Source: Nitrospiraceae bacterium
Lineage (GTDB): Bacteria; Nitrospirota; Nitrospiria; Nitrospirales; Nitrospiraceae
Reading direction: 5' to 3'
DNA length: 64,000 bases
Assembly: GCA_019637075.1 (NCBI GenBank)
Contig: JAHBWI010000001.1
Location: 682,001-746,000, forward strand
Both the position numbers and the translations under genes were made by a program. Within the stretch, counting starts at the first letter, position 1. Every line of letters starts with the position of its first letter. The notes under the pieces were generated by a model. That model saw only the letters and a program-made list of their open reading frames with translations. It did not search any database and had not been told where the DNA came from. Below, piece after piece: positions 1 through 64,000 of this stretch.

Positions 1-440
1 CCTCCAGCGGCTTGAGCAAAGAAGATGTTGAAAAGCTGGTGAAGGATGCCCAATCCCACACCGAAGACGACAAGAAACGGCGTCGGGTGGCGGAAGCCAA
101 AAACCAGGCGGATTCCTTGATCTACAGCACCGAAAAGAACCTCAAGGAACACGGCGACAAGATCGCCGAGGACGACAAGACCAAGATCACCGACGCCATC
201 ACCGCCTTGCGGAAAGCGATGGAAGGAACCGAACCGGAGGCCATCGAATCCGCAACACAAACCTTGACGACGGCGTCCCACAAGCTCGCTGAAGAAATGT
301 ACAAGAAGGCTTCAGCGTCAGCCGGTCCCGGAGCGGGCCCCGAAGCCTCCTCGGCCGGCGACGGCGGAGGCGAGCATGCGAAGACCGACGAAAAGGTCGT
401 CGACGCTGAATTCGAAGAAGTCGATAAGGACAAAAAGTAA
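1..440 (+). CDS. dnaK: Chaperone DnaK (Hsp70), C-terminal part
   Basis: The reading frame is open from the left edge (frame begins at base 3), so the nucleotide-binding domain lies outside the window. The visible ~146 residues are the helical lid and the disordered tail. SGLSKEDVEKLVKDA matches the start of the Hsp70 lid, and the charged tail ends EEVDKDKK with a Gly/Ala-rich linker before it. DnaK is the cytosolic ATP-dependent foldase that works with DnaJ and GrpE. dnaJ follows 81 nt downstream, the usual pairing. A TTG at base 12 is not a real start, because homology continues upstream of it. Confidence 0.93.
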   Translation, partial: SSGLSKEDVEKLVKDAQSHTEDDKKRRRVAEAKNQADSLIYSTEKNLKEHGDKIAEDDKTKITDAITALRKAMEGTEPEAIESATQTLTTASHKLAEEMYKKASASAGPGAGPEASSAGDGGGEHAKTDEKVVDAEFEEVDKDKK

Positions 441-456
441 GCTCACAAGGCAGTAT

Positions 457-494
457 GGAAGACCGAACTCCTCCAAACTGAAGTTCGGTCTTCC
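457..494 (+). terminator. Hairpin between dnaK and dnaJ
   Basis: A perfect 13-bp stem (GGAAGACCGAACT with AGTTCGGTCTTCC) encloses a 12-nt loop. No T-tract follows, so it may be a partial terminator, processing site or mRNA-stabilising stem that sets the dnaK:dnaJ ratio rather than a full Rho-independent terminator. Confidence 0.5.
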
Positions 495-521
495 TGCAAT
501 CCACTCCAAGAATCATCCCCA

Positions 522-1634
522 GTGGCCAAGCGCGACTACTACGAAACCCTCGGTGTTGAGCGGAACGCCTCCGAAGAGGAACTGAAGAAGGCGTATCGTA
601 AACTCGCTCGCCAATTTCACCCCGACCTCCATACCGCGCACGATCAGAAGAAAAAGGCGGAAGAGAAGTTCAAGGAAATCAATGAGGCCTACGAAGTCCT
701 GAGCGATCAGGAAAAGCGGCGCCGGTACGATACCTTCGGCCATGCAGGCGGACCGCAGGGCGGCCCCGAAGGCTTCGACTTCGGTCAGGGCGGTTTCGGC
801 GACATCTTCAACGATATTTTTGAGGATTTCTTCGGCACTCCGAGAGGCCGAGCCCGGGCGGAGCGAGGAAACGACCTTCAATACAACCTCGAGATTACCT
901 TCGAGGAATCCGTCTTCGGGAAGGATGCGAAGCTCAAGATTCCTCGTTGGGAAACCTGCGCAGACTGTAAAGGGACCGGCGCGCGGTCGGCCACTGCCGT
1001 GAAGATGTGCCCGGCCTGTAAAGGCCAAGGGCAAATGCGCTTTCAACAGGGATTCTTCAGCGTGAGCCGCCCCTGCGGACAGTGCGAGGGCGCCGGCCAA
1101 ATCATCACCGAGCCCTGTAACACCTGCAGCGGACGTCAACGAATTCGCGCTGAACGGACGCTCTCCGTGCAGATACCGCCGGGAATCGAATCAGGAATGC
1201 GTTTGCGGCTGTCCAACGAAGGCGAGCATGGCGTCCAAGGCGGCCCCCCCGGCGATCTCTACGTAGCGATCAACGTGAAACCCCACTCACTGTTCCGGCG
1301 CGAGGGGCAGGATATCGTGTGCGACCTTCCGGTCAATCTCGTCACGGCCTCGCTCGGCGGACGAGTTGAGGTGCCCACGCTGAAGGGCAAGACCTTGATC
1401 AAAGTTCCGGCCGGCACTCAGCCGGACAAGACGTTGCGATTGAAAGGATTGGGATTCCCCAGCCTCAAGGGTGGCCATACGGGTGATCAGCTGTTTACCA
1501 TCAAGATCGAGATCCCCACGAAGCTGAGCCAGAAACAGAAGGAACTGCTCGAGGAATTCGGAAAAGAAAGCGGCTATGCCCAGGATCGCGACAGCGACGG
1601 ATTCTTCGACAAGATGAAGACCTTCTTCGAGTGA
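522..1634 (+). CDS. dnaJ: Chaperone protein DnaJ (Hsp40)
   Basis: Co-chaperone that stimulates DnaK ATPase. The 370-residue protein has the full type I layout. An N-terminal J domain carries the HPD motif (QFHPDLH), then comes a Gly/Phe-rich linker. Four zinc-finger repeats follow ([24 protein letters not shown] and CNTCSGRQ), the last lacking its final Gly, and then the C-terminal substrate-binding domain. The start is GTG at 522; no strong Shine-Dalgarno is visible, so translation may be coupled to or influenced by the upstream hairpin. It follows dnaK in the same direction. Confidence 0.97.
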
Positions 1635-1665
1635 ACGCGCTTTTTCCCCTATCATCTGACCAGCC

Positions 1666-2403
1666 ATGCCGGCGTTCTTCATCCGCGCAGATGCCGTTCA
1701 GGATGACCGAATCCTTCTCACCGGCGAGCTATGCCACCATCTCACCGCGAGCTTACGGATCAAACAGGGTGAGACCGTCCTGTTGACGGACGACCGTGGG
1801 CGACGGTACCGGACGTCGGTAGACCAAGTAGCAAAATCCTCCCTCTCCCTCAGGATTGTTGCGCAGGCCGAGGCTCCTCCGCAACAGGGTCCGTCCTTGC
1901 TGCTCGCGCAAGCGATCCTCAAGGGCGACCATATGGACTGGGTGATTCAGAAGGCCGGCGAGCTAGGGGTTGCCTCAATCATTCCTTTGATTGCCCGGCA
2001 TGGGGTCGTCCGGCCGCGTGAAGACCGTATTGCAGCTCAACTGGCACGCTGGCAGCGAATTCTCACCGAGGCGGCTCAACAATCGGAGCAATGGCGTCTT
2101 CCGCTCATCCAGGAGCCGGTCGAAGCCCGTACATTCTTTGCCGCCCCTCCCACCCCCTATGTGATGGTCCTCCTCGAACGGCACGGCGGCGCTCGCCTAT
2201 GGGATGTTCCTTTGCCGGTCGAGCCAGTCGACCTGGTGGCAGTGGCCGTGGGGCCGGAAGGAGGCTGGGCAGAGGAGGAGATCGACGCGGCTCAACGGCA
2301 CGGAGGACAGGCCATCGCGCTGGGCGCGCAAATCCTTCGTGCGGAAACTGCGGCCATTGCGGCGGTGAGTATTCTGCAATGTCGCGTGGGACGTCTCGGA
2401 TAG
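1666..2403 (+). CDS. rsmE: 16S rRNA (uracil1498-N3)-methyltransferase RsmE
   Basis: 245 residues with the SPOUT-class knotted methyltransferase signature. KAGELGV sits mid-protein, and the C-terminal SAM-binding knot has GPEGGW followed by LGAQILRAETA. It methylates U1498 of 16S rRNA in the decoding region. It begins at ATG 1666, 31 nt after dnaJ, and rsmE commonly follows dnaJ in bacterial genomes, so the three plus-strand genes probably form one operon. Confidence 0.95.
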   Translation: MPAFFIRADAVQDDRILLTGELCHHLTASLRIKQGETVLLTDDRGRRYRTSVDQVAKSSLSLRIVAQAEAPPQQGPSLLLAQAILKGDHMDWVIQKAGELGVASIIPLIARHGVVRPREDRIAAQLARWQRILTEAAQQSEQWRLPLIQEPVEARTFFAAPPTPYVMVLLERHGGARLWDVPLPVEPVDLVAVAVGPEGGWAEEEIDAAQRHGGQAIALGAQILRAETAAIAAVSILQCRVGRLG

Positions 2404-2409
2404 AGGCCG

Positions 2410-3396
2410 CTATGGAACTGACTGCAGTGCGAGAATGGTCCCGCCTTCACCGGCTGCCCAGCCGGAGCCGGGGGATGGGAAGGTCAGGGCCATCAGCGAT
2501 CGCTTCACGGGATTCTCCGACTCAACCCAATTGAACCCTGCATCGATGGTCCGCAAGATCTGTCCCCGCTCGCCGACAATCCACCCCTGCTGCGGGCTCG
2601 TGAAGCGAACGCGAATCAGGTCGGTCAATTTGCTGCAGGTCCGGCCACAGGGTAACGTACGATCGGCCCACCTGGTCCCACCGTCGGTCGTCTGAAAGAG
2701 CGCTCCGGCATTCCCGACTGCCCATCCGTTCATGTCGTCCGTAAACGCCACGTCAAAAAACGTTGCGGAACTCCGACTGTCTTGCACCTGCCAACTCTGG
2801 CCCCCATCGTTCGTAATGAGAATCGCGCCTAACGCGCCGACGATAGCGCCGTGCCGTTCGCTCGAAAACACCACGGCATGCAGTGCGGCACCGGTGCCGC
2901 TGGACTGATCGTTCCAAGTCACACCGCCATCTTTCGTGGCGAGGATCGTCCCGTTTCCACCGACCACCCACCCCTCCCGAGCCGAGCGAAAGGCAATCCC
3001 ATACAACGGCGCCTGCGTGGGGACGACTTGCGAAGCCCAGGTTTCCCCCCCATCACGACTCACGCGGACCGTGCCGTTCGCCCCGACGATCCACCCCTGT
3101 TTGGCATCGACAAAATGGACTGCCGTCAAGAGTGCCGTCGTCCCGCTGGCGACCTTTTTCCATTTCTTTCCGCCATCGATCGTCTTCAGGACGATTCCAC
3201 CGGACCCTACCGCCCATCCCACCTGAGCAGTGAAGAAATGGACACCTAGAAACGTGGCTTCTGACCCGCTCTTTTGGGCCACGACGGTAACTCGTGGATC
3301 GGCATGGACTGAGGTTGCCCATCCCTGGATGGACAGCATCGTGCAGGCGGAAAGAACCGCCGCGAGAAACCCGTGACGCGTCGGCTTCATGTTCAT
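2410..3396 (-). CDS. Exported YCF48-like beta-propeller protein
   Basis: 328 residues with an N-terminal signal peptide (hydrophobic core to about residue 32, ending VHA). The mature part is made of about six repeats of the type GWAVGSGGIVLKTIDGGKKW. These are the BNR/YCF48 blades first known from photosystem II assembly factor HCF136 but widespread in non-photosynthetic bacteria as exported propellers. The start overlaps the stop of the upstream IPT/TIG gene (ATGA), so the two are translationally coupled and probably act together at the cell envelope. No catalytic residues can be pointed to; the role is unknown. Confidence 0.85.
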   Translation of the reverse strand: MNMKPTRHGFLAAVLSACTMLSIQGWATSVHADPRVTVVAQKSGSEATFLGVHFFTAQVGWAVGSGGIVLKTIDGGKKWKKVASGTTALLTAVHFVDAKQGWIVGANGTVRVSRDGGETWASQVVPTQAPLYGIAFRSAREGWVVGGNGTILATKDGGVTWNDQSSGTGAALHAVVFSSERHGAIVGALGAILITNDGGQSWQVQDSRSSATFFDVAFTDDMNGWAVGNAGALFQTTDGGTRWADRTLPCGRTCSKLTDLIRVRFTSPQQGWIVGERGQILRTIDAGFNWVESENPVKRSLMALTFPSPGSGWAAGEGGTILALQSVP

Positions 3397-5069
3397 TGAT
3401 TGGTGCTGGATTCCGGACGGTTATTCTGCCAATACCCCTGATCGGGAATGCCCTTCGGCTCGATGGTAAAGGAACCGGCCTCCAAAGTGATCCACTGCTT
3501 CGGGCCACAGCATGTCCCGTCGGCGCGCAGATCCCACGAGCCGCGACGGACGATCAGCGGGCCGGTCATCGTGTCAGGCAAGTATTCGCCCGGCTTGCCG
3601 AAGCCGACAATATGCCGCCTGGGAACACGCACTTTGATCTCGGTATCCGTCCAACTCAGCACGACCGCCGCAATGCCGTTGAACAGCACTTCCGTTCGCG
3701 ACACATTCTCCTCGAGTTCCGGGCTTGTGCGCGCGTAGATGCTGTCTGTAATCCCGACCTTGCTCGCCTCGGCAGTCTTCAGGAATGTTCCAAATCCGGT
3801 ACCGGTGATCGTGACCGTCTCGTCGAGACCGGCCGACTTCGGGCTGTAGGAAGAGATCATCGGCTGCGCCACGGTGAACGTGCCGGCCTCCGTCTCCACG
3901 ACGCCATGCGACGCGCAACAGGTCCCGTCGGGATTGGCCTTATTTCCACCCCGCTTCACCACCACCGGCCCGCTCTTGACGCTGAACGGAACCCACACGT
4001 CGATACGGTCGTCATGCCAGCGATACACGATGGCCGGTACGCCGCCGATCTCGACGCGATTGTCTCCCTTGCTGAAGTCCATGAAGTTATACGGCGTCGC
4101 CCCGCTTTCGGAATAAAAGCCGAAATGTTCGCCGTTAATGCGTAGCAAGGTCCCAACCGGCGCACTCGCCGGGCTCACCGAAGTGGCCTTCGGTGTATGC
4201 ACGGTAAAGGTTCCCAGGTTACGGGCCTGACCATTGCGCGTCAGAACCATCGGCCCGCTCTGCGCATCCAGCGGCACGTGCACCACGATCGCCGTGTCGG
4301 ACCAGCTTGCGATTGCCGTCACCTGATTCCCGATGGTGATGCTATCTTGCGGAGTGCGTGTTGCCCCGAAATCACGTCCGAACAAGACGACCTTCGTCCC
4401 GACCGGCCCCGCCATCGGATCGACGCGGATGGAAGCCAACAGCTTCACCGAGGCGGAGTTGCTCACCGTATGTTGCACAGGTGCACAGCAGGAACCGTCG
4501 GGCAACGGATCCGAGGAGGCAAGGCGCACAACGACGTCACCGTTCTGCACGTTGGTCGGCAGCTCCACATCGATCTTGTCGTCGCGCCATTTCCGCGCGC
4601 GAACCGGCACACCGCCGATCAGCACATCGTTGACGCCGAAGATGGAATTGGGGTCCCGTGGGCCCGCCGTGTTGCCGAAGTGTTCGCCGAGGATTTCGAT
4701 GATGCTGCCCCGTTCCGCTTCCGTCGGTGTCACGGACCGGATGCTTGGCTGCAGCACCGAGAAGGATCCCGCGCTCAGCTTTTTCTTGCCGATGACGACA
4801 TCGACCGGCCCATTGCCGGCTTTCGATGGGACCTTCACTTCAATGAGATCGGACTCCCAGCGCTGAACCAGCGCGGGCACGCCCTTGAAAGAGACCTTGT
4901 TGAACTGCGGGGACTTGTACGCGCCGAAGCCCTTTCCGGTGATGGAAATCGTCGCGCCGGGAACGGCGGCGGCAGGCGTCAGCACAGGTGATTCCGCCAG
5001 GGCCACGCCGGCCCACATCGCAAGGGTCAATCCGGTCAGGCTGCCGATGGACGCCATGATATCTCTCAT
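3393..5069 (-). CDS. Exported IPT/TIG-domain repeat protein
   Basis: 558 residues. After a signal peptide (cleavage near residue 25) come at least five immunoglobulin-like IPT/TIG repeats, each opening with a variant of P-x-x-G-x-x-I-x-I-x-G-x-x-F-G. Interspersed copies of DGTCC add two cysteines per repeat in several blades (SDPLPDGSCC, NPDGTCC, RADGTCC). The repeated CC pairs are unusual and may form disulfides outside the cytoplasm. It is first in an operon with the YCF48-like gene. A likely structural or adhesive envelope protein; the function is not known. Confidence 0.8.
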   Translation of the reverse strand: MRDIMASIGSLTGLTLAMWAGVALAESPVLTPAAAVPGATISITGKGFGAYKSPQFNKVSFKGVPALVQRWESDLIEVKVPSKAGNGPVDVVIGKKKLSAGSFSVLQPSIRSVTPTEAERGSIIEILGEHFGNTAGPRDPNSIFGVNDVLIGGVPVRARKWRDDKIDVELPTNVQNGDVVVRLASSDPLPDGSCCAPVQHTVSNSASVKLLASIRVDPMAGPVGTKVVLFGRDFGATRTPQDSITIGNQVTAIASWSDTAIVVHVPLDAQSGPMVLTRNGQARNLGTFTVHTPKATSVSPASAPVGTLLRINGEHFGFYSESGATPYNFMDFSKGDNRVEIGGVPAIVYRWHDDRIDVWVPFSVKSGPVVVKRGGNKANPDGTCCASHGVVETEAGTFTVAQPMISSYSPKSAGLDETVTITGTGFGTFLKTAEASKVGITDSIYARTSPELEENVSRTEVLFNGIAAVVLSWTDTEIKVRVPRRHIVGFGKPGEYLPDTMTGPLIVRRGSWDLRADGTCCGPKQWITLEAGSFTIEPKGIPDQGYWQNNRPESSTNQ

Positions 5070-5237
5070 GGGGTGTGACTCCCTTGTGTCAGCAAAGAAG
5101 GTTGTCGCCCGTGGCGTACCGGCTCATGATGAAACCAGGTCCTCGGGCATGAGGCCCCGTCACGTGGCACACAACCCCACGCAACTAAGGCGGAGAGGCC
5201 GGAAGGGGGGTACAGCGTCAAGCAAAGGGACTCACGG

Positions 5238-5267
5238 ACTATAACAAGCTGTTTTTTTTGCTGTCAA
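5238..5267 (-). promoter_or_regulatory. Sigma70-type promoter for the IPT/YCF48 operon
   Basis: On the minus strand TTGACA (5267-5262) is followed after 18 nt by TATAGT (5243-5238), 6/6 and 5/6 matches to consensus. Transcription would start near 5231, giving an approximately 160-nt leader before the ATG at 5069, with GGGAG 9 nt upstream of that ATG as ribosome binding site. Confidence 0.6.
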
Positions 5268-5304
5268 GGCAACCGCAGGCAAGACAAGACGGAAGGAAAT
5301 GGAA

Positions 5305-5769
5305 TCAGGCAGCGGAGACTTGCACGAGCAATTCCAGCTCGATGGAGGCATTCAACGGCAATTCGGCCGCCCCCAGCGCGACACGGGCATGGCGCCCGGA
5401 TTCCCCGAAGATTTGCACGAGCAGATCTGACGCGCCGTTGATCACGGCAGGTTGTTGCACGAAGCCTTCAGCGGAGGCCACATGTCCCACGACCCGCACA
5501 ATCCGCTTGACGCGATCCAGGGATCCCAACTCGGCCCGCACGATCGCCAAAGAATTCAGCAGCGCCACACGTGCCGCCTCTGCGCCGCGCTCCACGTCCA
5601 GGTCCTTTCCCAGCTTCCCGGTCACGGCGACCTTGCCGTCGCGAAAGGGCAACACCCCGCTCAGGAACAACAGATCCCCTGCGAGCACGGCCGGGACATA
5701 GCTCGCCACCGGTTTGGGAGGTGCCGGCAAAGCGATCCCGAGATTCTTCAGCGCCGCTTCAGCGGACAT
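5305..5769 (-). CDS. RidA/YjgF-family protein
   Basis: 154 residues. The Rid-family trimer fold is indicated by the opening LGIALPAPPKPVASYVPA, then LLFLSGVLP and the C-terminal RHARVALGAAELPLNASIE. The Arg in that last segment matches the substrate-binding Arg of RidA. Family members hydrolyse reactive enamines/imines, although this longer subfamily (with the LPxPPxPxAxYxP opening) is less well characterised. It lies 11 nt after deoB and ends the long minus-strand train. Confidence 0.88.
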   Translation of the reverse strand: MSAEAALKNLGIALPAPPKPVASYVPAVLAGDLLFLSGVLPFRDGKVAVTGKLGKDLDVERGAEAARVALLNSLAIVRAELGSLDRVKRIVRVVGHVASAEGFVQQPAVINGASDLLVQIFGESGRHARVALGAAELPLNASIELELLVQVSAA

Positions 5770-5780
5770 CGCATACTCCT

Positions 5781-6944
5781 TTACCCCGAACGCAAGGCGT
5801 CCAGGAAACTATCACCCCAGGGCAACCTGGTGGCATGTAAAGCTTCCCCGATCGTCTGCGCTAGATCGGCCGCGGAAGTCCTCGTCCCCAAATTCACGCC
5901 GCGCGCCAACTTTGGACCGGTGACAAGGCAGGGCACATATTCCCGGGAATGACCTGGTTTGGGCCTGGCGCAGTCAAACCCGTGATCACCCGTGACGATC
6001 AAAAGATCGCCCTGCTTCAACGACTCCTGGATTTCGCGCAGGCGCCGATCGAACTGTTGAAAGGCGTCGACCGTACCCTGCAGATCAAGGCTCAGCAGTG
6101 AAATGCTGGCATAAATCAGCCCGCGCGGCACTTTCGTGAACATGCCGACGATTTCATCCATGACCGCCTCGGGCTGCATCAGCGGAATCGAACGCGTGAC
6201 CCCGCGGCCGCTGAACAGATCACCGACTTTACCCACCCCGATCACAGGCTGGCTTGCGCGGCTCAATTGATCCAGAAGGGTGGGGCCGGCCGGTTCCACG
6301 GCAAAGTCACGGCGGCGGTCCGAAAGCACGACGTGACCGGGCCGCCCGCTGAAAGGATAGGCCACGACGCGAATTACCGACGCTAGGCTCTTCAAGAGCC
6401 GCCTGGCTTCACGCGCCAATTTGTAGAGTTCTTCTGCCGGAAGGACCTGTTCGTGCGCCGCCAAGAAGATCGTCCCGGTGCTATCCACCCAGGCGATGGG
6501 CATCCCGGATGCCCGATGCCGACTGTCGAGTTCCGGAATCAATTCGGTGCCGACCGCGGTGCCGTTGCCCAACGTCTTCTGGCCGATCGCCGCCTCGAGC
6601 GCCGTCGCGAGTTCTGGCGTAAAGGTGCTGCAGGGCTGATACGCTTCTTCAATAACGTAGCCGGCCAATTCCCAATGGCCGGTGAGGGAATTCTTGCCTT
6701 TGGTGATGAAACCCAGACGACCGAAACAGCCTTCCGGTTGGGCAATTGCGCGAATCCCTCGAAACGATCCGAGATGACCGAGCCCCAACTGTTCGAGGTT
6801 GGGTAGGAACAGCCCGTCCGCCGTCGCGGCCAGTCGCTGCAACGTGTTGCAGCCGCCGTCACCGTAGGCTTCAGCATCGGGAAGTTCGCCGACACCCAAA
6901 CCGTCGACGGCAAGGAGCAGGATTCGGGTAATCATGGGGCGCAC
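5781..6944 (-). CDS. deoB: Phosphopentomutase DeoB
   Basis: 387 residues of the alkaline-phosphatase superfamily. The N-terminal metal site DGLGVGELPDAEAYGD and the C-terminal TGDHGFD motif, which provides metal ligands, are both present. It interconverts (deoxy)ribose 1-phosphate and 5-phosphate, feeding DeoC, whose gene lies two genes upstream in the same direction. Length is close to that of other DeoB proteins. Confidence 0.93.
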   Translation of the reverse strand: MRPMITRILLLAVDGLGVGELPDAEAYGDGGCNTLQRLAATADGLFLPNLEQLGLGHLGSFRGIRAIAQPEGCFGRLGFITKGKNSLTGHWELAGYVIEEAYQPCSTFTPELATALEAAIGQKTLGNGTAVGTELIPELDSRHRASGMPIAWVDSTGTIFLAAHEQVLPAEELYKLAREARRLLKSLASVIRVVAYPFSGRPGHVVLSDRRRDFAVEPAGPTLLDQLSRASQPVIGVGKVGDLFSGRGVTRSIPLMQPEAVMDEIVGMFTKVPRGLIYASISLLSLDLQGTVDAFQQFDRRLREIQESLKQGDLLIVTGDHGFDCARPKPGHSREYVPCLVTGPKLARGVNLGTRTSAADLAQTIGEALHATRLPWGDSFLDALRSG

Positions 6945-6998
6945 TATATCAAATTCCGCAGAACGAGCAAGTTTCTCGACTGGAATTGGCGTGGGGAA

Positions 6999-7325
6999 TC
7001 AATGCTCGGCAGGAGTCGGCCCGTGGCTGCGCACAAAATCTTCCAACCGACGCTCGTCCTTGCTGGGGACGGTGAGGAACTCGACGCCGAATTCTCTGCG
7101 GGTTGCCCAGCGAACTCGAGCTAATTCGATCTGCACCGGCGAGATTCCCGGTGCCGGCGTGATGGACAGGGTGATGTAGCCCTCGTCCCCCAGAGCAACC
7201 TCAGTCTCCACCGCACACCCGCCGAGCCCCAGGTTGTAAACGACACCCTCGCCTTCGATTTCCTCGCTCGAAAACGCCACGGGACAACGACAGCTGATAC
7301 GGTGGTGCTTGCGCGCTTCGCCCAC
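6999..7325 (-). CDS. PilZ-domain protein
   Basis: 108 residues forming a single PilZ-like beta barrel. RKHHR near the N-terminus fits the RxxxR part of the c-di-GMP site. The second motif reads NLGLGG where (D/N)xSxxG is expected, so the Ser is replaced by Gly and affinity may be reduced or lost. It lies between deoC and deoB without metabolic logic, so it is probably carried along in the transcription unit. Confidence 0.78.
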   Translation of the reverse strand: MGEARKHHRISCRCPVAFSSEEIEGEGVVYNLGLGGCAVETEVALGDEGYITLSITPAPGISPVQIELARVRWATRREFGVEFLTVPSKDERRLEDFVRSHGPTPAEH

Positions 7326-7352
7326 GTTGCGCCCCCTCCGATCGTCGCCGAT

Positions 7353-8042
7353 TCAGCAACGGGACGGTTGTGCGGCCCGCCACTCTTCGAGAATCTTCAG
7401 GCTGGCGCTCGTACCGATCCGGTCTGCCCCGGCCTCTAACATGGCCATCGTCGACTTCCAGTCCCGAATGCCGCCCGACGCTTTGACCTTCGCTCGGCCA
7501 GCCACGGCCTCCACCATCAGCCGGACATCTTCCACCGTCGCTCCGGCCTGGGAAAATCCCGTGGAGGTCTTCACATAGTCCATCCCGGCCTCAACCGCCA
7601 ATCGACAGGCCGCAATCTTTTCATCCCGCGTCAACAGGCATGTCTCCAGAATGACCTTGTGCTCGGCCTTCGGCGTGGCCCTGACGACTTCCATCATATC
7701 GGAGCGCACGAGATCGTAATCTCCGGATTTAAGGCGGCTGACATTGATCACCATGTCGAGCACCGTCGCGCCCCGCTCCACACCCTCGACCGCCTCGGCC
7801 ACCTTCATCTTCGTCGTATGGCCCCCCAAGGGGAATCCAACCGGAATCCCCACCCGAATCCCGGTTCCGGCCACAGCCGCCACTGCTTCATCGATATAGC
7901 AGGGAGGAATGAAGATCACACGGAAGTCCAACGACTTCGCTTCGGCACAGAGCCGCAGCACATCCGTCTTCGTCGCTTCGGGTCGCAAGACCGTATGGTC
8001 GAGATATATCGGCAGCGCCTCCATCCAACTGACTTGCTTCAT
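7353..8042 (-). CDS. deoC: Deoxyribose-phosphate aldolase DeoC
   Basis: 229 residues, class I aldolase TIM barrel. The Schiff-base lysine lies in YVKTSTGFS and the second catalytic lysine in VKASGGIRD. It cleaves 2-deoxyribose 5-phosphate to glyceraldehyde 3-phosphate and acetaldehyde, completing deoxynucleoside salvage with DeoB encoded downstream. It starts 55 nt after mltG on the same strand. Confidence 0.95.
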   Translation of the reverse strand: MKQVSWMEALPIYLDHTVLRPEATKTDVLRLCAEAKSLDFRVIFIPPCYIDEAVAAVAGTGIRVGIPVGFPLGGHTTKMKVAEAVEGVERGATVLDMVINVSRLKSGDYDLVRSDMMEVVRATPKAEHKVILETCLLTRDEKIAACRLAVEAGMDYVKTSTGFSQAGATVEDVRLMVEAVAGRAKVKASGGIRDWKSTMAMLEAGADRIGTSASLKILEEWRAAQPSRC

Positions 8043-8097
8043 CGTGCGTATGCCCTTTCAGTATGTCGATGCGATCGAACCTGGGCTCGTGAGCGGG

Positions 8098-9150
8098 TCA
8101 GGCGCCGTGCGCAACCAGGTGCGCCTTCGCCCGCTTCCGGAAGGGTTCCTTTTGATATTTTTCCACCGCCCGGTTGTGTTCTTCCAATGTTGAGGAAAAT
8201 TGGTGTGTGCCGTCGTTGCGCGACACGAAATACAAGTAGGGTGCCGCCGCAGGAAACAGTGTAGCCCGAATGGCATGGGCTCCTGGACTTGCGATCGGCC
8301 CTGGCGGAAGACCCTGCACGCGGTAGGTATTATAGGGGCTGGGACTGGACAGGTCCCGCTTGTGAATGTTGCCATCGAACGCCGGAAGACCGTAGATCAC
8401 GGTCGGATCACTTTGCAGCGGGATCTTCTTTCGTAAGCGATTGTGGAACACCGCCGCGATCAATTCCCGTTCGTCCTTCGCGCCTGTTTCCTTTTCGACC
8501 ACCGAAGCCAGGGTCAGGACTTGATGGCGCGACAGGCGCAGCCGAGCCGCCTGCTCTTGGAGATCCGGCGTCCACACCCGATGAAGTTCGTCGACCATCG
8601 CCCGGATCACGTCTTTGGCTTTCACCCCCCGCGGAAAGTTGTACGTCTCGGGGAACAGATAGCCCTCCAGCGAGTCCGCCTCGATTCCAAGCGACGCAAT
8701 GAACGCCCGGTCGCGCACGAGTTTGGAAAATTCGGTCGGGTCCGTGAGGTGCTGCTCGGCCAACACCTCCGCAATCTGCGCCAGGGTATAGCCCTCCGGC
8801 ACCGTGACGGGATGCAGCACGACCTTGCCTGCCAGCAGTTTGGCGAGAATATCCTCGGGAGTCATGCCGGCATCCAGTTCATATTCGCCGGGACGAACCC
8901 GCTTGGCGCTGTCACGCGCCTTGCCGAGAAGGAGGAAGGCGGACCGGCTGCGAATCAACCCGTCCTGCTTGAGCAGGTTCGCCACCTGCTGGAAGCTGCT
9001 GCCTTCTGGGATGATGACGGTTTGGGAAGGAGGTGTGACGGGCCCGCTAGCGACGGGGCTCTGTGCCCACCGCAGCATCTGGTAGCCCGCAATCCCCGTC
9101 AGGAGCAACACCACCACGGACAGCCCGATGATCGCTTTCGTTCGCATCAT
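8098..9150 (-). CDS. mltG: Endolytic murein transglycosylase MltG
   Basis: 350 residues from ATG 9150. The frame is open further upstream, but there it overlaps ruvX and has no homology. An N-terminal membrane anchor (IIGLSVVVLLLTGIAGY) precedes a LysM-like segment and the YceG catalytic domain. SVVEKETG contains the catalytic Glu, and LQSDPTVIYGLP and RDLSSPSPYNTYR are family motifs. It cuts nascent peptidoglycan glycan strands at the inner membrane. The start lies inside the 3' end of ruvX, about 104 bp of overlap. Confidence 0.93.
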   Translation of the reverse strand: MMRTKAIIGLSVVVLLLTGIAGYQMLRWAQSPVASGPVTPPSQTVIIPEGSSFQQVANLLKQDGLIRSRSAFLLLGKARDSAKRVRPGEYELDAGMTPEDILAKLLAGKVVLHPVTVPEGYTLAQIAEVLAEQHLTDPTEFSKLVRDRAFIASLGIEADSLEGYLFPETYNFPRGVKAKDVIRAMVDELHRVWTPDLQEQAARLRLSRHQVLTLASVVEKETGAKDERELIAAVFHNRLRKKIPLQSDPTVIYGLPAFDGNIHKRDLSSPSPYNTYRVQGLPPGPIASPGAHAIRATLFPAAAPYLYFVSRNDGTHQFSSTLEEHNRAVEKYQKEPFRKRAKAHLVAHGA

Positions 9151-9649
9151 GCGTATGCTCTTCGCTCGAAGATGCGGAACCGTCGAGCGGGGCCTCTCCG
9201 TCAAAATCCTGGGAGATGCCCGTCGTCTCGTCCAAGCTCCGCAGGTAACTCTGGAGCAGGATCGCGGCTGCAATGCGATCCACGATGCCCTTGCGCTTGC
9301 GCCGGCTGACATCGGCGGCGATCAAAAGATCTTCCGCCGAACGCGTGGTCATTCGTTCGTCCCATGTTACGACCGGCACGGACAGCGCCGCCTCGACCTG
9401 CCGCACGAACTGCGCAACCGCCCGAGCAGCCGGGCCGAGTTCGCCGTCCAACCTGAAGGGCATGCCGATCAGGACCCGCCCGACCTCGTGCTCACGCACC
9501 AAGTCCTGAATATGCCGAAGGTCGGCCTCAGGACTGCGGCGTTGAAACGTTTCGAGCGGCTGAGCGGTCCAACCCAGTTCGTCGCTCAGGGCAAAGCCGA
9601 CCCGCTTGGTTCCATAATCAATTGCGAGAATGCGCTGCCCTTTAAGCAA
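9047..9649 (-). CDS. ruvX: Putative pre-16S rRNA nuclease RuvX (YqgF)
   Basis: 200 residues. The RNase H-like core has the opening ILAIDYGTKRVGFALSD, VLIGMPF and VVTWDERMTT, and ends near residue 150. Family members are usually about 140-150 residues. Here a ~50-residue acidic, low-complexity tail continues and overlaps mltG in another frame. The start is TTG at 9649, supported by GGAG 8 nt upstream inside the end of alaS. Role by family: maturation of the 16S 5' end. Confidence 0.9.
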   Translation of the reverse strand: MLKGQRILAIDYGTKRVGFALSDELGWTAQPLETFQRRSPEADLRHIQDLVREHEVGRVLIGMPFRLDGELGPAARAVAQFVRQVEAALSVPVVTWDERMTTRSAEDLLIAADVSRRKRKGIVDRIAAAILLQSYLRSLDETTGISQDFDGEAPLDGSASSSEEHTHDANESDHRAVRGGVAPDGDCGLPDAAVGTEPRR

Positions 9650-9651
9650 GT

Positions 9652-12285
9652 TTACCGCTCCAGTGTCTTCTCGACCAGTCCAAACACCTTTTCCAAGGCC
9701 GTGCCCAGTCCTTCGGGGTTTTTTCCGCCCGCCTGTGCCATTTCCGGACGCCCGCCCCCGGTGCCCCCGACCTCGGTCGCCATGGACTTGATCAACTCGC
9801 CGGCCTTTAGTTTGCCGACAAGATCCTTGGTGACCACCACCAGCAATGTAACCTTGCCGTCGTTGGCAGCTCCCAGGGCCACGACTCCGCTTCGCACCTT
9901 ATCCCGTAGTTGATCGGCCAGGCCTCGCATGCCGTTGACGTCCAACCCATCGGTTCGCTGAGCATGTACGGTGACCCCTTTGATCTCCCGCACCTGCGCA
10001 TCACTCGCGGAAGTAGTGGCCATTTTAAGTTTGAGATCCGCGAGTTCTCGTTCTTTGTCCTTGAGCTGCTCCGTCAATTTGCGGGCTCGGCCCACGATAT
10101 CGGCAGGCACGACCTTCAGAAGATCGGACAGTTCACGCACATCCGACTCCAGCCGTTTGAGAGATTCCAATGCGCCCCTTCCGGTAAGGCACTCGATCCG
10201 GCGCACGCCGGCAGCCACTCCGGACTCCGAGACGATGCGAAACACGCCGATCTCGCCGGTGCGCCGGCAATGCGTGCCGCCGCAGAGTTCCTTGCTGAAA
10301 TCGTGGATCCGGACCACCCGAACCTTTTCCCCGTATTTGTCACCGAAAAATGCCAACGCGCCGCCGGCTACCGCGTCCTGCACCCCCATCACTTCGGTCT
10401 GCACGGACTCGTCGAGCCGAATCTGCTCGTTCACCATCCCTTCGATTTCATCGATATCCCGTGCGGTCAAGGGGCGAAAATGGGCGAAATCGAACCGCAA
10501 GCGATTGGGGCCGACCAGCGATCCATACTGTTTCACGTGCGGCCCCAACAGATCGCGCAATGCCGCATGGACGAGGTGAGTCGCCGTGTGGTTCCGGGCC
10601 GCATCCTGTCTGGATCCCTGGTTGACCGACAGTTGCAATCGGTCCCCTTCCCGAACCGAACCGGCGCGCACGACGCCCTTGTGCACGATCAAGGTCGGCA
10701 CGGGCCGCGTCGTTTCCCGAATTTCGATGCGGCCGTCGGTGCCGATCAGTAGCCCTTGGTCTCCGACCTGGCCTCCGCCTTCGGCATAGAACGGCGTGAC
10801 GTCCAGCACGATCTCGACATCATCACCTTCAACGGCTTGCTTGACGAGGCTGTCGCCTTTCAGCAGGGCCTGCACGACACCTTCGGTTTCCAACCGTTCG
10901 TACCCGACAAACTGCGTGGTGCCGACTCGGCCGGCCAGTTCGGCCAGGGCCGGGCGTGCCGCCTCCGTCTCAAATCCTCCGGTCTTGCGGGCTCGGTTCC
11001 GTTGTTCCTCGATGGCCGCGTCGAACCCGGCCTCGTCTACCTTCATCTGCTGTTCCCGGCAGGCCTCGGTAATCAGGTCCATCGGAAAGCCGTAGGTATC
11101 ATAGAGCTTGAAGACGTCGGCGCCCGGCAGAACCGTTTGTCCCGCGGCACGCACGTTACCCAGCATGTCGTTCAAGATGGGCAAGCCCTGATCCAGCGTC
11201 GCGATGAACCGCTCTTCCTCTCCCCTCGTAGCTTCCGCCACGGTACCGGCCGCGGCGCGCAACTCGCTGTAGGCGCCCGACATCTCATTCACCACGGCAG
11301 CGGTCAACTCGTGCAGGAACGGCTCGGTGATTCCGAGGAGTCGTCCGTGCCGGGCCGCTCGGCGGAGAATGCGCCGAAGCACGTAGCCGCGGCCCTCGTT
11401 GGACGGCAAGACCCCGTCGGTCATCAAGAAGGTAATCGCCCGAAGGTGATCGGCGATGACGCGCATCGACCGGTCGCCCTCTTCCTTCTCACCGTACTGC
11501 ACGCCGGCCCGCTTCCCGATGGCTGCGAGCAGCGGCGTAAACAGGTCGCTGTCGTAATTACTGAACCGGCCCTGCGCCACGGCCGCCAGCCGCTCCAACC
11601 CCATGCCCGTATCGATCGAGGGCTTGGGAAGAGGGTGCAACGTCCCGGCGCTGTCGCGATTGAACTGCATGAAGACAAGGTTCCAAATCTCGATGACCCG
11701 ATCGCCCTCGCCGTTCGGCCGATCGTCCCCGGGAACCGACGGCCCTTGATCAAAGTGCAGCTCGGAGCAGGGCCCGCAGGGGCCGGTATCGGCCATCTGC
11801 CAGAAATTATCTTTTTCGCCGCAGCGCACGATACGATCCGGCGAGACGCCCATTTGTTTCCACAAGCGATCCGCCTCGTCGTCTTCCCGAAAAATCGTCA
11901 CCCACATGCGGTCCTTGTTGAGTCCGACGACCGACGTGAGAAATTCCCAACCGAAGCGAATAGCGTCCTGCTTGAAGTAATCGCCGAAAGAGAAGTTGCC
12001 CAGCATTTCGAAAAACGTATGGTGGCGCCGGGTGTACCCGACGTTTTCCAGATCGTTGTGCTTCCCGCCCGCCCGCAAGCACTTCTGTACCGTCACCGCC
12101 CGATTGTAGGCGCGCGTCTCTTCACCCAAAAATACGCGTTTGAATTGATTCATCCCGGCGTTGGTGAACAGGAGGGTCGGATCCGCCTGCGGGATCAACG
12201 GAGAACTCGGCACGGCCCGATGCCCGTGCTGCTCGAAATACCGGATGAATGCCTGCCGTAGTTCCTTTGCGCTGTGGCTCATCAT
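9652..12285 (-). CDS. alaS: Alanyl-tRNA synthetase
   Basis: 877 residues, full length. The class II aminoacylation domain opens with FIRYFEQHGHRAVPSSPLIP and LLFTNAGMNQFK. A tRNA-recognition helical domain follows. The editing domain carries zinc/active-site residues in HTATHLVHAAL and CGGTHC, and the DHHA1-type C-terminal domain ends the protein. The ATGATG start overlaps the stop of recX, so translation is coupled. recA-recX-alaS is a widely conserved order. Confidence 0.97.
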   Translation of the reverse strand: MMSHSAKELRQAFIRYFEQHGHRAVPSSPLIPQADPTLLFTNAGMNQFKRVFLGEETRAYNRAVTVQKCLRAGGKHNDLENVGYTRRHHTFFEMLGNFSFGDYFKQDAIRFGWEFLTSVVGLNKDRMWVTIFREDDEADRLWKQMGVSPDRIVRCGEKDNFWQMADTGPCGPCSELHFDQGPSVPGDDRPNGEGDRVIEIWNLVFMQFNRDSAGTLHPLPKPSIDTGMGLERLAAVAQGRFSNYDSDLFTPLLAAIGKRAGVQYGEKEEGDRSMRVIADHLRAITFLMTDGVLPSNEGRGYVLRRILRRAARHGRLLGITEPFLHELTAAVVNEMSGAYSELRAAAGTVAEATRGEEERFIATLDQGLPILNDMLGNVRAAGQTVLPGADVFKLYDTYGFPMDLITEACREQQMKVDEAGFDAAIEEQRNRARKTGGFETEAARPALAELAGRVGTTQFVGYERLETEGVVQALLKGDSLVKQAVEGDDVEIVLDVTPFYAEGGGQVGDQGLLIGTDGRIEIRETTRPVPTLIVHKGVVRAGSVREGDRLQLSVNQGSRQDAARNHTATHLVHAALRDLLGPHVKQYGSLVGPNRLRFDFAHFRPLTARDIDEIEGMVNEQIRLDESVQTEVMGVQDAVAGGALAFFGDKYGEKVRVVRIHDFSKELCGGTHCRRTGEIGVFRIVSESGVAAGVRRIECLTGRGALESLKRLESDVRELSDLLKVVPADIVGRARKLTEQLKDKERELADLKLKMATTSASDAQVREIKGVTVHAQRTDGLDVNGMRGLADQLRDKVRSGVVALGAANDGKVTLLVVVTKDLVGKLKAGELIKSMATEVGGTGGGRPEMAQAGGKNPEGLGTALEKVFGLVEKTLER

Positions 12286-12764
12286 TCCTCTGATCCCGTG
12301 TCCAGGTTGATCTGCGTCACATCATGAATGGTGTCATCGTCGAATCCGCGCTGCCGAAGGAATCGGATCAACTGGTTCGGGGTTGACCGGACCCGCCCTT
12401 CCAAGGCGCGGCACGCCAATTCTTCTTCCGATCGCCCATGAAACGCTCGGCGGACGGCTCGATCTACGGTCGATTCATCGAAGCCTCGGTTGAGTAACTC
12501 CGCCGTCAGGCGCTGGGCCCCCATCGGTCGGCGTGAGAGCGCGCGCTCGGCCCAACGGACCGCGAAGGCCTCATCGTTCAGATACCCCCGCCGCTCCAAC
12601 TCCCGCACGACCGCGCGGCATTGGGCTTCGGACGCGCCCTTTGCCTGCAACGCCCGCTCGATCTGCGCGACCGTCTTATCGCTTCGCGCTAGCGCCCGCA
12701 CCGCAATGGCAAGATAGTCCCGGTCGGCTTCGCGTGAGTGCCCGGTCCTCCGAGGTCTCGCCAT
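12282..12764 (-). CDS. recX: Regulatory protein RecX
   Basis: 160 residues with the tandem three-helix RecX repeats (AIAVRALARSDKTVAQIERAL, RGYLNDEAFAVRWAE, PNQLIRFLRQRGFDDDTI). RecX caps RecA filaments and inhibits recombinase activity. It starts 8 nt after recA and overlaps alaS by 4 nt. Confidence 0.92.
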   Translation of the reverse strand: MARPRRTGHSREADRDYLAIAVRALARSDKTVAQIERALQAKGASEAQCRAVVRELERRGYLNDEAFAVRWAERALSRRPMGAQRLTAELLNRGFDESTVDRAVRRAFHGRSEEELACRALEGRVRSTPNQLIRFLRQRGFDDDTIHDVTQINLDTGSEE

Positions 12765-12772
12765 CCCCCGGC

Positions 12773-13885
12773 CTATGTCGTGGCTCTGGCACTATGCCCG
12801 CGCTTTTCGTCGTGCCGGCCTTCGGCCTTCCGCTCCACCTTTTCAGCCTTGGGCTCCGCCGCCTCGGCCTGCTTTTCCTGTTTGCGCCCGCCCAATCCCG
12901 CGGCTTCGCGGATCTTCCCTTCGATTTCCTTCGCGACCGCCGGATTCGTCTTCAAGAAATCGCGAACCGCTTCGCGTCCCTGTCCCAGCCGTTCTCCCTT
13001 ATAGGAGTACCAGGCGCCGGCTTTTTCCATGATGCGCTTGTCGACACCCATGTCCACCAATTCCCCGGCCTTCGAGATCCCCTCCGCGAACATGATGTCG
13101 AACTCGGCCTGCTTGAAGGGCGGCGCCATCTTGTTCTTCACGACCTTGACCCGAACCCGGCTGCCGGTAACGTCCTGGCCTTCCTTGATGGACTCGATGC
13201 GGCGAATGTCCAACCGAACCGACGAGTAAAATTTCAGCGCATTGCCACCGGTGGTGGTTTCGGGATTCCCGAACATCACGCCCAGCTTCATGCGGATTTG
13301 ATTGATGAAAATCACCGTCGTCAGGGACTTGGAGATCGCAGCCGTCAGCTTTCGCAAAGCCTGGGACATCAAGCGCGCCTGCAGCCCCATATGGGCGTCG
13401 CCCATTTCCCCTTCGATTTCAGCCCGCGGGACCAACGCCGCCACGGAGTCGACCACGATCAAATCGATCGCGCCGCTGCGAACGAGCGTCTCCGCGATCT
13501 CGAGCGCCTGCTCACCGGTATCCGGTTGCGACACCAGCAGATCGTCCGTCTGCACACCCAATTTTTTTGCGTATCCCAGGTCCAACGCATGCTCGGCATC
13601 GATGAACGCCGCCACCCCGCCGGCCTTTTGGGCCTCGGCAATTGCATGCAACGTCAACGTCGTCTTTCCAGACGATTCCGGACCGAAGATCTCGATCACC
13701 CGGCCTCGGGGAATCCCGCCCACACCCAGCGCAATGTCCAACCCCAACGACCCGGTAGAAATGGCAGGCACGTCCGCCGGACGGTCTTCGGTGCCCAACT
13801 TCATGACGGCACCCTTGCCGTACTGCTTTTCAATCTGGGCCAGCGCCAGGTCCAACGCGCGCTTTTTCTCGTCTTTCTCAGCCAT
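12773..13885 (-). CDS. recA: Recombinase RecA
   Basis: 370 residues with the RecA core: Walker [10 protein letters not shown], the [15 protein letters not shown] strand, and the L2 region [23 protein letters not shown] Lys/Glu-rich tail of about 40 residues follows. It forms filaments on ssDNA for strand exchange and stimulates LexA-type self-cleavage. GGAAGGAG lies 8 nt before ATG 13885. No copy of the palindrome found at the LexA-like gene (45185-45201) is visible upstream. Confidence 0.98.
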
Positions 13886-14143
13886 TGAGTACTCCTTCCA
13901 GTATCGTAACTCGTGGTGTGCAGCGTGCCCTGTCCAACGCAGGCGTCAACGCACCGACGGGCGTCCAGTTGACCGAGCAGGCACCGGGTAGGGCCCACAG
14001 CGACCGGGACCGGGTAGGCGAATGGCGGATTATACCGGAGTCCTGATGGAGAAACCTAGTCTCGAACCCCGCAGAAACCCCGTAAGCCACCGAGGAATCG
14101 ACCACGTAACTCCGCTGAACCCTTGAACGCTCGGCAGGCAGTC

Positions 14144-14171
14144 TTGACGGGACCGACCTCGCTGCTATCTT
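14144..14171 (+). promoter_or_regulatory. Possible promoter for the 145-aa membrane protein
   Basis: TTGACG (14144-14149), 16-nt spacer, TATCTT (14166-14171) lies 33 nt before ATG 14205. The rest of the 319-nt recA upstream region (13886-14204) shows no gene and no recognisable LexA box. Confidence 0.35.
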
Positions 14172-14204
14172 TGAATTCACGGAACCTTCTGAACAAGCCC
14201 TACC

Positions 14205-14642
14205 ATGCACCAGCCGTTGCCCCTTCGCCCCCTTGAACCTCACGCCTTGGACACCGCGGCTTGGCGTTCCCTCCTGCGGGACGCATTTCTGCTCTATCTC
14301 CTGACGTTTGGAGGCGGCGTCGCACTTGGCTTGTTCGGCTTCGCCCCAACCTCATATAACCTCCTGCTTTTCATGTTCGTCTCGAACATACTGCTGGTGG
14401 TTGGCTTTACCGTCGCGGGCCTCGTCACACCCTACCCCCGCTGGCAGTACCTGCCAGCAGTCGGCATGCTGCTCTGGCTCATCTGTCTCATGAATATCCC
14501 GCTCGGATTCGAGAGCGTGGGGAGTTGGTTCGTAAGCTCGATCTCCTACCTGCTCACGGTGGCAATCGGGAGCGGGCTTTCCCAGTTGATCGCTAAAATC
14601 ACGAAAATGGTGCCTGCGCAGCCGGACCATCGCCCAGCCTAA
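14205..14642 (+). CDS. Small inner-membrane protein, function unknown
   Basis: 145 residues with four hydrophobic segments (around residues 27-50, 55-75, 82-100 and 108-128) and a short basic C-terminus, so it is an inner-membrane protein. I do not recognise the family. The gene is isolated: recA is divergent upstream and thpR convergent downstream, with a 4-nt overlap of the two stops. Confidence 0.65.
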   Translation: MHQPLPLRPLEPHALDTAAWRSLLRDAFLLYLLTFGGGVALGLFGFAPTSYNLLLFMFVSNILLVVGFTVAGLVTPYPRWQYLPAVGMLLWLICLMNIPLGFESVGSWFVSSISYLLTVAIGSGLSQLIAKITKMVPAQPDHRPA

Positions 14643-15280
14643 ACCTCGCCGGCCTGTGAATCATCTCCTGCACCGGTAGTCGGTAACCGCACATCCCATA
14701 ATCTCGTATAGACGGGCCCGCCGGGACGAAGGTCGCTCTTCATCAGCACGACCCCGTCGACAGGCAGGATGCCGAGGGACAACGGATGATCCAACACACC
14801 GGATCGCAGCAACGCTTGCCCGATCGACCGCTCACCTTCTTTCACGCGGGCTAACGTGAGGTGCGGCGCAAACGGCCTGGTCTCCCACTCGAAACCCAGC
14901 GCCTCGCAACGGGCCTCCACGAGTCGATGCAGCGACGCCAACTCAGCGGCCTCTGCCCCCTGCTCCCAGGATTCGGCCGGCCCGATCCAAAGTACTCGCG
15001 GTTGCATCGCGCGAGGAAACACACCGAGCCTGGTCAACGGAAGCGCAACCCTTCGCTGCCCCAGCAGCGACTCATCCAAATCGGCCTTCAGCTGATCAAC
15101 GACCTGTTCGTCCGTCTCGCCGAGAAACTTCAGGGTCAGGTGCATCAAATCCGGCTGTACCCATCCCACACGACTTCCGCGCTCCGCGTTCCGTTCGAGT
15201 CGTCGCTTCAGCTCCTGTTGAAACGCTCCCACAGCCGCCTTGAGCTGAGCCGGCAACTCTATGGCGAGAAACAGTCGCAT
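14639..15280 (-). CDS. thpR: RNA 2',3'-cyclic phosphodiesterase ThpR
   Basis: 213 residues from ATG 15280, which overlaps the TAA of cinA as TAATG. MRLFLAIELP is the classic family opening, so the nine extra upstream codons are not used. Both catalytic H-x-T motifs of the 2H phosphoesterase fold are present (HLTLKFLGE and HLTLARV). The family opens 2',3'-cyclic phosphates and ligates tRNA halves in vitro. It commonly neighbours cinA. Confidence 0.92.
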   Translation of the reverse strand: MRLFLAIELPAQLKAAVGAFQQELKRRLERNAERGSRVGWVQPDLMHLTLKFLGETDEQVVDQLKADLDESLLGQRRVALPLTRLGVFPRAMQPRVLWIGPAESWEQGAEAAELASLHRLVEARCEALGFEWETRPFAPHLTLARVKEGERSIGQALLRSGVLDHPLSLGILPVDGVVLMKSDLRPGGPVYTRLWDVRLPTTGAGDDSQAGEV

Positions 15281-16563
15281 TATGAAGTGGTCCGGCCCTG
15301 CAGCCATCGACGCAATAAATCCAGGGCTGCTTGTGACGAACGTTGCTTGATCGTGTGGCGATCGCCATGAAACCGATATTCCCTGGTCATGACACTTCCC
15401 TCGCCCCCGTCCAAACCGATATAGACCAATCCCACGGGCTTAGTCGGAGTCGCCCCACCCGGTCCGGCGATACCCGTGACGCTCAAGCCGATGGATACGT
15501 GTCCACGTTCTCTGATCCCTCTGGCCATGGCCGCCGCAACTTCCTGGCTCACCGCGCCATGCTCGGCAATCAAGCTGGCCGGAACTCCCAGCATGTCCGT
15601 CTTGGCTCGGTTGCTGTAACAGACTACTCCTCGGTCCATATAGATCGAAGCTCCAGGCACTTGCGTCAGCCGATGCGCGATCAGGCCTCCCGTGCACGAC
15701 TCTGCAAGTCCCAGCGTAAGACGACGATCCGCCAACAGACGCCCCACCACCTCTTCCATCGATTCGCCGCCTTCGGCATACAGCCATTCGCGAAGGCGCC
15801 CTCGCACCGCGTCGCTCAACTCCTCGATCCTGCTCCGGCCGGCCGCATGGCCGGGCTTGGTCGTGAGCGACACCAAGACTCCCAACGGAGAAGCGAGCAT
15901 CCCCAGGTCAATCGGCACTCCGGCCGGCACGACTCCTTTTAGGGCTGCGTCGACGTCGGCTTCCGGCACCCCCACAGTATGGAAGACGCGGCGAACGAGC
16001 GGTGAGAGTCCGACCACTTTATGTCCAGCCAGCCATGCACCGACTTCAGGGAGAACGGTCTGCTTCACCATGGCCTCCATTTCGCGGGGTACCCCAGGCA
16101 AGGACGCGATGAAGGCCCCCTTCCACACCAACGAAAAGCCCGGCGCCGATCCCACTGGATTCGGCAACACTAACGCTTTCGCCGGAATGAGGGCCTGCCG
16201 CAATTGCGCTGTGCTCGGACTCCTCCCCCACTGTGCCAGCCGCGCCGTCATGCCCTCCAGGGCTTCCTTGCGGCGACCCAATCGGCAACCGGTCGCCTTC
16301 GCCACCGCATCTCTGGTGAGATCGTCCACCGTCGGTCCCAGACCTCCCGTCATCACCACGACCCTGGCCCGTCGCACCGCTGTCTGCAACACGGCCATGA
16401 TGTCGGAGAGATCGTCTCCCACAACGGTTTTGTAGCGGAGCTCGATCCCGATGGAAGCCAATTGTTCGCCCAGGAACAGGCTGTTGGTATCCACTCGCCC
16501 GCCTTGCAAGAGCTCCGACCCAATCGCAATCGTCTCTCCATACCAAGCCACCGCCTTGCTCAT
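15280..16563 (-). CDS. cinA: CinA-family protein (NMN amidohydrolase domain)
   Basis: 427 residues. The N-terminal MoCF-like domain has TIAIGSELLQGGRVDTNS and VVVMTGGLGPTVDD. The C-terminal PncC-like deamidase domain has LAESCTGGLIAHRLTQVPGAS and GIAGPGGATPTKPVG. It recycles pyridine nucleotides by deamidating NMN. ATG 16563 is chosen over the in-frame ATG seven codons upstream because GAGG stands 5 nt before it. Confidence 0.93.
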   Translation of the reverse strand: MSKAVAWYGETIAIGSELLQGGRVDTNSLFLGEQLASIGIELRYKTVVGDDLSDIMAVLQTAVRRARVVVMTGGLGPTVDDLTRDAVAKATGCRLGRRKEALEGMTARLAQWGRSPSTAQLRQALIPAKALVLPNPVGSAPGFSLVWKGAFIASLPGVPREMEAMVKQTVLPEVGAWLAGHKVVGLSPLVRRVFHTVGVPEADVDAALKGVVPAGVPIDLGMLASPLGVLVSLTTKPGHAAGRSRIEELSDAVRGRLREWLYAEGGESMEEVVGRLLADRRLTLGLAESCTGGLIAHRLTQVPGASIYMDRGVVCYSNRAKTDMLGVPASLIAEHGAVSQEVAAAMARGIRERGHVSIGLSVTGIAGPGGATPTKPVGLVYIGLDGGEGSVMTREYRFHGDRHTIKQRSSQAALDLLRRWLQGRTTS

Positions 16564-16619
16564 CGCCACCTCGTTCGGACACACCTCGACCTATCCAACA
16601 TCCAACACCTCGTCGGGAT

Positions 16620-17237
16620 TTATTCGATTTGGGAAAAGTCGAGGTCAAAACTGACCTCACCGCCGGCGGAGGGAAACACCATCAACCGTGTTTTCGCCAG
16701 CGGATCCAATTCAGCATAGGAAAACTGCGCGATTACCTTGGCTCGATAGGCCGGCTGCTGGGGCCAAACCGAGGTGCGGTCGCCGCGGGCATCGAAACGC
16801 ACGTTGACTGGTTTGATGCTCCGCCCTGCCTGTTCCAGCACGACATAACTGTCCAGAGCAAAGTTCATCCGCTCGCCGAAAATGACCACGTTGATCAGCA
16901 GATTCGGATTGGCCAGCACCTGTTCGATGTCTTGCTCCGTCGGCTCCAGGGCGCGCAGGGAGAGATGGCTGGCCATGACCAGCAGACTGCCGAGCTTGGT
17001 CATGATGAATCCGCGCGGCTTCAGATCCTCGGCAGCCCCGAACGTACTGTGCAGTTGATCCGGCGAGACCCGCTGCTCCGCGGCGGCCTTGCCGCGATCG
17101 ATGACCGCATGAATCTGCTCGGGCGTCGGCGACAATTCGATTGCGCCGACCGGCGAAGCGAAACTCAGCAGACTGCCGCCCAACAACAGCAGGCTCCTCG
17201 CCGAAGCATGGACCCGTCGTGGGATCAACTTGTCCAT
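16620..17237 (-). CDS. Exported protein of unknown function
   Basis: 205 residues from ATG 17237, set by GGAGG 4 nt upstream. An N-terminal signal peptide (LLLLGGSLLSFASPVGA) precedes a soluble domain of beta and alpha elements containing VVIFGERMNFALDSYVVLEQ. I do not recognise a family. It is divergent from the chlorite-dismutase-family gene, with a 152-nt shared upstream region, and is probably periplasmic. Confidence 0.7.
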   Translation of the reverse strand: MDKLIPRRVHASARSLLLLGGSLLSFASPVGAIELSPTPEQIHAVIDRGKAAAEQRVSPDQLHSTFGAAEDLKPRGFIMTKLGSLLVMASHLSLRALEPTEQDIEQVLANPNLLINVVIFGERMNFALDSYVVLEQAGRSIKPVNVRFDARGDRTSVWPQQPAYRAKVIAQFSYAELDPLAKTRLMVFPSAGGEVSFDLDFSQIE

Positions 17238-17309
17238 CCGACCTCCGTTCTCCGCAGTAACAGATCGGTTTTCACGTGTCAATCTGCGGCGACGGTGCGT
17301 GGCGATGTG

Positions 17310-17338
17310 TTGACAGGCCTCAAGTTGAAATGCTAAAC
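17310..17338 (+). promoter_or_regulatory. Likely promoter of the chlorite-dismutase-family gene
   Basis: A perfect -35 TTGACA (17310-17315) is followed after 17 nt by CTAAAC (17333-17338), a weak -10. The leader to ATG 17390 is about 45 nt and contains TGGAGG as ribosome binding site. Confidence 0.4.
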
Positions 17339-17389
17339 AGGACAGCTCATATTCTTTTACTTTTTCAAGAAGTTGCCTGGAGGACCGCC

Positions 17390-18097
17390 ATGTCCAGCCC
17401 CGAACAAACACCCCGTCGCCAATTCGTGAATTTTGCCTTCTACAGAATCGATCCCGCCTGGCGCCGCCTCTCGGAAGACGAGCGCACGCGCGGCAAGCAG
17501 GAATTTCTCCGGGCCGTCGAGGAGTACGCCGGTAAAGTCTTGGTCATCGCTTACACCACGGTCGGTATCCGGGGTGATTGCGATTTGATGCTCTGGCGCA
17601 TCAGCTACGAGTTGGAACTTTTCCAAGAAATGACGACCAAGATCCTGACATCCGGGCTCGGCAAGTATTTGACCACGCCCTATTCGTACCTTGCCATGAC
17701 CAAGCGCTCGATCTATGTGGACAACCACACGCATGAGAATCAGGAAAGCAAGCGGCTGACCGTGGTTCCGGGCAAGGCCAAGTACATCTTCGTCTATCCG
17801 TTCGTGAAGACCCGCGAATGGTTCCTGCTGACGAAGGCCGCTCGCCAGGGCATGATGGACGAGCACATTGAAGTCGGTCACCGGTTCCCGTCGGTGAAGC
17901 TGAACACCACCTACTCGTTCGGTTTGGACGACCAGGAATGGGTAGTCGCGTTCGAGAGCGACAAGCCGGAAGACTTCTTGGACCTCGTGATGGCCTTGCG
18001 CGAAACGGAAGGGAGCCGCTACACGCTCCGTGACACGCCGATCTTCACCTGTATTCGGAAGAGCCTGAAGGAATCATTGGACACGCTGGGGGGCTGA
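17390..18097 (+). CDS. Chlorite-dismutase/HemQ-family heme protein
   Basis: 235 residues from ATG 17390, with GGAGG 6 nt upstream. It has the two-lobed Cld fold signatures TPYSYLAMTKRSIYV and SFGLDDQEWVVAFESD. The proximal heme ligand is expected at His159 (MMDEH). The distal Arg that true chlorite dismutases carry about 7 residues before GLDD is replaced here (Leu171/Asn172). Coproheme decarboxylases (HemQ/ChdC) also lack that Arg, so a role in heme synthesis or another heme reaction is more likely than O2 release from chlorite. No signal peptide is seen, unlike the exported Nitrospira Cld. A promoter and a terminator flank the gene, so it is monocistronic. Confidence 0.85.
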   Translation: MSSPEQTPRRQFVNFAFYRIDPAWRRLSEDERTRGKQEFLRAVEEYAGKVLVIAYTTVGIRGDCDLMLWRISYELELFQEMTTKILTSGLGKYLTTPYSYLAMTKRSIYVDNHTHENQESKRLTVVPGKAKYIFVYPFVKTREWFLLTKAARQGMMDEHIEVGHRFPSVKLNTTYSFGLDDQEWVVAFESDKPEDFLDLVMALRETEGSRYTLRDTPIFTCIRKSLKESLDTLGG

Positions 18098-18117
18098 ACC
18101 TCGCATCCATAGAACCT

Positions 18118-18152
18118 GACACGGCCTTCGGTCCCTGACCGAAGGCCGTGTC
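18118..18152 (+). terminator. Terminator hairpin after the Cld-family gene
   Basis: A perfect 15-bp GC-rich stem (GACACGGCCTTCGGT paired with ACCGAAGGCCGTGTC) has a 5-nt loop, 20 nt after the stop codon, followed by GTTTCG. The T-run is short, but stem length and position fit an intrinsic terminator. Confidence 0.7.
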
Positions 18153-18204
18153 GTTTCGGGCCCACGCGCCAAACCGACCGACAGAACGATCCCGACCTCA
18201 TCCC

Positions 18205-18861
18205 ATGTCCCATCCTTCTCCTCCCGCAACAGACCGACGCGCGGCTCTGCTCTCAGCCCTCATTCCTGGGCTCGGACAACTGATGCAAGGACGGATACGG
18301 TGGGGCCTCGTCTGCTGTGTCGCCACGATCGTGCTGATTCTTATCAGTGGCGCACTGGGCCGAATCTCGGGACGCGCAGCGGAGGTCTTCTTCTTCATGC
18401 TGCTGGCACTCCCATGGTGGGCCTTTCAAAGTTATGATGCGGCACTGGGACCGTCCGAAACCGGGCTCGGTGCCGCCAGGAGCTGGCACAGGGTATGGAG
18501 CGAGGGGCACGACCTGCGCTTTCTGGGCCTGTTGTTCCTGATCAGCGCCGTCAACGACACCATCATCATCGCCAAGAACCCGGATTACCTCCTTCCATTT
18601 TTTTGCACCAAACTGGATGGCCTCGCAGGCACGGTGACGAAAGCCATCTCTCCAATTTTGCACACCTTGGTCGGCTACGGATTCCTCTATCTTTATCGCT
18701 GGTCCCTGCTGGTCTATTTGATCTATGCCGCCTATGGCACGACCAATTCGCTCGTCAACCTCACCTGTTTCGGCCCTGGCCGAGTCCGCAATACCATGCT
18801 GGCGAGTCTCATCCTTTTTACCGCTTATATCCTGTGGCGGCGTAAGGTGTTCCGTCGATAA
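18205..18861 (+). CDS. Multi-pass inner-membrane protein, unknown
   Basis: 218 residues from ATG 18205. The opening AALLSALIPGLGQLMQGR resembles the P-G-L-G-Q segment of small TM2/DUF5683-type membrane proteins. About five or six hydrophobic segments follow, with a basic C-terminus RRKVFRR. No catalytic motif is visible. No clear Shine-Dalgarno. It is co-directional with the 70-aa and 386-aa genes but separated from them by a possible promoter. Confidence 0.65.
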   Translation: MSHPSPPATDRRAALLSALIPGLGQLMQGRIRWGLVCCVATIVLILISGALGRISGRAAEVFFFMLLALPWWAFQSYDAALGPSETGLGAARSWHRVWSEGHDLRFLGLLFLISAVNDTIIIAKNPDYLLPFFCTKLDGLAGTVTKAISPILHTLVGYGFLYLYRWSLLVYLIYAAYGTTNSLVNLTCFGPGRVRNTMLASLILFTAYILWRRKVFRR

Positions 18862-18881
18862 CGATGGCATCGGCGGCTGCT

Positions 18882-18910
18882 TTGACACCCGCTTGAACGG
18901 TGTGTTACCT
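18882..18910 (+). promoter_or_regulatory. Possible promoter before the 70-aa gene
   Basis: TTGACA (18882-18887), 17 nt, TTACCT (18905-18910). The -35 is perfect and the -10 poor. It lies 43 nt before ATG 18953. Confidence 0.3.
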
Positions 18911-18952
18911 GTACATGTTGCACGCCCCGACTCTTCAAATGGAGCATTGAGT

Positions 18953-19165
18953 ATGGCTGATACCACTGCCCTCTATGCGATTCGCTTCCCGGACGGCTCG
19001 GTCAGCTTGTATATCGACGAGGAATACGCGACGGAACGCGGGGTCGACCCGGCGAAGCTGGTCCGCGTCGAGATTCCCCGCGAGTTGTTCATCAGCGGGA
19101 CGATTGAGCAGGTCCGCGAGTATGTCGCGGTCTACCTCGAAAACAGTCCCCAAGGCACAGCCTAG
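18953..19165 (+). CDS. Small conserved-looking protein, unknown
   Basis: 70 residues starting MADTTALYAIRFPDG, with GGAG 8 nt before ATG 18953. The sequence is acidic and compact, with predicted beta-beta-alpha elements (YAIRFPDGSVSLYID, then IEQVREYVAVYLE). No family recognised. It ends 36 nt before the 386-aa gene on the same strand; the two are probably cotranscribed. Confidence 0.6.
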   Translation: MADTTALYAIRFPDGSVSLYIDEEYATERGVDPAKLVRVEIPRELFISGTIEQVREYVAVYLENSPQGTA

Positions 19166-19201
19166 CGCCGGTTCTGGCACGTTACAGGAAAGGTCTTCAC
19201 G

Positions 19202-20362
19202 ATGCCGTCCCTCCTGACAGAATCACACATCAACTCGGTCCTCGACAGCTTTCCAATTCAAGGCCGTATCATGCTGAAGCTGTTGCTGCTGCAGCATTAT
19301 GACTTGACCGAGGAAGACATCAATTACATCGCGCTTGATCGACCGGACCCGCGCTGCGTCTCCGGGACCAAACCGACCAATCTGGTGATCACGCAGGATA
19401 CGCTCAATGGTGTCCACAGCCGCCGCGATGAATATCGCCGCCGCGTTCGCCTGCGACGGGAGCGACTGTGGCTTCAGATGGAGTGCCTGAAGCGGATGTC
19501 GGCCTTGGCCGACGGTATGGTGGCAGCCGCTATCCACTTGCTGCAGACTAAGTTCCAAGCCACGCCGGAATCAATCGCGGCCCTCAAGCAGCAGGCCCGG
19601 ACTGCCGTGCCCAAACCTATGATCCGTATGCTGGAGCGCCGCTGGGAAGAGAATGACATCACGGCGGAGGCCTATCAGGAAGCCAGGCTCGGCATTGAAC
19701 TCCAGACGCAACTCCGCCTGGTCGAGAAGTATCGGAAGCGCTTCGAGCTCTCGGAACGCGAATGGAAGACCGTGAACGCCTCTCCCTTGCAGGACCACGA
19801 GATCGGCCACATTTGGGGTATTCCGGCCGGCAGTTTGGCCGCAAGGAAGGTAAAGTATCTTCACCAATACATGCAGGCCCTACAAAAGGCACTGCAGGCG
19901 ACCGCTCCGGCCGCTACTCCCGGGAGCGCTCCGCTCGATTTGTGGAAAGAAACGCTGGCCGTGCTCGGCGAACGCCCGGTGGAACGTTCGATCGCATCGT
20001 ATGACGGATTGGAGCGCACTGAAGAAGCGCTGCTCGAGAAGCTGCAGGCTTTTGCGTGGGGGACGCTGACGGAAGACCTCGAAGCCAAATTCTGGCTCTC
20101 GCTGGTCCATGGTGCGAGTTCGAACGCCGTCCACTCGGAACCGACCCGATCCGTATTCGGACTCCAACGGTTGTTGGCTGTCCTCTCCGACATTGATACC
20201 AGCCAAGAGGCGATTCAACAGGAAATGCTCGTCAGGACGACTCCGGCCTCGAAGGACGATCCTGCACTACTCGAAGGGCAGGCGCAGGCGGCACCGGTCA
20301 TCTCCGAACTCCAACAGCATATCCTCAACAGCTTCCACGGCGAAGACCGCGGCGATCGCTAG
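19202..20362 (+). CDS. Alpha-helical cytosolic protein, unknown
   Basis: 386 residues with no signal peptide and no membrane segment. It is largely helical, with a basic stretch (residues about 73-90, RRDEYRRRVRLRRERLW) and several charged helices. AGGAAAGG lies about 9 nt before the ATG. I recognise no domain. The basic region might touch nucleic acid, but that is only a guess. A terminator follows. Confidence 0.6.
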   Translation: MPSLLTESHINSVLDSFPIQGRIMLKLLLLQHYDLTEEDINYIALDRPDPRCVSGTKPTNLVITQDTLNGVHSRRDEYRRRVRLRRERLWLQMECLKRMSALADGMVAAAIHLLQTKFQATPESIAALKQQARTAVPKPMIRMLERRWEENDITAEAYQEARLGIELQTQLRLVEKYRKRFELSEREWKTVNASPLQDHEIGHIWGIPAGSLAARKVKYLHQYMQALQKALQATAPAATPGSAPLDLWKETLAVLGERPVERSIASYDGLERTEEALLEKLQAFAWGTLTEDLEAKFWLSLVHGASSNAVHSEPTRSVFGLQRLLAVLSDIDTSQEAIQQEMLVRTTPASKDDPALLEGQAQAAPVISELQQHILNSFHGEDRGDR

Positions 20363-20375
20363 CCAAGTCCCTGCA

Positions 20376-20424
20376 GTCTCGAACAAAAATGTTCGAGACC
20401 GCAACATTGGCGGCTGGTTTTTTT
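20376..20424 (+). terminator. Terminator region after the 386-aa gene
   Basis: A perfect 9-bp stem GTCTCGAAC/GTTCGAGAC (20376-20399, loop AAAAAT) is followed by a small CCGC/GCGG stem (20399-20413) and a run of seven T (20418-20424). The T-run makes termination here likely. Confidence 0.6.
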
Positions 20425-20435
20425 CCCGCTGCGAC

Positions 20436-20464
20436 TTCTCACAGTCATGTCGATTCGGTATAAT
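20436..20464 (+). promoter_or_regulatory. Sigma70-type promoter for the OB-fold protein
   Basis: TTCTCA (20436-20441), 17-nt spacer, perfect TATAAT (20459-20464). The predicted start near 20471 gives a leader of about 33 nt containing AAGGAGG before ATG 20504. Confidence 0.65.
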
Positions 20465-20503
20465 TTCACCATCCTGTTTCCTCCACGCTCAAGGAGGCTG
20501 CCC

Positions 20504-20908
20504 ATGGGAACCAGACCGGCATTGTCCCTACTCGTGCTCGCCACCGTCGCCATCTTATGCGGATCGCCGCTGGTCCTTTCAGCTGCGTCCATGGTGGAAG
20601 TGACGGAGTTGCTCGCCCACCCCGACCACTATGACCACCAAGTCGTTACGGTCAGCGGCAAGGTCAGCAATTTTCAACTGGCGACGAATCGGGATGGTCG
20701 ACCGGCCTTCGGATTCCTTCTGCAGGATCCCGCCGGTACGGTGAAAGTCGTGGGGCTCGGCAAGGCGGAAGTTCGCGAGGGCGATTACGTGGTCGTCGAA
20801 GGGATCTTCAGCCGACTCCGGCAAGCAGGCCGGGCAATCGTCTATAACGAAATCAAGGCGAGTTCGGTCCAGTCCATGACGCAGGTGAACCCGGACTTGG
20901 TCGGCTAA
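20504..20908 (+). CDS. Exported OB-fold (tRNA_anti-like) protein
   Basis: 134 residues from ATG 20504, chosen for AAGGAGG at 20491-20497. A signal peptide (LSLLVLATVAILCGSPLVLSA) precedes an OB-fold: VTELLAHPDHYDHQVVTVSG, a GFLLQDPAGTVKVVG strand pair, and GDYVVVEGIF. Periplasmic OB-fold proteins of this kind are widespread with mostly unknown ligands. It has its own promoter. It converges on the SlyD gene, the two stops overlapping by 4 nt. Confidence 0.75.
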   Translation: MGTRPALSLLVLATVAILCGSPLVLSAASMVEVTELLAHPDHYDHQVVTVSGKVSNFQLATNRDGRPAFGFLLQDPAGTVKVVGLGKAEVREGDYVVVEGIFSRLRQAGRAIVYNEIKASSVQSMTQVNPDLVG

Positions 20909-21360
20909 ACCGCCGCACCCCGGGCCGCCTCCTCTGCGCTTCGGATATCCACGACCGTCACCTCGAAGTAGAGGGTTTTTCCTGCCAATGGATGGTTGAG
21001 ATCCAGCACGATCGTATCGGATTTGATCTCAGCCACGTAGGGAAACACAGCTCGACCGTCCGGTGCTTTGGCCTCAAGCTTCGCTCCCACGCGGCGGGCG
21101 TCCTCAGGCACTCGTGCCTTCTGGACTTCGAAGAATCCTTCCGGATGACTCTCACCGTATCCTTCCGATGGTGATACGACGATGACGCGCGTGGCCCCCT
21201 TCGCCATGCCGTCCAATCCCGCCTCAAGCCCGCGCAGAATTTCGTCCTGCCCATGCGTATACATCAGTGGGGTCTCACCGACCGTGCTGTCGACGACCCG
21301 TTCGTCCTCCAACCGCAACGTATAGTCGACTGACACGACGGCACCTTTCGAGACAATCAT
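20905..21360 (-). CDS. FKBP-type peptidyl-prolyl isomerase, SlyD-like
   Basis: 151 residues. The order of elements is SlyD-like: VSVDYTLRLEDERVVDS, PLMYTHGQDEILRGLEAGLDGM, an inserted chaperone flap containing SPSEGYGESHPEGFFEV, then LDLNHPLAGKTLYFEVTVVDI. It lacks the His/Cys-rich metal-binding tail of E. coli SlyD. A cytosolic folding helper. Confidence 0.92.
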   Translation of the reverse strand: MIVSKGAVVSVDYTLRLEDERVVDSTVGETPLMYTHGQDEILRGLEAGLDGMAKGATRVIVVSPSEGYGESHPEGFFEVQKARVPEDARRVGAKLEAKAPDGRAVFPYVAEIKSDTIVLDLNHPLAGKTLYFEVTVVDIRSAEEAARGAAV

Positions 21361-21587
21361 CTGCGACCTCCTTGAAGCTCAGGCGTGCTGGCAGACCGTG
21401 CCGCGGAATCGCTACGAAGCATGATCCGCCGGGAGCTGCGCACCTCCGTCACCGTACCATAGGGTCTCCATGTGGTCATGGAAATAGCAACAACCCGCGA
21501 CGCATCGCACGGAAATACGAAACACAGCTTGCGAAGCATGATGGGCTGAGAGACCAGAGGAGGCGAGCGTGGCGAAGACGCTCGCCT

Positions 21588-22154
21588 TCACCAGTAGCGG
21601 AAGGGACCGGAGTCAAGATGCACGAATCGACCGCGCGGATAATAACCGACGCCCCCGCAGCCGAGGCGCATCGCCGCATCGCGAACCATCCGCAGCGGCA
21701 CTCCGGGAATTTGCAGATCCACGGCCTGTCCAAGAACATGGTAACTGTTCCGCACCGCCTTGGTGCCCCTGCGAATCAGTTCTTCGTTATACGCGGGCGA
21801 CCGATAGCCTGAGACGATCAGCAGCTCGCGTGAACGGCCCACGCGTTTCTGCACCAGGTTCATGAACTCGATCACCTGCACGTCCATCATCATGGATTCA
21901 TTCGTGTGATGACAACGCAACAGGTAGTTGAGATCATTGAGGGCCTCCTGATCATACGTCCCTGTATCGGTTCGATAGGTCACCGACAGCCGCTCGTCGG
22001 TGTGCAGGTTGTAGAGATTCAGCCGTCCTTCCGGCAACGCGCGCGCGGAAGCGATGGAGGGAAACACCAAGCGGCTCAGCCATAAAGCAAAACCGGCTCC
22101 GGCCGTCTGCAACACACGGCGTCTGGTCCATGCGGACTGTTCGTCGAATACCAC
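21588..22154 (-). CDS. Tat-exported M15-like (DUF882) peptidase
   Basis: 188 residues from GTG 22154, chosen because AGGAG lies 5 nt upstream; an ATG 20 codons earlier has no ribosome binding site. The twin-arginine signal is TRRRVLQTAGAGFALWLSRL. The peptidase M15A domain retains its zinc ligands in SYHVLGQAVDL (His and Asp) and FVHLD (His). Related YcbK/DUF882 proteins act in the periplasm on peptidoglycan. The gene is monocistronic. Confidence 0.85.
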   Translation of the reverse strand: MVFDEQSAWTRRRVLQTAGAGFALWLSRLVFPSIASARALPEGRLNLYNLHTDERLSVTYRTDTGTYDQEALNDLNYLLRCHHTNESMMMDVQVIEFMNLVQKRVGRSRELLIVSGYRSPAYNEELIRRGTKAVRNSYHVLGQAVDLQIPGVPLRMVRDAAMRLGCGGVGYYPRGRFVHLDSGPFRYW

Positions 22155-22316
22155 CGTTGCTCCTGTGGGGAATTCGTTGGGACGTATGCGGTTGGACTCT
22201 GCAGTTCTTAGCAAATGCCGAGCACGCGGTCAATCCTTTCCGGGAATTTTCTTCTTGTCCTCCGATTCTTGCTTCTCTCACCCCGTGTCGGCATGAGAGC
22301 CGAAGCAGATGACAAC

Positions 22317-22346
22317 GAAGCCCTGCGAGTTTCCTCGCAGGGCTTC
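22317..22346 (-). terminator. Terminator hairpin after the NtrC-like gene
   Basis: A perfect 13-bp stem (GAAGCCCTGCGAG/CTCGCAGGGCTTC) encloses a GAAA tetraloop as read on the minus strand, 31 nt beyond the stop at 22377. T-poor downstream, but very stable. Confidence 0.65.
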
Positions 22347-22376
22347 AATCCGATAGAAACCGGGGCGCTACGTATG

Positions 22377-23789
22377 TCAGTGATCCGACATCACGGCCTG
22401 CTCGGGCCCGGCAGGCATCCGCAAAGAGTCCGGTGTACGATCCATGCCGTATTGCCGCAAGCGTCGGTAGAGTGTGGATCGGCTGATGCCCAACTCTTGC
22501 GCCGCGCGGCTCAAATTTCCATGCGACAGCGTAAACGCCTTCACGATCAGTTCGGTTTCAATGCGTTGTTGATTGACCTTGAGCGAGATCGACTCGTAAT
22601 CCGACGACGGCGACTCGACCGGTAACGCCAAGTCCGCCGGTGTCAGTTGCGAACCTTCCGCCATCAGCACGCCACGCCAGACGCTGTTCGAGAGTTCCCG
22701 CACATTGCCGGGCCAGCTGTACGCGCGCAAGGCCTCCACGGCTTCCTGGGTGAACCCCAGCACGCGCTTCTGGTGGTGCGCGGCCGCTTGCCGGAGAAAT
22801 ACCGTCGCCAGCAACATGATATCGCCCCCACGCTCACGCAAGGGCGGCAGATTGATGTGTACGACGGCAAGACTGTAATAGAGATCCTCGCGAAACGCCC
22901 CCTGCTCGATCGACTCCTTCAGATCACCTTTCGTCGCGGCAATGATCCGCACATCGAGCTCGATACGGCGATGTCCCGCCGCACGTTCAAAAGCGCGCTC
23001 CTGCAAAAAGCGCAGCAGCTTGATCTGCAAAGCCACAGGCAGCTCTCCGACTTCATCCAGGAACAGCGTGCCTCCCTGAGCCTGATCGAACTTCCCCGCC
23101 TGTTCGATCGACAGGCCCCCCGGCACCCCACGTTCGATGCCGAACAGTTCCGCTTCGAGCAGGTTTTCGGGAATGGCGCTGCAGTCGATGGCGACGAAGG
23201 GGCCTGCCGCCCGGCGGCTACGGGCATGAATCGCACGAGCCGTGAGTTCCTTCCCTGTTCCGTTCTCTCCACTGATCAGCAGGGGAACATCGGACGAAGA
23301 AACCTTCCGGATCGCGTCAAAAATCTTGTTGATGTTCTGGCTAGCCCCGACCATGCCTGGGATATCCTCACACATGGGAGCGACGGCGGCCTGGGCGGAT
23401 TCCTGCTCCAGCCCCGACATCCAGAGCGCACGCCTCAATACGGCCCGAAGCAATTCCGGGTCGAACGGCTTCATGATGACATCGAACGCCCCGGTGCGGG
23501 CGGCACTGGCCGCCACCTGCCGGTCGGATGGACCGACGCACACCACGGTCTTCACGGTCTCATCGAGTTGCCGAATTTCCTGCAGGAGCCGAAGCGCTTC
23601 ATCCTGGTCCGCCTGGGTCGTGCGATCGAGGTTGAGCACGACAACCGAGGGCGCGTGGGCTTGCAGAGACTCCGGTACCGCAGTGCTCCGATCGGCCGTC
23701 ATGACCTCACACGACTCTCCGACCGCCGTACGAATGATCTGCGCAATAGGCGCGCGGTCTTCAATGAGCAAGAGTTTCGTTTTCGGCAC
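22377..23789 (-). CDS. NtrC-type regulator with degenerate receiver, no GAFTGA
   Basis: 470 residues with three domains. The receiver (1-120) has Asn53 where the phospho-acceptor Asp is expected (VVVLNLDRT). The AAA+ domain has Walker A GENGTGKE and Walker B GGTLFLDEVGE. The Fis-type HTH reads NLSRAAQELGISRSTLYRRL. The sigma54-contacting GAFTGA loop is replaced by RGVPGGLS; the codons confirm this reading. The protein probably cannot activate sigma54 polymerase in the usual way and may act as a DNA-binding modulator. A canonical paralog is at 60967-62307. Confidence 0.88.
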   Translation of the reverse strand: MPKTKLLLIEDRAPIAQIIRTAVGESCEVMTADRSTAVPESLQAHAPSVVVLNLDRTTQADQDEALRLLQEIRQLDETVKTVVCVGPSDRQVAASAARTGAFDVIMKPFDPELLRAVLRRALWMSGLEQESAQAAVAPMCEDIPGMVGASQNINKIFDAIRKVSSSDVPLLISGENGTGKELTARAIHARSRRAAGPFVAIDCSAIPENLLEAELFGIERGVPGGLSIEQAGKFDQAQGGTLFLDEVGELPVALQIKLLRFLQERAFERAAGHRRIELDVRIIAATKGDLKESIEQGAFREDLYYSLAVVHINLPPLRERGGDIMLLATVFLRQAAAHHQKRVLGFTQEAVEALRAYSWPGNVRELSNSVWRGVLMAEGSQLTPADLALPVESPSSDYESISLKVNQQRIETELIVKAFTLSHGNLSRAAQELGISRSTLYRRLRQYGMDRTPDSLRMPAGPEQAVMSDH

Positions 23790-23883
23790 GATGAGCCTCC
23801 CTTCGGCTTCAGGTGAGAATCAGATCCATTCGCGCGGCACGCGAGTCACGAACGCGCGAAGCTTCGGGTCGCCTGGTTCGCCG

Positions 23884-24276
23884 CTACGAAGGTGCGGCGT
23901 CCGGTTCGAGGGACCGGCACATGAACACGTCGGCCCCGAAGGCGCGGGCGAGCACGGAAAGGTCGGGCTCTATCGCATACCCCGTCGTGGCGCTGACCAT
24001 CGCGATGATGGGGACCTCGGGGCAGACGAGACGAAGATGTGGGAGCGCAGGGGGAACGGTCGGTGTCTCGGGCGGCAGACCAAGCACGATCACATCGGGG
24101 CGAAGTTCCCGCAGTTCCTCCTCTACCAACCGATCGGCTGACGTCACCGCTGCCTGGTACCCGCGCAACGCAAACCAATCGGCGCATCGATATCCCTCGG
24201 TCAAATCATCATGGACCACCGCCACCGTTTGGCGGCGGCTGAACGTGATCGGTGGGCGAATTGACCGTGGCTGCAT
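23884..24276 (-). CDS. Degenerate stand-alone receiver-like protein
   Basis: 130 residues with the beta-alpha pattern of a CheY receiver: VAVVHDD (acidic pocket), then RPDVIVLGLP where Gly66 occupies the phospho-acceptor position, then PIIAMVSATTGYAI. No output domain. Phosphorylation is therefore unlikely. It lies 94 nt upstream of the NtrC-like gene on the same strand and may be a partner of it. Confidence 0.6.
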   Translation of the reverse strand: MQPRSIRPPITFSRRQTVAVVHDDLTEGYRCADWFALRGYQAAVTSADRLVEEELRELRPDVIVLGLPPETPTVPPALPHLRLVCPEVPIIAMVSATTGYAIEPDLSVLARAFGADVFMCRSLEPDAAPS

Positions 24277-24288
24277 CAGAGACTCTGT

Positions 24289-24546
24289 TTAGGAACCGGA
24301 TCGTGGATCGGACTGCTCCACCGTCAGGCGCTTCAATTGCTCTTCCATATGCGCACCCCACCAGCCAAAGTCTTGCAGCATGGCCGCCTCGAACACTGTC
24401 AGGCGGGCTACCGCAATGGGCCAGCGGCGAGAATACGCCATCGACCGTGATGGCGGCATCGTGGAATCGGTGACAGCGCGACCATGGGAGACTTGGAAGA
24501 CCTCGAGCAACGACGAGGCGCTCGAAGGCCAAAGCATATGCTGCAT
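24289..24546 (-). CDS. Possible small protein, unknown
   Basis: 85 residues in a frame that fills the gap between the receiver-like and NarL-type genes. The second half (RRWPIAVARLTVFEAAMLQDFGWWGAHMEEQLKRL) has protein-like composition. No good Shine-Dalgarno precedes any of the in-frame ATGs, so both the gene and its start are uncertain. Confidence 0.3.
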   Translation of the reverse strand: MQHMLWPSSASSLLEVFQVSHGRAVTDSTMPPSRSMAYSRRWPIAVARLTVFEAAMLQDFGWWGAHMEEQLKRLTVEQSDPRSGS

Positions 24547-24617
24547 ATTGGAAACGTACTGACTATGAGGGGGGATAGCTATCGGAAGAGGTTGGATTCT
24601 ACTGTCGCAATTTACTA

Positions 24618-24655
24618 CAGCCGGTTGTCATCGTTTTAGCGACGACAACCGGCTG
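24618..24655 (-). terminator. Terminator hairpin after the NarL-type regulator
   Basis: A 12-bp perfect stem (CAGCCGGTTGTC/GACAACCGGCTG) with a further inner TCG/CGA pair begins 12 nt past the stop at 24668. It would end the kinase-regulator transcript. Confidence 0.65.
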
Positions 24656-24667
24656 AGACGCCGGCAT

Positions 24668-25327
24668 CTACACAACTAACCCATGCTGCATGGCATAGCG
24701 GGTCAGTTCGGCATTGTTCTTGAGATTCATCTTGTCGAGGATTCTCGCCCGATAGGTGCTGATCGTCGTCACGCTCAGATGGACCTCCTCCGCAATATCG
24801 CTCACGGTCTTCCCGGAGGCGATCAAACACAGCACCTCGTACTCGCGGTCAGAGAGCCGCTCGTGCGGCATCTTATCGACGCCGGTCCGCACGGTCATGG
24901 CCAGCGCCTCGCCGACCGACGCGCTGACATACTGCCCCCCTGCCATCACTTTCTTCGCAGCCTGCACCAATTCTTCCGGTGCACTGGCTTTGGTCAAGTA
25001 CCCCGCCGCCCCGGCCTTGAACATTCGAATCGCATATTGATCCTCCGGATGCATGCTGAGAATCAGGACCGGCAACGCCGGCGCCAACTGCTTCAACTCC
25101 TTCAGCACCTCAGGCCCGCTGCGCCCCGGCATGCTGATATCCATCACGACCAAGTCGTACTTCGCCTCGCGGACATGGTCGAGCATTTCCTGCGCATTGC
25201 CGCATTCCGCCATCCTCGCGCCTTCGAAGCCTTCTTCAAGAATATCTTTCACCCCGCGACGAAACGAGGGATGATCATCTACCACCAAAATCCGGACTGC
25301 GGCGGTCGATCCCATTGTTGCGGACAT
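24668..25327 (-). CDS. NarL/FixJ-type response regulator
   Basis: 219 residues. The intact receiver has VDDHPSFRRGV, phospho-acceptor Asp in DLVVMDISMPG and switch Lys in GYLTKASAPEEL. The LuxR-type HTH reads LSDREYEVLCLIASGKTVSD followed by IAEEVHLSVTTISTYRARIL. It begins 17 nt after the multi-PAS kinase, with GGGAGG before the ATG, so it is that kinase's cognate DNA-binding partner. Confidence 0.93.
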   Translation of the reverse strand: MSATMGSTAAVRILVVDDHPSFRRGVKDILEEGFEGARMAECGNAQEMLDHVREAKYDLVVMDISMPGRSGPEVLKELKQLAPALPVLILSMHPEDQYAIRMFKAGAAGYLTKASAPEELVQAAKKVMAGGQYVSASVGEALAMTVRTGVDKMPHERLSDREYEVLCLIASGKTVSDIAEEVHLSVTTISTYRARILDKMNLKNNAELTRYAMQHGLVV

Positions 25328-25344
25328 ATGTTCGCCTCCCTTCT

Positions 25345-28300
25345 CTACCGTGGTAATCGGAGCGCGATCGTCGTCCCCTCGCCTTCGCGGGAATCGATGT
25401 GGACGTCGCCTCCGAGGAGACTCGCCCGTTCGCGCATCCCCAACAGCCCGAACGATTTGGTATCCACGAGCCGGTCAGGCGGAATCCCGCGTCCGTTGTC
25501 CTGCACCTGCAGCAGAACCGACGTGCCGAGATCTTCCAGACGCACGTCAACCGCCGTAGCCTGCGCATGCCGGGCGACGTTGGTCATTGCTTCCTGACAA
25601 ATCCTAAATACCGCCGTCGCGTGTTCCGGGTCAACCCGCAAGTCCTCATGGCTCACCATACATCGGCACGTGATGCCGGTCCTCCGTTGGAAATCTCGGC
25701 ACTGCCACTCAATCGCCGCCACAAGCCCCAGATCGTCCAACACGCCTGGACGCAGCTCGGCGACGATTCGCTGGACCGACGCAATCGTGGCATCCACTTG
25801 CTCCTTCATGCCTTTGATTCGCTCATCCACTTTGCCCCGTTCGGCCGCTCCGAGACGTTCCCCCAGCAGACCGCCAAGGCGAGAAATATCGATTTTCAGA
25901 CAAGTCAGGCCGACGCCCAATTCATCATGCAATTCACGTGCGATCCGCCCTCGCTCCTCCTCGCGAATCCCTTCCAAGCGCCGCGAGAGCTTTCGCAGCC
26001 GACGAAGCGAATCTTGGAGCTGGGCTTCCGCACGTTTTCGTTCAGTCGTGTCCTTGAACACCACCACCGCTCCAACGATCTCGCCGCGTTCCCGGATGGG
26101 AGCGCTCACATATTCAACCGGGAAATTTGTGCCGTCCTTGCGCCAGAACACGTCGTCTTCGTTGTACCGAGTCTGCCCTGTCTCGGTTGTTTCACGGATG
26201 AGACACAAAGCCTGCGGAACCGGCATCCCGGCCTGGTCCGTGTGGTGCACCAGCGCATGCATGGGCTTGCCGATGAGTTCGTCCGGCTCGAAACCGAACA
26301 TTTTGGCGGCGGCAGGGTTGACGAACGTCGTGCGTCCTTCGCGATCCACGCCGTAAATTCCTTCGCCGGCTGAATTCAGCACGACTTGATGATGACGGTG
26401 CAGACGATCCAACTCCTCTTCCGCCAAACGCCGTTCGGTGATATCGCGGATGATCACCGTGAAAAACAGATCGGCTTTGCCCTTCCATGCGGCCAGGCTC
26501 AACTCCAGCGGAAATTCGATTCCGTCTTTCCGTCGTCCGACCAATTCCAAAGTGCTGCTCGTCATAATGAGCCGCTCGACCAGCCTCGCGCGCTGCACGT
26601 TCCACTCGAGCACCTCGTGGTAGCGCTCCGGGATGATCGTCATGACCGGTTGACCGATCATCTCCTCGGCGGAATACCCGAAGGTCGCCTCGGCGCCCTT
26701 GTTCCAGAACGCCACCTTCATGAGGGCATTGACGAGGACGATCGCATCCTTGGTGGACTGCACGATCGATCGCAGTCGCTCCTCACTGTCACGCAGCGCA
26801 TCCTCGATGCGACGCCGCTCGGTCACGTCTCGAAGAATCCCCAACACCCCGACGACCCGCCCCTGCTGCACCTGCGGGGACCCGACGAATTCTCCGGTGA
26901 CGTAGCCGCCCTGTTTCATGCTGACCTGCATCGAACAGGTGAGCGGGACGCCACGTTCGAGAATCGCCTGCAGAACGTCCTGACAAAAGCCGACGTCGTC
27001 GGGATGCAGCAGCGAGGCCAGCGGTTCCCCGACCCACTGCGAACGGGACCAGTTCGTCACGGTTTCAAAAGCCGGATTGAGCGAGGTCAGCACCCCGTCA
27101 GACGAGACAGTGAAAATGATGTCTCTGGCGCCCTCGACGAGGCTGCGGAATCGATGCTCGGATTCATATAGGGCGTCTTGTGCACGCTTGAGCCAGGTGA
27201 TGTCATGGAAGACCGCCACGTTGCCGCGGAGGACGCCGTCGTCACCTTTGATCGGCCTGGTGGTCACGCTGACCCAGCGGCCGCGGGGGTCATCCGTCCG
27301 CCGGAGATAAATCTCCGCCCAGTCGACCTTGTCGCCCCGCATGGGGCGCGAGAGCGGCCACGTCTGCGGAGATAGAGGGGTGACCGTGTCGGCTTGAAGA
27401 AACCCATAGCGTTCCGGCCACTCCGACGGAGGTACCGCGCCGGGCGGTCCGCCGAGGATACTTTCGAGCGCCGGGTTGGCCAACACGAATCGGCCTTCTT
27501 CATCCGTCACAACCACGCCGTCGCCCATACTCCGCAGAATCGAATTGACGATGCGCGTCTGCTCACGCAATGCCCCTTCCGCTCGTTCGAGCGCGTGGGC
27601 CCGGTCTCGTAAGGCTTCCTGCGCCTGCGCCATCCCGACCGACTGCATGCGCACTGCATCTTCGTAAACCGTCAGCAGTTGCTCCGCCACAACCGTTCGC
27701 GACTGATGCCGCGCCGCGTCGCGGAGCAGCCCGGTCGCGCCTTCTCCGACACCCCGAGCTAATTCCGAGTCCGGCGGACCGGTCTCATCGAAGGCGAGAA
27801 AGGATGACTTGGCGCTCAGCGCCAGCGAACGGAAGAGTTTGGCCGTTTCGCGAGGAATCGGGATTCGCGAAAACAAGATCACGGCGAACAGGTCACGCGA
27901 GGGGAGCAGCCCTCCGAAGCATAGGACTGACTTGACTCCATACTTATGAACAAACCCCTCTTGCACGGGCACATAGGGACTGCCCACCGCATCGGGAACA
28001 TAAAATACGTTGTAGGACTTTTCCGCAAGATCGACCAGCCACCCGCCCTGTGCATCGACGGAGGAATCGAGCGACACCCCGAATTGCTGCAGCAGCTGCG
28101 AAAACATCGGAAACTGCTTCACGAACTCAGCGCTCACCATCGGAATGGCCCGATAGCGAGACGAGGCCTCGACGCGATTCCAATCCGGCTCCTGGCCGGC
28201 CGTGGCCAAGAGGGTAAAGCACTTCAGTTCGGGGAACGGCGCGATTCCGCCAAGGCGCTCGCGCGCAATGCGTTGGGTATCCGGATCGAGATGCTTGAAC

Positions 28301-28560
28301 GACGTCGACTTGAAGCAGCGAACCAGCACACAGTCGCGCATGCCGGTTTGACTGTCACCGAGCGTGGCCTGCAGGTACTGCACGACGCGGGCGGCGGCGT
28401 CTTGGAGTGAAGCGGCCTGCGAGCCGATCTGGCGGATGACCGCGGAACACTCCGTCATGTCCGAAAGGGAAAAAGAGGCCAGACTGTACACGACAGGCCC
28501 TCGGGTGGATGGAAGGATCGGCGGAGTATGGAGGTCGAGGGGGACCACCATCGCGCCCAC
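25345..28560 (-). CDS. Multi-PAS sensor histidine kinase (HisKA_3)
   Basis: 1071 residues, apparently cytosolic. An N-terminal GAF-like sensor region (about 50-270) is followed by a coiled coil and four PAS domains, each introduced by a SEHRFRSLVE/SEERLRSIVQ-type helix. The NarX/DegS-type HisKA_3 dimerisation helix carries the phospho-His in IARELHDELG. The ATPase domain has N-box QEAMTNVARHAQ and G-box DNGRGIP. The start at 28560 is GTG with no clear ribosome binding site; ATG 28551 is an alternative. It pairs with the regulator just downstream. Confidence 0.9.
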   Translation of the reverse strand: MGAMVVPLDLHTPPILPSTRGPVVYSLASFSLSDMTECSAVIRQIGSQAASLQDAAARVVQYLQATLGDSQTGMRDCVLVRCFKSTSFKHLDPDTQRIARERLGGIAPFPELKCFTLLATAGQEPDWNRVEASSRYRAIPMVSAEFVKQFPMFSQLLQQFGVSLDSSVDAQGGWLVDLAEKSYNVFYVPDAVGSPYVPVQEGFVHKYGVKSVLCFGGLLPSRDLFAVILFSRIPIPRETAKLFRSLALSAKSSFLAFDETGPPDSELARGVGEGATGLLRDAARHQSRTVVAEQLLTVYEDAVRMQSVGMAQAQEALRDRAHALERAEGALREQTRIVNSILRSMGDGVVVTDEEGRFVLANPALESILGGPPGAVPPSEWPERYGFLQADTVTPLSPQTWPLSRPMRGDKVDWAEIYLRRTDDPRGRWVSVTTRPIKGDDGVLRGNVAVFHDITWLKRAQDALYESEHRFRSLVEGARDIIFTVSSDGVLTSLNPAFETVTNWSRSQWVGEPLASLLHPDDVGFCQDVLQAILERGVPLTCSMQVSMKQGGYVTGEFVGSPQVQQGRVVGVLGILRDVTERRRIEDALRDSEERLRSIVQSTKDAIVLVNALMKVAFWNKGAEATFGYSAEEMIGQPVMTIIPERYHEVLEWNVQRARLVERLIMTSSTLELVGRRKDGIEFPLELSLAAWKGKADLFFTVIIRDITERRLAEEELDRLHRHHQVVLNSAGEGIYGVDREGRTTFVNPAAAKMFGFEPDELIGKPMHALVHHTDQAGMPVPQALCLIRETTETGQTRYNEDDVFWRKDGTNFPVEYVSAPIRERGEIVGAVVVFKDTTERKRAEAQLQDSLRRLRKLSRRLEGIREEERGRIARELHDELGVGLTCLKIDISRLGGLLGERLGAAERGKVDERIKGMKEQVDATIASVQRIVAELRPGVLDDLGLVAAIEWQCRDFQRRTGITCRCMVSHEDLRVDPEHATAVFRICQEAMTNVARHAQATAVDVRLEDLGTSVLLQVQDNGRGIPPDRLVDTKSFGLLGMRERASLLGGDVHIDSREGEGTTIALRLPR

Positions 28561-28620
28561 CGGACCGTGGTCGACAGGAATGCAGGCGTGAACGGAGTCT
28601 AGTGAAGGGGTCCCGCCTTG

Positions 28621-29121
28621 TCAAGGCGAGGGAGTCGGAGAAGGGGCATGATCGGCCCGATAGCGCATCACTCGCTGTCGAATATCTTCCAGCGCCTGCG
28701 CTCGCCCATCCAGTCGATAAAAGGCCGTCAGATGGCGAAGCGTACGTTGGCTGGCAACATGGTCCAGTCCCAATGCCTGCTCCTGAATCGAGAGTGCCCG
28801 CAGCAGGAGTTGCTCGGCTTCTTGGTCTTCACCGAGATCGTGGGCCAGTACACCCACGTGGTCGAGATACAACGCAATCGTGGGATGCTCGCCGCCGAGA
28901 GCTTCTTCCGCCAGGGCGATGACACGATGCCCTAGTTCCAAGGCCCGCCGCTTGTCTCCACGCTCCTCGACATCGATCATTTGCTTGGTCAGGTCCAATA
29001 CGTCCGGTTCTGCGCTGGATTCCTGCGCCCGCACCATCCCTCCATAGCCGTTCAACAGGGTGAGGAGGAGAACGGCCGGCATCCAGCTCATGCCTTTGTG
29101 TTTCCAAGACAACGACATCAT
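28621..29121 (-). CDS. Exported TPR protein
   Basis: 166 residues: signal peptide (AVLLLTLLNGYGGMVRA) and about two or three kinesin-light-chain-type TPR repeats (EERGDKRRALELGHRVIALA, LGEDQEAEQLLLRALSIQEQ). The start overlaps the Nudix stop (ATGA), so translation is coupled. Role unknown; probably periplasmic. Confidence 0.75.
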   Translation of the reverse strand: MMSLSWKHKGMSWMPAVLLLTLLNGYGGMVRAQESSAEPDVLDLTKQMIDVEERGDKRRALELGHRVIALAEEALGGEHPTIALYLDHVGVLAHDLGEDQEAEQLLLRALSIQEQALGLDHVASQRTLRHLTAFYRLDGRAQALEDIRQRVMRYRADHAPSPTPSP

Positions 29122-29540
29122 TGTGGGGCAGCTCCACCGCCGATCGCCTGCTCCAAGAGCCCGAGATCGGATGGATACGTGAGTTTGGATCGGGCTTCGT
29201 CGAGCGGCAGCCAGAGCACCTCTTCGACCTCTCCGTCAGGTGTACGGGAATGCTCGATGGGCGACATGCCGAACCACACGACCGTCTTGCGGAATCGGCG
29301 ACCTTCTCGCTGAAACCAATATTCCGTACAGGCGAGCTGCTTGTCGATTCGGCAACGCCACCCCGTTTCCTCCTCAACCTCTCGCACGGCAGCCTCGGCG
29401 GCGGTCTCCCCGTTATCGAGCCGCCCTTTCGGAAAACACCACACCGGACGTCCTTTCGCGTCGGAGACGCGGACAAGCAGAACCTGGGCTTCCCGAAGCA
29501 CAACACCCCCAGCCGAGACGATCATGTTTCCGCCGGACAC
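29118..29540 (-). CDS. Nudix hydrolase
   Basis: 140 residues. The complete Nudix box G-x5-E-x7-REVEEETG is present (GRLDNGETAAEAAVREVEEE). The start is placed at GTG 29540, where AGGAGG stands about 5 nt upstream; ATG 29525 is a possible alternative. Substrate cannot be told from sequence; the pattern resembles diadenosine-polyphosphate and NTP hydrolases. Third gene of an SDR-Nudix-TPR run. Confidence 0.88.
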   Translation of the reverse strand: MSGGNMIVSAGGVVLREAQVLLVRVSDAKGRPVWCFPKGRLDNGETAAEAAVREVEEETGWRCRIDKQLACTEYWFQREGRRFRKTVVWFGMSPIEHSRTPDGEVEEVLWLPLDEARSKLTYPSDLGLLEQAIGGGAAPQ

Positions 29541-29574
29541 AACTCCTCCTCTTCGAGCAGCCTGCCTGCGGCAA

Positions 29575-30447
29575 CTACGAGGCAGTCCGCGATAGACCAA
29601 GGTACCACGCCAGCAGACGATCCTGAAGACGATCCGGCAAAATCCGTTTGAGCAGCGCCCGAAACTTCGCATCCTTGCCGACCAGGTATCGAGCCCGGGG
29701 ATTCTCGACGGTCATAACATGCCTCACGACGCGTGCCACTTCGTCGGAGGGAATTGCGCGCTGAGCGGCTCGACCCAAGACTTCCTGCAAGCGGCGCAGC
29801 TGCGGCTCATACAATGCCAACCTGTCTGCAGACACCCCCGCCAAGGCCCTCGTCGCTGACAACGTCGATCGCGCCCAAATATTCGATTGAATCGCTCCCG
29901 GCTCGATCAGCGTGACCCGGATACCCCAGGGCGCCAGTTCCAAACGCAAGGCGTCCGTCATGGCCTCCAATGCGAACTTTGAACCGCAGTATGCGCCGAG
30001 AAACGGCGTCGCAGCCCGGCCGGCGATAGAACTCATATTGATAATGCGGCCGCCGCTTTTCCGGACCAACGGGAGAAACGCCTGCGTGACGGCCAACACC
30101 CCGAGCACATTAATCTCCAGTTGCGTACGCATGTCCTCCAGCGGCAGAAGTTCAAGCGGGCCGGCCACCGCGATGCCGGCATTGTTCACCAAACCGGCCA
30201 GCCCCGCAGTCTCGACCTTTTCTGCGACACAGGCACGGGCTGCCTCGATGGATACGAGATCCGTGACATCCAGCAGAAGCGGTGTAAGGCGATCCGAGGC
30301 AAGGCGTCGCAGCGCTTCACCGTCCTCCACACGACGCACGCCGGCAAACACGGAAAAACCCTGCGCATCGAGATACCGGGCGCAAGCGGCCCCGATACCA
30401 GAAGACGCTCCCGTCACGAGCACCGCGTTCCGCCATGAATTCGTCAT
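29575..30447 (-). CDS. Short-chain dehydrogenase/reductase
   Basis: 290 residues from ATG 30447, the point where the Rossmann opening begins. The cofactor motif is TGASSGIG, then LVNNAGIA, and the catalytic Ser-Tyr-Lys set lies in NMSSIAGRAATPFLGAYCGS followed by K. The C-terminal ~60 residues resemble the classical SDRs that act on lipids or retinol-like substrates, but the substrate is unknown. Confidence 0.9.
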   Translation of the reverse strand: MTNSWRNAVLVTGASSGIGAACARYLDAQGFSVFAGVRRVEDGEALRRLASDRLTPLLLDVTDLVSIEAARACVAEKVETAGLAGLVNNAGIAVAGPLELLPLEDMRTQLEINVLGVLAVTQAFLPLVRKSGGRIINMSSIAGRAATPFLGAYCGSKFALEAMTDALRLELAPWGIRVTLIEPGAIQSNIWARSTLSATRALAGVSADRLALYEPQLRRLQEVLGRAAQRAIPSDEVARVVRHVMTVENPRARYLVGKDAKFRALLKRILPDRLQDRLLAWYLGLSRTAS

Positions 30448-30661
30448 GCCATACCCTTCACCCCGGCACACTCCATCACATCGATCACATGAGCGGCGCA
30501 GAGTAACACGCTGAGGGAAAAAGAGAAATCCTGCCGCGACGGGCGCGTTCGCGGGGTGAGTTGCGTGAACACGCTGCCGGTTCAGCCTCTCTATTGAGAA
30601 GAAATGACCGCAGAGTTTCCAGTACGGAAGCCGCAACGAGATGAGACCCATTCGAGTGCGT

Positions 30662-30689
30662 TTGACAGATTTCAATCATCATCTAGACT
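30662..30689 (+). promoter_or_regulatory. Promoter giving a probable leaderless mRNA
   Basis: TTGACA (30662-30667), 16-nt spacer, TAGACT (30684-30689). The expected start, 6-7 nt downstream, coincides with the ATG at 30696, and no Shine-Dalgarno exists, which supports leaderless translation of the Lon-domain gene. Confidence 0.5.
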
Positions 30690-30695
30690 TAATCC

Positions 30696-31382
30696 ATGTC
30701 GGCACACGACACCAAAGTAGATTCAGTCCCGCGCAAGACCGCTCGATACGCGTTGGCATGTTGTGCGAGCCTCGCGTTGTTGATGACTCTCACATCCCCG
30801 GCCTCGGCTGGCCGTTCGCTTTCCGTGCCGATTTCCACGGCAACCCCGGCCGACGAGTCGCAGGGGTTTCCGATGTTCACTATGAAATGGGACGAGGGTT
30901 CGCAGCCCGACCCTCTCAGCCTGCGGTGGGGCCGAAGCCAAGTGCCCGTTCGCGGCGCAGGCATGGCGGCGATCCCGGAGGCGTTTCGCTTTGCCTTAGA
31001 CCGGCTCGCTCCAACGATCCGACCGACCGGCATCCTGTCGCTCTACGCCAACTTTACGGGACCATCACGCGGGGAAGAGTCCGACGCCAGCGTCGCCTTG
31101 GCGGTCGGCTTTCTGGCGATATTGAAGGGAGACCGTCTCCTGCAGGATGTCACTGTGACCGGCACACTGACTCCGTCCGGAGAAATCGGCCCAGTCACGC
31201 AGGTCGCTGAAAAGGCCAAAGCCGCGGCCCGGGCCGGATACCGCATGCTGCTGGTTCCTCGCGGTCAATTCTATGCCCCGCGAGTGAACTTGGCCTATCT
31301 GAGGAGCGAATCCAAATTGCTCGTCTACGAAGTTGGAACCATCGACGAAGCGTATGAACTCATGACGGGCAAGAAACTCTGA
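30696..31382 (+). CDS. Exported Lon-type (S16) protease-domain protein
   Basis: 228 residues. A signal peptide (ACCASLALLMTLTSPASA) precedes a stand-alone Lon proteolytic domain: the segment SDASVALAVGFLAIL aligns with the catalytic-Ser helix, and TGTLTPSGEIGPVTQVAEKA then KAAARAGYRMLLVP with the catalytic-Lys helix of Lon. No AAA+ domain is present. The usual GPSAG context of the Ser reads GPSRGEESDAS here, so an insertion interrupts it and activity needs testing. It faces the CHAT operon, the two stops being 24 nt apart. Confidence 0.78.
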   Translation: MSAHDTKVDSVPRKTARYALACCASLALLMTLTSPASAGRSLSVPISTATPADESQGFPMFTMKWDEGSQPDPLSLRWGRSQVPVRGAGMAAIPEAFRFALDRLAPTIRPTGILSLYANFTGPSRGEESDASVALAVGFLAILKGDRLLQDVTVTGTLTPSGEIGPVTQVAEKAKAAARAGYRMLLVPRGQFYAPRVNLAYLRSESKLLVYEVGTIDEAYELMTGKKL

Positions 31383-31406
31383 CCGCCCGCTCCGCCTCTC
31401 CCCTCC

Positions 31407-33860
31407 TTACATCCAATTGCTGATCAGAATGAAGGGCGCCCAATAACTCGGGTGCTCGCGCCCGAGTTCCACCATCATCTTTTGTTGCGCCCGTTGAAGG
31501 GCTGCGGCCTTGGTGATGCTGGGATCCCGCATCTGCCGATAAAACTCCGCGACGAGTTCGGACATCGCCGGATCATCCCGATACCAGAGACTGGCTAAAG
31601 CGCTCCGCGCGCCGGCCTTCACCGCAAGCCCCGTGAGTCCGAGCGCCGCCCGATCGTCGGCAACGGGAGTCTCCGTTGCACTGAGGGTAAGCAACTCGAC
31701 CGGTGTCTGCCTGTGGCGGAGCAGTCCGACCGACTGCGACAATCGATCCATCGACATCTTCTCGTCATGGGCCACGACATAGGAGCTTGCAGCCTCTCCC
31801 TCGATCACGCCCCGCGATGCGATGTGGATGATCCCCACATTCTGCTCTTTGAGTTCCCGTTCCACCGCAGGCAACACGAACTGGGTATCCATGAGGAGCC
31901 GACCTCCATAGAGCGCCCTGATAGCCTGAACCTCCGTCGCGACATGCGGTAATCCGGAAAATCCCTGCACCGGTTCCGTCAATCCCATCGACAGCAGCTG
32001 GCTCCTCGCACGATCCGCGGGGCGCGCATCGGTCAATTCCATGCTCGGTGTCACCGCCACGGCGAACGTATCGACAAGGAAATGGCGACCATCATGGAGC
32101 GCGGCAAACGGAATCGTTCGCAGCGGTCCATCGGGCACGACGATCAGGGTCGTCACCCCCATCGCAAGAAAGTCGCGCTGCAACGGCGCAACGAGCCATT
32201 TATACAGCGACTGAGCCGACCCCAGGTATCCCTGCGAACGCCGATCCTGCACGAGTTTCCGGAACGTCCTGGCTTCCTGAGTCAACCGCTCGGCCTCGAC
32301 CGGCACGCCGTAGCGTCTGAGTCCACCCGATGTCTGTACCACCAACTCTAGTCGATCTTGCAGCATGATCGGATACAGCACGGCCGTATTGACGGGCAAT
32401 GCCTGACCACGCTGCGCCACCCGCACCTTGGAGACGCAATCATCGCGGAAGTAGTCCTGCAGTTCCGCGACGTGCGAGGCTTCCACCGCATCGCGCACTT
32501 GGACCAACCACTCCTGGGTCTGTTCCGTCGATTGAGCAGTGGCTGCGCGACGAAGCAAGGTATCCTCGACTTCCGTGAAGAACGGAGCCACCGTCTGACG
32601 GAACGAATGATGCCGCCCTTGGTAACCGACAGAATACTCGTAACGGATGGGCTTGAGTGCTCCCATCGCCCGTTGATAGGCGGCAATAGCCTCATCGTCC
32701 TTCCCGCCGGCCTTTAGCAGCCGTGCGGTCTGCCACTGCCAGAGGTAGAGCGATTCCGGGGCATTGACTTTCTGCGCCGCCAAACTGGCTTTCCGCGTAA
32801 AATCCAGCGCCTCACCATACCGGCGCTCCCGTTCCAACAAGGAGCCCATGTAGCCCCAGGCAAAGGACTGGGCCCGTGCGTCGCCGAGTTTCGTTGCCAC
32901 CTGCGCCGCTGCGACAAAGGAGTCCGAGGCATGCCGGAGCAATGTGGCCGTGGCGGGCTTATAGGCCGCCGCTGCCGCCGCCTTCGCGGAGGTCTTCTTG
33001 GCATCTTCCGACGAGGCGGCCTTGCGGAACGAACCGCCGGAACGGAGATCGTCGTACCCGAGGCCGATGTTTAAGAGCCCATACGATTTCGCGTAACTGT
33101 CCTCAAGGCCCCGCACCTCTTTTGCCGCCGCATCCAACGCCCGCTCCGACTCCGCAAATTGCTGGTCGTCAAGCAGCGCCATCGCGAGATTGACTTGGGC
33201 CGTCGCAGCCAAGGTGGCTTGTCGGGTTTGGCCAGCGAGTGCCTTGCTCTCCGAGTACACGTCGATCGCCTCGGCCATCTGATCCTGAGCCACCAGCACA
33301 TTGCCGAGGTCGTTCAGCAACGTCGCCTGCAAAGCCGGTTTCTTTTCCTCGCGCGCCAGCGACAGCGCTTTGGTCAGTTGATCGGCTGCCTGCGCACCCT
33401 GACCGAGCGAATGGAACGAGACGCCGAGACGGCCGAGAATCGTGGCTGTGAGCGTCCGGTCACCGACCCGTTCAGAGATCTGCAAGGCGTGCTGTAACGT
33501 CTCTTGCACGCGCTTGACCTGCCCTTCCTGTTGAAGAGCGTGGGCCAAATTGATCAGGGCCTGGGCTTGCTCACGCGCCTTCCCTTCGGCTTCATACAGC
33601 CGCGCGGCCTGGGTCCAGTGCACGGCGGCTTCGCCAAACGCACCGTCGGCAAACCGGCGCTTGCCCTGCTGCATTTCTTGAACGGCACCAGCCGGTTCCG
33701 GCAAGCCACTCGCGTCTGCGAACACTTCTGCAGAGGCCAATAGAACCAGCGCGCAGCAGCCAGTCATGACCAATGTGCGAACAGGCCTGTCGGCAACGTT
33801 TCCAGCACTCGCCCCCGACATGCTCCGCCGTCCCTGCATCATGGATACATTGGAGTCCAT
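31407..33860 (-). CDS. Exported TPR-CHAT protein, catalytic dyad lost
   Basis: 817 residues from ATG 33860 (GGAGGGG 4-5 nt upstream). The frame is open beyond it but runs antisense to homology inside the preceding gene. Signal peptide/anchor (LVMTGCCALVLLASAEVFA), then TPR repeats (about 55-330), then a CHAT caspase-like domain (about 560-817). The two catalytic positions are replaced: HIASRG has Arg683 (CGG) for the active His, and LSATET has Thr729 (ACG) for the active Cys. It should therefore be a pseudoprotease. Last gene of the ShlB-TPS-CHAT operon; the paralog at 37500 keeps both residues. Confidence 0.88.
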   Translation of the reverse strand: MDSNVSMMQGRRSMSGASAGNVADRPVRTLVMTGCCALVLLASAEVFADASGLPEPAGAVQEMQQGKRRFADGAFGEAAVHWTQAARLYEAEGKAREQAQALINLAHALQQEGQVKRVQETLQHALQISERVGDRTLTATILGRLGVSFHSLGQGAQAADQLTKALSLAREEKKPALQATLLNDLGNVLVAQDQMAEAIDVYSESKALAGQTRQATLAATAQVNLAMALLDDQQFAESERALDAAAKEVRGLEDSYAKSYGLLNIGLGYDDLRSGGSFRKAASSEDAKKTSAKAAAAAAYKPATATLLRHASDSFVAAAQVATKLGDARAQSFAWGYMGSLLERERRYGEALDFTRKASLAAQKVNAPESLYLWQWQTARLLKAGGKDDEAIAAYQRAMGALKPIRYEYSVGYQGRHHSFRQTVAPFFTEVEDTLLRRAATAQSTEQTQEWLVQVRDAVEASHVAELQDYFRDDCVSKVRVAQRGQALPVNTAVLYPIMLQDRLELVVQTSGGLRRYGVPVEAERLTQEARTFRKLVQDRRSQGYLGSAQSLYKWLVAPLQRDFLAMGVTTLIVVPDGPLRTIPFAALHDGRHFLVDTFAVAVTPSMELTDARPADRARSQLLSMGLTEPVQGFSGLPHVATEVQAIRALYGGRLLMDTQFVLPAVERELKEQNVGIIHIASRGVIEGEAASSYVVAHDEKMSMDRLSQSVGLLRHRQTPVELLTLSATETPVADDRAALGLTGLAVKAGARSALASLWYRDDPAMSELVAEFYRQMRDPSITKAAALQRAQQKMMVELGREHPSYWAPFILISNWM

Positions 33861-33871
33861 CGTCCCCTCCC

Positions 33872-35167
33872 TCATGATCGGCACGCTCCCGTCAGGTCGT
33901 GCTGGTTCAGTGCGGGCGGCAACGCCGGTTGAGCCGGCGCCCCCGCCACCTCGAGGGCACGATCCAGGCTGCTCGACTGAGCCCCGGCCTCTTCCAGCAC
34001 GGCAGGACTCGACAAGGCGGAGCCTGGCTGCGGCGGGGCCACCTCCCGCGACGACTGGACGAAACTGCTCGCCTGCCCGAACCGATTCGCCGCGCAAGGG
34101 TCGGAGTTTTTTGCCAAGGACTGCGGTCCAAACACCGTGGCAGCCGTCTGAACGTTCTGTTGCAGAAGCTGCGCGGACTCCTGATTGAATTGGAGCACCT
34201 GAGCAGCGGCAAAGGGATTGATTTCGAACACACTGCTTGGAGCCCCGAATACGTCGGTCGGAAAAGTACCACCACCGCTGACCGAGACACGGATCAATCC
34301 GCCGCTCTGGTTCGTGGTGTTTGAAACCGACGCGCCTTGAGGAATGGTCAGGGTCGAGGGAAAGAGCTGGATCGCTGTGATCCCTGACTGGGCCAAGGCC
34401 GGCGTTACTTCGATGACCGTACCGGTCGTAGCCTGAATGCTTCCTGGAGTCCCGGAAACGCCGGCTCCGCTCGACGGCAGCGCCGCTTCCCCGATCGAGC
34501 CGAGGCTCCGCAAAACCGGCGTGGCAGCCGTGAGGTGCGCAGCTTCGAGTCTGATCGGTCCGCCGGCGATCATGAGCACACCGTTCGGCGCCGAGATCGT
34601 TGAGCCTTGAATCGCAACCGGAGCAGGTGCGCCGCCTCCGCTGAATCCGAAAGCCGTGGGGGCGGCGGAACTGAAGGAAAACACGCTGGAAGGCGAGGTC
34701 GAGAATACCGCGTTGTCTGAGAAACGCAGGGACGTGGCAGTGGTAATGTAGATGGAGGCGCTCGTGTTGATGCTGCCGGATGGACCGATCAGCACACCCG
34801 CTGGATTCATCAGGAACAGACTCATTCCGTTCATGACCACGGTGCCGTTGATGTTCGAAATATTTCCACCCGTGACGCGGGCGATCGCGTTCAGCACTCC
34901 TCCGGGATTGACAAACGAGACGCTTTGGCCGGCTCCGACGTCGAAGGATTGAAAACTGTGGAAGAGGTTGGCGCCGCTGTTCGGGCGAAACCCGCCGGTG
35001 ATGAGGCTTTGCGAACCATTGTGCGTGACAGTGGTGCCCAGAGAGCCGTCGGCGACGGGCGCCGTGAGTGCTTGAGCAGAGACCATCGAAGCCATACTGC
35101 ACAGCATCGCAAGCGAGAGGCCCAGGCACTTCGTCAGGTGGCCCCCTCCAGGGTGTCCGATATTCAT
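33872..35167 (-). CDS. Short two-partner-secretion exoprotein (haemagglutinin N-domain)
   Basis: 431 residues from ATG 35167 (AGGAGGAGG just upstream). The signal peptide ends VSAQA. The TPS/haemagglutination-activity domain contains ANLFHSFQSFDVGAGQSVSF, NINGTVVMNGMSLFLMNPAG and VLIGPSGSINTSAS. A short beta-helix and a tail with CAANRFGQASSFVQSSREVA follow. Such passengers are usually thousands of residues; this one is very short. The tail resembles that of cyanobacterial CHAT-linked TPS proteins (from memory). It should be exported through the ShlB-type transporter encoded just upstream. Confidence 0.88.
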   Translation of the reverse strand: MNIGHPGGGHLTKCLGLSLAMLCSMASMVSAQALTAPVADGSLGTTVTHNGSQSLITGGFRPNSGANLFHSFQSFDVGAGQSVSFVNPGGVLNAIARVTGGNISNINGTVVMNGMSLFLMNPAGVLIGPSGSINTSASIYITTATSLRFSDNAVFSTSPSSVFSFSSAAPTAFGFSGGGAPAPVAIQGSTISAPNGVLMIAGGPIRLEAAHLTAATPVLRSLGSIGEAALPSSGAGVSGTPGSIQATTGTVIEVTPALAQSGITAIQLFPSTLTIPQGASVSNTTNQSGGLIRVSVSGGGTFPTDVFGAPSSVFEINPFAAAQVLQFNQESAQLLQQNVQTAATVFGPQSLAKNSDPCAANRFGQASSFVQSSREVAPPQPGSALSSPAVLEEAGAQSSSLDRALEVAGAPAQPALPPALNQHDLTGACRS

Positions 35168-35324
35168 ACCCCTCCTCCTTTCCGTCGATCCCGGCAAGCG
35201 TCCAGTCTCTTTACTCCTTTCCGCACGGAGGAGCAAGAGCATCGATGTGCCACAAAGCCGCTCCAGTCGGCGCTTCGCGGGAAATCCTCCGAGAGCCATT
35301 CGAACGGAATTCTATGCGGCGTCA

Positions 35325-37121
35325 TCAAAACGCCTCGACGACCAACTGCAGATGCACCCCATGGTCTTGGAGGTTGCCGCGGTGCGTGTCGAAATTGTTG
35401 AGTTGCTTGCCCCAGTAGAGCTCGAACCGACTGTTTTTCCAAAAGTTCCACACGGTGCCGAGCCCGAGACTTGACAGCGTCTTCGGGGGACTCGTGGGTG
35501 TGGGCACCGTGGTATCCCAACCCCGCCCGATGTCGAAAAACGGCACCAGAAAGAGTGTGTCGACACCGGCTTTGCTCGTATAGACCGGTACCCTCCACTC
35601 GATGGAACCGATCGCGGCGTTGTCGCGAATCAAGGTGTATTCCCGATAACCGCGAACACTGTAGCGTCCTCCGACCGCCATCTGTTCCAGGGGAAAGAGG
35701 TGGTCGTTGGAAAGTTGCACCAGCCCGCGAGCAAACAATTGCGATCGCCACAAGGGCAACTGACGGAGATACTGGGCTTCACCCAACCAGGAAAAGAACC
35801 GCGCATCCGGTCTGTTGGGATCGCCGTTCGCTGTGGCATCCAGAATCCCTACGCCGACGGAGAATCTGGACAGCAGCGAGAGCACTTGCTCGGAAGACCG
35901 TTGCGTATATTCCTGGCCGAACCGCAGGGCCGTGACCTTGAACTTGCCGTTTGGCGAACCGAGCACCAATTCCTGCGGTTGCCCGCCGAGAAAGCTTTCG
36001 TTCTGCTCATGCTCCGCGGTCAAGCTCATGGCGAACTCGCGATCAACGCGGCGATACATCGGCTGGCGGACGGAGATCCCGAAAATTTGGGCCTTGTTTT
36101 CGATATCGAGCACGTCGAAGGGGCTCTCCTTCACGGCGAAATTGAACCGGCGATACTGCACCGCCACCGTCGTGTCGTACCGATTCACGGGCACTGCGTA
36201 GCGAAAGTTCAAGATCGGGTTGACGCCGGCGGATCGTCCATACTGCAGACTTAACTGATCGCCGAAACCGAAGAGATTCTGGTGGGCCAACGTGATGAAG
36301 CCCTGTTCCGCCCCGACCACAGGAGATTGAAAGTTGTTGAACTCCAGCCAGACCTTGAGCGGATTGGCCTCGGTCACCCGCACATTCAACAGACTATCGC
36401 CTCGCCCCAATCCAGGCTGCAATTCGGCATTCAACCGCTGAACGCGAGGGTCAGCCTGCAACAACTGCAAACGTTCCTGGAGAGTGTTCACATTGAGAGG
36501 AGGCCCCACCGCCGTTTCGATCCGGCTTCGGAAATAGGACGGCCGAAACCAATTCGTGCCTTCAATGTTGATGTCTGTCAGCTTCCCTTCGATGATGTGG
36601 ACGGTCAACACGCCGTCGGACACCGATTGGTCAGGGATGATCGCACCGGACGTGACATACCCGTGATTCGTGTAGTAGTAGGTCAAGGCCAGTCGCAGCG
36701 CTTCCAGATCTTCCGCAGTCAGTTCCCGATCTACAAACGGAGCAGTGACACCAGCCAATTGTGACGAGGTAAATGCCGTGTTGCCGGTGACCTGAATACC
36801 TTTGACGAGAATTTTCGGAGCTGTGATGGGCACGCCGGATGAAATCGGAGGACGAGGCGCCGGCGTTTCGAGCGGGGCCGGTTGCACCGGCGGCGGCGCA
36901 TCAGGCACCTGCGGTGGCTTCGGAGGCAGCGGCACGAACTGCGCAAGTGCCGGGGATACCAGGCCGCCGAACAGCAGCACGCCCGCGGCCATGCACAGCA
37001 ACCGACCGAACGAGCTTCCACGTAACGGCACTGAGCGGCTCATGTCGTGCGAACTCTTCCCCATGCGCGCCGCACCTGCTGCCCTGCTCTCACCCATCTC
37101 AAATGTTACCCACTCACTCAC
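35325..37121 (-). CDS. ShlB/FhaC-type outer-membrane TPS transporter
   Basis: 598 residues from GTG 37121; AGGAGG lies 7 nt before it but only 1 nt before the ATG two codons upstream. Signal peptide, Pro-rich linker (VPLPPKPPQVPDAPPP), then POTRA_2 (ILVKGIQVTGNTAF, VLTVHIIEGKLTDINIEG) and a 16-strand barrel with the conserved VRGY motif (GRYSVRGYRE). It exports the haemagglutinin-type protein encoded next. First gene of the operon, with the promoter at 37276-37303. Confidence 0.93.
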   Translation of the reverse strand: MSEWVTFEMGESRAAGAARMGKSSHDMSRSVPLRGSSFGRLLCMAAGVLLFGGLVSPALAQFVPLPPKPPQVPDAPPPVQPAPLETPAPRPPISSGVPITAPKILVKGIQVTGNTAFTSSQLAGVTAPFVDRELTAEDLEALRLALTYYYTNHGYVTSGAIIPDQSVSDGVLTVHIIEGKLTDINIEGTNWFRPSYFRSRIETAVGPPLNVNTLQERLQLLQADPRVQRLNAELQPGLGRGDSLLNVRVTEANPLKVWLEFNNFQSPVVGAEQGFITLAHQNLFGFGDQLSLQYGRSAGVNPILNFRYAVPVNRYDTTVAVQYRRFNFAVKESPFDVLDIENKAQIFGISVRQPMYRRVDREFAMSLTAEHEQNESFLGGQPQELVLGSPNGKFKVTALRFGQEYTQRSSEQVLSLLSRFSVGVGILDATANGDPNRPDARFFSWLGEAQYLRQLPLWRSQLFARGLVQLSNDHLFPLEQMAVGGRYSVRGYREYTLIRDNAAIGSIEWRVPVYTSKAGVDTLFLVPFFDIGRGWDTTVPTPTSPPKTLSSLGLGTVWNFWKNSRFELYWGKQLNNFDTHRGNLQDHGVHLQLVVEAF

Positions 37122-37275
37122 GCGCATGCCTCCTTCCCGCTCCGAACGGCCGCTATGATTCGAATGCGTTTGTCACGCCGACAGCCATCCGAGCTCCGAG
37201 ACAGGCAATCCGAGGTGGGATGTATCCCGACAGTGGACCGTCCGGATGTGTGAAACGACGGCGGCGAAAAAGTTG

Positions 37276-37303
37276 CTTATAACATGTCAGGATTCAAAAT
37301 ACT
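37276..37303 (-). promoter_or_regulatory. Promoter of TPS-CHAT operon 1
   Basis: Minus strand: AGTATT (37303-37298), 16 nt, extended -10 TGTTATAAG with core 37281-37276. The same arrangement, with GACATG directly before the -10, lies upstream of operon 2 (43421-43448). The leader to the transporter gene is about 145 nt. The rest of 37122-37499 contains no gene. Confidence 0.5.
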
Positions 37304-37421
37304 GCTATTGATTTTGGTCTGGGACAGGCCGACGCATCGAAAAGATGGGCTAAGAAAAACAGAGTGCTGCAGTCTTGAGGAATGTTTGGGGCGACGCCAG
37401 AGAAAGGGGTGCGCCGTTGAT

Positions 37422-37462
37422 ACCGTCCTCAAGCCATCACGATTCAAAAGCCCGAGGACGGT
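37422..37462 (-). terminator. Possible terminator after TPS-CHAT operon 2
   Basis: A 9-bp perfect stem ACCGTCCTC/GAGGACGGT with a 23-nt loop begins 38 nt past the CHAT stop at 37500. No T-run; moderate support. Confidence 0.35.
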
Positions 37463-37499
37463 TCATCAGCGAGCTCGGCTGCCTTGCGCAGCCGTGGGA

Positions 37500-39971
37500 T
37501 CAACGCCAGTCGTTGATCAACAACAACGGTGCCCAAAAGCCTGGGTGCTCATGGCCTGGTTGGGACAATATTTTCTGCTGTGCCCGTTGCAACGCAACGG
37601 CCTTGCCGACGCCGGCTGTTTGCAACTGACGGTAAAACTCCCCCACGAGTTCCGTCGTCGATTGGGGATCTCCCGGCCACAGGCTCGCCACTGCGCTCCG
37701 GGATCCGGTCTTGACTGCCACGCCCGACAAGCCCAAGGCCGCACGGTCATCCTCGATCGCGGTCTCGCAGGCGCTGAGGGTCAACAACTCCAGCGGCTCC
37801 CGGCGATACTGCATCATCCCAACCATCTGCGCCAACCGATCCATGGAAATCTTTTCATCATAGGCCAACACGAACGACGAAGCGGCGTCATGACCGATTT
37901 CGCTGTGGGAGGCCACGTGCACGATGCCGATCCGTTCATCCTTGATGTTTTGTTCGAACGACGGCGCTGAGAACTGCGTATCCATCAACATCGTCCCCCC
38001 GTACAGGGTACGGACAGCTTGCGCCTCGGACGCGGCGGTCGGGGTTGCAGGGAACCCCTGCACCGATTCGCTGATCCCTGTGGTCAGCACCCCTCCCTTG
38101 CCTCGCGCCATTGTGCTGAGGTCCGTCAGCTCCATTCCCGGCACCATCGCCACCGCATACTTGTCGATGACAAACTGCCGCCCATCGTGGAGGGCCGCCA
38201 TGGGGATCGTCCGTAGCGCGCCATCCGGAACCATCACGAGCGTCGTAATACCGCCGGCCAGCAAATCCTGGTGGATTGGGGCAACCAGCCATCCGTACAA
38301 ATTCTGGGCCGAGGCAAGGTAGGCCTTGGAACCGGGATTTTGCACCAACCGCCGGAAGGTCCTGGCTTCCTTGGTCACGGCTTCGGCTCCGACCGGCACA
38401 CGAATTTGCTTCAAGCCGGCGGCCGTCTCAACGAGCAGCTCCAAGCGATCAGGCAATGCGATTGGGTACACCACCGCAGCGTTGGCGGGAATTCTCCCAC
38501 TTTTACGCAGGGCTCGAGCCGCCGTCACGCAATCGTCCTGGAAATAATCCTGTAACTCAGCGGCGTGGGAAGCTTCCACGGTGTCCCGAACTTGGGCAAG
38601 AAGCTGCTGCGCTTGATCGGAAGATCCAGCGACCGAGGCGCGTTGCAGCAAGGAGTCCTCGATCTCGAGGAACAAGGGCGCCACCGAGGTGTAGAACGAG
38701 TGATGTCGCCCCTGTGCGCCCACCGAGTACTCATACCGTATCGGTTTCAACACCGACAGGGCGCGCTGGTAGGCAGCCGCCGCTTCGTCCTCTTTCCCAC
38801 TCGCCTTCAACAGTCTGGCCGTCTGCCACTGCCATCGGTACAACGCCTCCGGCGCCGACACTCTCTGTGCCGCCAAGACGGCTTTCCTGGTCTGATCGAG
38901 CGCCTCCGCCGTTTGTTTCTGTCGTTCGAGCAACCCACCCATCAGCCCGTAGGCATAGGACTGCCCCCGTGCATCTCCCACCTTCGCTGCCGCCTCACCT
39001 GCGGCGGCATAGGCCTCCGACGCGCGCTGGAGCAATGAACTTCCCGCCGTGGTCCCGACGGCTGGTCCCGTTGGTGACGCGACCTTTGCCGCATTGCCCG
39101 AAGACTTACCGCGTGTCGCAGCCGCCACTGAGGCAGCCTGGAGTTCCTGATACCCCGTCCCGATCGCCAGCAACCCATTCACCTTCGTTCCACTGTTCGC
39201 CAACAGCTGCGCCGCGCCCCACGCTTCCTCCAAATGGCGCTGCGCCTGGGTGAGTTGCCCGTCCTGAATCAATACGGTGGCTTCATTGACCTGCGCGATG
39301 ACGCCCAGCGGCGGATTCTTGACTTCTTTCGCCAATCCTCGGCTTTCTTCATACACGTCCACGGCTTCGGGGAACTGCTGCCTCGCGGCCAGCACGTTGC
39401 CCAAGTCGTTCAACAAGCTGGCCACCAACGAAGAATTGCGTTCTTCGCGTGCCAGGGCCAAAGCCTTCGTGAGGTGCTCTGCCGCCACAACTTCCTTGCC
39501 CATGGCATGAGATGCAGTGCCCAGTTGTCCGAGAATCGTGGCCGTCAACCCGCGATTGCCGATCTGCTCGGACAGCTTCAGCGCCTGCTGCAATGTCAGC
39601 TGTGCCCGACGAATCTGGCCCTCTTGGCGAAAGGCGTGCGCCAGGTTGATCAACGCCTGACACTGTTCCTTCGGCTGTCCTGCCTGCTCATACAGCTGTG
39701 CCGCATTCATCCAATGGACGCCCGCCTGCGCATAGGCCCCCTGCTGAAAGCGCGCCGTCCCTGCGGCACTCTGACCGGCCGCATCCCCGGCCGGTTCGTT
39801 CGCGGGTTGCGCCGTTGCGGGACCTTGCAAGAAAAGCAGCCCGAACAACAATCCCGCGCCGAAAATGCTCCACCGTGTGCGTCCCCACACCCGGCGGTTT
39901 CTCCCTTCAGGCAAGCCGGCCCACCCTCTGCCAATCCGAACTCCACGCTGTGCTCGTCGTCTCAGCATCAT
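37500..39971 (-). CDS. Exported TPR-CHAT protease, catalytic dyad intact
   Basis: 823 residues. Signal peptide/anchor (FGAGLLFGLLFLQGPATAQ), TPR region (about 60-340), then a CHAT domain (about 565-823). The caspase-type dyad is present: His689 in HVASHSE (codon CAC) and Cys735 in LTLSACETA (codon TGC). It is therefore a candidate cysteine protease of clan CD located outside the cytoplasm. GGGAGGGG precedes the ATGATG start, 15 nt after the TPS gene. It is collinear with the inactive paralog at 31407-33860 over its length. Confidence 0.9.
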   Translation of the reverse strand: MMLRRRAQRGVRIGRGWAGLPEGRNRRVWGRTRWSIFGAGLLFGLLFLQGPATAQPANEPAGDAAGQSAAGTARFQQGAYAQAGVHWMNAAQLYEQAGQPKEQCQALINLAHAFRQEGQIRRAQLTLQQALKLSEQIGNRGLTATILGQLGTASHAMGKEVVAAEHLTKALALAREERNSSLVASLLNDLGNVLAARQQFPEAVDVYEESRGLAKEVKNPPLGVIAQVNEATVLIQDGQLTQAQRHLEEAWGAAQLLANSGTKVNGLLAIGTGYQELQAASVAAATRGKSSGNAAKVASPTGPAVGTTAGSSLLQRASEAYAAAGEAAAKVGDARGQSYAYGLMGGLLERQKQTAEALDQTRKAVLAAQRVSAPEALYRWQWQTARLLKASGKEDEAAAAYQRALSVLKPIRYEYSVGAQGRHHSFYTSVAPLFLEIEDSLLQRASVAGSSDQAQQLLAQVRDTVEASHAAELQDYFQDDCVTAARALRKSGRIPANAAVVYPIALPDRLELLVETAAGLKQIRVPVGAEAVTKEARTFRRLVQNPGSKAYLASAQNLYGWLVAPIHQDLLAGGITTLVMVPDGALRTIPMAALHDGRQFVIDKYAVAMVPGMELTDLSTMARGKGGVLTTGISESVQGFPATPTAASEAQAVRTLYGGTMLMDTQFSAPSFEQNIKDERIGIVHVASHSEIGHDAASSFVLAYDEKISMDRLAQMVGMMQYRREPLELLTLSACETAIEDDRAALGLSGVAVKTGSRSAVASLWPGDPQSTTELVGEFYRQLQTAGVGKAVALQRAQQKILSQPGHEHPGFWAPLLLINDWR

Positions 39972-39986
39972 TCCCCTCCCGGCTTT

Positions 39987-41273
39987 CTAGCAGCCTTGCC
40001 AGATTTCAACAGCGTGACCGGCAGCGCGTTGCGGAACTTGCACAATCCGCGGATACGCGGGTGCCGCCTGTGCGGACGCGCCGATTTGCTCCAGCATGAC
40101 CGGACTCGCCAAGGTCCCGCCCGGCTCGGCTGGTGTTGCATCCCTGCCGGACTGGACGAAGGTGCTGAACTCACCATCTTTTCTCGATGCACATCGACTG
40201 GTGACTAAAGCCACCGGTGCGTCCGGCGACTGGACCGGCATGACGATCGCCGCGCGATTGAGGAACTGGACCGGATCCACGGGATTCGAGAGCACCACCG
40301 TCGCCGACGTCGTAGCCGAAGCCACGGGCAGAGGAGGCAACCCTCCGGACTGGCCCACCACACTGATTTGAGTGATCTGTTGTGTCACCGGGTTTACCGT
40401 TGTATTCGTCTGTGCGCCGCTTGGAACCGTTAGGTTCCCGGGGAACAGATCGATCGACGCGGGAATCACTCCACCTCCGCCTGCTTGGAGGAATGTGCCG
40501 GAGGAAACCTGGACCTGACCGCCTTGGGAAATGCGTACAAAAGGATTCGACACCGTCGGCTCGACGCTGACATTGCCGCCGGCTGCCGCGTTACTCGCGA
40601 GCACGATGCGTTGAGCCGTAATCCGCCCCCCGTCGATTTGGACGGTCCCGCCGATCAAACCAATCACGGCATTACCTTGAAGCGAAGCACCGGGCGAGAG
40701 CGCGACGGGCCCGTACGGACCGGACCCCAAAAACCCGAAGGAAATCGGTGTGGCCGTTGAGAGCGTGTTGTCGAACCCGAAGGTGCTGGTCGTGAACACC
40801 CGCTGGTCACTGAACTGCACGATATGCGCAGAGCTGAAATAGGCCGATCCCGTAATGTTCAGATTCGCGTTGGGCCCAAAGATGACCCCCGAGGGATTGA
40901 TGAAGAATAGGTTGGCGTTCAGCGCCTGGATTGTCCCATTGATGTTGGACGGAGACCCACCGATCACCCGGCTGATGATGTTCGACACACCGCCGGGATT
41001 GACGAACGCCGCCGTGTTCCCCGCGCCGACCGAAAACTGGTTGAAGCTATGAAACAGGTTCGGGCCGTTTCCTGGTCTGGTGCCGCCGGTGATACTCACC
41101 GTGCTACCGGACGAATTCACGGTGGTGCCGAGTCCGCCAGTCCCCAAGGCACCGGGCGTCGGCACAATGTTGGTAGCCTGCCCCCAACAGGGTCCTGCTT
41201 GTACGAGCCAGAGGGCGCACAGCGCGCCGAGGCTCCGCACCAGCGCCTGCTGCACGGTCGAGGTCCTGTTCAT
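39987..41273 (-). CDS. Short two-partner-secretion exoprotein, second copy
   Basis: 428 residues from ATG 41273 (AAGGAG 8 nt upstream). The signal peptide ends CWGQA. The TPS domain has PNLFHSFNQFSVGAGNTAAF, SPSNINGTIQALNANLFFIN and GVIFGPNANLNITGSAYFSS. After a short helix comes the tail motif RCASRKDGEFSTFVQSGRDA, parallel to CAANRFGQASSFVQSSREVA in copy 1. Secretion through the transporter at 41385-43193 is expected. Two cysteines at most remain in the mature part. Confidence 0.88.
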   Translation of the reverse strand: MNRTSTVQQALVRSLGALCALWLVQAGPCWGQATNIVPTPGALGTGGLGTTVNSSGSTVSITGGTRPGNGPNLFHSFNQFSVGAGNTAAFVNPGGVSNIISRVIGGSPSNINGTIQALNANLFFINPSGVIFGPNANLNITGSAYFSSAHIVQFSDQRVFTTSTFGFDNTLSTATPISFGFLGSGPYGPVALSPGASLQGNAVIGLIGGTVQIDGGRITAQRIVLASNAAAGGNVSVEPTVSNPFVRISQGGQVQVSSGTFLQAGGGGVIPASIDLFPGNLTVPSGAQTNTTVNPVTQQITQISVVGQSGGLPPLPVASATTSATVVLSNPVDPVQFLNRAAIVMPVQSPDAPVALVTSRCASRKDGEFSTFVQSGRDATPAEPGGTLASPVMLEQIGASAQAAPAYPRIVQVPQRAAGHAVEIWQGC

Positions 41274-41384
41274 AATCTCACTCCTTGTCAGAAAGGGGTC
41301 GCGCGGCCCCTCTCTTACGCTTCTGCACAAGTAAGATCAAGGCACACGAAAGTATATTAGGAGTCTTGCTAGAGCCGATCCGGC

Positions 41385-43193
41385 TCAGAAGGCCTCCACG
41401 ACCAGTTGCAGGTGGACGCCGTGGTCCTGCAGATTGCCCCGCTCTGTGTCGAATTTCTTAAGTTGTTTTCCCCAATACACCTCGAAATGACTTCCCCGCC
41501 AGAAATTCCAAATCGCTCCGATACCGACACTGGCTAAGGTCTTCGGAGGCGAATCGGGGGTTTGCACGGTCGTCTGCCAACCATGCCCCACGTCCACAAA
41601 CGGAGCCAGGAACACAGAATCGACCCCAGCCTTGTTCGTATAGACCGGCACGCGCGCCTCGATGGACCCCATGGCGGCATTATCGCGAATCAACGTGAAT
41701 TCCCGATATCCACGCACGCTATACCGTCCACCGACCGCCATCTGCTCCAACGGAAACAGGTGGTCGTTTGAAAGCTGCACGACCCCGCGGCTTACGAGCT
41801 GAGTACGCATGAACGGCAACAGGCGAATCCATTGCGCCTCGCCCAACCAGGAGAAGAATCTGGCATCCGGCACTTCGGCGCTGCCGTTGGCCGTGGCACC
41901 CAATGCACCGACTCCGACGGAAAACCGGGACAAAGCCGTAATGACCTGCTCCGCCGACCTCTGGGCATACTCCTGTCCGAATCGCAGCGCCGTCACCCGG
42001 AATTTCCCGCCGCTGGTTCCAGCGGACAGATCCGCCGGCGTCCCGGCGAGGGTCGTTTCATTCCGCTCATGCTCGCCGGTCAACGAGAGTGCGAACTCCC
42101 GGTCGACCGCGCGGTAGACAGGATGCCGGACGGTCAGCCCGAGGATTTGGGCCTTATTCTTGATATCCAACACGTCGAATGGGGACTCTTTCACCGCAAA
42201 ATCAAACCGCCGGTATTGAATCGCCACAGTGGTATCCTGCGGCGTGACGGGAACCTCATACCGGAAATTCAGGATGGGGTTGACGCCGGACGACCGGCCA
42301 TACTGTAAACTCAGCGTATCGCCGAATCCCAGCAGGTTTTGGTGAGCCAACGTCACAAATCCCTGTTCCGCGCCAACGACCGGCGATTGATAGTTATTGA
42401 ATTCCAGCCAGGCCTTCAAAGGATTCGCTTCCTTGACCTTCACGTTCAATGTGCTTTCGCCCAGCGCCATTCCGGGAAGAAGTTCGGCATTGATACGCTC
42501 GATCCGGGGATTCGCCTGCATGAGCTGTAGCCGATCCTGCAAGCGAACGACATTGAGCGGCGGTCCCGCCGCTTGATTGATACGGCTCTGAAAATAAGCC
42601 GCCCGGAACCAGTTGGCTCCTTCGACATTCACTTCACCCAGTTTGCCCTCGACGACCTGGAGCTTCACCACCCCATCGACGACATCCTGCTCAGGAATCA
42701 CCGCTCCGGAGGTCAGATAACCATGGTCGACGTAGAAGCGAGTGAGGCTCAGCCGTAACGACTCGAGATCGTCGGCAGTCAATTCCCGGTTGCGATAGGG
42801 ATTCGTTACCTCGGCCAGTTCCCCGGCAGTGAACGCGGTGCTCCCGACCACCTGAATATCCCTGACGAGAATCTTCGCTCCGGTCAGGGGCACACCAGAC
42901 GGAGCCGGGGGTTGGGGGGCGGGAGGTTCGAGGGCCGGAGGCTGAACCGGAGGCGGAGCCTCAGGAAACTGCGGCGGCTTGGGCGGAAGCGGCGCGAACT
43001 GAGCCAAGGCCGTTCCGTATGACACGCCGAAGGCCAGTAGCCCGCCCATCAGGCAGACATAGGCACTCGTCATGTTCCTGCGACCGAGCAACCGGGGTTT
43101 GCAATCGCCTTTCCGTTCCTGCAGACTTCCGCACTGCAGATTCGAACTCCTCTCGGAACGGATGTCTCGAATTCTCATCTCCTGCCACGCCAT
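41385..43193 (-). CDS. ShlB/FhaC-type outer-membrane TPS transporter, second copy
   Basis: 602 residues from ATG 43193 (GGAGGGG 5 nt upstream; the TTG one codon earlier is not needed). Layout as in copy 1: signal peptide, Pro-rich linker (APLPPKPPQFPEAPPPVQPP), POTRA_2 (ILVRDIQVVGSTAF, GVVKLQVVEGKLGEVNVEG) and a barrel with GRYSVRGYRE. Strong similarity to copy 1 over the whole length (for example GKFRVTALRFGQEYAQRSAE against GKFKVTALRFGQEYTQRSSE) shows tandem duplication. Confidence 0.93.
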   Translation of the reverse strand: MAWQEMRIRDIRSERSSNLQCGSLQERKGDCKPRLLGRRNMTSAYVCLMGGLLAFGVSYGTALAQFAPLPPKPPQFPEAPPPVQPPALEPPAPQPPAPSGVPLTGAKILVRDIQVVGSTAFTAGELAEVTNPYRNRELTADDLESLRLSLTRFYVDHGYLTSGAVIPEQDVVDGVVKLQVVEGKLGEVNVEGANWFRAAYFQSRINQAAGPPLNVVRLQDRLQLMQANPRIERINAELLPGMALGESTLNVKVKEANPLKAWLEFNNYQSPVVGAEQGFVTLAHQNLLGFGDTLSLQYGRSSGVNPILNFRYEVPVTPQDTTVAIQYRRFDFAVKESPFDVLDIKNKAQILGLTVRHPVYRAVDREFALSLTGEHERNETTLAGTPADLSAGTSGGKFRVTALRFGQEYAQRSAEQVITALSRFSVGVGALGATANGSAEVPDARFFSWLGEAQWIRLLPFMRTQLVSRGVVQLSNDHLFPLEQMAVGGRYSVRGYREFTLIRDNAAMGSIEARVPVYTNKAGVDSVFLAPFVDVGHGWQTTVQTPDSPPKTLASVGIGAIWNFWRGSHFEVYWGKQLKKFDTERGNLQDHGVHLQLVVEAF

Positions 43194-43420
43194 CAAGTCC
43201 CCTCCCTCTCACTCATTGGCGGTCACCGAATCTTCGGCGAACCATGTCCGTTTCACATGCACCGTGAAGTCCCGCCGCGGCAAGATATCGCTCCGGCGCA
43301 TTGGGAAAGACGGCACGCGTCCGCGGCCCTCTTGAAACAGAACCATCGAACCGGCTCATCAGGTGCGCAGGTTCGTCACTACGTATCTCTTATTGGAGAG
43401 CAAGCAAAGCGAGGGGACTG

Positions 43421-43448
43421 CTTATAGCATGTCTAGAGAAAAAATACT
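43421..43448 (-). promoter_or_regulatory. Promoter of TPS-CHAT operon 2
   Basis: Minus strand: AGTATT (43448-43443), 16 nt, extended -10 TGCTATAAG with core 43426-43421. It matches the operon 1 promoter in spacing and in the shared GACATG before the -10. The leader is about 220 nt. Bases 43194-43420 hold no gene. Confidence 0.5.
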
Positions 43449-43746
43449 CCAGGCTGAGTGGATTTTTCTCCCTTCTCGGAACGCACCAAGTTGAGACATG
43501 ACCGAACGCCATCATATGTCCCATGACTTCTATGGGCGATCACAGAGAGAAGGGATTCGCATGCGCAGGGAATATTCTGCGAGACAACAAACGTCAGCAC
43601 ATGCAGGGGGGCATAGGCGCGCACAGCCGGCCCCTTGAACCAGCAGAGGGGAATTGTCAGCCGAACAGGCGGGATGCTATAGTGCGGATTCCTATCGGCT
43701 CAGCCGAGTCGGCGCAGTCAAACCCTGCGGCGGCATTTACATCAGT

Positions 43747-43822
43747 GGCGGTGTAGCTCAGTTGGTAGAGCAGCGGACTCATAAGCCGCGGGTCACCCGT
43801 TCAATCCGGGTCACCGCCACCA
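43747..43822 (+). tRNA. tRNA-Met (anticodon CAT)
   Basis: A complete 76-nt cloverleaf. The acceptor stem is GGCGGTG/CACCGCC, the D arm GCTC..GAGC, the anticodon loop CTCATAA and the T arm ACCCG-TTCAATC-CGGGT, and CCA is encoded. The last anticodon-stem pair is an A-G mismatch. CAT could also denote a lysidine-modified Ile tRNA, but the acceptor and D-arm pattern fits elongator Met. Confidence 0.93.
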
Positions 43823-44153
43823 TACTTCCCGTTACCACCTCACAGCTGATCCGACACTAGTACCGGAAGATCTCACAGGGAGAATCTCACGCGCGAACAC
43901 TCTCATCCGAGCGCTTGGCGGAAGCACGTAGTGGTACCTCGCCGACACGCCTGTCGGATCTCCAACACTAATAGTCGATGACTTCTTGGGGTGGACTGCT
44001 TCGCTGAAGCAGAAGACCGTCCCGGCTCGACAACTACCCTATCTCTCCTCGGCCCACTCGGTGTTCTCAGGCAAGACGTCAAGCCAAACCAGGCGCAGGA
44101 ATTTCAGCAGGAACATCGGTTGGGACAGTAGCGGGGAACAGAAACAAGGCACA
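43823..44153. other. Gene-free stretch after the tRNA
   Basis: No supportable gene. Two copies of TCTCAC (43871 and 43885) are present, but no repeat of the tRNA 3' end and no integrase remnant could be found, so there is no direct sign of an integrated element. Confidence 0.5.
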
Positions 44154-44183
44154 CCAGATGAGCAGAAGCGCCCGCTCATCTGG
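44154..44183 (-). terminator. Terminator of the LexA-like operon
   Basis: A perfect 10-bp stem CCAGATGAGC/GCTCATCTGG with a 10-nt loop begins 28 nt past the stop at 44212. On the minus strand it is followed by TGTGCCTTGTTTC. Confidence 0.6.
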
Positions 44184-44211
44184 TCAGAATCCCGGAGGAC
44201 CTTCGCTCAGC

Positions 44212-44394
44212 TTACCCGCAACAGCCGGCTTCAAATTGGCGCCGTTGGTAGGCCAGAACGAGGCAGCGTATACAGATCTCCCGAATGGCCTGGCGCCCTT
44301 CGTCGTGATAGGCAGTTCGGCGTGTCACAATGTGGCCGCAATCGGCACAACAGCCGGCTGTGGTGTCTTGGATGTCAGGACAGACAGTGCTCAT
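44212..44394 (-). CDS. Small CxxC zinc-ribbon-like protein
   Basis: 60 residues from ATG 44394 with AGGAGGG about 9 nt upstream. Cysteine pairs CCADC near residue 17 and CIRC near residue 43 suggest one bound zinc, and there is a C-terminal CC. It overlaps the end of the 80-aa gene by 20 nt. Third gene of the LexA-like operon; function unknown. Confidence 0.55.
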   Translation of the reverse strand: MSTVCPDIQDTTAGCCADCGHIVTRRTAYHDEGRQAIREICIRCLVLAYQRRQFEAGCCG

Positions 44395-44617
44395 GGCGTT
44401 GAACCCTCCTATTTTCCCGAATGGGGGGACGCGAGGTACCGGCCGATCGCACAGCACCGAACAGGGTGCGAAGGCAAGACCCGCCCTGCCGACGCTCTGG
44501 AAATGCGGCGGACTGCCGGAGTTCCCGTTGTAACTCCCCGATCCGTCCGGTCAGCTGCTCCACCACACGCTCAAGCTCACTCAATCGCTCAACCATGTAC
44601 TGTTGATTGTGAGTCAT
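44375..44617 (-). CDS. Small coiled-coil protein, unknown
   Basis: 80 residues from ATG 44617 (GGGAGG 6 nt upstream). The N-terminal half is a heptad-patterned helix (MVERLSELERVVEQLTGRIG); the C-terminal half is basic and probably unstructured. It starts 16 nt after the LexA-like gene and is translated in the same operon. Confidence 0.55.
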   Translation of the reverse strand: MTHNQQYMVERLSELERVVEQLTGRIGELQRELRQSAAFPERRQGGSCLRTLFGAVRSAGTSRPPIRENRRVQRHEHCLS

Positions 44618-44633
44618 GAAGACACCTCCCTGC

Positions 44634-45185
44634 TTAGACATTGGCACAATGACGAATCACTCCGATGAGCACGCCCTCAATGGCAAACTCATCCGCCGGG
44701 GTGACAACAAACGGGATCATCGCGGCATTGGCGGGATGAAGTTCGATATGGTGGGCTTTGCGAAAATAGGTCTTGATCGTCGCCTCGCGATTAATCAATG
44801 CCACGACGATTTGGCCGTTCTGCGCAGTCGCCTGTTTGCGGACCACGACGAGATCGCCCGGAAGGATCCCTTCATCGATCATCGATTCGCCCTTTACGCG
44901 CAGAGCGAAGGTCTCTCCTGCGCGCAACATGGTTCGAGGCACTTCGATGAACTCGGATTGTGCAATAGGCTCGATGGGATTGCCGGCGGCGACAATGCCG
45001 ACCAGAGGAATCTGCGCGGTTCGGGCAAGTTGTGTGATGGCGACTTGAACGGCGCCGCCGATCCGCCGCATCCCGCTTTCGTAGCGGGCGACGGAAACGC
45101 GGGTGGTGTGAAGGGCCTCGGCTAACTGTTCCTGGGTCAGCCCGAGTTCTTCTCGAAGACGGCGAAATTGAGCTCCAGTCATCAT
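44634..45185 (-). CDS. LexA-like XRE-family S24 repressor
   Basis: 183 residues. An N-terminal XRE HTH (LTQEQLAEALHTTRVSVARY) is joined to a LexA/UmuD-type S24 domain. The self-cleavage site is Ala67-Gly68 (GIVAAGNP), the catalytic Ser101 lies in KGESMIDEGI and Lys138 in REATIKTYF. It should repress until RecA filaments trigger self-cleavage. Unlike standard LexA, the HTH is of the phage-repressor type. The operator 45185-45201 overlaps its own start, indicating autorepression, and two small genes follow in the operon. Confidence 0.88.
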   Translation of the reverse strand: MMTGAQFRRLREELGLTQEQLAEALHTTRVSVARYESGMRRIGGAVQVAITQLARTAQIPLVGIVAAGNPIEPIAQSEFIEVPRTMLRAGETFALRVKGESMIDEGILPGDLVVVRKQATAQNGQIVVALINREATIKTYFRKAHHIELHPANAAMIPFVVTPADEFAIEGVLIGVIRHCANV

Positions 45186-45222
45186 GTAACCAATGGTTAC
45201 ACATCAACTACGGCCCTGTCAA
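45185..45222 (-). promoter_or_regulatory. Autoregulated promoter with palindromic operator
   Basis: The perfect palindrome TGTAACC-AAT-GGTTACA (45185-45201) overlaps the start codon and the -10 of a minus-strand promoter whose -35 TTGACA is at 45222-45217 (17-nt spacer, -10 TAACCA). Predicted initiation is at or within 2 nt of the ATG, and there is no Shine-Dalgarno, so the mRNA is probably leaderless. Confidence 0.6.
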
Positions 45223-45738
45223 CGCTCTTTTTTCAATTTTCTGGCAATCAGAATCTCCTCCCGCCATGCAGATAGAAACGACAAACATGACACAGGTCAT
45301 CCCCAGGTAACCGCTGTCTGCCTTTCCTCTTGGCTGAGCTCAAAAACACAGGCACGAGGCACCAATCGGTAATCCATGCTCTGGGGCTGATCGGCCCTAG
45401 GACGGTGAAAACCATCGTATGCTAATCCATACGACACTGATCCATGCCACTACATATTGCGTCACAACGAGACAGCCTGGACAATGCACAAAAATTAGGC
45501 AAATCGGTCGACGGAATCACTAATACGAGGCAATCTCTGTCTCTTCTTACTCTATCAACAGGGATATCCACAGAACTTGGGGAGAGGATGTTTTCATGCC
45601 AGACACCGGCATGAGCGTCGAGAAATGTTGTCTGCCAAAACCATTCTCTTCTGTGCACCGGCTGCCCCTGATTGATTTGATGGTGCTCGCCGGGCCTCAG
45701 CGCGTGAACAGACGGCGCGTGGCCACCGAGCCTGAGGA
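45223..45738. other. Gene-free, AT-richer stretch
   Basis: No supportable coding sequence. It contains a perfect 7-bp inverted repeat TCGTATG-CTAATC-CATACGA (45415-45434) and one near DnaA-box (ATATCCACA near 45563). Lower GC than its surroundings suggests decayed or transferred sequence. Confidence 0.4.
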
Positions 45739-46872
45739 TCAGGGCTTTGACTCCCTGCTTCCATCCCGTGGTACCAGATGCAGGGCGCCGGCCTTCATCG
45801 CCGCCACCACGACTCCGCCAACCCCAAGCCGGCATTCCATGACCGCAGAACGTGTAACGGTCGCACTCAAGGCGAATCCGCAGTTGATGGTCACTCTTGC
45901 CAAGGCACCAAGCGGACTGATTCCCGTGATGATCCCCTTCAGATGATTGCGTGCGCTGCTTGCGGAAGGGCCTCCTTGTTCAAGCACCACATCTTCGGCC
46001 CGGATGCAGACGAAGACTTCCGGTCCCAGTTCGTCAGGGTTCAATGCCGTGAGGCGCACCGCCCCGACCTGCACCGTTGCAAGGCCATCACGTGTCTCAA
46101 CAATGGTCCCCCGCACCACCGTCTCTATACCGACCACCCGCGCGACATCCGCATTGGCCGGCCGGCTGAACACCGCCATCGGCTCACCAGTTTGCAGGAC
46201 GCTGCCCTTGTCGATGACGGCAATCAAATCCCCCAATGCCAGCGCTTCGGACCAATCGTGCGTCACGATCACCGACGGGAGCGCCTGTTGATGCAACAAC
46301 GTCCGCAGTTCTCCTCGTAAGTGGACCCGAGTGGGCGCATCGAGTGCCGAGAGCGGCTCATCCAGCAGAAGCAGCTGCGGTTTGGGCGCGAGGGCCCTGG
46401 CCAAAGCCACACGTTGCTGCTGCCCTCCGGAAAGTTGAGCGGGCTTCTGGTCTTCCAAGCCTTGCAAACGCAGCAGCGCCACAACCTCTTGAACGCGACG
46501 TTCTCGATCCATCGCATTCAAGCCATGAAGACCGTATGAGATGTTGCCGGCGACCGTATACGGAGGGAACAGCGCATAGTCCTGAGACATGAAACCCAGG
46601 TGACGCGCCTGCGGAGGCACACGAATTCCCTTTTCCGTGTCCAGCCATGTATGGGAGTTGAATCGGATCGTGCCCCGGTCGGGCCATTCGAGCCCGGCCA
46701 GACAACGGAGAATCGTCGTTTTCCCCGAACCGGAAGCACCGAAGAGAATCAGTACTGTGGCAGGCCCCAAGGGATATTGCAGCCGACAGTCCACGGTGAA
46801 CCCGCTAGGAAAGGCCTTCAAGATGTTGAGCGTCACCTCGTTGCCCATCCCGATCACCCTATGCACCTGCAT
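45739..46872 (-). CDS. modC: Molybdate ABC transporter ATPase ModC, orphan copy
   Basis: Up to 377 residues; ATG 46848 (MGNEVTLN) is an alternative start. ABC ATPase with Walker A GASGSGKTT, signature LSGGQQQRVALARAL, Walker B LLLLDEPLSALD and H-loop VTHD. It is followed by a single TOBE/Mop domain (about 290-365) that binds oxyanion. There is no permease gene next to it, so it either shares the ModB at 49060 or is a decaying duplicate. About half of the residues look shared with ModC at 47978. Confidence 0.88.
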   Translation of the reverse strand: MQVHRVIGMGNEVTLNILKAFPSGFTVDCRLQYPLGPATVLILFGASGSGKTTILRCLAGLEWPDRGTIRFNSHTWLDTEKGIRVPPQARHLGFMSQDYALFPPYTVAGNISYGLHGLNAMDRERRVQEVVALLRLQGLEDQKPAQLSGGQQQRVALARALAPKPQLLLLDEPLSALDAPTRVHLRGELRTLLHQQALPSVIVTHDWSEALALGDLIAVIDKGSVLQTGEPMAVFSRPANADVARVVGIETVVRGTIVETRDGLATVQVGAVRLTALNPDELGPEVFVCIRAEDVVLEQGGPSASSARNHLKGIITGISPLGALARVTINCGFALSATVTRSAVMECRLGVGGVVVAAMKAGALHLVPRDGSRESKP

Positions 46873-47222
46873 TTCTGGAATCGAAGCCCACAGCGATCAG
46901 AGGCTTGCGCAGCGATGAAATATTGAGCCGCCGAGAGCGGAGGCTGAGCGACGCGTGGCAAATGGTGCGGGCCAGTGAGCCGGCGGGGATGGGTTGCCAT
47001 TCGTAAGGCAGAATCGCCCGATGGCAACAGTGTCACGGCTGCCGCCACCGAGCTATTGGCTCTATGCGCTCGGTGCCGCAAGAGAGCGAACAGAGTGTCT
47101 CGACCGTGAGAAACGGGAGCCGCAATGCTTTCTGCGCCTCCACGGTCATGCCGATTGCCTGCCCAGATCACCAGCTTCACGCCGGCATCGTAGGCAGGCT
47201 GTCGGACAGAAATCAACGAGTG
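46873..47222. other. Gene-free stretch between modC copy and Mop gene
   Basis: An open frame exists on the minus strand but shows no domain, ribosome binding site or convincing composition. Possibly the remains of a former transporter gene between the orphan modC and the rest of the locus; that is a guess. Confidence 0.35.
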
Positions 47223-47426
47223 TTACTTACCGATCATGACCTCGGTCGCCTTTACAGCAACCGTCACCGAATCGTTCACCTTCAACCCCATATTCTTCAC
47301 CGACCCTTCGGTGATGGCGGCGACGAACTCCAGGTTCCCCACTTTCACCACGACTTCGGCCATGGCGGCCCCTTCCGTAATCTTCGACACCGTGCCTTGA
47401 AATTGATTGCGCGCGCTCAGTTTCAT
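47223..47426 (-). CDS. Mop-type molbindin (single TOBE domain)
   Basis: 67 residues, one TOBE/Mop domain: KLSARNQFQGTVSKITEGA, then VKVGNLEFVAAITEGSV and VTVAVKATEVMIGK. Clostridial Mop and similar proteins assemble as hexamers that store molybdate in the cytosol. ATG 47426 has GGGGG 5 nt upstream. It begins 10 nt after the HTH-TOBE gene and resembles that gene's C-terminal domain. Confidence 0.9.
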   Translation of the reverse strand: MKLSARNQFQGTVSKITEGAAMAEVVVKVGNLEFVAAITEGSVKNMGLKVNDSVTVAVKATEVMIGK

Positions 47427-47436
47427 CATGTCCCCC

Positions 47437-47877
47437 TTAGTGTTTGACGACCATGACCTCGGTCGCCTTGACGAGAGCCACGACCGAGCTGCCGATCCCG
47501 ATTCCCAGCTCATCGAGGGCATCCCGAGTGATCACGGCCGTGATTTTGTGTGCGCCGATATCAATGTCCACTTGCGCCATGATGGCATCCCGCTTGATCG
47601 CTGTCACCCGCCCGGTGAGCTTGTTCCGCCCACTGACGTCCTCGGTGCCCGAACTGTGCTTGCCGAGCCAACGATCCAGCAGTACCCGTTTGAATCGGTA
47701 TCGGCCTCCGATTTTGGGCGCCTCGATCTTTCCTTCCCAGATGTACCGATAGAACGTCGGCAGCGTCAGGCGAACATATTTTGCCGCCTCCTTCGCTGTC
47801 AGGACATCCGAGGGGTGCTGCCGTTTTTTCAATCCCATGGCGCGCCTACGATTCACCTCCCTTCGTTCGGTACGCAT
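47437..47877 (-). CDS. HTH-TOBE molybdate-responsive regulator
   Basis: Up to 146 residues (ATG 47838 is an alternative start). An excisionase/MerR-type HTH (VLTAKEAAKYVRLTLPTFYR, YIWEGKIEAPKIGGRYRFKR) is fused to a TOBE domain (NKLTGRVTAIKRDAIMAQVD to VVALVKATEVMVVKH). The layout is that of a one-component molybdate sensor, a functional analogue of ModE. Three GTGAGA repeats lie directly upstream and may be its operator. Confidence 0.85.
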   Translation of the reverse strand: MRTERREVNRRRAMGLKKRQHPSDVLTAKEAAKYVRLTLPTFYRYIWEGKIEAPKIGGRYRFKRVLLDRWLGKHSSGTEDVSGRNKLTGRVTAIKRDAIMAQVDIDIGAHKITAVITRDALDELGIGIGSSVVALVKATEVMVVKH

Positions 47878-47922
47878 GAGCCGCCCGACAGCACGGCATA
47901 CCCCGAACTATAGATCTGTACC

Positions 47923-47953
47923 GTGAGAATTGGAGGTGAGATCAGTGAGAATT
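47923..47953 (-). promoter_or_regulatory. Triple GTGAGA repeat upstream of the HTH-TOBE gene
   Basis: GTGAGAATT at 47923 and 47945 (22 bp apart, two helical turns) with a third, shorter copy GTGAGAT at 47936. It lies between the stop of modC and the start of the HTH-TOBE regulator. A candidate operator. Confidence 0.4.
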
Positions 47954-47977
47954 TAAGGATAGAGGCGGATTGCCGAC

Positions 47978-49075
47978 TCAATTGTCTTTCTGGCGCGAAA
48001 CCACATGCACGGCCCCCGCCTTTACCGCCGCGACGATCGCAGCACCCGTCGCGAGTTCCATCTCGTCCACGGCCGACCGGGTGACGAGCGCGGTCAGTCC
48101 GAACCCACAATCGACGCCCACATGCGCCATGGCCCCCAACATCGTGACACCGGTCACAATCCCGGACAAACTGTTCCTGGCGCTCGTCGCCTCCGGCCGC
48201 CCACGCTCGATCGTCACGTCTTCCGCCCGGATGCAGACGAAGACCTTCGCATCCAATGGGTCAGGCGCCATCGCAGTCACAACAACCCCATTGATATCGA
48301 TACGAACGAGGCCTCCACCCGCCCAAACCACCGTCCCCTTAAGCACGCTTTCCACGCCGACCACCCGCGCCACTTCGGCATTGACGGGCCGACTAAACAC
48401 GTCCATCGGCGCGCCGATCTGCAACACCTCGCCCCCGCTGACCACCGCCATCACGTCGCCGAGCACCAACGCTTCAGCCCAGTCATGCGTCACGATGATC
48501 GAGGGGAGCGCCAATTGGGTCAAGAGAGCCCGCAATTCGTGCCGAAGGTGGAAGCGCGCAGGAATGTCCAACGCCGAAAGGGGCTCATCCAACAGAAGCA
48601 GCAACGGACAGGGCGCCACGGCGCGCGCCAGCGCGACCCGTTGCTGCTGTCCACCGGACAATTGCCCCGGCTTCGACCGCTCCAATCCACGCAACTGAAA
48701 ACTCTCCACGACCTCATCCACCCGCCGCGCACGCGCATGGGCGGGAAGATGCGCCAACCCATAGGCAATGTTGCCCTCTACGGTCAGCGTAGGAAACAGC
48801 GCATAGTCTTGTGCCATGTAACCGATCTGGCGATCTTGCGGCGGTACCCGAATACCGTTCGCCGTATCCAGCCACGTTCTGGAAATGAACCTGATGCTCC
48901 CCTCCTCCGGCCACTCCAGTCCGGCGAGGGAACGAAGGATCGTCGTTTTTCCGGCCCCCGAAGGACCGAACAGGATCAAAACTGTGGAGGATTCGACAGG
49001 GTAGGTCATCTGCGCCCGTATGGGCCGTTGACCGCGGAAGCGCTTGACGAAGTCGACGGCTATTTCTGTGGCCAT
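47978..49075 (-). CDS. modC: Molybdate ABC transporter ATPase ModC
   Basis: 365 residues. Walker A GPSGAGKTT, signature LSGGQQQRVALARAV, Walker B LLLLDEPLSALD, H-loop VTHD, and a C-terminal TOBE domain (SARNSLSGIVTGVTMLGAMA to VVAAVKAGAVHVV). It overlaps modB by 16 nt, the tight coupling expected of partners in one transporter at the inner membrane. Confidence 0.94.
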   Translation of the reverse strand: MATEIAVDFVKRFRGQRPIRAQMTYPVESSTVLILFGPSGAGKTTILRSLAGLEWPEEGSIRFISRTWLDTANGIRVPPQDRQIGYMAQDYALFPTLTVEGNIAYGLAHLPAHARARRVDEVVESFQLRGLERSKPGQLSGGQQQRVALARAVAPCPLLLLLDEPLSALDIPARFHLRHELRALLTQLALPSIIVTHDWAEALVLGDVMAVVSGGEVLQIGAPMDVFSRPVNAEVARVVGVESVLKGTVVWAGGGLVRIDINGVVVTAMAPDPLDAKVFVCIRAEDVTIERGRPEATSARNSLSGIVTGVTMLGAMAHVGVDCGFGLTALVTRSAVDEMELATGAAIVAAVKAGAVHVVSRQKDN

Positions 49076-49734
49076 ACCGCCCAGACGTTTCGGTTGAGGG
49101 CATAGATCGCCAGCAACACGAGGTAAGAGACCGCCAGGAGAAACAGGGCGGTTTGGGAAGCGGCCTCGTAATTCAACGCCTGGACTTCATCATAGATGTC
49201 GATGGAGACCGTCCGCGTCACCCCTTCAAGATTTCCACCGACCATCAGGACCACGCCGAACTCCCCCATCGTGTGGGCAAAGCTCAAGACCGTCCCGGTC
49301 ACCAGGCCGGCACCGGACAGCGGCACAATCAATCTGAAGAATGTTCTGGCTCTCGACACGCCCAGCGTCCAAGACGCCTCAATCAACCGGCGGTCAACCT
49401 GCTCAAATGCCGCAGCAAAGGGTTGAACCGCAAACGGAAGGCTGTAGAGAACGGAGGCGAACAGCAGACCTTCAAACGTAAAAGGAAGCGGGTGCCCAAC
49501 GAGATCGGCATAGAGCCGGCCGAATGGACTATGTGGTCCGATCGCAACCAGGATGTAGAAGCCGAGTACCGTCGGCGGCAGCACCAATGGTAAGGCCACG
49601 ACGGACTCAATGATGAACTTCCAGCGCCAACGGGAGAAACTGACCCAGTAGGCGATCGGCAAGCCCACCACCAAGAGGATGAGGGCCGTAAGGCTGGCAA
49701 GCTTCACCGTAACCCAGATAGCTAGCCAATTCAC
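49060..49734 (-). CDS. modB: Molybdate ABC transporter permease ModB
   Basis: 224 residues with about five membrane segments and the ABC permease EAA loop EASWTLGVSRARTFFRLIVP. The opening VTVKLASLTALILLVVGLPI and LPLVLPPTVLGFYILV are typical of ModB. GTG start at 49734 with AGGA 8 nt upstream. It is the only permease in the locus, although two ATPases and three binding proteins are encoded. Confidence 0.94.
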   Translation of the reverse strand: MNWLAIWVTVKLASLTALILLVVGLPIAYWVSFSRWRWKFIIESVVALPLVLPPTVLGFYILVAIGPHSPFGRLYADLVGHPLPFTFEGLLFASVLYSLPFAVQPFAAAFEQVDRRLIEASWTLGVSRARTFFRLIVPLSGAGLVTGTVLSFAHTMGEFGVVLMVGGNLEGVTRTVSIDIYDEVQALNYEAASQTALFLLAVSYLVLLAIYALNRNVWAVWPQK

Positions 49735-49782
49735 GAACGCATCCTGGAATAATTCAGACGCGACCCCATTGTGAAGCCCCCC

Positions 49783-50112
49783 TCACTTGCAGCGAAATTC
49801 CATGCCCCAGCGGTGCCAGGAGGATTCCCCTTCTTGTCCCTCGATGCTGGACACACTGCTGTAGGCCTTTACCTCGCCATCCCGGACGACGCTGTAGCCG
49901 TTGGGGCACTTTCGTTCCATCACCTGCACCGCACCGCGGCGATTTGCCGTGCCCAAGGGGCCACCACGATCCTCTCGATACAGGTAGGTCACGATCCCGC
50001 CTTGTGAAGACTCCTGGGTCAACATCACCGCCTCGGAGCAACCGCTGCAGACCAAGAAGGCCAGGCTTGCCATCGCTGGCACCGAGGGACTACTCAGGAA
50101 TCGTAAATCCAT
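49783..50112 (-). CDS. Small cysteine-containing lipoprotein, unknown
   Basis: 109 residues. The lipobox-like LVCSGC at about residues 20-25 suggests a lipoprotein; the mature part has two further Cys (RKCPNGY and the terminal FRCK) that could form a disulfide. The start overlaps the end of modA by 23 nt; an ATG at 50073 is an alternative. No known family recognised. Position inside the molybdate operon is the only hint to function. Confidence 0.65.
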   Translation of the reverse strand: MDLRFLSSPSVPAMASLAFLVCSGCSEAVMLTQESSQGGIVTYLYREDRGGPLGTANRRGAVQVMERKCPNGYSVVRDGEVKAYSSVSSIEGQEGESSWHRWGMEFRCK

Positions 50113-50851
50113 ATCGGCTCATGATCTCCCGCCCCTGGGGGCCCTGCATAAACTGTATGAACTGCCGGGCTGCCTCCTGCCTCGTGGATTGACGTAAGAT
50201 GACAGCTCCTTGTTCCAACGGCGGGTGGGCGGTCACCGGAACCTCCCAGTACTGCCCCTTCGCCTTCATGGCCGGGGCCATGGCCAACGAGAGTGCGATG
50301 ATTCCGGCATCACAGGCGCCTGATTCCACGAACTGGGCGGCCTGCGAGATATTCTCGCCGAGCACCAGCTTATCCTTCACAGCACCAGAAAGCCCTGACT
50401 GCTCGAGTGCCGCCATCGCGGCCCGGCCGTAGGGGGCATGTTTAGGATTGGCAATCGCCACCTTCTTTACGCCTGGATCCTTCAGCGCATCAAGCCCCTT
50501 GCTGAGATCAAGAGGTGAACTGCCGGGGGTCCACAACACGATTCGACCGACTGCATAGCGATAGAGCGAATCGGGGACGGCCAACCCCGCTTCTTGAAGC
50601 TTCTTGGGATAGGCGATGTCCGCCGAAAAGTACAGGTCGAACGGCGCGCCGTTTTGAATCTGGGCAAAGAAGTTTCCCGATGAACCCAGCGACACCTTGA
50701 CCTTCTGGTCCGTCGATTCCTCGTACACTGACACCAGATCCTTCATGGCAAAATTGAGATCCGACGCGGCAGCGACAAGCAGTTCCGCCGCGCCTGCCAC
50801 GACGGGACACAGTGCGAGGAGGAGAGCGAAAACCTGCGCAACGAGCTTCAT
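50090..50851 (-). CDS. modA: Periplasmic molybdate-binding protein ModA
   Basis: 253 residues. Signal peptide (FALLLALCPVVAGA), then the ModA opening ELLVAAASDLNFAMKDLVSV, SLGSSGNFFAQIQNGAPFDL, VAIANPKHAPYGRAAMAALE and LGENISQAAQFVESGACDAG. It binds molybdate/tungstate for ModB-ModC. It starts 12 nt after the porin gene. Confidence 0.93.
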   Translation of the reverse strand: MKLVAQVFALLLALCPVVAGAAELLVAAASDLNFAMKDLVSVYEESTDQKVKVSLGSSGNFFAQIQNGAPFDLYFSADIAYPKKLQEAGLAVPDSLYRYAVGRIVLWTPGSSPLDLSKGLDALKDPGVKKVAIANPKHAPYGRAAMAALEQSGLSGAVKDKLVLGENISQAAQFVESGACDAGIIALSLAMAPAMKAKGQYWEVPVTAHPPLEQGAVILRQSTRQEAARQFIQFMQGPQGREIMSRYGFTIPE

Positions 50852-50863
50852 GATGCGACCTCC

Positions 50864-52606
50864 TCAGAAAAAGATCTGGTATTGGATACGAAACGCATTT
50901 TCGATCAGAGTACCCGCATTCCGATCGAGCGGAATATTCCCGGAAGGGAATACGCCTCCCACCGCAGGGAGCGGCGCGCTCCTGCCGATGGCAAAGCCAC
51001 CCATGCCCATCGCGACGTTGCTGTACGTCAGCATAATTTGGTGATCGTACGTGCCGCTGAGAAACCAATTCAAGGATACGTCGACTTCCTTGATAAGGTC
51101 GCCGCCGGAGTTGGTGTCCGGATCCCACCACGCATACCGAGCCGCCACTTCCACTTTTCGCGGAATCAGATAGTAGCCAGATTGCACGTACCAACCGGTG
51201 GAGTTGCCGAATTGGTTCGGCGCGAATACCGTACAGGGGCCTCCGGTGGTGGCGGTCTGCATACAGGGCAATCCTTTGTTATGCCGGGTAATGGTCCGGA
51301 ACCAATACTCAGCTTGTAGTGAAAACCCACGATACTTGAATGCCGAATCGAGCGTCCACGTCGAGAAGTCGACTACGCCCTGCCCCAGCATGCGGCCATT
51401 GCCCAAAGCAGCCAACGAGCGCCTGACGCTGAGATTTGCCAAATCAATCCCGACGAAGCCGTTGTTTGTGCTGGTGTCGATCGCCGGATTGTAGGCGTAC
51501 CCACCGCCCACGGCCCATTGTGGGGTTTCGGAATAGGCGAGATCACCTTCTCCATAGCCGACTCGGCCGAGGATGTTAGCCTGCAGGCGAGCGGTGTACA
51601 TCAGTTGGTTCACGTTCGTTCGCAGGTTAGCATTCAGGCTCCGCTGGTTCACCTGACAGCCGGCCGGAGACGGGAAAGGATTTCCCCCCGTCTGCCCGCC
51701 AGGACAGCCGACAGTCGGCTCCTCGCTGGAAAACTGCGCGAAGCGGTTGATCAACGGACCCGACCCATTGAACACGCCAAAGTAATAATTGACGGGGTAG
51801 ACCTCCTCGTCGTTCATAATGGTGATACCCACATCCCGACGATTCAGACCGTTGGCCGTGAAGGCATCCATCGCAAGAGCACGACCGGCGAACTGCATGG
51901 AAGCCGTCGAGTTGATCTGTGAGCGGTTGAAGTAGGTCTTGAACTGTCCAATTTGGACATTCAACCAAGGGAGGTGCGTACTCGTCACATTCATGTCGAA
52001 CACCGAAATTGCACCGGGAGCCTGCGCATTCTCCGCCGTCTCACCCGCGAGCTGAATGTAATATTTCAAGTCAGGGCTGAAGAGATGCCCCATGAAATAG
52101 AGGCGCGCCGTGCGAAGATTGAACGACGACGCTTCACCAATGCTGCGATTGGACCGATAGTCGCCGAAGACACCGAGCAGCTCAGGGAAATTTTTGGAAT
52201 CACCGGAATCGCGATAGGCATCGTTCCGCCAACGCTGCGTATACCTGGTCGCAAAACGTGCGCGGATCTTCAGGAAAAAATCGTTGTCGTTCATGGAAAA
52301 GTTGAAGCCGCGGTCGTACCAGGCCTTGAAGCTGGGCTGGAGCAGATAGGAACGTTCCTGCGACTCTCGTATGACGTTGTCGAACTCTTCTTGCGAAATC
52401 GTCCCTTGCTTGACCGCGCGCTCCAACAGCAACCTTGTCGCCGGATCCATAGTTTCGACGAAAACATATCGACCATCTTTTTCTACAAGCTTGCCGGTGT
52501 CGGCAGTCCATGAGGGTGCCGCGCTCAGGCCCAGCCAGAGCATGACAAGGAGGAATACGCCGCACCGCGTACGCAAAGCTCTGCCATCCGTATTGTCATT
52601 TTGCAT
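50864..52606 (-). CDS. Outer-membrane porin (OprO/OprP-like), copy 1
   Basis: 580 residues from ATG 52606 (GGAG 6 nt upstream). A signal peptide is followed by a SHOCT-like helical hairpin (LLLERAVKQGTISQEEFDNV) and a long beta-barrel rich in alternating aromatic strands ending in Phe (IQYQIFF), as in phosphate-selective porins. It sits between a lipoprotein gene and modA, so it probably admits the anion that ModA binds. The paralog is at 55674. Confidence 0.85.
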   Translation of the reverse strand: MQNDNTDGRALRTRCGVFLLVMLWLGLSAAPSWTADTGKLVEKDGRYVFVETMDPATRLLLERAVKQGTISQEEFDNVIRESQERSYLLQPSFKAWYDRGFNFSMNDNDFFLKIRARFATRYTQRWRNDAYRDSGDSKNFPELLGVFGDYRSNRSIGEASSFNLRTARLYFMGHLFSPDLKYYIQLAGETAENAQAPGAISVFDMNVTSTHLPWLNVQIGQFKTYFNRSQINSTASMQFAGRALAMDAFTANGLNRRDVGITIMNDEEVYPVNYYFGVFNGSGPLINRFAQFSSEEPTVGCPGGQTGGNPFPSPAGCQVNQRSLNANLRTNVNQLMYTARLQANILGRVGYGEGDLAYSETPQWAVGGGYAYNPAIDTSTNNGFVGIDLANLSVRRSLAALGNGRMLGQGVVDFSTWTLDSAFKYRGFSLQAEYWFRTITRHNKGLPCMQTATTGGPCTVFAPNQFGNSTGWYVQSGYYLIPRKVEVAARYAWWDPDTNSGGDLIKEVDVSLNWFLSGTYDHQIMLTYSNVAMGMGGFAIGRSAPLPAVGGVFPSGNIPLDRNAGTLIENAFRIQYQIFF

Positions 52607-52645
52607 GCATATCTCCAAGAAATATGAGGTCTGTGAAGAGACGGG

Positions 52646-53302
52646 CTATGACCGCCCGCTCGCGGGAGGGCTCTTAGGAGCCTTCAAGAATTCACGATAC
52701 TGCAGCGCCTGCCGCCCCTGCTCATCCACGCCCCAGAAACGACCAGGTTCGAAGTAGAGGAGGTACTCGACCGGCGGCGGCGCCGGGGTCGGATAGTTGT
52801 AGTCGTAGGGGTCCTCTTTATGCGTCGGAATCTGGACATGGTCGTATTCAAGGGTGAAGTAGAGATAGCCGTCACGCACAGCCACCCAGCCGGCGACGAC
52901 GTCTTTTCGGATCTCCGGATTCATTCCCGGCGCACGCAGTTCGAAATGAACCCGCTCCTGGGAACCTGCCAGTCGCAACGCCTCGGCCAATTGCCCGCTG
53001 AGCACCTCAAGCTCATCCTGCCGAAAGACAGCCCGTGGCGGAATCTCCTCGGCAAACCAGCGTAGCGGCAGACGCTGCTTGGGCCTGAACGAAAATCCCT
53101 CCAAAATGGAAGTCAAATCCGACTTGCTCAAATCAGCCGGATGAGCGTACGTGGTAGAACCCACCTCGTGTTGAAGATTGACCAAGACGCGGGCATCCTC
53201 GTGCACGACCTTGGTCGTATAGGGCAGACGCGCGCAGGAAACGGACTGTCCGAGCAGACAGCCCGTCAAGAATCCGATAACGACGATGAAACGCAGGCGC
53301 AT
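52646..53302 (-). CDS. Porin-associated lipoprotein, copy 1
   Basis: 218 residues from ATG 53302 (GGAG 9 nt upstream). The lipobox is LTGC at residues 12-15 of the signal peptide. The soluble domain shares a pattern with the lipoprotein at 58171: a TTYAHPADLSKSDLTSIL-type opening, a middle FRQDELEVLSGQLAEAL helix and a GWVAVRDGYLYFTLEYDH strand. The family is unknown to me. Repeated linkage to a porin and ModA suggests a shared envelope complex. Confidence 0.75.
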   Translation of the reverse strand: MRLRFIVVIGFLTGCLLGQSVSCARLPYTTKVVHEDARVLVNLQHEVGSTTYAHPADLSKSDLTSILEGFSFRPKQRLPLRWFAEEIPPRAVFRQDELEVLSGQLAEALRLAGSQERVHFELRAPGMNPEIRKDVVAGWVAVRDGYLYFTLEYDHVQIPTHKEDPYDYNYPTPAPPPVEYLLYFEPGRFWGVDEQGRQALQYREFLKAPKSPPASGRS

Positions 53303-53332
53303 AATTAATTCTCCACGAAACACGAATATCGG

Positions 53333-54253
53333 TTATTGACCCAATAGGTGCACGGTGATTTCTGCGGGCTTGCCCGGCCCATAGCCGAGACGTTGCAACG
53401 CCGCCTGCCCTTCCTGACTCGTGACGAATCGAAGGAACTCGGCGCAGAGTGCCCGATCCGGGCAGTAGCGCTCCATCGAAATGGAGTGTGGAATGGGCTT
53501 GTACATAGCGGCCGGCGCAACAGCCAAGACTCGCACCCGATCCTGCGCCCTAACCGCATCTTGGCCGAACATGATGCCCACATCGGCCTGCCCACTGAGC
53601 ATATGGTCAAGAATGCCGGCACGGTCGCTGGCACGATCGATCCGTTTGTCTTTTAGGCCCAGGGCCGACAGGAGCCGATCCGTCTCAACGCCGAGTTTCG
53701 TCGTCGTATCCGCCACCGCGATACGCACCGACTCGTGCTTCGCCAGGGACTCGAATGAGCTCGGCGCCTCACTCAGAGATTCAGGGGCAACCAGCACTAA
53801 GCGCTCCGTCGCATACAGCGCTTTGGACTCTGGAAGCAGGTAATACTTCTGCTCCATACGAGTGATGACTTCGTCTCCGCCAGGCGCGATGAAGTGAATC
53901 GGCCCGGATCCGATGAACGACTTGCCGCGATTTTCCATCCCAGCGATCGTTCGTCTGAGGTCGAGGGAGGAATCAACTGACAGCCTGACCCGGACGTCCG
54001 GATGGGTCTTCTCGAAGGCGAGGCCCAATTGAGCCATAGCGTCTTGAACGCCTGGCGACGTGGCGACAATCAGGTCCCGAGTGGCACTGGTCGGCTGCGT
54101 CATGCTCAATCCCCACCCACAGCCACCCATGGCGAGTACGACCGCACTCAACAGGGCCAGGCTAGGTATCCACCGGCCAGCGACTCGACAGACATTGCCT
54201 ACTCGCGCATCATGCTGGAATTCGTCGGTCCACATACTCATCTCCGCATCCAT
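53333..54253 (-). CDS. ModA-like substrate-binding lipoprotein
   Basis: 306 residues. The lipobox VLAMGGC at about residues 39-45 follows an unusually long N-region; ATG 54235 is an alternative start. Type II periplasmic-binding fold: RDLIVATSPGVQDAMAQLGL, AFEKTHPDVRVRLSVDSSLD, VRIAVADTTTKLGVETDRLL and LSGQADVGIMFGQDAV. It is divergent from classical ModA, so the ligand may be another oxyanion. It starts 15 nt after the regulator gene. Confidence 0.82.
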   Translation of the reverse strand: MDAEMSMWTDEFQHDARVGNVCRVAGRWIPSLALLSAVVLAMGGCGWGLSMTQPTSATRDLIVATSPGVQDAMAQLGLAFEKTHPDVRVRLSVDSSLDLRRTIAGMENRGKSFIGSGPIHFIAPGGDEVITRMEQKYYLLPESKALYATERLVLVAPESLSEAPSSFESLAKHESVRIAVADTTTKLGVETDRLLSALGLKDKRIDRASDRAGILDHMLSGQADVGIMFGQDAVRAQDRVRVLAVAPAAMYKPIPHSISMERYCPDRALCAEFLRFVTSQEGQAALQRLGYGPGKPAEITVHLLGQ

Positions 54254-54268
54254 ACTGCTCCGACAATT

Positions 54269-55456
54269 TCATCTTTTGGCACTCAACTCCCGCACCGTTC
54301 CCATCTCGCTGGTGTCATATCCACCCAGCGCACCAACCTCGGTTCGGAATGGTCTACTCGTAAGGATGTCCAGAAACGATTCGATTGCAGGATGGTCTTG
54401 CAGATACGCCTTCGGTAGCACGAGGTCATACCGCGCATGCTGCAGGGGAAGGAAGTCGAGATCAAACAGTTGTGCAGCTGCTCTAACGCCCACCCCAACA
54501 TCCGCACGACCCTCTGCAATGAGACGAGCAACATGCACATGAGACCGGGCAACAGACTGATATCCACGAATGGCGGCCGCTGCGATCCCGGATGCAGCCA
54601 AGCGCTGATCCAACAACAACCGCGCCCCAGAACCCTCCTCCCGGTTGATGAGCGCGACATCCGGCCGTACAAGATCGGCAACTCCGCTGATGCCACGGGG
54701 ATTTCTCGCAGCAACCAACAGCCCTTCCTCCCACACCGCAAAAGTCATGACCAAGTAATTGGTGCCCTTTAGGTGACGGCGAAGATATGGCAGATTCGAT
54801 TCTCCTGACTGGTCGACAACATGCACACCGGCTACATGCACTTCCCCTCGTTTCAGGGCGTCCAGCGCCGCCGTGCTGCCCAGCGTCCATCCCACGACTG
54901 AACAGGCGTCTTTATAGCGACGCAAGTGTTCGCCGAGGAGAAATATGGAAGGATCACATCCAGCAACAGAAATTTCCTGTTCGATGGCTCGACGATCTCG
55001 CAACAGTCGCACGCGCGCCGAGTGTGCACCAGCCTTGCCCCGATGGGGCAAAGGATCGACCAGTAACCCGTCGGCCGCAACGGTGTAATTCAGCACTTCC
55101 CCCAGATCGACTACCGGTCGGACGACGAAACGGGAGCCGACTCGCGCGACCTTCACCCGTCGACGACTCTGTCCCACGGCCGAGTCCGGCGAGTCGCGCG
55201 CGATCACGCCTTCGATAATTTCTTCCGCATCCGTCAACGAGAACAAATCTTCGACATGACAGGCGAGCACCCGCGCGAGCTGCAGCGAGACAGCGGTGGT
55301 CGGCAGATACTGGCCTGTCTCGATGGCATGGATGGCTTGGCGGGTGACGCCAGATTGGGCCGCTAACTGGGCGCGCGTGAGGCCTTTGGCCTCGCGTAGT
55401 CGGCTGAGGTGGTTATCAATCCTGGGCGTCACTGGAGAGTTGGCTTCAGCAGTCAT
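54269..55456 (-). CDS. XRE-HTH plus periplasmic-binding-domain regulator
   Basis: 395 residues from ATG 55456. The N-terminal XRE HTH (LTRAQLAAQSGVTRQAIHAI) is linked to a PBP-like ligand domain (residues about 115-380) with NREEGSGARLLLDQRLAASG and LIAEGRADVGVGVRAAAQLF, the type found in molybdate-related one-component regulators. It heads the minus-strand operon and is divergent from porin copy 2. It most likely senses the same anion in the cytosol and controls both operons from the shared 217-nt region. Confidence 0.87.
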   Translation of the reverse strand: MTAEANSPVTPRIDNHLSRLREAKGLTRAQLAAQSGVTRQAIHAIETGQYLPTTAVSLQLARVLACHVEDLFSLTDAEEIIEGVIARDSPDSAVGQSRRRVKVARVGSRFVVRPVVDLGEVLNYTVAADGLLVDPLPHRGKAGAHSARVRLLRDRRAIEQEISVAGCDPSIFLLGEHLRRYKDACSVVGWTLGSTAALDALKRGEVHVAGVHVVDQSGESNLPYLRRHLKGTNYLVMTFAVWEEGLLVAARNPRGISGVADLVRPDVALINREEGSGARLLLDQRLAASGIAAAAIRGYQSVARSHVHVARLIAEGRADVGVGVRAAAQLFDLDFLPLQHARYDLVLPKAYLQDHPAIESFLDILTSRPFRTEVGALGGYDTSEMGTVRELSAKR

Positions 55457-55486
55457 CGAGGCCGGAGAATGCCTTAATACTTTACT

Positions 55487-55497
55487 AATTGTCAATT
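55487..55497. promoter_or_regulatory. Palindrome in the divergent regulator/porin region
   Basis: AATTGTCAATT is a perfect 11-bp palindrome 31 bp upstream of the regulator ATG, in a strongly AT-rich region. Candidate operator for the XRE-PBP regulator. Confidence 0.35.
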
Positions 55498-55541
55498 ATT
55501 ATTTACGCCTCAAAAGAAGATCGATCTTGAATCGTATATTG

Positions 55542-55569
55542 TTGACAAAGTTATTAAAGATAATATATT
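55542..55569 (+). promoter_or_regulatory. Strong sigma70-type promoter for porin copy 2
   Basis: TTGACA (55542-55547), 16-nt spacer, TATATT (55564-55569): 6/6 and 5/6 matches. The surrounding AT-rich tract is unlike the GC-rich genome. The leader is about 98 nt, with GAGGAG before ATG 55674. Confidence 0.65.
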
Positions 55570-55673
55570 TATACCTCATCGGATTACAGATAATTCATTT
55601 CGATCCACGCATTAAATAGTTAGAGAGCAGCCTCCAAAGGCTTCGTGGTCACCCGTAGATGAGGAGAGATGTC

Positions 55674-57314
55674 ATGCAGCGAGGAACGTTAGGGATTGCC
55701 GGCATACTAGCCGGCCTGCTGGTCGGCCTGCCTTCCCCATCCGCCTTCGCGGTCGAGGAAGGACAGCTGGTGAAGAAGGAGGGCAAATGGGAATACTACT
55801 CGGGCGAAGACCCCGGCCTTAAATACCTCCTCTTAAGAGGCATCATCACGCAGGAGGAATATGACAAGGGTCTGAAGGTGATTGAAAAGCGCGAGCAGAT
55901 CGCGAAGCCGAACTACACGATCGACGTCAACAACGGCCTGAACTTCCGCGTCGGCGACAAGTTCTTCCTCAAGCTTCGGTTGTTGACTCAGGTTCGCTAC
56001 ACCCACAGCACCTACAACCAAGCCTGGGGAACCGTAGGTGACTCCCGCAATCCGGAAATCCTGGGCGGGCAGGTCGAATACCGGGCCGTCCGTAGGCAAA
56101 GCGACTCCAACCAGTTCAGTGTGCCCCGTGCCAGACTCCAGTTTCTGGGCTACGCCTTCGACCCGGATTTTCGCTACAACATTTCGTGGGCCTTCGATCA
56201 AACGACTTGGAACCAAGAAGGCGGCAGCGGGCGTGCTGGGCTCCTCGACGCCTACATCTCGTCCTGGCACATTCCATGGCTGACCATCCAAGCCGGTCAA
56301 CAGCGCGTGTGGTTCAATCGCGCCACGATCAGCTCAATGGCGACGTCCACATTTGCGGACAACCTGATCGTCCAGAACGCCTTCGCCGCCAATCAACAGA
56401 ACAGCCGCGACATCGGCGTCAGCATTTCAAGTGATGAAGATCAGTATAGGTTCAACTATGCCATCGGCATTTGGGGAGGCGTGGGAGCCAATCTGGCGAG
56501 GGAAGGCGTATCAGTCAGCCAGAACGTGCTGCCTCAAAGCGGGACGCCCGGCGCGCCGAACGCCACGACGACCAGAACCTATAATTACGATACCCGCTTC
56601 ATGACCGGTGAGATGATGTACACGGTACGGTTGCTCTACAAGATTGCCGGCAATCCCGGCTATGGCCAGGGCGACATCCTCAACTCCCGGACGCTCCAGT
56701 CGGCCATCGCCTTCGGTTACGCCTACAACCCAGCGCAAAATTATCTGAGCTCCATCCGCTCCGACATTGTCGACCGTGCGTATCGGCAGGCCATTACGAA
56801 AGCCTACAACGGGCGGCTCCTGGCCGGTGGCATCTATGACTTCCAAACCTATGAAGCGGACTTCATCGCCAAGTATCAAGGGTGGTCGTTCCAGGCGGAA
56901 GGGTACTATCGGCACCAGCGGGTGCGGAACGCCGACAGCGGAACCAGCCCGTTCGACCTGAACACGATTCCCCAGGCGCAGTTTCTAGGCACGCCGGTGA
57001 ATCTCGGCCAGGCCTATGGCTGGTACGTGCAGGTGGGAAAATATGTGATTCCCAGAAAGCTCGAGCTCGCCGTCCGCTATGGGTTCATGGATCCGTCGAC
57101 TCGACAAGTGAACGATCTGGTCAAGGAGTTCGGCGCCGCGATCAACTATAGTTTCGACGGCACCTATAACAACCGGCTCGTGATCGACTATTCGAACATT
57201 ACGTTGGGCAGCGGCGGACGAGCCCCCGACCGTTTCCCGTTCGAAACCCAGCCAGGGTTCGGGCGGGATCTGATCGAAAACCGCATCAATGTCCAATACC
57301 AATTCTACTTCTAA
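55674..57314 (+). CDS. Outer-membrane porin (OprO/OprP-like), copy 2
   Basis: 546 residues from ATG 55674 (GAGGAG 7-8 nt upstream). Signal peptide ending SAFA, SHOCT-like segment LLLRGIITQEEYDKGLKVIE, then a beta-barrel with aromatic-rich strands ending NVQYQFYF. Paralogous to copy 1 (both share DVNNGLNF/YDRGFNFSM-type first strands and a GWYVQVGKYVIPRKLELAVR-like segment). First gene of a porin-ModA-lipoprotein operon transcribed away from the regulator. Confidence 0.87.
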   Translation: MQRGTLGIAGILAGLLVGLPSPSAFAVEEGQLVKKEGKWEYYSGEDPGLKYLLLRGIITQEEYDKGLKVIEKREQIAKPNYTIDVNNGLNFRVGDKFFLKLRLLTQVRYTHSTYNQAWGTVGDSRNPEILGGQVEYRAVRRQSDSNQFSVPRARLQFLGYAFDPDFRYNISWAFDQTTWNQEGGSGRAGLLDAYISSWHIPWLTIQAGQQRVWFNRATISSMATSTFADNLIVQNAFAANQQNSRDIGVSISSDEDQYRFNYAIGIWGGVGANLAREGVSVSQNVLPQSGTPGAPNATTTRTYNYDTRFMTGEMMYTVRLLYKIAGNPGYGQGDILNSRTLQSAIAFGYAYNPAQNYLSSIRSDIVDRAYRQAITKAYNGRLLAGGIYDFQTYEADFIAKYQGWSFQAEGYYRHQRVRNADSGTSPFDLNTIPQAQFLGTPVNLGQAYGWYVQVGKYVIPRKLELAVRYGFMDPSTRQVNDLVKEFGAAINYSFDGTYNNRLVIDYSNITLGSGGRAPDRFPFETQPGFGRDLIENRINVQYQFYF

Positions 57315-57349
57315 GCGAACACATATTGAGTGACAGACAGGAGGACATC

Positions 57350-58174
57350 GTGAGGTTACGAACTCATGCCATCGCACTCGCATTCATCTGGGTCCTTGTC
57401 GTCGCGATCGGCTGGAGCCCGAAACCAGCCGCCGCACAAACCGAGACCTTGACCATCGCGGCCGCGAACAGCCTGAAGGACGCCCTGCGAAAGGTGCTTC
57501 CGTTGTTCGAGGCACAACATCGGGAAGTCGCGGTCCGCATTGTGTATGGCCCATCGCAGACTCTGCGCAAGCAGATCGAGGAAGGGGCGCCGATCGACGT
57601 GTACCTGCCGTCCCTATTCGAAGAGCTCGACCAGCTCGACGGCAAAGGCCTCGTCATCCAAGGCACGAAACGAGCCTATGCCGCCACGTCGCTGGTGTTG
57701 ATCACCGGAACGGCACTCCCCGCCCCCATCCGTTCCATCTCGGAATTGGAATCCGTGCCGGTCAGACGAATTGCGGTCGGAGACCCCAAAACCTCATCGG
57801 TAGGAAAAGTGGCCGCCCAGTTTCTAAAGAGCAGCAAGCTGGAACCCAAACTCAAATCGCAATACGTCTTCGGCGAACACTCCAGAGCCGTGCTCGACCT
57901 GGTGGCTAAGGGCGAAGCGGAGATCGGCATCGTCTATCGAACCGATGTCGGGACCAACGGGAAGGTCCGTATCCTCGATACGGTACCATCTGCCTCCCAC
58001 ACGCCGGTTCGGTACGGAGTCGCCGCAGTCTGGACGGCACAGAACATCGCGGCAGCCGGGGACTTCACGCAATTTCTTTTGAGTCCGGAGGTGCAATCCA
58101 TCTTGCAGGAATACGGCTTCGATCGCGTGGCTCCCGAAGCGCAACCGGCGCAGCCCCAAGAGGTGAAACCATGA
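57350..58174 (+). CDS. modA: ModA-like periplasmic binding protein
   Basis: 274 residues from GTG 57350, set by AGGAGG 5 nt upstream. Signal peptide ending PAAAQ. ModA-type segments ETLTIAAANSLKDALRKVLP, VYGPSQTLRKQIEEGAPIDV, IAVGDPKTSSVGKVAAQFLK and LVAKGEAEIGIVYRTDVGTN. It ends in a Pro/Gln-rich tail. No permease is encoded in this operon, so it may deliver to ModB-ModC at 49060-47978. Symbol given by family; specificity is inferred. Confidence 0.82.
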   Translation: MRLRTHAIALAFIWVLVVAIGWSPKPAAAQTETLTIAAANSLKDALRKVLPLFEAQHREVAVRIVYGPSQTLRKQIEEGAPIDVYLPSLFEELDQLDGKGLVIQGTKRAYAATSLVLITGTALPAPIRSISELESVPVRRIAVGDPKTSSVGKVAAQFLKSSKLEPKLKSQYVFGEHSRAVLDLVAKGEAEIGIVYRTDVGTNGKVRILDTVPSASHTPVRYGVAAVWTAQNIAAAGDFTQFLLSPEVQSILQEYGFDRVAPEAQPAQPQEVKP

Positions 58175-58905
58175 ACGAAAGAAAAGGACAGACAACCGTG
58201 ACGACATCGTTCGCAACCCCTGTGCTCAGCCTGCTGCTCGGGCTCACGCTCCTCGCTGGTTGCGCCGGCCGGCCCTCCGTCCCTCCGAAGTCGGTCTATC
58301 AATCGGGGCTGAACATCGTGCGCGTGGAACAGGACCCGGACTCGACGACGAACTCACATCCCGCGACGCTCACGGCGACGGAGGTGGGAACATTGCTGCG
58401 GGGCGTGCGCGTCTGGGAACGGCGCAATTGGCTCCACCAACTCTTCGTCGGCAAGGCCGACAAGACCCGCGCCTTTCGGGACCAGGAGATCGCGATTCTG
58501 GCGCCAGCATTGGCCAAGGCTCTGTCGCAGGCGTCTGCCGCCGAACGCGTGTACTTTCACTTGAGTCACGCGACCGAGCACGGCGAAGAGGAAACCACGA
58601 CCGGCTGGATTTCCGTTCAGGATCCGGTCCTCCATGTCGCCCTGGCAGAGGTGCATGACCGCCATGGTCCGGGACCTGATATCAGTAAGTACGATCGGCA
58701 GATGCCGAACGTACCAGAACGCTCCCCGGCCTTCGATGCCACCTTCGAGCCGGAAGAGCATTTAGTCACCGTGAAATCAGGCGGCCGGCTGTTCGCCCCC
58801 GACCAGCGGGAAGAGCTGGCGATTCGCTACCGGGACGCGCTGACCGCGATGCCCGTGCAACCGGGACTCGATCGTGAGAGCCGGCCCGTGCCGGACAATC
58901 GCTAG
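58171..58905 (+). CDS. Porin-associated lipoprotein, copy 2
   Basis: 244 residues; ATG 58171 overlaps the modA-like stop (ATGA). Lipobox LLAGC after a hydrophobic core. The domain parallels copy 1 at 52646: STTNSHPATLTATEVGTLL against STTYAHPADLSKSDLTSIL, and TTGWISVQDPVLHVALAEVH against VAGWVAVRDGYLYFTLEYDH. The recurring porin/binding-protein/lipoprotein set suggests one functional unit; the biochemical role is unknown. Confidence 0.75.
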   Translation: MNERKGQTTVTTSFATPVLSLLLGLTLLAGCAGRPSVPPKSVYQSGLNIVRVEQDPDSTTNSHPATLTATEVGTLLRGVRVWERRNWLHQLFVGKADKTRAFRDQEIAILAPALAKALSQASAAERVYFHLSHATEHGEEETTTGWISVQDPVLHVALAEVHDRHGPGPDISKYDRQMPNVPERSPAFDATFEPEEHLVTVKSGGRLFAPDQREELAIRYRDALTAMPVQPGLDRESRPVPDNR

Positions 58906-59335
58906 AATCCGAAGGCAGAAGGGACCTCCCCTGTCGATTTTCATCGTCGGTGGCGACTCGGTCGAAGCCATCAAGCACCAGGTCGGGATCCGCGGTCATG
59001 CCGGGATCGCGCATTGGAGCGGACCGAGGACGAGGGACGTAGGGAGGCCGATTCCCAAAGGCACGGAGGCTGCGGGAGTCCGGTCTTCTTCCAAAAACGA
59101 AGCCGGCAGCTCGCCGAACCGACGCAATCGTCGCGCGAGCTGCCGGATTGGTTGTCCCGCATGGACCGTGTCGCAGTGTAGACAAGACTCGCCATGCCAT
59201 CATCTAGACGCACAAGGAGCCACAACGCCATGGTCGATCGGGTGCATGCACAGCCGTCCAGTCGGCGCAGGCGCTCGCTGTCCGGTCGTAGAACGACCGT
59301 ACGGATGAAGCCCATCTGGTAGGGCCTCACCGGCT
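58906..59335. other. Gene-free stretch with a nested stem-loop
   Basis: No convincing gene. A stable structure at 59103-59146 pairs CCGGCAGCTCG with CGAGCTGCCGG (11 bp) and contains an inner CGACG/CGTCG hairpin. It may terminate the porin operon, although no T-run follows. Confidence 0.4.
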
Positions 59336-60913
59336 ATGGTACCTTACGCCATGCGTCGCGCATCCGAGGGTCGGTTTCGGCACCTGTCGATCGGCAAGAA
59401 GCTGCTCTTGTCATTCAGCTTGATCGTCGGCCTCCTCCTCTTCACCCTCGGCGCCACGCTCTTTTACCTTTCCCGGGTCAACAGCTACGTCGATCGCCAC
59501 CAACGCATCACGGTCCCGGCCGTCGTGACGGCCGCCGCCATGCAACAGTCGGTCGCGCACATGCTCCGGCAAGTGCATCACCTGCTTGAACACCAGCCAG
59601 CAGGAGAACAGACGGCGACGCTGGCCAGAATCGAGCTCATGCACGGCCAGACCGTCTCGGCTCTCGAGACCTACCGCGCGAGCCACGCCGCGCGAACCCA
59701 TCCGATCATGCTCGGCATGCTCATTCAGCACGGACGGGGTGATCTGGCCGATCGTGAGGACCAGGCGATGGCCGAGGTCGCCGACGGATTGAACAACTTG
59801 GCGCAGCTTCACCGCACGATGAGCGCCCGTGGAACCGGACCCCGAAGCGGCCAAGAAACCCAAGACGGGATCGAGCGCCAGTACGAACACACGGTCGAGC
59901 GCCTGGAAGGTTCGATCGGCATCCTGATCGACGTCCATCGCCTGATCGACGTTGAAATGAAACATGAAGGGGACCGATTGGTCGCGGAGGCTCGACTCCT
60001 TGTGCTTGGATTCGTCGCCCTGCTCGGACTCGTGATCGTGGTCACCTACGGCGTGATGCGTCATTCCATTGCCTCCCCCCTGCGCCGCTTGGCCACCACC
60101 GCGGACCGAGTGGCCCACCACGACCTCACGGCGCAATTCGAAGCCTGGCCGAATCGAGACGAGGTGGGTGGCTTGGCGGCGGCCCTCTCCTCCATGCTGA
60201 TCAGCCTGCGCGAACAGACCGCCGCGATCGCGAGGAAGACAAAAGAACTCGAAGCCTTCACCTATTCCGTGGCACACGACCTGAAGGGGCCGTTGAGAGA
60301 AATCGAAGGGTTTTCGTCCCTCCTCGAAAAGGAGTTTGCGGAGCAGGGTGATCCCCAAGTCCGCCACCACATCGGCGTGATCCGGACGTCCGCCTTGCGG
60401 CTGACCCACATGATCGATGCATTGCTCAAGTATTCTCGGCTCGAACGGCAAGATCTTCCCCGGCAGCACTTCAACGTGCTGGAAATGATCGGCAACCTGG
60501 TCAACGATCGCCTCAGCAGCAGTCAGGGACCGAGGCCGAAAATTCACCTGAACCTCCCCTTTGCCGACCTCTACGGCGAACCGGTGAGCGTCCGCCAGGC
60601 GATCGTCAATCTCCTGGACAACGCGCTGAAGTTTTCACGGCAAGCCTCCGCTCCGGATATTCACATCGGAGGACGCCAAACAGGCAGCGAGCGCATCATC
60701 TGGGTGAAGGATAACGGCATCGGGTTCGACCCGGAGCAGAAAGAGAAAATCTTCGGACTCTTCGAGCGGCTCCACGCCCCTCAAGACTACGAGGGAACCG
60801 GGGTGGGATTGGCCATCGTGAAGCTGGTCATGGAGAAGCATGGCGGACGGGCCTGGGCAGAGACGACGCCCGGCGAAGGCAGCACCTTCTTTCTGGCCTT
60901 TCCGCTGCACTGA
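59336..60913 (+). CDS. Membrane HAMP sensor histidine kinase
   Basis: 525 residues. Membrane segments near residues 22-46 and 218-243 frame a ~170-residue helical periplasmic sensor. Then come HAMP (SPLRRLATTADRVAHHDLTA), HisKA with phospho-His in YSVAHDLKGPLREIEGF, and the ATPase domain with N-box IVNLLDNALKFS, G-box DNGIGFDPEQ and GTGVGLAIVKLVMEKHGG. It resembles phytochrome-like/bacteriophytochrome kinase cores. Its regulator follows 53 nt downstream. Confidence 0.92.
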   Translation: MVPYAMRRASEGRFRHLSIGKKLLLSFSLIVGLLLFTLGATLFYLSRVNSYVDRHQRITVPAVVTAAAMQQSVAHMLRQVHHLLEHQPAGEQTATLARIELMHGQTVSALETYRASHAARTHPIMLGMLIQHGRGDLADREDQAMAEVADGLNNLAQLHRTMSARGTGPRSGQETQDGIERQYEHTVERLEGSIGILIDVHRLIDVEMKHEGDRLVAEARLLVLGFVALLGLVIVVTYGVMRHSIASPLRRLATTADRVAHHDLTAQFEAWPNRDEVGGLAAALSSMLISLREQTAAIARKTKELEAFTYSVAHDLKGPLREIEGFSSLLEKEFAEQGDPQVRHHIGVIRTSALRLTHMIDALLKYSRLERQDLPRQHFNVLEMIGNLVNDRLSSSQGPRPKIHLNLPFADLYGEPVSVRQAIVNLLDNALKFSRQASAPDIHIGGRQTGSERIIWVKDNGIGFDPEQKEKIFGLFERLHAPQDYEGTGVGLAIVKLVMEKHGGRAWAETTPGEGSTFFLAFPLH

Positions 60914-60966
60914 GATGTGCCCCATCGGCTTCCCGCCAATCACGAACGACGAGCGACGGTTCACGA

Positions 60967-62307
60967 ATGAACATTCTAGTCATCGACGATGAAGAGTTTG
61001 TACGCCTGACGCTCGAGCGACTGCTCCGCGAAGAAGGTTGCGAGGTGCAGACGGCTGTCGGCGGGCAATCGGGGATCGATCGCCTGGGCGAACAGCGGTT
61101 CGATTGCGTCATTACGGATCTCCGCATGCCGGGCGTGGACGGCCGCGCGGTTCTGCGTTGGGTCCGCGAGCGGCAACCAGACGTCGACGTCCTCGTGCTG
61201 ACCGGGCATGGCGATGTGACCGATGCCGTGTCCGCGATCAAGGACGGAGCCTGGGATTTCTTGGTGAAGGACATCCCCTTCGACGGCGCCGCCGTCACGG
61301 CCGCGCTGGCCAAGCTGCGGACCCTACGAGACTTGCGCCGGGAGAACTTTGCGGCGCGGCAGGGCGGTTACCATCATGACGTACTCGTCGAAGGAATCAG
61401 CCAATCCTGGCAAGCGCTCAAGGGACAAATCGCCCAAGTGGCCCCCTCCAACGCCCCGGTACTGATTCAAGGGGAAACCGGATCGGGGAAGGAAGTGGTG
61501 GCTCGCCTCCTCCATGCTCAAAGCCGCAGATCCACCGGCCCCTTCATTGCCGTCAATTGCGGCGCCGTCAGCCGGGAACTCTTGGAGAGCGAGCTGTTCG
61601 GCCACGAGAAGGGAGCCTTTACGGGAGCGGCGGCCGCCAAACCCGGGCTCATTGTTGCCGCGGATGGTGGCACTCTGTTTCTGGATGAGCTGGGCGAGAT
61701 GCCGGGGCCCATGCAGGTGAGCCTTTTGCGCTTCTTGGACCGCGGAGAATACCGACCGGTCGGGAGCACACGGTCCCTCCATGCCGACGTACGCGTAGTT
61801 GGGGCAACCAACCAAGACATTCAAGAACTCGTGCTGCAAGGGCGCTTTCGCGATGACCTTCTCTACCGGATCAACACCGTCACACTTCGGGTTCCACCCC
61901 TCCGTGAACGGAAGCAGGATATTCCCCGCCTCGTCGAACACTTGTTGAAGATCCTCAGAATTCCCGGCACAACCGCACGTCCGTGCACGACAGAAGCCAT
62001 GGAGGAGCTGATCGCCTATCGCTGGCCCGGAAATGTCCGGGAATTGCGCAACGTCCTGGAGCGGTTGTTGTTGCTGAGTCCCGGCGGCAATCCCTTTACC
62101 GCTGCGGATGTGAGACGGCTGCTTCCTGACTCGACGCCTCCCCTGCATACGGATGCCGCCCAGTTGACGCTCGACACTGTCGAACGTCTGCATATCGAGC
62201 GAGTACTCGAAGCCCACGCTGGGAACAAAACCAAAGCCGCGCAGACCCTCGACATCGACTACAAGACCCTGCTCGCCAAGCTCAGACGCTATAGCCTCGA
62301 CAACTAG
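60967..62307 (+). CDS. Sigma54-dependent NtrC-family response regulator
   Basis: 446 residues with all domains intact. The receiver has VIDDEEF and phospho-acceptor Asp in CVITDLRMPG. The AAA+ domain has Walker A GETGSGKE, the sigma54-contacting loop HEKGAFTGA and Walker B GGTLFLDELGE. The Fis-type HTH reads NKTKAAQTLDIDYKTLLAKL. It forms a two-component pair with the kinase at 59336 and serves as the canonical contrast to the regulator at 22377. Confidence 0.94.
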   Translation: MNILVIDDEEFVRLTLERLLREEGCEVQTAVGGQSGIDRLGEQRFDCVITDLRMPGVDGRAVLRWVRERQPDVDVLVLTGHGDVTDAVSAIKDGAWDFLVKDIPFDGAAVTAALAKLRTLRDLRRENFAARQGGYHHDVLVEGISQSWQALKGQIAQVAPSNAPVLIQGETGSGKEVVARLLHAQSRRSTGPFIAVNCGAVSRELLESELFGHEKGAFTGAAAAKPGLIVAADGGTLFLDELGEMPGPMQVSLLRFLDRGEYRPVGSTRSLHADVRVVGATNQDIQELVLQGRFRDDLLYRINTVTLRVPPLRERKQDIPRLVEHLLKILRIPGTTARPCTTEAMEELIAYRWPGNVRELRNVLERLLLLSPGGNPFTAADVRRLLPDSTPPLHTDAAQLTLDTVERLHIERVLEAHAGNKTKAAQTLDIDYKTLLAKLRRYSLDN

Positions 62308-62379
62308 ACGAACCTCACCGCTGGGGGTCACACTCACGCGACGGCCCGACTGACTCTTTTCACGGGAGCAGGGATACGC

Positions 62380-63564
62380 TCAGGCTTCGTGCTGATGCGG
62401 GCGTCGCCTGGCGTAGACCATGACGACTTCCGCCCGCCTCGGAGCAAGGAGGAGAAACAATCGGAGGATCGGCCCCCACAGGCACTTGGCCAAGAGCCGG
62501 ATCGGGCGGTTGTTGATCACGCCCCGGTCGGCATGGCCGCCGAGCCGCTCGTTCACCCAGTTGTTGAGACTCCACACCCAACAGACCGGCATGGGGATAT
62601 AGCGAAACCATTGCACGGTGAACCCGGCCTCCGTGACCAAGGTCTCAAGAGATCGTGAGGAGTATTGAAACAGATGGAACGGCAGTCCCAGCAAGCCCCA
62701 ACAACGACCGAACAGAGCATAGGACGCCGCCTCAGCATTGGGTACCCCAATGATGAGAAATCCGCCGGGTTTGACCACACGGGAGGCCTCCCGGAGGAAG
62801 CCACGCGGATCGTGGAGATGCTCGAACACTTGATCCAGGCGGAGCACGTCGAACGACCCCGACGGGTAGCGGCCGCTCTCGAGTGTCCCCTGGTCGACCG
62901 CAAGCCCAAGAGCCCTGGAGGCATCGACCCCGCTGCGGCTGAGCTCGCAGCCGGCCACACGCCAGCCGAGTTGTTGCATGGACTGCAGAAAGGCGCCGTT
63001 TCCCGCGCCGACCTCGAACAGGGTGCGCCCCGTCGGTTCAAGCGGCAGCAACCGCTTCCGTAGCAGTCTCGCCATCGGGCCGGCGAGCAGGCGGGCCACG
63101 CCATACCTCGGGCCGTAGAGTGCGCCGACCAGGTGCCGCCCCAGCAGGGCCTTCAGCCGTGACAATCGACCGAGTCTGGCAAGGCCGTACGGATATAAAT
63201 CCAGGCGGGAATAGTATGCGTCGATCTCTTCGGCAGACGGCATCGGATCCAGCCGGTCGAGACCGCACCCGACACAACGACTTACCTGGAAGCGGCCGGA
63301 GATCTTGAATTGAAAATCGCGGGAGACAAACAGGCGGGCTGCGTCGGCCCCGCCGCACACCGGGCAGACTAGGCGATTCGTGACACGCGTCTGCTCCTCC
63401 ACGGCGATGGGCTGCGCGACTTTCACGGTGGCTACCCCAGAACCAAGGATCCCGACTTGCTCCTCTTGTTCCAAGACGGCGCCGACTTGATCGGTCGCCG
63501 CCCGGGACTGCTCACGCGGATGCTCACCGCAAGACCGTTTTTTGAGACGGCACCAGAACGACAT
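62380..63564 (-). CDS. SAM-dependent methyltransferase with CxxC ribbon
   Basis: Up to 394 residues; the first ~65 have no homology features, so the true start may be later. A zinc-ribbon-like pair CPVCGG and CVGCG is followed by a class I methyltransferase domain: LFEVGAGNGAFLQSM, FDVLRLDQVFEHLHDPRGFL and PGGFLIIGVPNAEA. A hydrophobic amphipathic C-terminal region follows. Such proteins occur in polysaccharide loci, in line with the export gene it overlaps by 41 nt. Confidence 0.85.
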   Translation of the reverse strand: MSFWCRLKKRSCGEHPREQSRAATDQVGAVLEQEEQVGILGSGVATVKVAQPIAVEEQTRVTNRLVCPVCGGADAARLFVSRDFQFKISGRFQVSRCVGCGLDRLDPMPSAEEIDAYYSRLDLYPYGLARLGRLSRLKALLGRHLVGALYGPRYGVARLLAGPMARLLRKRLLPLEPTGRTLFEVGAGNGAFLQSMQQLGWRVAGCELSRSGVDASRALGLAVDQGTLESGRYPSGSFDVLRLDQVFEHLHDPRGFLREASRVVKPGGFLIIGVPNAEAASYALFGRCWGLLGLPFHLFQYSSRSLETLVTEAGFTVQWFRYIPMPVCWVWSLNNWVNERLGGHADRGVINNRPIRLLAKCLWGPILRLFLLLAPRRAEVVMVYARRRPHQHEA

Positions 63565-64000
63565 CCCCTGGAGCCAGCTCGATGTTCTGCTTTTCGTCGT
63601 CCCGCACCACGATGTCGTCGTAATTCAGCTTGAGCCTTTCGCGGTTCTTGCCGAATCGATAGATCGTCAAGCGGTCGCGCGCGGCTGTATTCGTGAAGCC
63701 TCCCGCCAGCGCGATGCCTTGCAGCAGATTCGTTTTGATCTTGAGGGGATACTTGCCCGGTCGCAGCACCTCGCCGAGCACGAACACGTTGTAGCTGTTC
63801 ACGTCCTTGACGACGATGCTCACCGAGGGATTCTCGACATACTCACGCAACCGGACGCTTAATTCCTTCGTCAATCGCGCCGGCGTCTTGCCCGCCGCCA
63901 TCACGTCATTGATCAGCGGCAGCGAAATCTTTCCATCCGGCCTGACGGTTACGATCTTCGACAGGTCTTGATTCTGCCAGACCGTGATTTCCAGCACGTC
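63524..64000 (-). CDS. Polysaccharide export protein (Wza/SLBB family), 5' truncated
   Basis: The frame runs to the right edge, so the N-terminus with its lipobox is outside the window. The visible 158 residues contain the poly_export domain (DVLEITVWQNQDLSKIVTV, GKISLPLINDVMAAG, VENPSVSIVVKDVNSYNV), then the SLBB segment VLGEVLRPGKYPLKIKTNLL and the closing ELAPGDVVLVPSQK. It forms the outer-membrane channel for exopolysaccharide. Probably the downstream part of an EPS operon continuing outside. Confidence 0.9.
   Translation of the reverse strand, partial: DVLEITVWQNQDLSKIVTVRPDGKISLPLINDVMAAGKTPARLTKELSVRLREYVENPSVSIVVKDVNSYNVFVLGEVLRPGKYPLKIKTNLLQGIALAGGFTNTAARDRLTIYRFGKNRERLKLNYDDIVVRDDEKQNIELAPGDVVLVPSQKTVLR

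Follow-up and report, generated by a model that had tools for sequence, protein, structure and literature searches.

The two-partner secretion systems HMW1A/HMW1B and HxuA/HxuB of Haemophilus influenzae combine a TpsB transporter containing POTRA and barrel domains with a TpsA passenger that has a TPS domain, an NPxG motif and conserved C-terminal cysteines. The C-terminal cysteine loop of HMW1 is short. FhaB of Bordetella, the partner of FhaC, is huge, and its proteases are encoded outside its operon. HMW1 and HxuA are anchored through a C-terminal disulfide region retained in the periplasm (PMC5422565), and PMC8263021 describes the regulated degradation of the FhaB C-terminal prodomain by a periplasmic protease. 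A TPR solenoid followed by a caspase-like CHAT domain is present in Csx29 of Craspase (type III-E CRISPR). Outside Craspase and HetF, CHAT proteins are to our knowledge mostly without an assigned role, and no paper describing a TPS-CHAT system was found in the open-access literature.

A 64,000-nucleotide stretch (the window; contig JAHBWI010000001.1, positions 682,001 to 746,000) from a Nitrospiraceae bacterium related to the nitrifier Nitrospira was found to carry two sets of genes for an ShlB transporter, a TPS passenger and a TPR-CHAT protein, transcribed from the minus strand in the order ShlB-A, TPS-A, CHAT-A, then ShlB-B, TPS-B, CHAT-B (Table 1). The six genes and domain families named in a preliminary description of this DNA were confirmed, with Pfam matches in all. 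A simple rule finds an N-terminus resembling a signal peptide in each of the six proteins, in agreement with the earlier proposal that the CHAT proteins have their own signal peptide; this heuristic is a weak indicator, because it is also positive in 14 of 42 control ORFs. A further in-frame ATG of CHAT-B, at 33875, overlaps the TPS-B stop codon.

Table 1 Features of the two gene sets in the window, with coordinates counted from its first nucleotide.
Feature	Position	Strand	Description	Evidence
Operon-A promoter-like element	43420-43433 (G000:C1:725420-725433)	minus	GACATGCTATAAGC	
ShlB-A	43193-41385	minus	602 aa TpsB transporter: signal peptide, POTRA_2, barrel	Pfam ShlB 2.1e-31, POTRA_2 6.5e-23
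TPS-A	41273-39987	minus	428 aa minimal passenger	Pfam TPS domain 8.3e-34; AF2 model
CHAT-A	39971-37500	minus	823 aa exported TPR-CHAT, dyad present	Pfam TPR_12 + CHAT, CHAT 3.2e-50
CHAT-A His689 codon	37907-37905	minus	CAC	
CHAT-A Cys735 codon	37769-37767	minus	TGC	
Operon-B promoter-like element	37275-37288 (G000:C1:719275-719288)	minus	GACATGTTATAAGC	
ShlB-B	37127-35325	minus	600 aa TpsB transporter	Pfam ShlB 1.7e-29, POTRA_2 2e-21
TPS-B	35167-33872	minus	431 aa minimal passenger, two-Cys tail	Pfam TPS domain 1.7e-34
CHAT-B	33860-31407	minus	817 aa exported TPR-CHAT, predicted pseudoprotease	Pfam TPR_12 + CHAT, CHAT 5.7e-49
CHAT-B Arg683 codon	31814-31812	minus	CGG	
CHAT-B Thr729 codon	31676-31674	minus	ACG	

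In both sets a TpsA with a signal peptide and an N-terminal TPS domain adjoins a cognate TpsB with POTRA and barrel domains, all Pfam matches being above cut-off, and, judged by domain content, each set is a two-partner (type Vb) secretion unit whose short passenger is made up of the TPS domain and a tail. The passengers contain the motifs NPSG and NPAG. TPS-A is composed of a signal peptide, a TPS beta-helix (residues ~33-308) and a two-cysteine tail (309-428, ending in WQGC) that is disordered in the AF2 model. Foldseek matched TPS-A with the TPS domains from HpmA, HxuA, EtpA and HMW1, and the solved sequences closest to it are EtpA, HMW1 and HxuA; by sequence it is thus closer to the HMW1/HxuA/EtpA branch than to FhaB/FhaC. 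The PDB sequence relatives of ShlB-A are CdiB and FhaC. The window passengers differ from HMW1 and HxuA in consisting of almost nothing but the TPS domain and the tail, and the third gene encodes a TPR-CHAT protein, not an HMW1C glycosyltransferase.

The two sets lie side by side, as described before, but the tandem duplication proposed to explain this was not upheld. In trees, the single-copy Nitrospira set takes in copy A but leaves copy B outside, and the sister pairing of CHAT-A and CHAT-B is rejected (AU p = 4.4e-5), ruling out for CHAT a recent tandem duplication in this lineage. ShlB gave the same topology and TPS the same tendency, though neither A/B sister test was significant alone (p = 0.088 and 0.074, respectively). 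Different origins of the copies, named beforehand as evidence against the earlier proposal, were therefore found in part, for CHAT but not significantly for ShlB. From the tree topology, A and B are old paralogues and not recent tandem duplicates; protein identity between them is 71% for ShlB, 56% for CHAT and 37% for TPS.

ShlB and/or TPS genes adjoin CHAT at most of 106 distinct CHAT loci in Nitrospirota, and this holds across many gene arrangements, opposite orientations included; at some loci (L059, L071, L080 and L081) neither is present within ~8 kb. The gene set is common in Nitrospirota and occurs also in Thioploca, Parabeggiatoa, Desulfobacula and Betaproteobacteria, so that its presence outside cyanobacteria, first taken as unusual, is not, and the three families are linked both in relatives and in cyanobacteria. 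The general absence of linkage in relatives, which had been named as the other outcome that would count against the proposal, was thus not observed. In Pseudanabaena ABRG5-3, Planktothrix agardhii and Anabaena cylindrica plasmids the families are likewise adjacent (TPS and CHAT only in Anabaena cylindrica), with an intact dyad and two-cysteine passenger tails; these loci differ in their passengers of ~1230-1310 aa and extra CHASE2 and DUF928 genes, and neither minimal passengers nor dyad loss was found in the three.

Nearly all passengers, from 430 to 2000 aa, share one conserved C-terminal tail with two cysteines, and the C-terminus is their most conserved part. Exactly two cysteines occur in the last 130 residues of 83 of the 93 distinct passengers, both window copies included, and a pair near the C-terminus is also a feature of the HMW1/HxuA anchor class, where a periplasmic disulfide is known. 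The last cysteine is at most six residues from the C-terminus in 78 of the 93, and 67 have no further cysteine from the TPS core onward. In TPS-B the two are at positions 74 and 3 counting back from the C-terminus. At ~65-100 residues apart, the two cysteines are spaced more widely than in the short HMW1 loop, and the anchor may therefore differ. Searching 148 genomes with a tail profile and for full TPR-CHAT proteins gave 71 with both, 71 with neither and 3 + 3 exceptions; the co-occurrence, also seen inside patchy genera, may do no more than mirror the acquisition and disappearance of the locus as a unit. A universal arginine cleavage site in the tail (G-R-D) was ruled out, as some clades with an intact CHAT have no arginine there (the clade of L057 has KS), and no common cleavage site was found because the arginine is not universal. 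The residue preceding it gave no clear signal when compared with dyad state.

Both CHAT copies have the CHAT fold by Pfam, and for CHAT-B (AF2 model, pLDDT 81) the best PDB folds were Csx29/Craspase TPR-CHAT and separase. The proteins differ from Csx29 in being exported, in sharing only ~10-13% identity with it and in their linkage to TPS genes instead of Cas7-11; neither cas7-11 nor csx30 was among the neighbours examined (TPS, ShlB, a Lon_C-like gene, SDR, NUDIX and a histidine kinase). CHAT-A retains the clan CD catalytic histidine and cysteine. In CHAT-B they are replaced by Arg683 and Thr729, which makes it a CHAT-fold protein and not a CHAT protease; relative to copy A the codons differ by two and three bases, so that sequencing error is unlikely. 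The preliminary description had overlooked the missing dyad, and its suggestion that the CHAT partner may process the passenger can apply to copy A only, since copy B has neither catalytic residue.

Dyad loss has occurred at least five times, in CHAT-B and at least four times in Nitrospira, several of these events being known from metagenome assemblies only. The cultured relative Nitrospira defluvii carries a short-type set in which the dyad is kept, and an 811-aa set. It affects 6 of 32 CHATs with short passengers versus 0 of 51 others (Fisher p 0.002, relatedness ignored), and all five events fall on 17.6% of the tree length (p = 1.7e-4, for a short-passenger group noticed beforehand); an independent-pairs test of short passenger against dyad loss had too few pairs and low power. 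The active-site surroundings have drifted across the whole short-passenger group.

The reading to which we give roughly even odds (about 0.5) treats each operon as HMW1/HxuA-type, with a periplasmic protein as its third partner; this protein would handle the tail and, in the short-passenger lineage, be in the course of losing its cutting function. ShlB would thread the passenger outward with the N-terminus leading, and the TPS domain would fold at the cell surface while the two-cysteine tail remains in the periplasm and serves as an anchor. The dedicated handler of this tail would be the exported TPR-CHAT protein, its TPR solenoid binding the tail and an active CHAT domain cutting it for release or maturation of the passenger. 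The ancestral CHAT would then have been a releasing protease, and in the short-passenger lineage it would be shifting to a non-cutting tail binder, most likely serving retention, gating or as a chaperone. The window organism would have both states, copy A with its dyad intact and copy B dead, and each lies behind its own copy of one promoter-like element. We suggest only tentatively that these loci belong to a large undescribed two-partner class whose third, obligate partner is a periplasmic TPR-CHAT that recognises the two-cysteine anchor tail, and in which one lineage repeatedly made pseudoprotease binders as passengers shrank to little beyond the secretion domain, exchanging release for permanent display. 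For a large family of exported TPR-CHAT proteins, the tail is a defined candidate for the substrate region, and a single genome naturally provides a putatively active and a dead version of the same system.

Dyad loss could instead reflect relaxed constraint after redundancy, with the dead CHATs on their way out and having no distinct role. It occurs only where another CHAT exists, every genome with a dead short-type CHAT holding at least one further TPR-CHAT paralogue, and one dead copy is also frameshifted (G082, L158/L182). This course is nevertheless rather improbable: dN/dS is 0.073 for a pair with both members dead and 0.04-0.10 in other pairs of the dead lineages, and CHAT-B keeps its full 817-aa frame, with 12 of 150 otherwise invariant positions altered. 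Judging from these ratios (about 0.04-0.1), dead CHATs remain under strong purifying selection. It is suggested that CHAT helpers can be preserved for binding instead of cutting, and repeated dyad loss under such selection makes non-proteolytic CHAT roles directly testable. Dead caspase homologues act as decoys or inhibitors in animals, and CHAT-B might similarly restrain an active CHAT, as a dead paralogue pairing with CHAT-A or competing for its substrate. Dead and intact copies are adjacent in the window behind near-identical promoter elements, and the dyad is kept in all ten single-copy genomes; yet the association with paralogues falls short of significance (Fisher p 0.07 when the window is counted and 0.13 when it is left out), and redundancy confounds it. 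Such a role is doubtful also in that the Nitrospira dead copy shares its operon with no other CHAT and has a passenger of its own there, its paralogues being at other loci with different passengers, and that CHAT-A has itself drifted at the active site (G690S, G740E).

That CHAT acts on another envelope protein, its linkage to the passenger reflecting co-transfer in a surface island, would fit the CHASE2 and DUF928 genes of the cyanobacterial neighbourhood, CHAT relatives that stand alone and the Nitrospirota loci without TPS or ShlB nearby; the persistence of linkage through so many arrangements and the near-perfect co-occurrence of tail and CHAT by genome make it unlikely. The operons might also be read as a system for contact-dependent inhibition or as a polymorphic toxin system, for polymorphic toxins are known to include secreted ones with caspase-like releasing peptidases, and to use type V delivery (PMC3482391). 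This reading is disfavoured and highly improbable: Pfam detects the TPS domain only and no C-terminal toxin domain, the C-terminus is conserved, not polymorphic, and no immunity-like gene lies between the operons or directly after them.

Exact copies of the promoter-like element are confined to these operons in ten genomes, ruling out a wider regulon; the window genome has two only, one per operon. The element is present upstream of ShlB in 12 of 12 sampled short-type Nitrospira loci, one of which reads GACGTG.

Operons A and B belong to a known kind of secretion machinery, type Vb, and include a third partner that is under-described. Pfam identified the ShlB/POTRA_2 transporters of both sets clearly and assigned the exported passengers (428 and 431 aa) to the TPS-domain family and the caspase-like proteins (823 and 817 aa) to the TPR-CHAT family, as the preliminary description of six genes in two collinear ShlB-TPS-CHAT sets had proposed. 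The two ShlB proteins are 71% identical, the CHAT proteins 56% and the passengers only 37%: the exporter is conserved and the cargo divergent. Neither a further TPS protein nor a further ShlB of the same kind was found in this genome, which encodes one additional CHAT-domain protein elsewhere. The open-access literature searched yielded no paper that describes a TPS-CHAT system.

Positions of the gene sets and their neighbours in the window
Feature	Position	Strand	Remark
Two collinear three-gene sets, six genes in total	31407-43193	minus	
Exported Lon_C (S16)-like protein without AAA	30696-31382	+	convergent with operon B
tRNA-Met (CAT)	43747-43822	+	immediately upstream of operon A, divergent

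Relatives of CHAT-A were found throughout the family and order, and the expected linkage holds in them, ShlB and/or TPS adjoining CHAT in most of 106 distinct loci with varying gene order. Nitrospira has ShlB-TPS-CHAT with short passengers; outside the Nitrospira short type the layout is TPS-ShlB-CHAT or divergent, with passengers of about 850-2000 aa. The set is not rare, since it occurs across Nitrospirota (Candidatus Nitrospira defluvii, FP929003), in Thioploca, Parabeggiatoa, Desulfobacula and Betaproteobacteria, and on cyanobacterial plasmids, there with CHASE2 and DUF928 genes. At loci L058, L060, L070, L183, L184 and L088 at least two tandem passengers have a single ShlB and a single CHAT in common. 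In some Parabeggiatoa contigs (L156, L162) the CHAT and TPS profiles both hit a single ORF, which suggests fusion proteins.

Adjacent sets were seen only in the window genome, and were previously read as a tandem duplication; the copies are in fact old. The CHAT tree places copy A inside the clade of Nitrospira's single short-type set and copy B outside it. CHAT-B shares 67-69% identity with the second N. defluvii-type set, whose passenger is about 811 aa long, and 53-56% with copy A. Sister pairing of CHAT-A and CHAT-B was rejected (p = 4.4e-5), and the ShlB tree has the same topology with weaker statistics. The flank of copy B shares downstream synteny with the Nitrospira short-type locus (convergent exported Lon-like gene, SDR, NUDIX, histidine kinase and others). 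The ancestral layout may have been tandem and then split, or one set may have been inserted later.

The preliminary description overlooked that the catalytic dyad of CHAT-A (His689/Cys735) is replaced in CHAT-B by Arg and Thr, with two and three base differences from the codons of copy A. Independent losses occurred in Nitrospira genomes G079 (H->R), G051/G082 (H->Q), G065 (H->Q) and G042 (C->S). Every loss falls within the short-passenger group (0/51 among other CHATs); the five events are confined to 17.6% of tree length (p = 1.7e-4, assuming events proportional to branch length and for a group noticed beforehand). Long- and mid-passenger CHATs share 150 invariant positions. Of these, 15-24 are altered in short-type CHATs, dyad-intact members included, many of them near the active site (G690S/T, G740E, A734S, T737I, 637-644 loop), against one in the N. 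defluvii mid copy. Dyad loss may be mere relaxation; dN/dS is 0.04-0.10, similar in dead and intact lineages, which indicates that the protein is being kept. Alternatively, CHAT-B may be a decoy. The structure prediction for CHAT-B gives a good fold (pLDDT 81), the nearest CHAT-type folds being Csx29 and separase. At the sequence level, catalytic loss under continued selection is clear. In G082, one short-type CHAT lacking the dyad His is frameshift-split (L158/L182, contig C35), and a second dead one on contig C28 is unbroken.

The TPS-A model comprises a TPS beta-helix (about 33-308), matching the TPS domains of HpmA, HxuA, EtpA and HMW1, and then 120 disordered residues. TPS-A lacks a toxin domain and any recognisable adhesin fibre. 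What is conserved throughout the passenger family is the tail, which sits at the C-terminus or close to it and reads RCAA...SSF....R(D/E)..P..PG..L.SP...GC; 83 of 93 passengers have exactly two Cys within the last 130 residues. Tail profile and full TPR-CHAT occur together in 71/148 genomes, with three exceptions each way. HMW1 and HxuA are anchored by a C-terminal disulfide region that stays in the periplasm (PMC5422565). From tail conservation, this co-occurrence, the anchor and the dyad data, we infer that CHAT would act in the periplasm upon the anchored tail: a dyad-bearing CHAT would cut it and free the passenger, and a dyad-less one would bind and retain it. No common cleavage site was found in the tails, and the CHAT substrate may be something other than the passenger. 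For CHAT action on the tail, a natural test case of dependence is G012, a complete-looking 4.7 Mb relative with a two-Cys passenger tail (C1:863552-863836) despite no match to full TPR-CHAT.

A promoter-like block, GTATTTT...GACATGnTATAAGC, is kept at both copies and upstream of all 12 sampled Nitrospira short-type loci; four further loci that were checked (L048, L049, L120, L047) lacked it upstream, and the genomes searched contained no additional exact copies. The tRNA-Met gene is absent at the Nitrospira short-type loci scanned. The Lon_C-like gene follows CHAT at the same position in nearly all Nitrospira short-type loci. Its product is not conserved around Lon's nucleophile Ser (D, T or G) and so may also be non-catalytic. 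In G148 the gene occurs twice, one behind each CHAT type.
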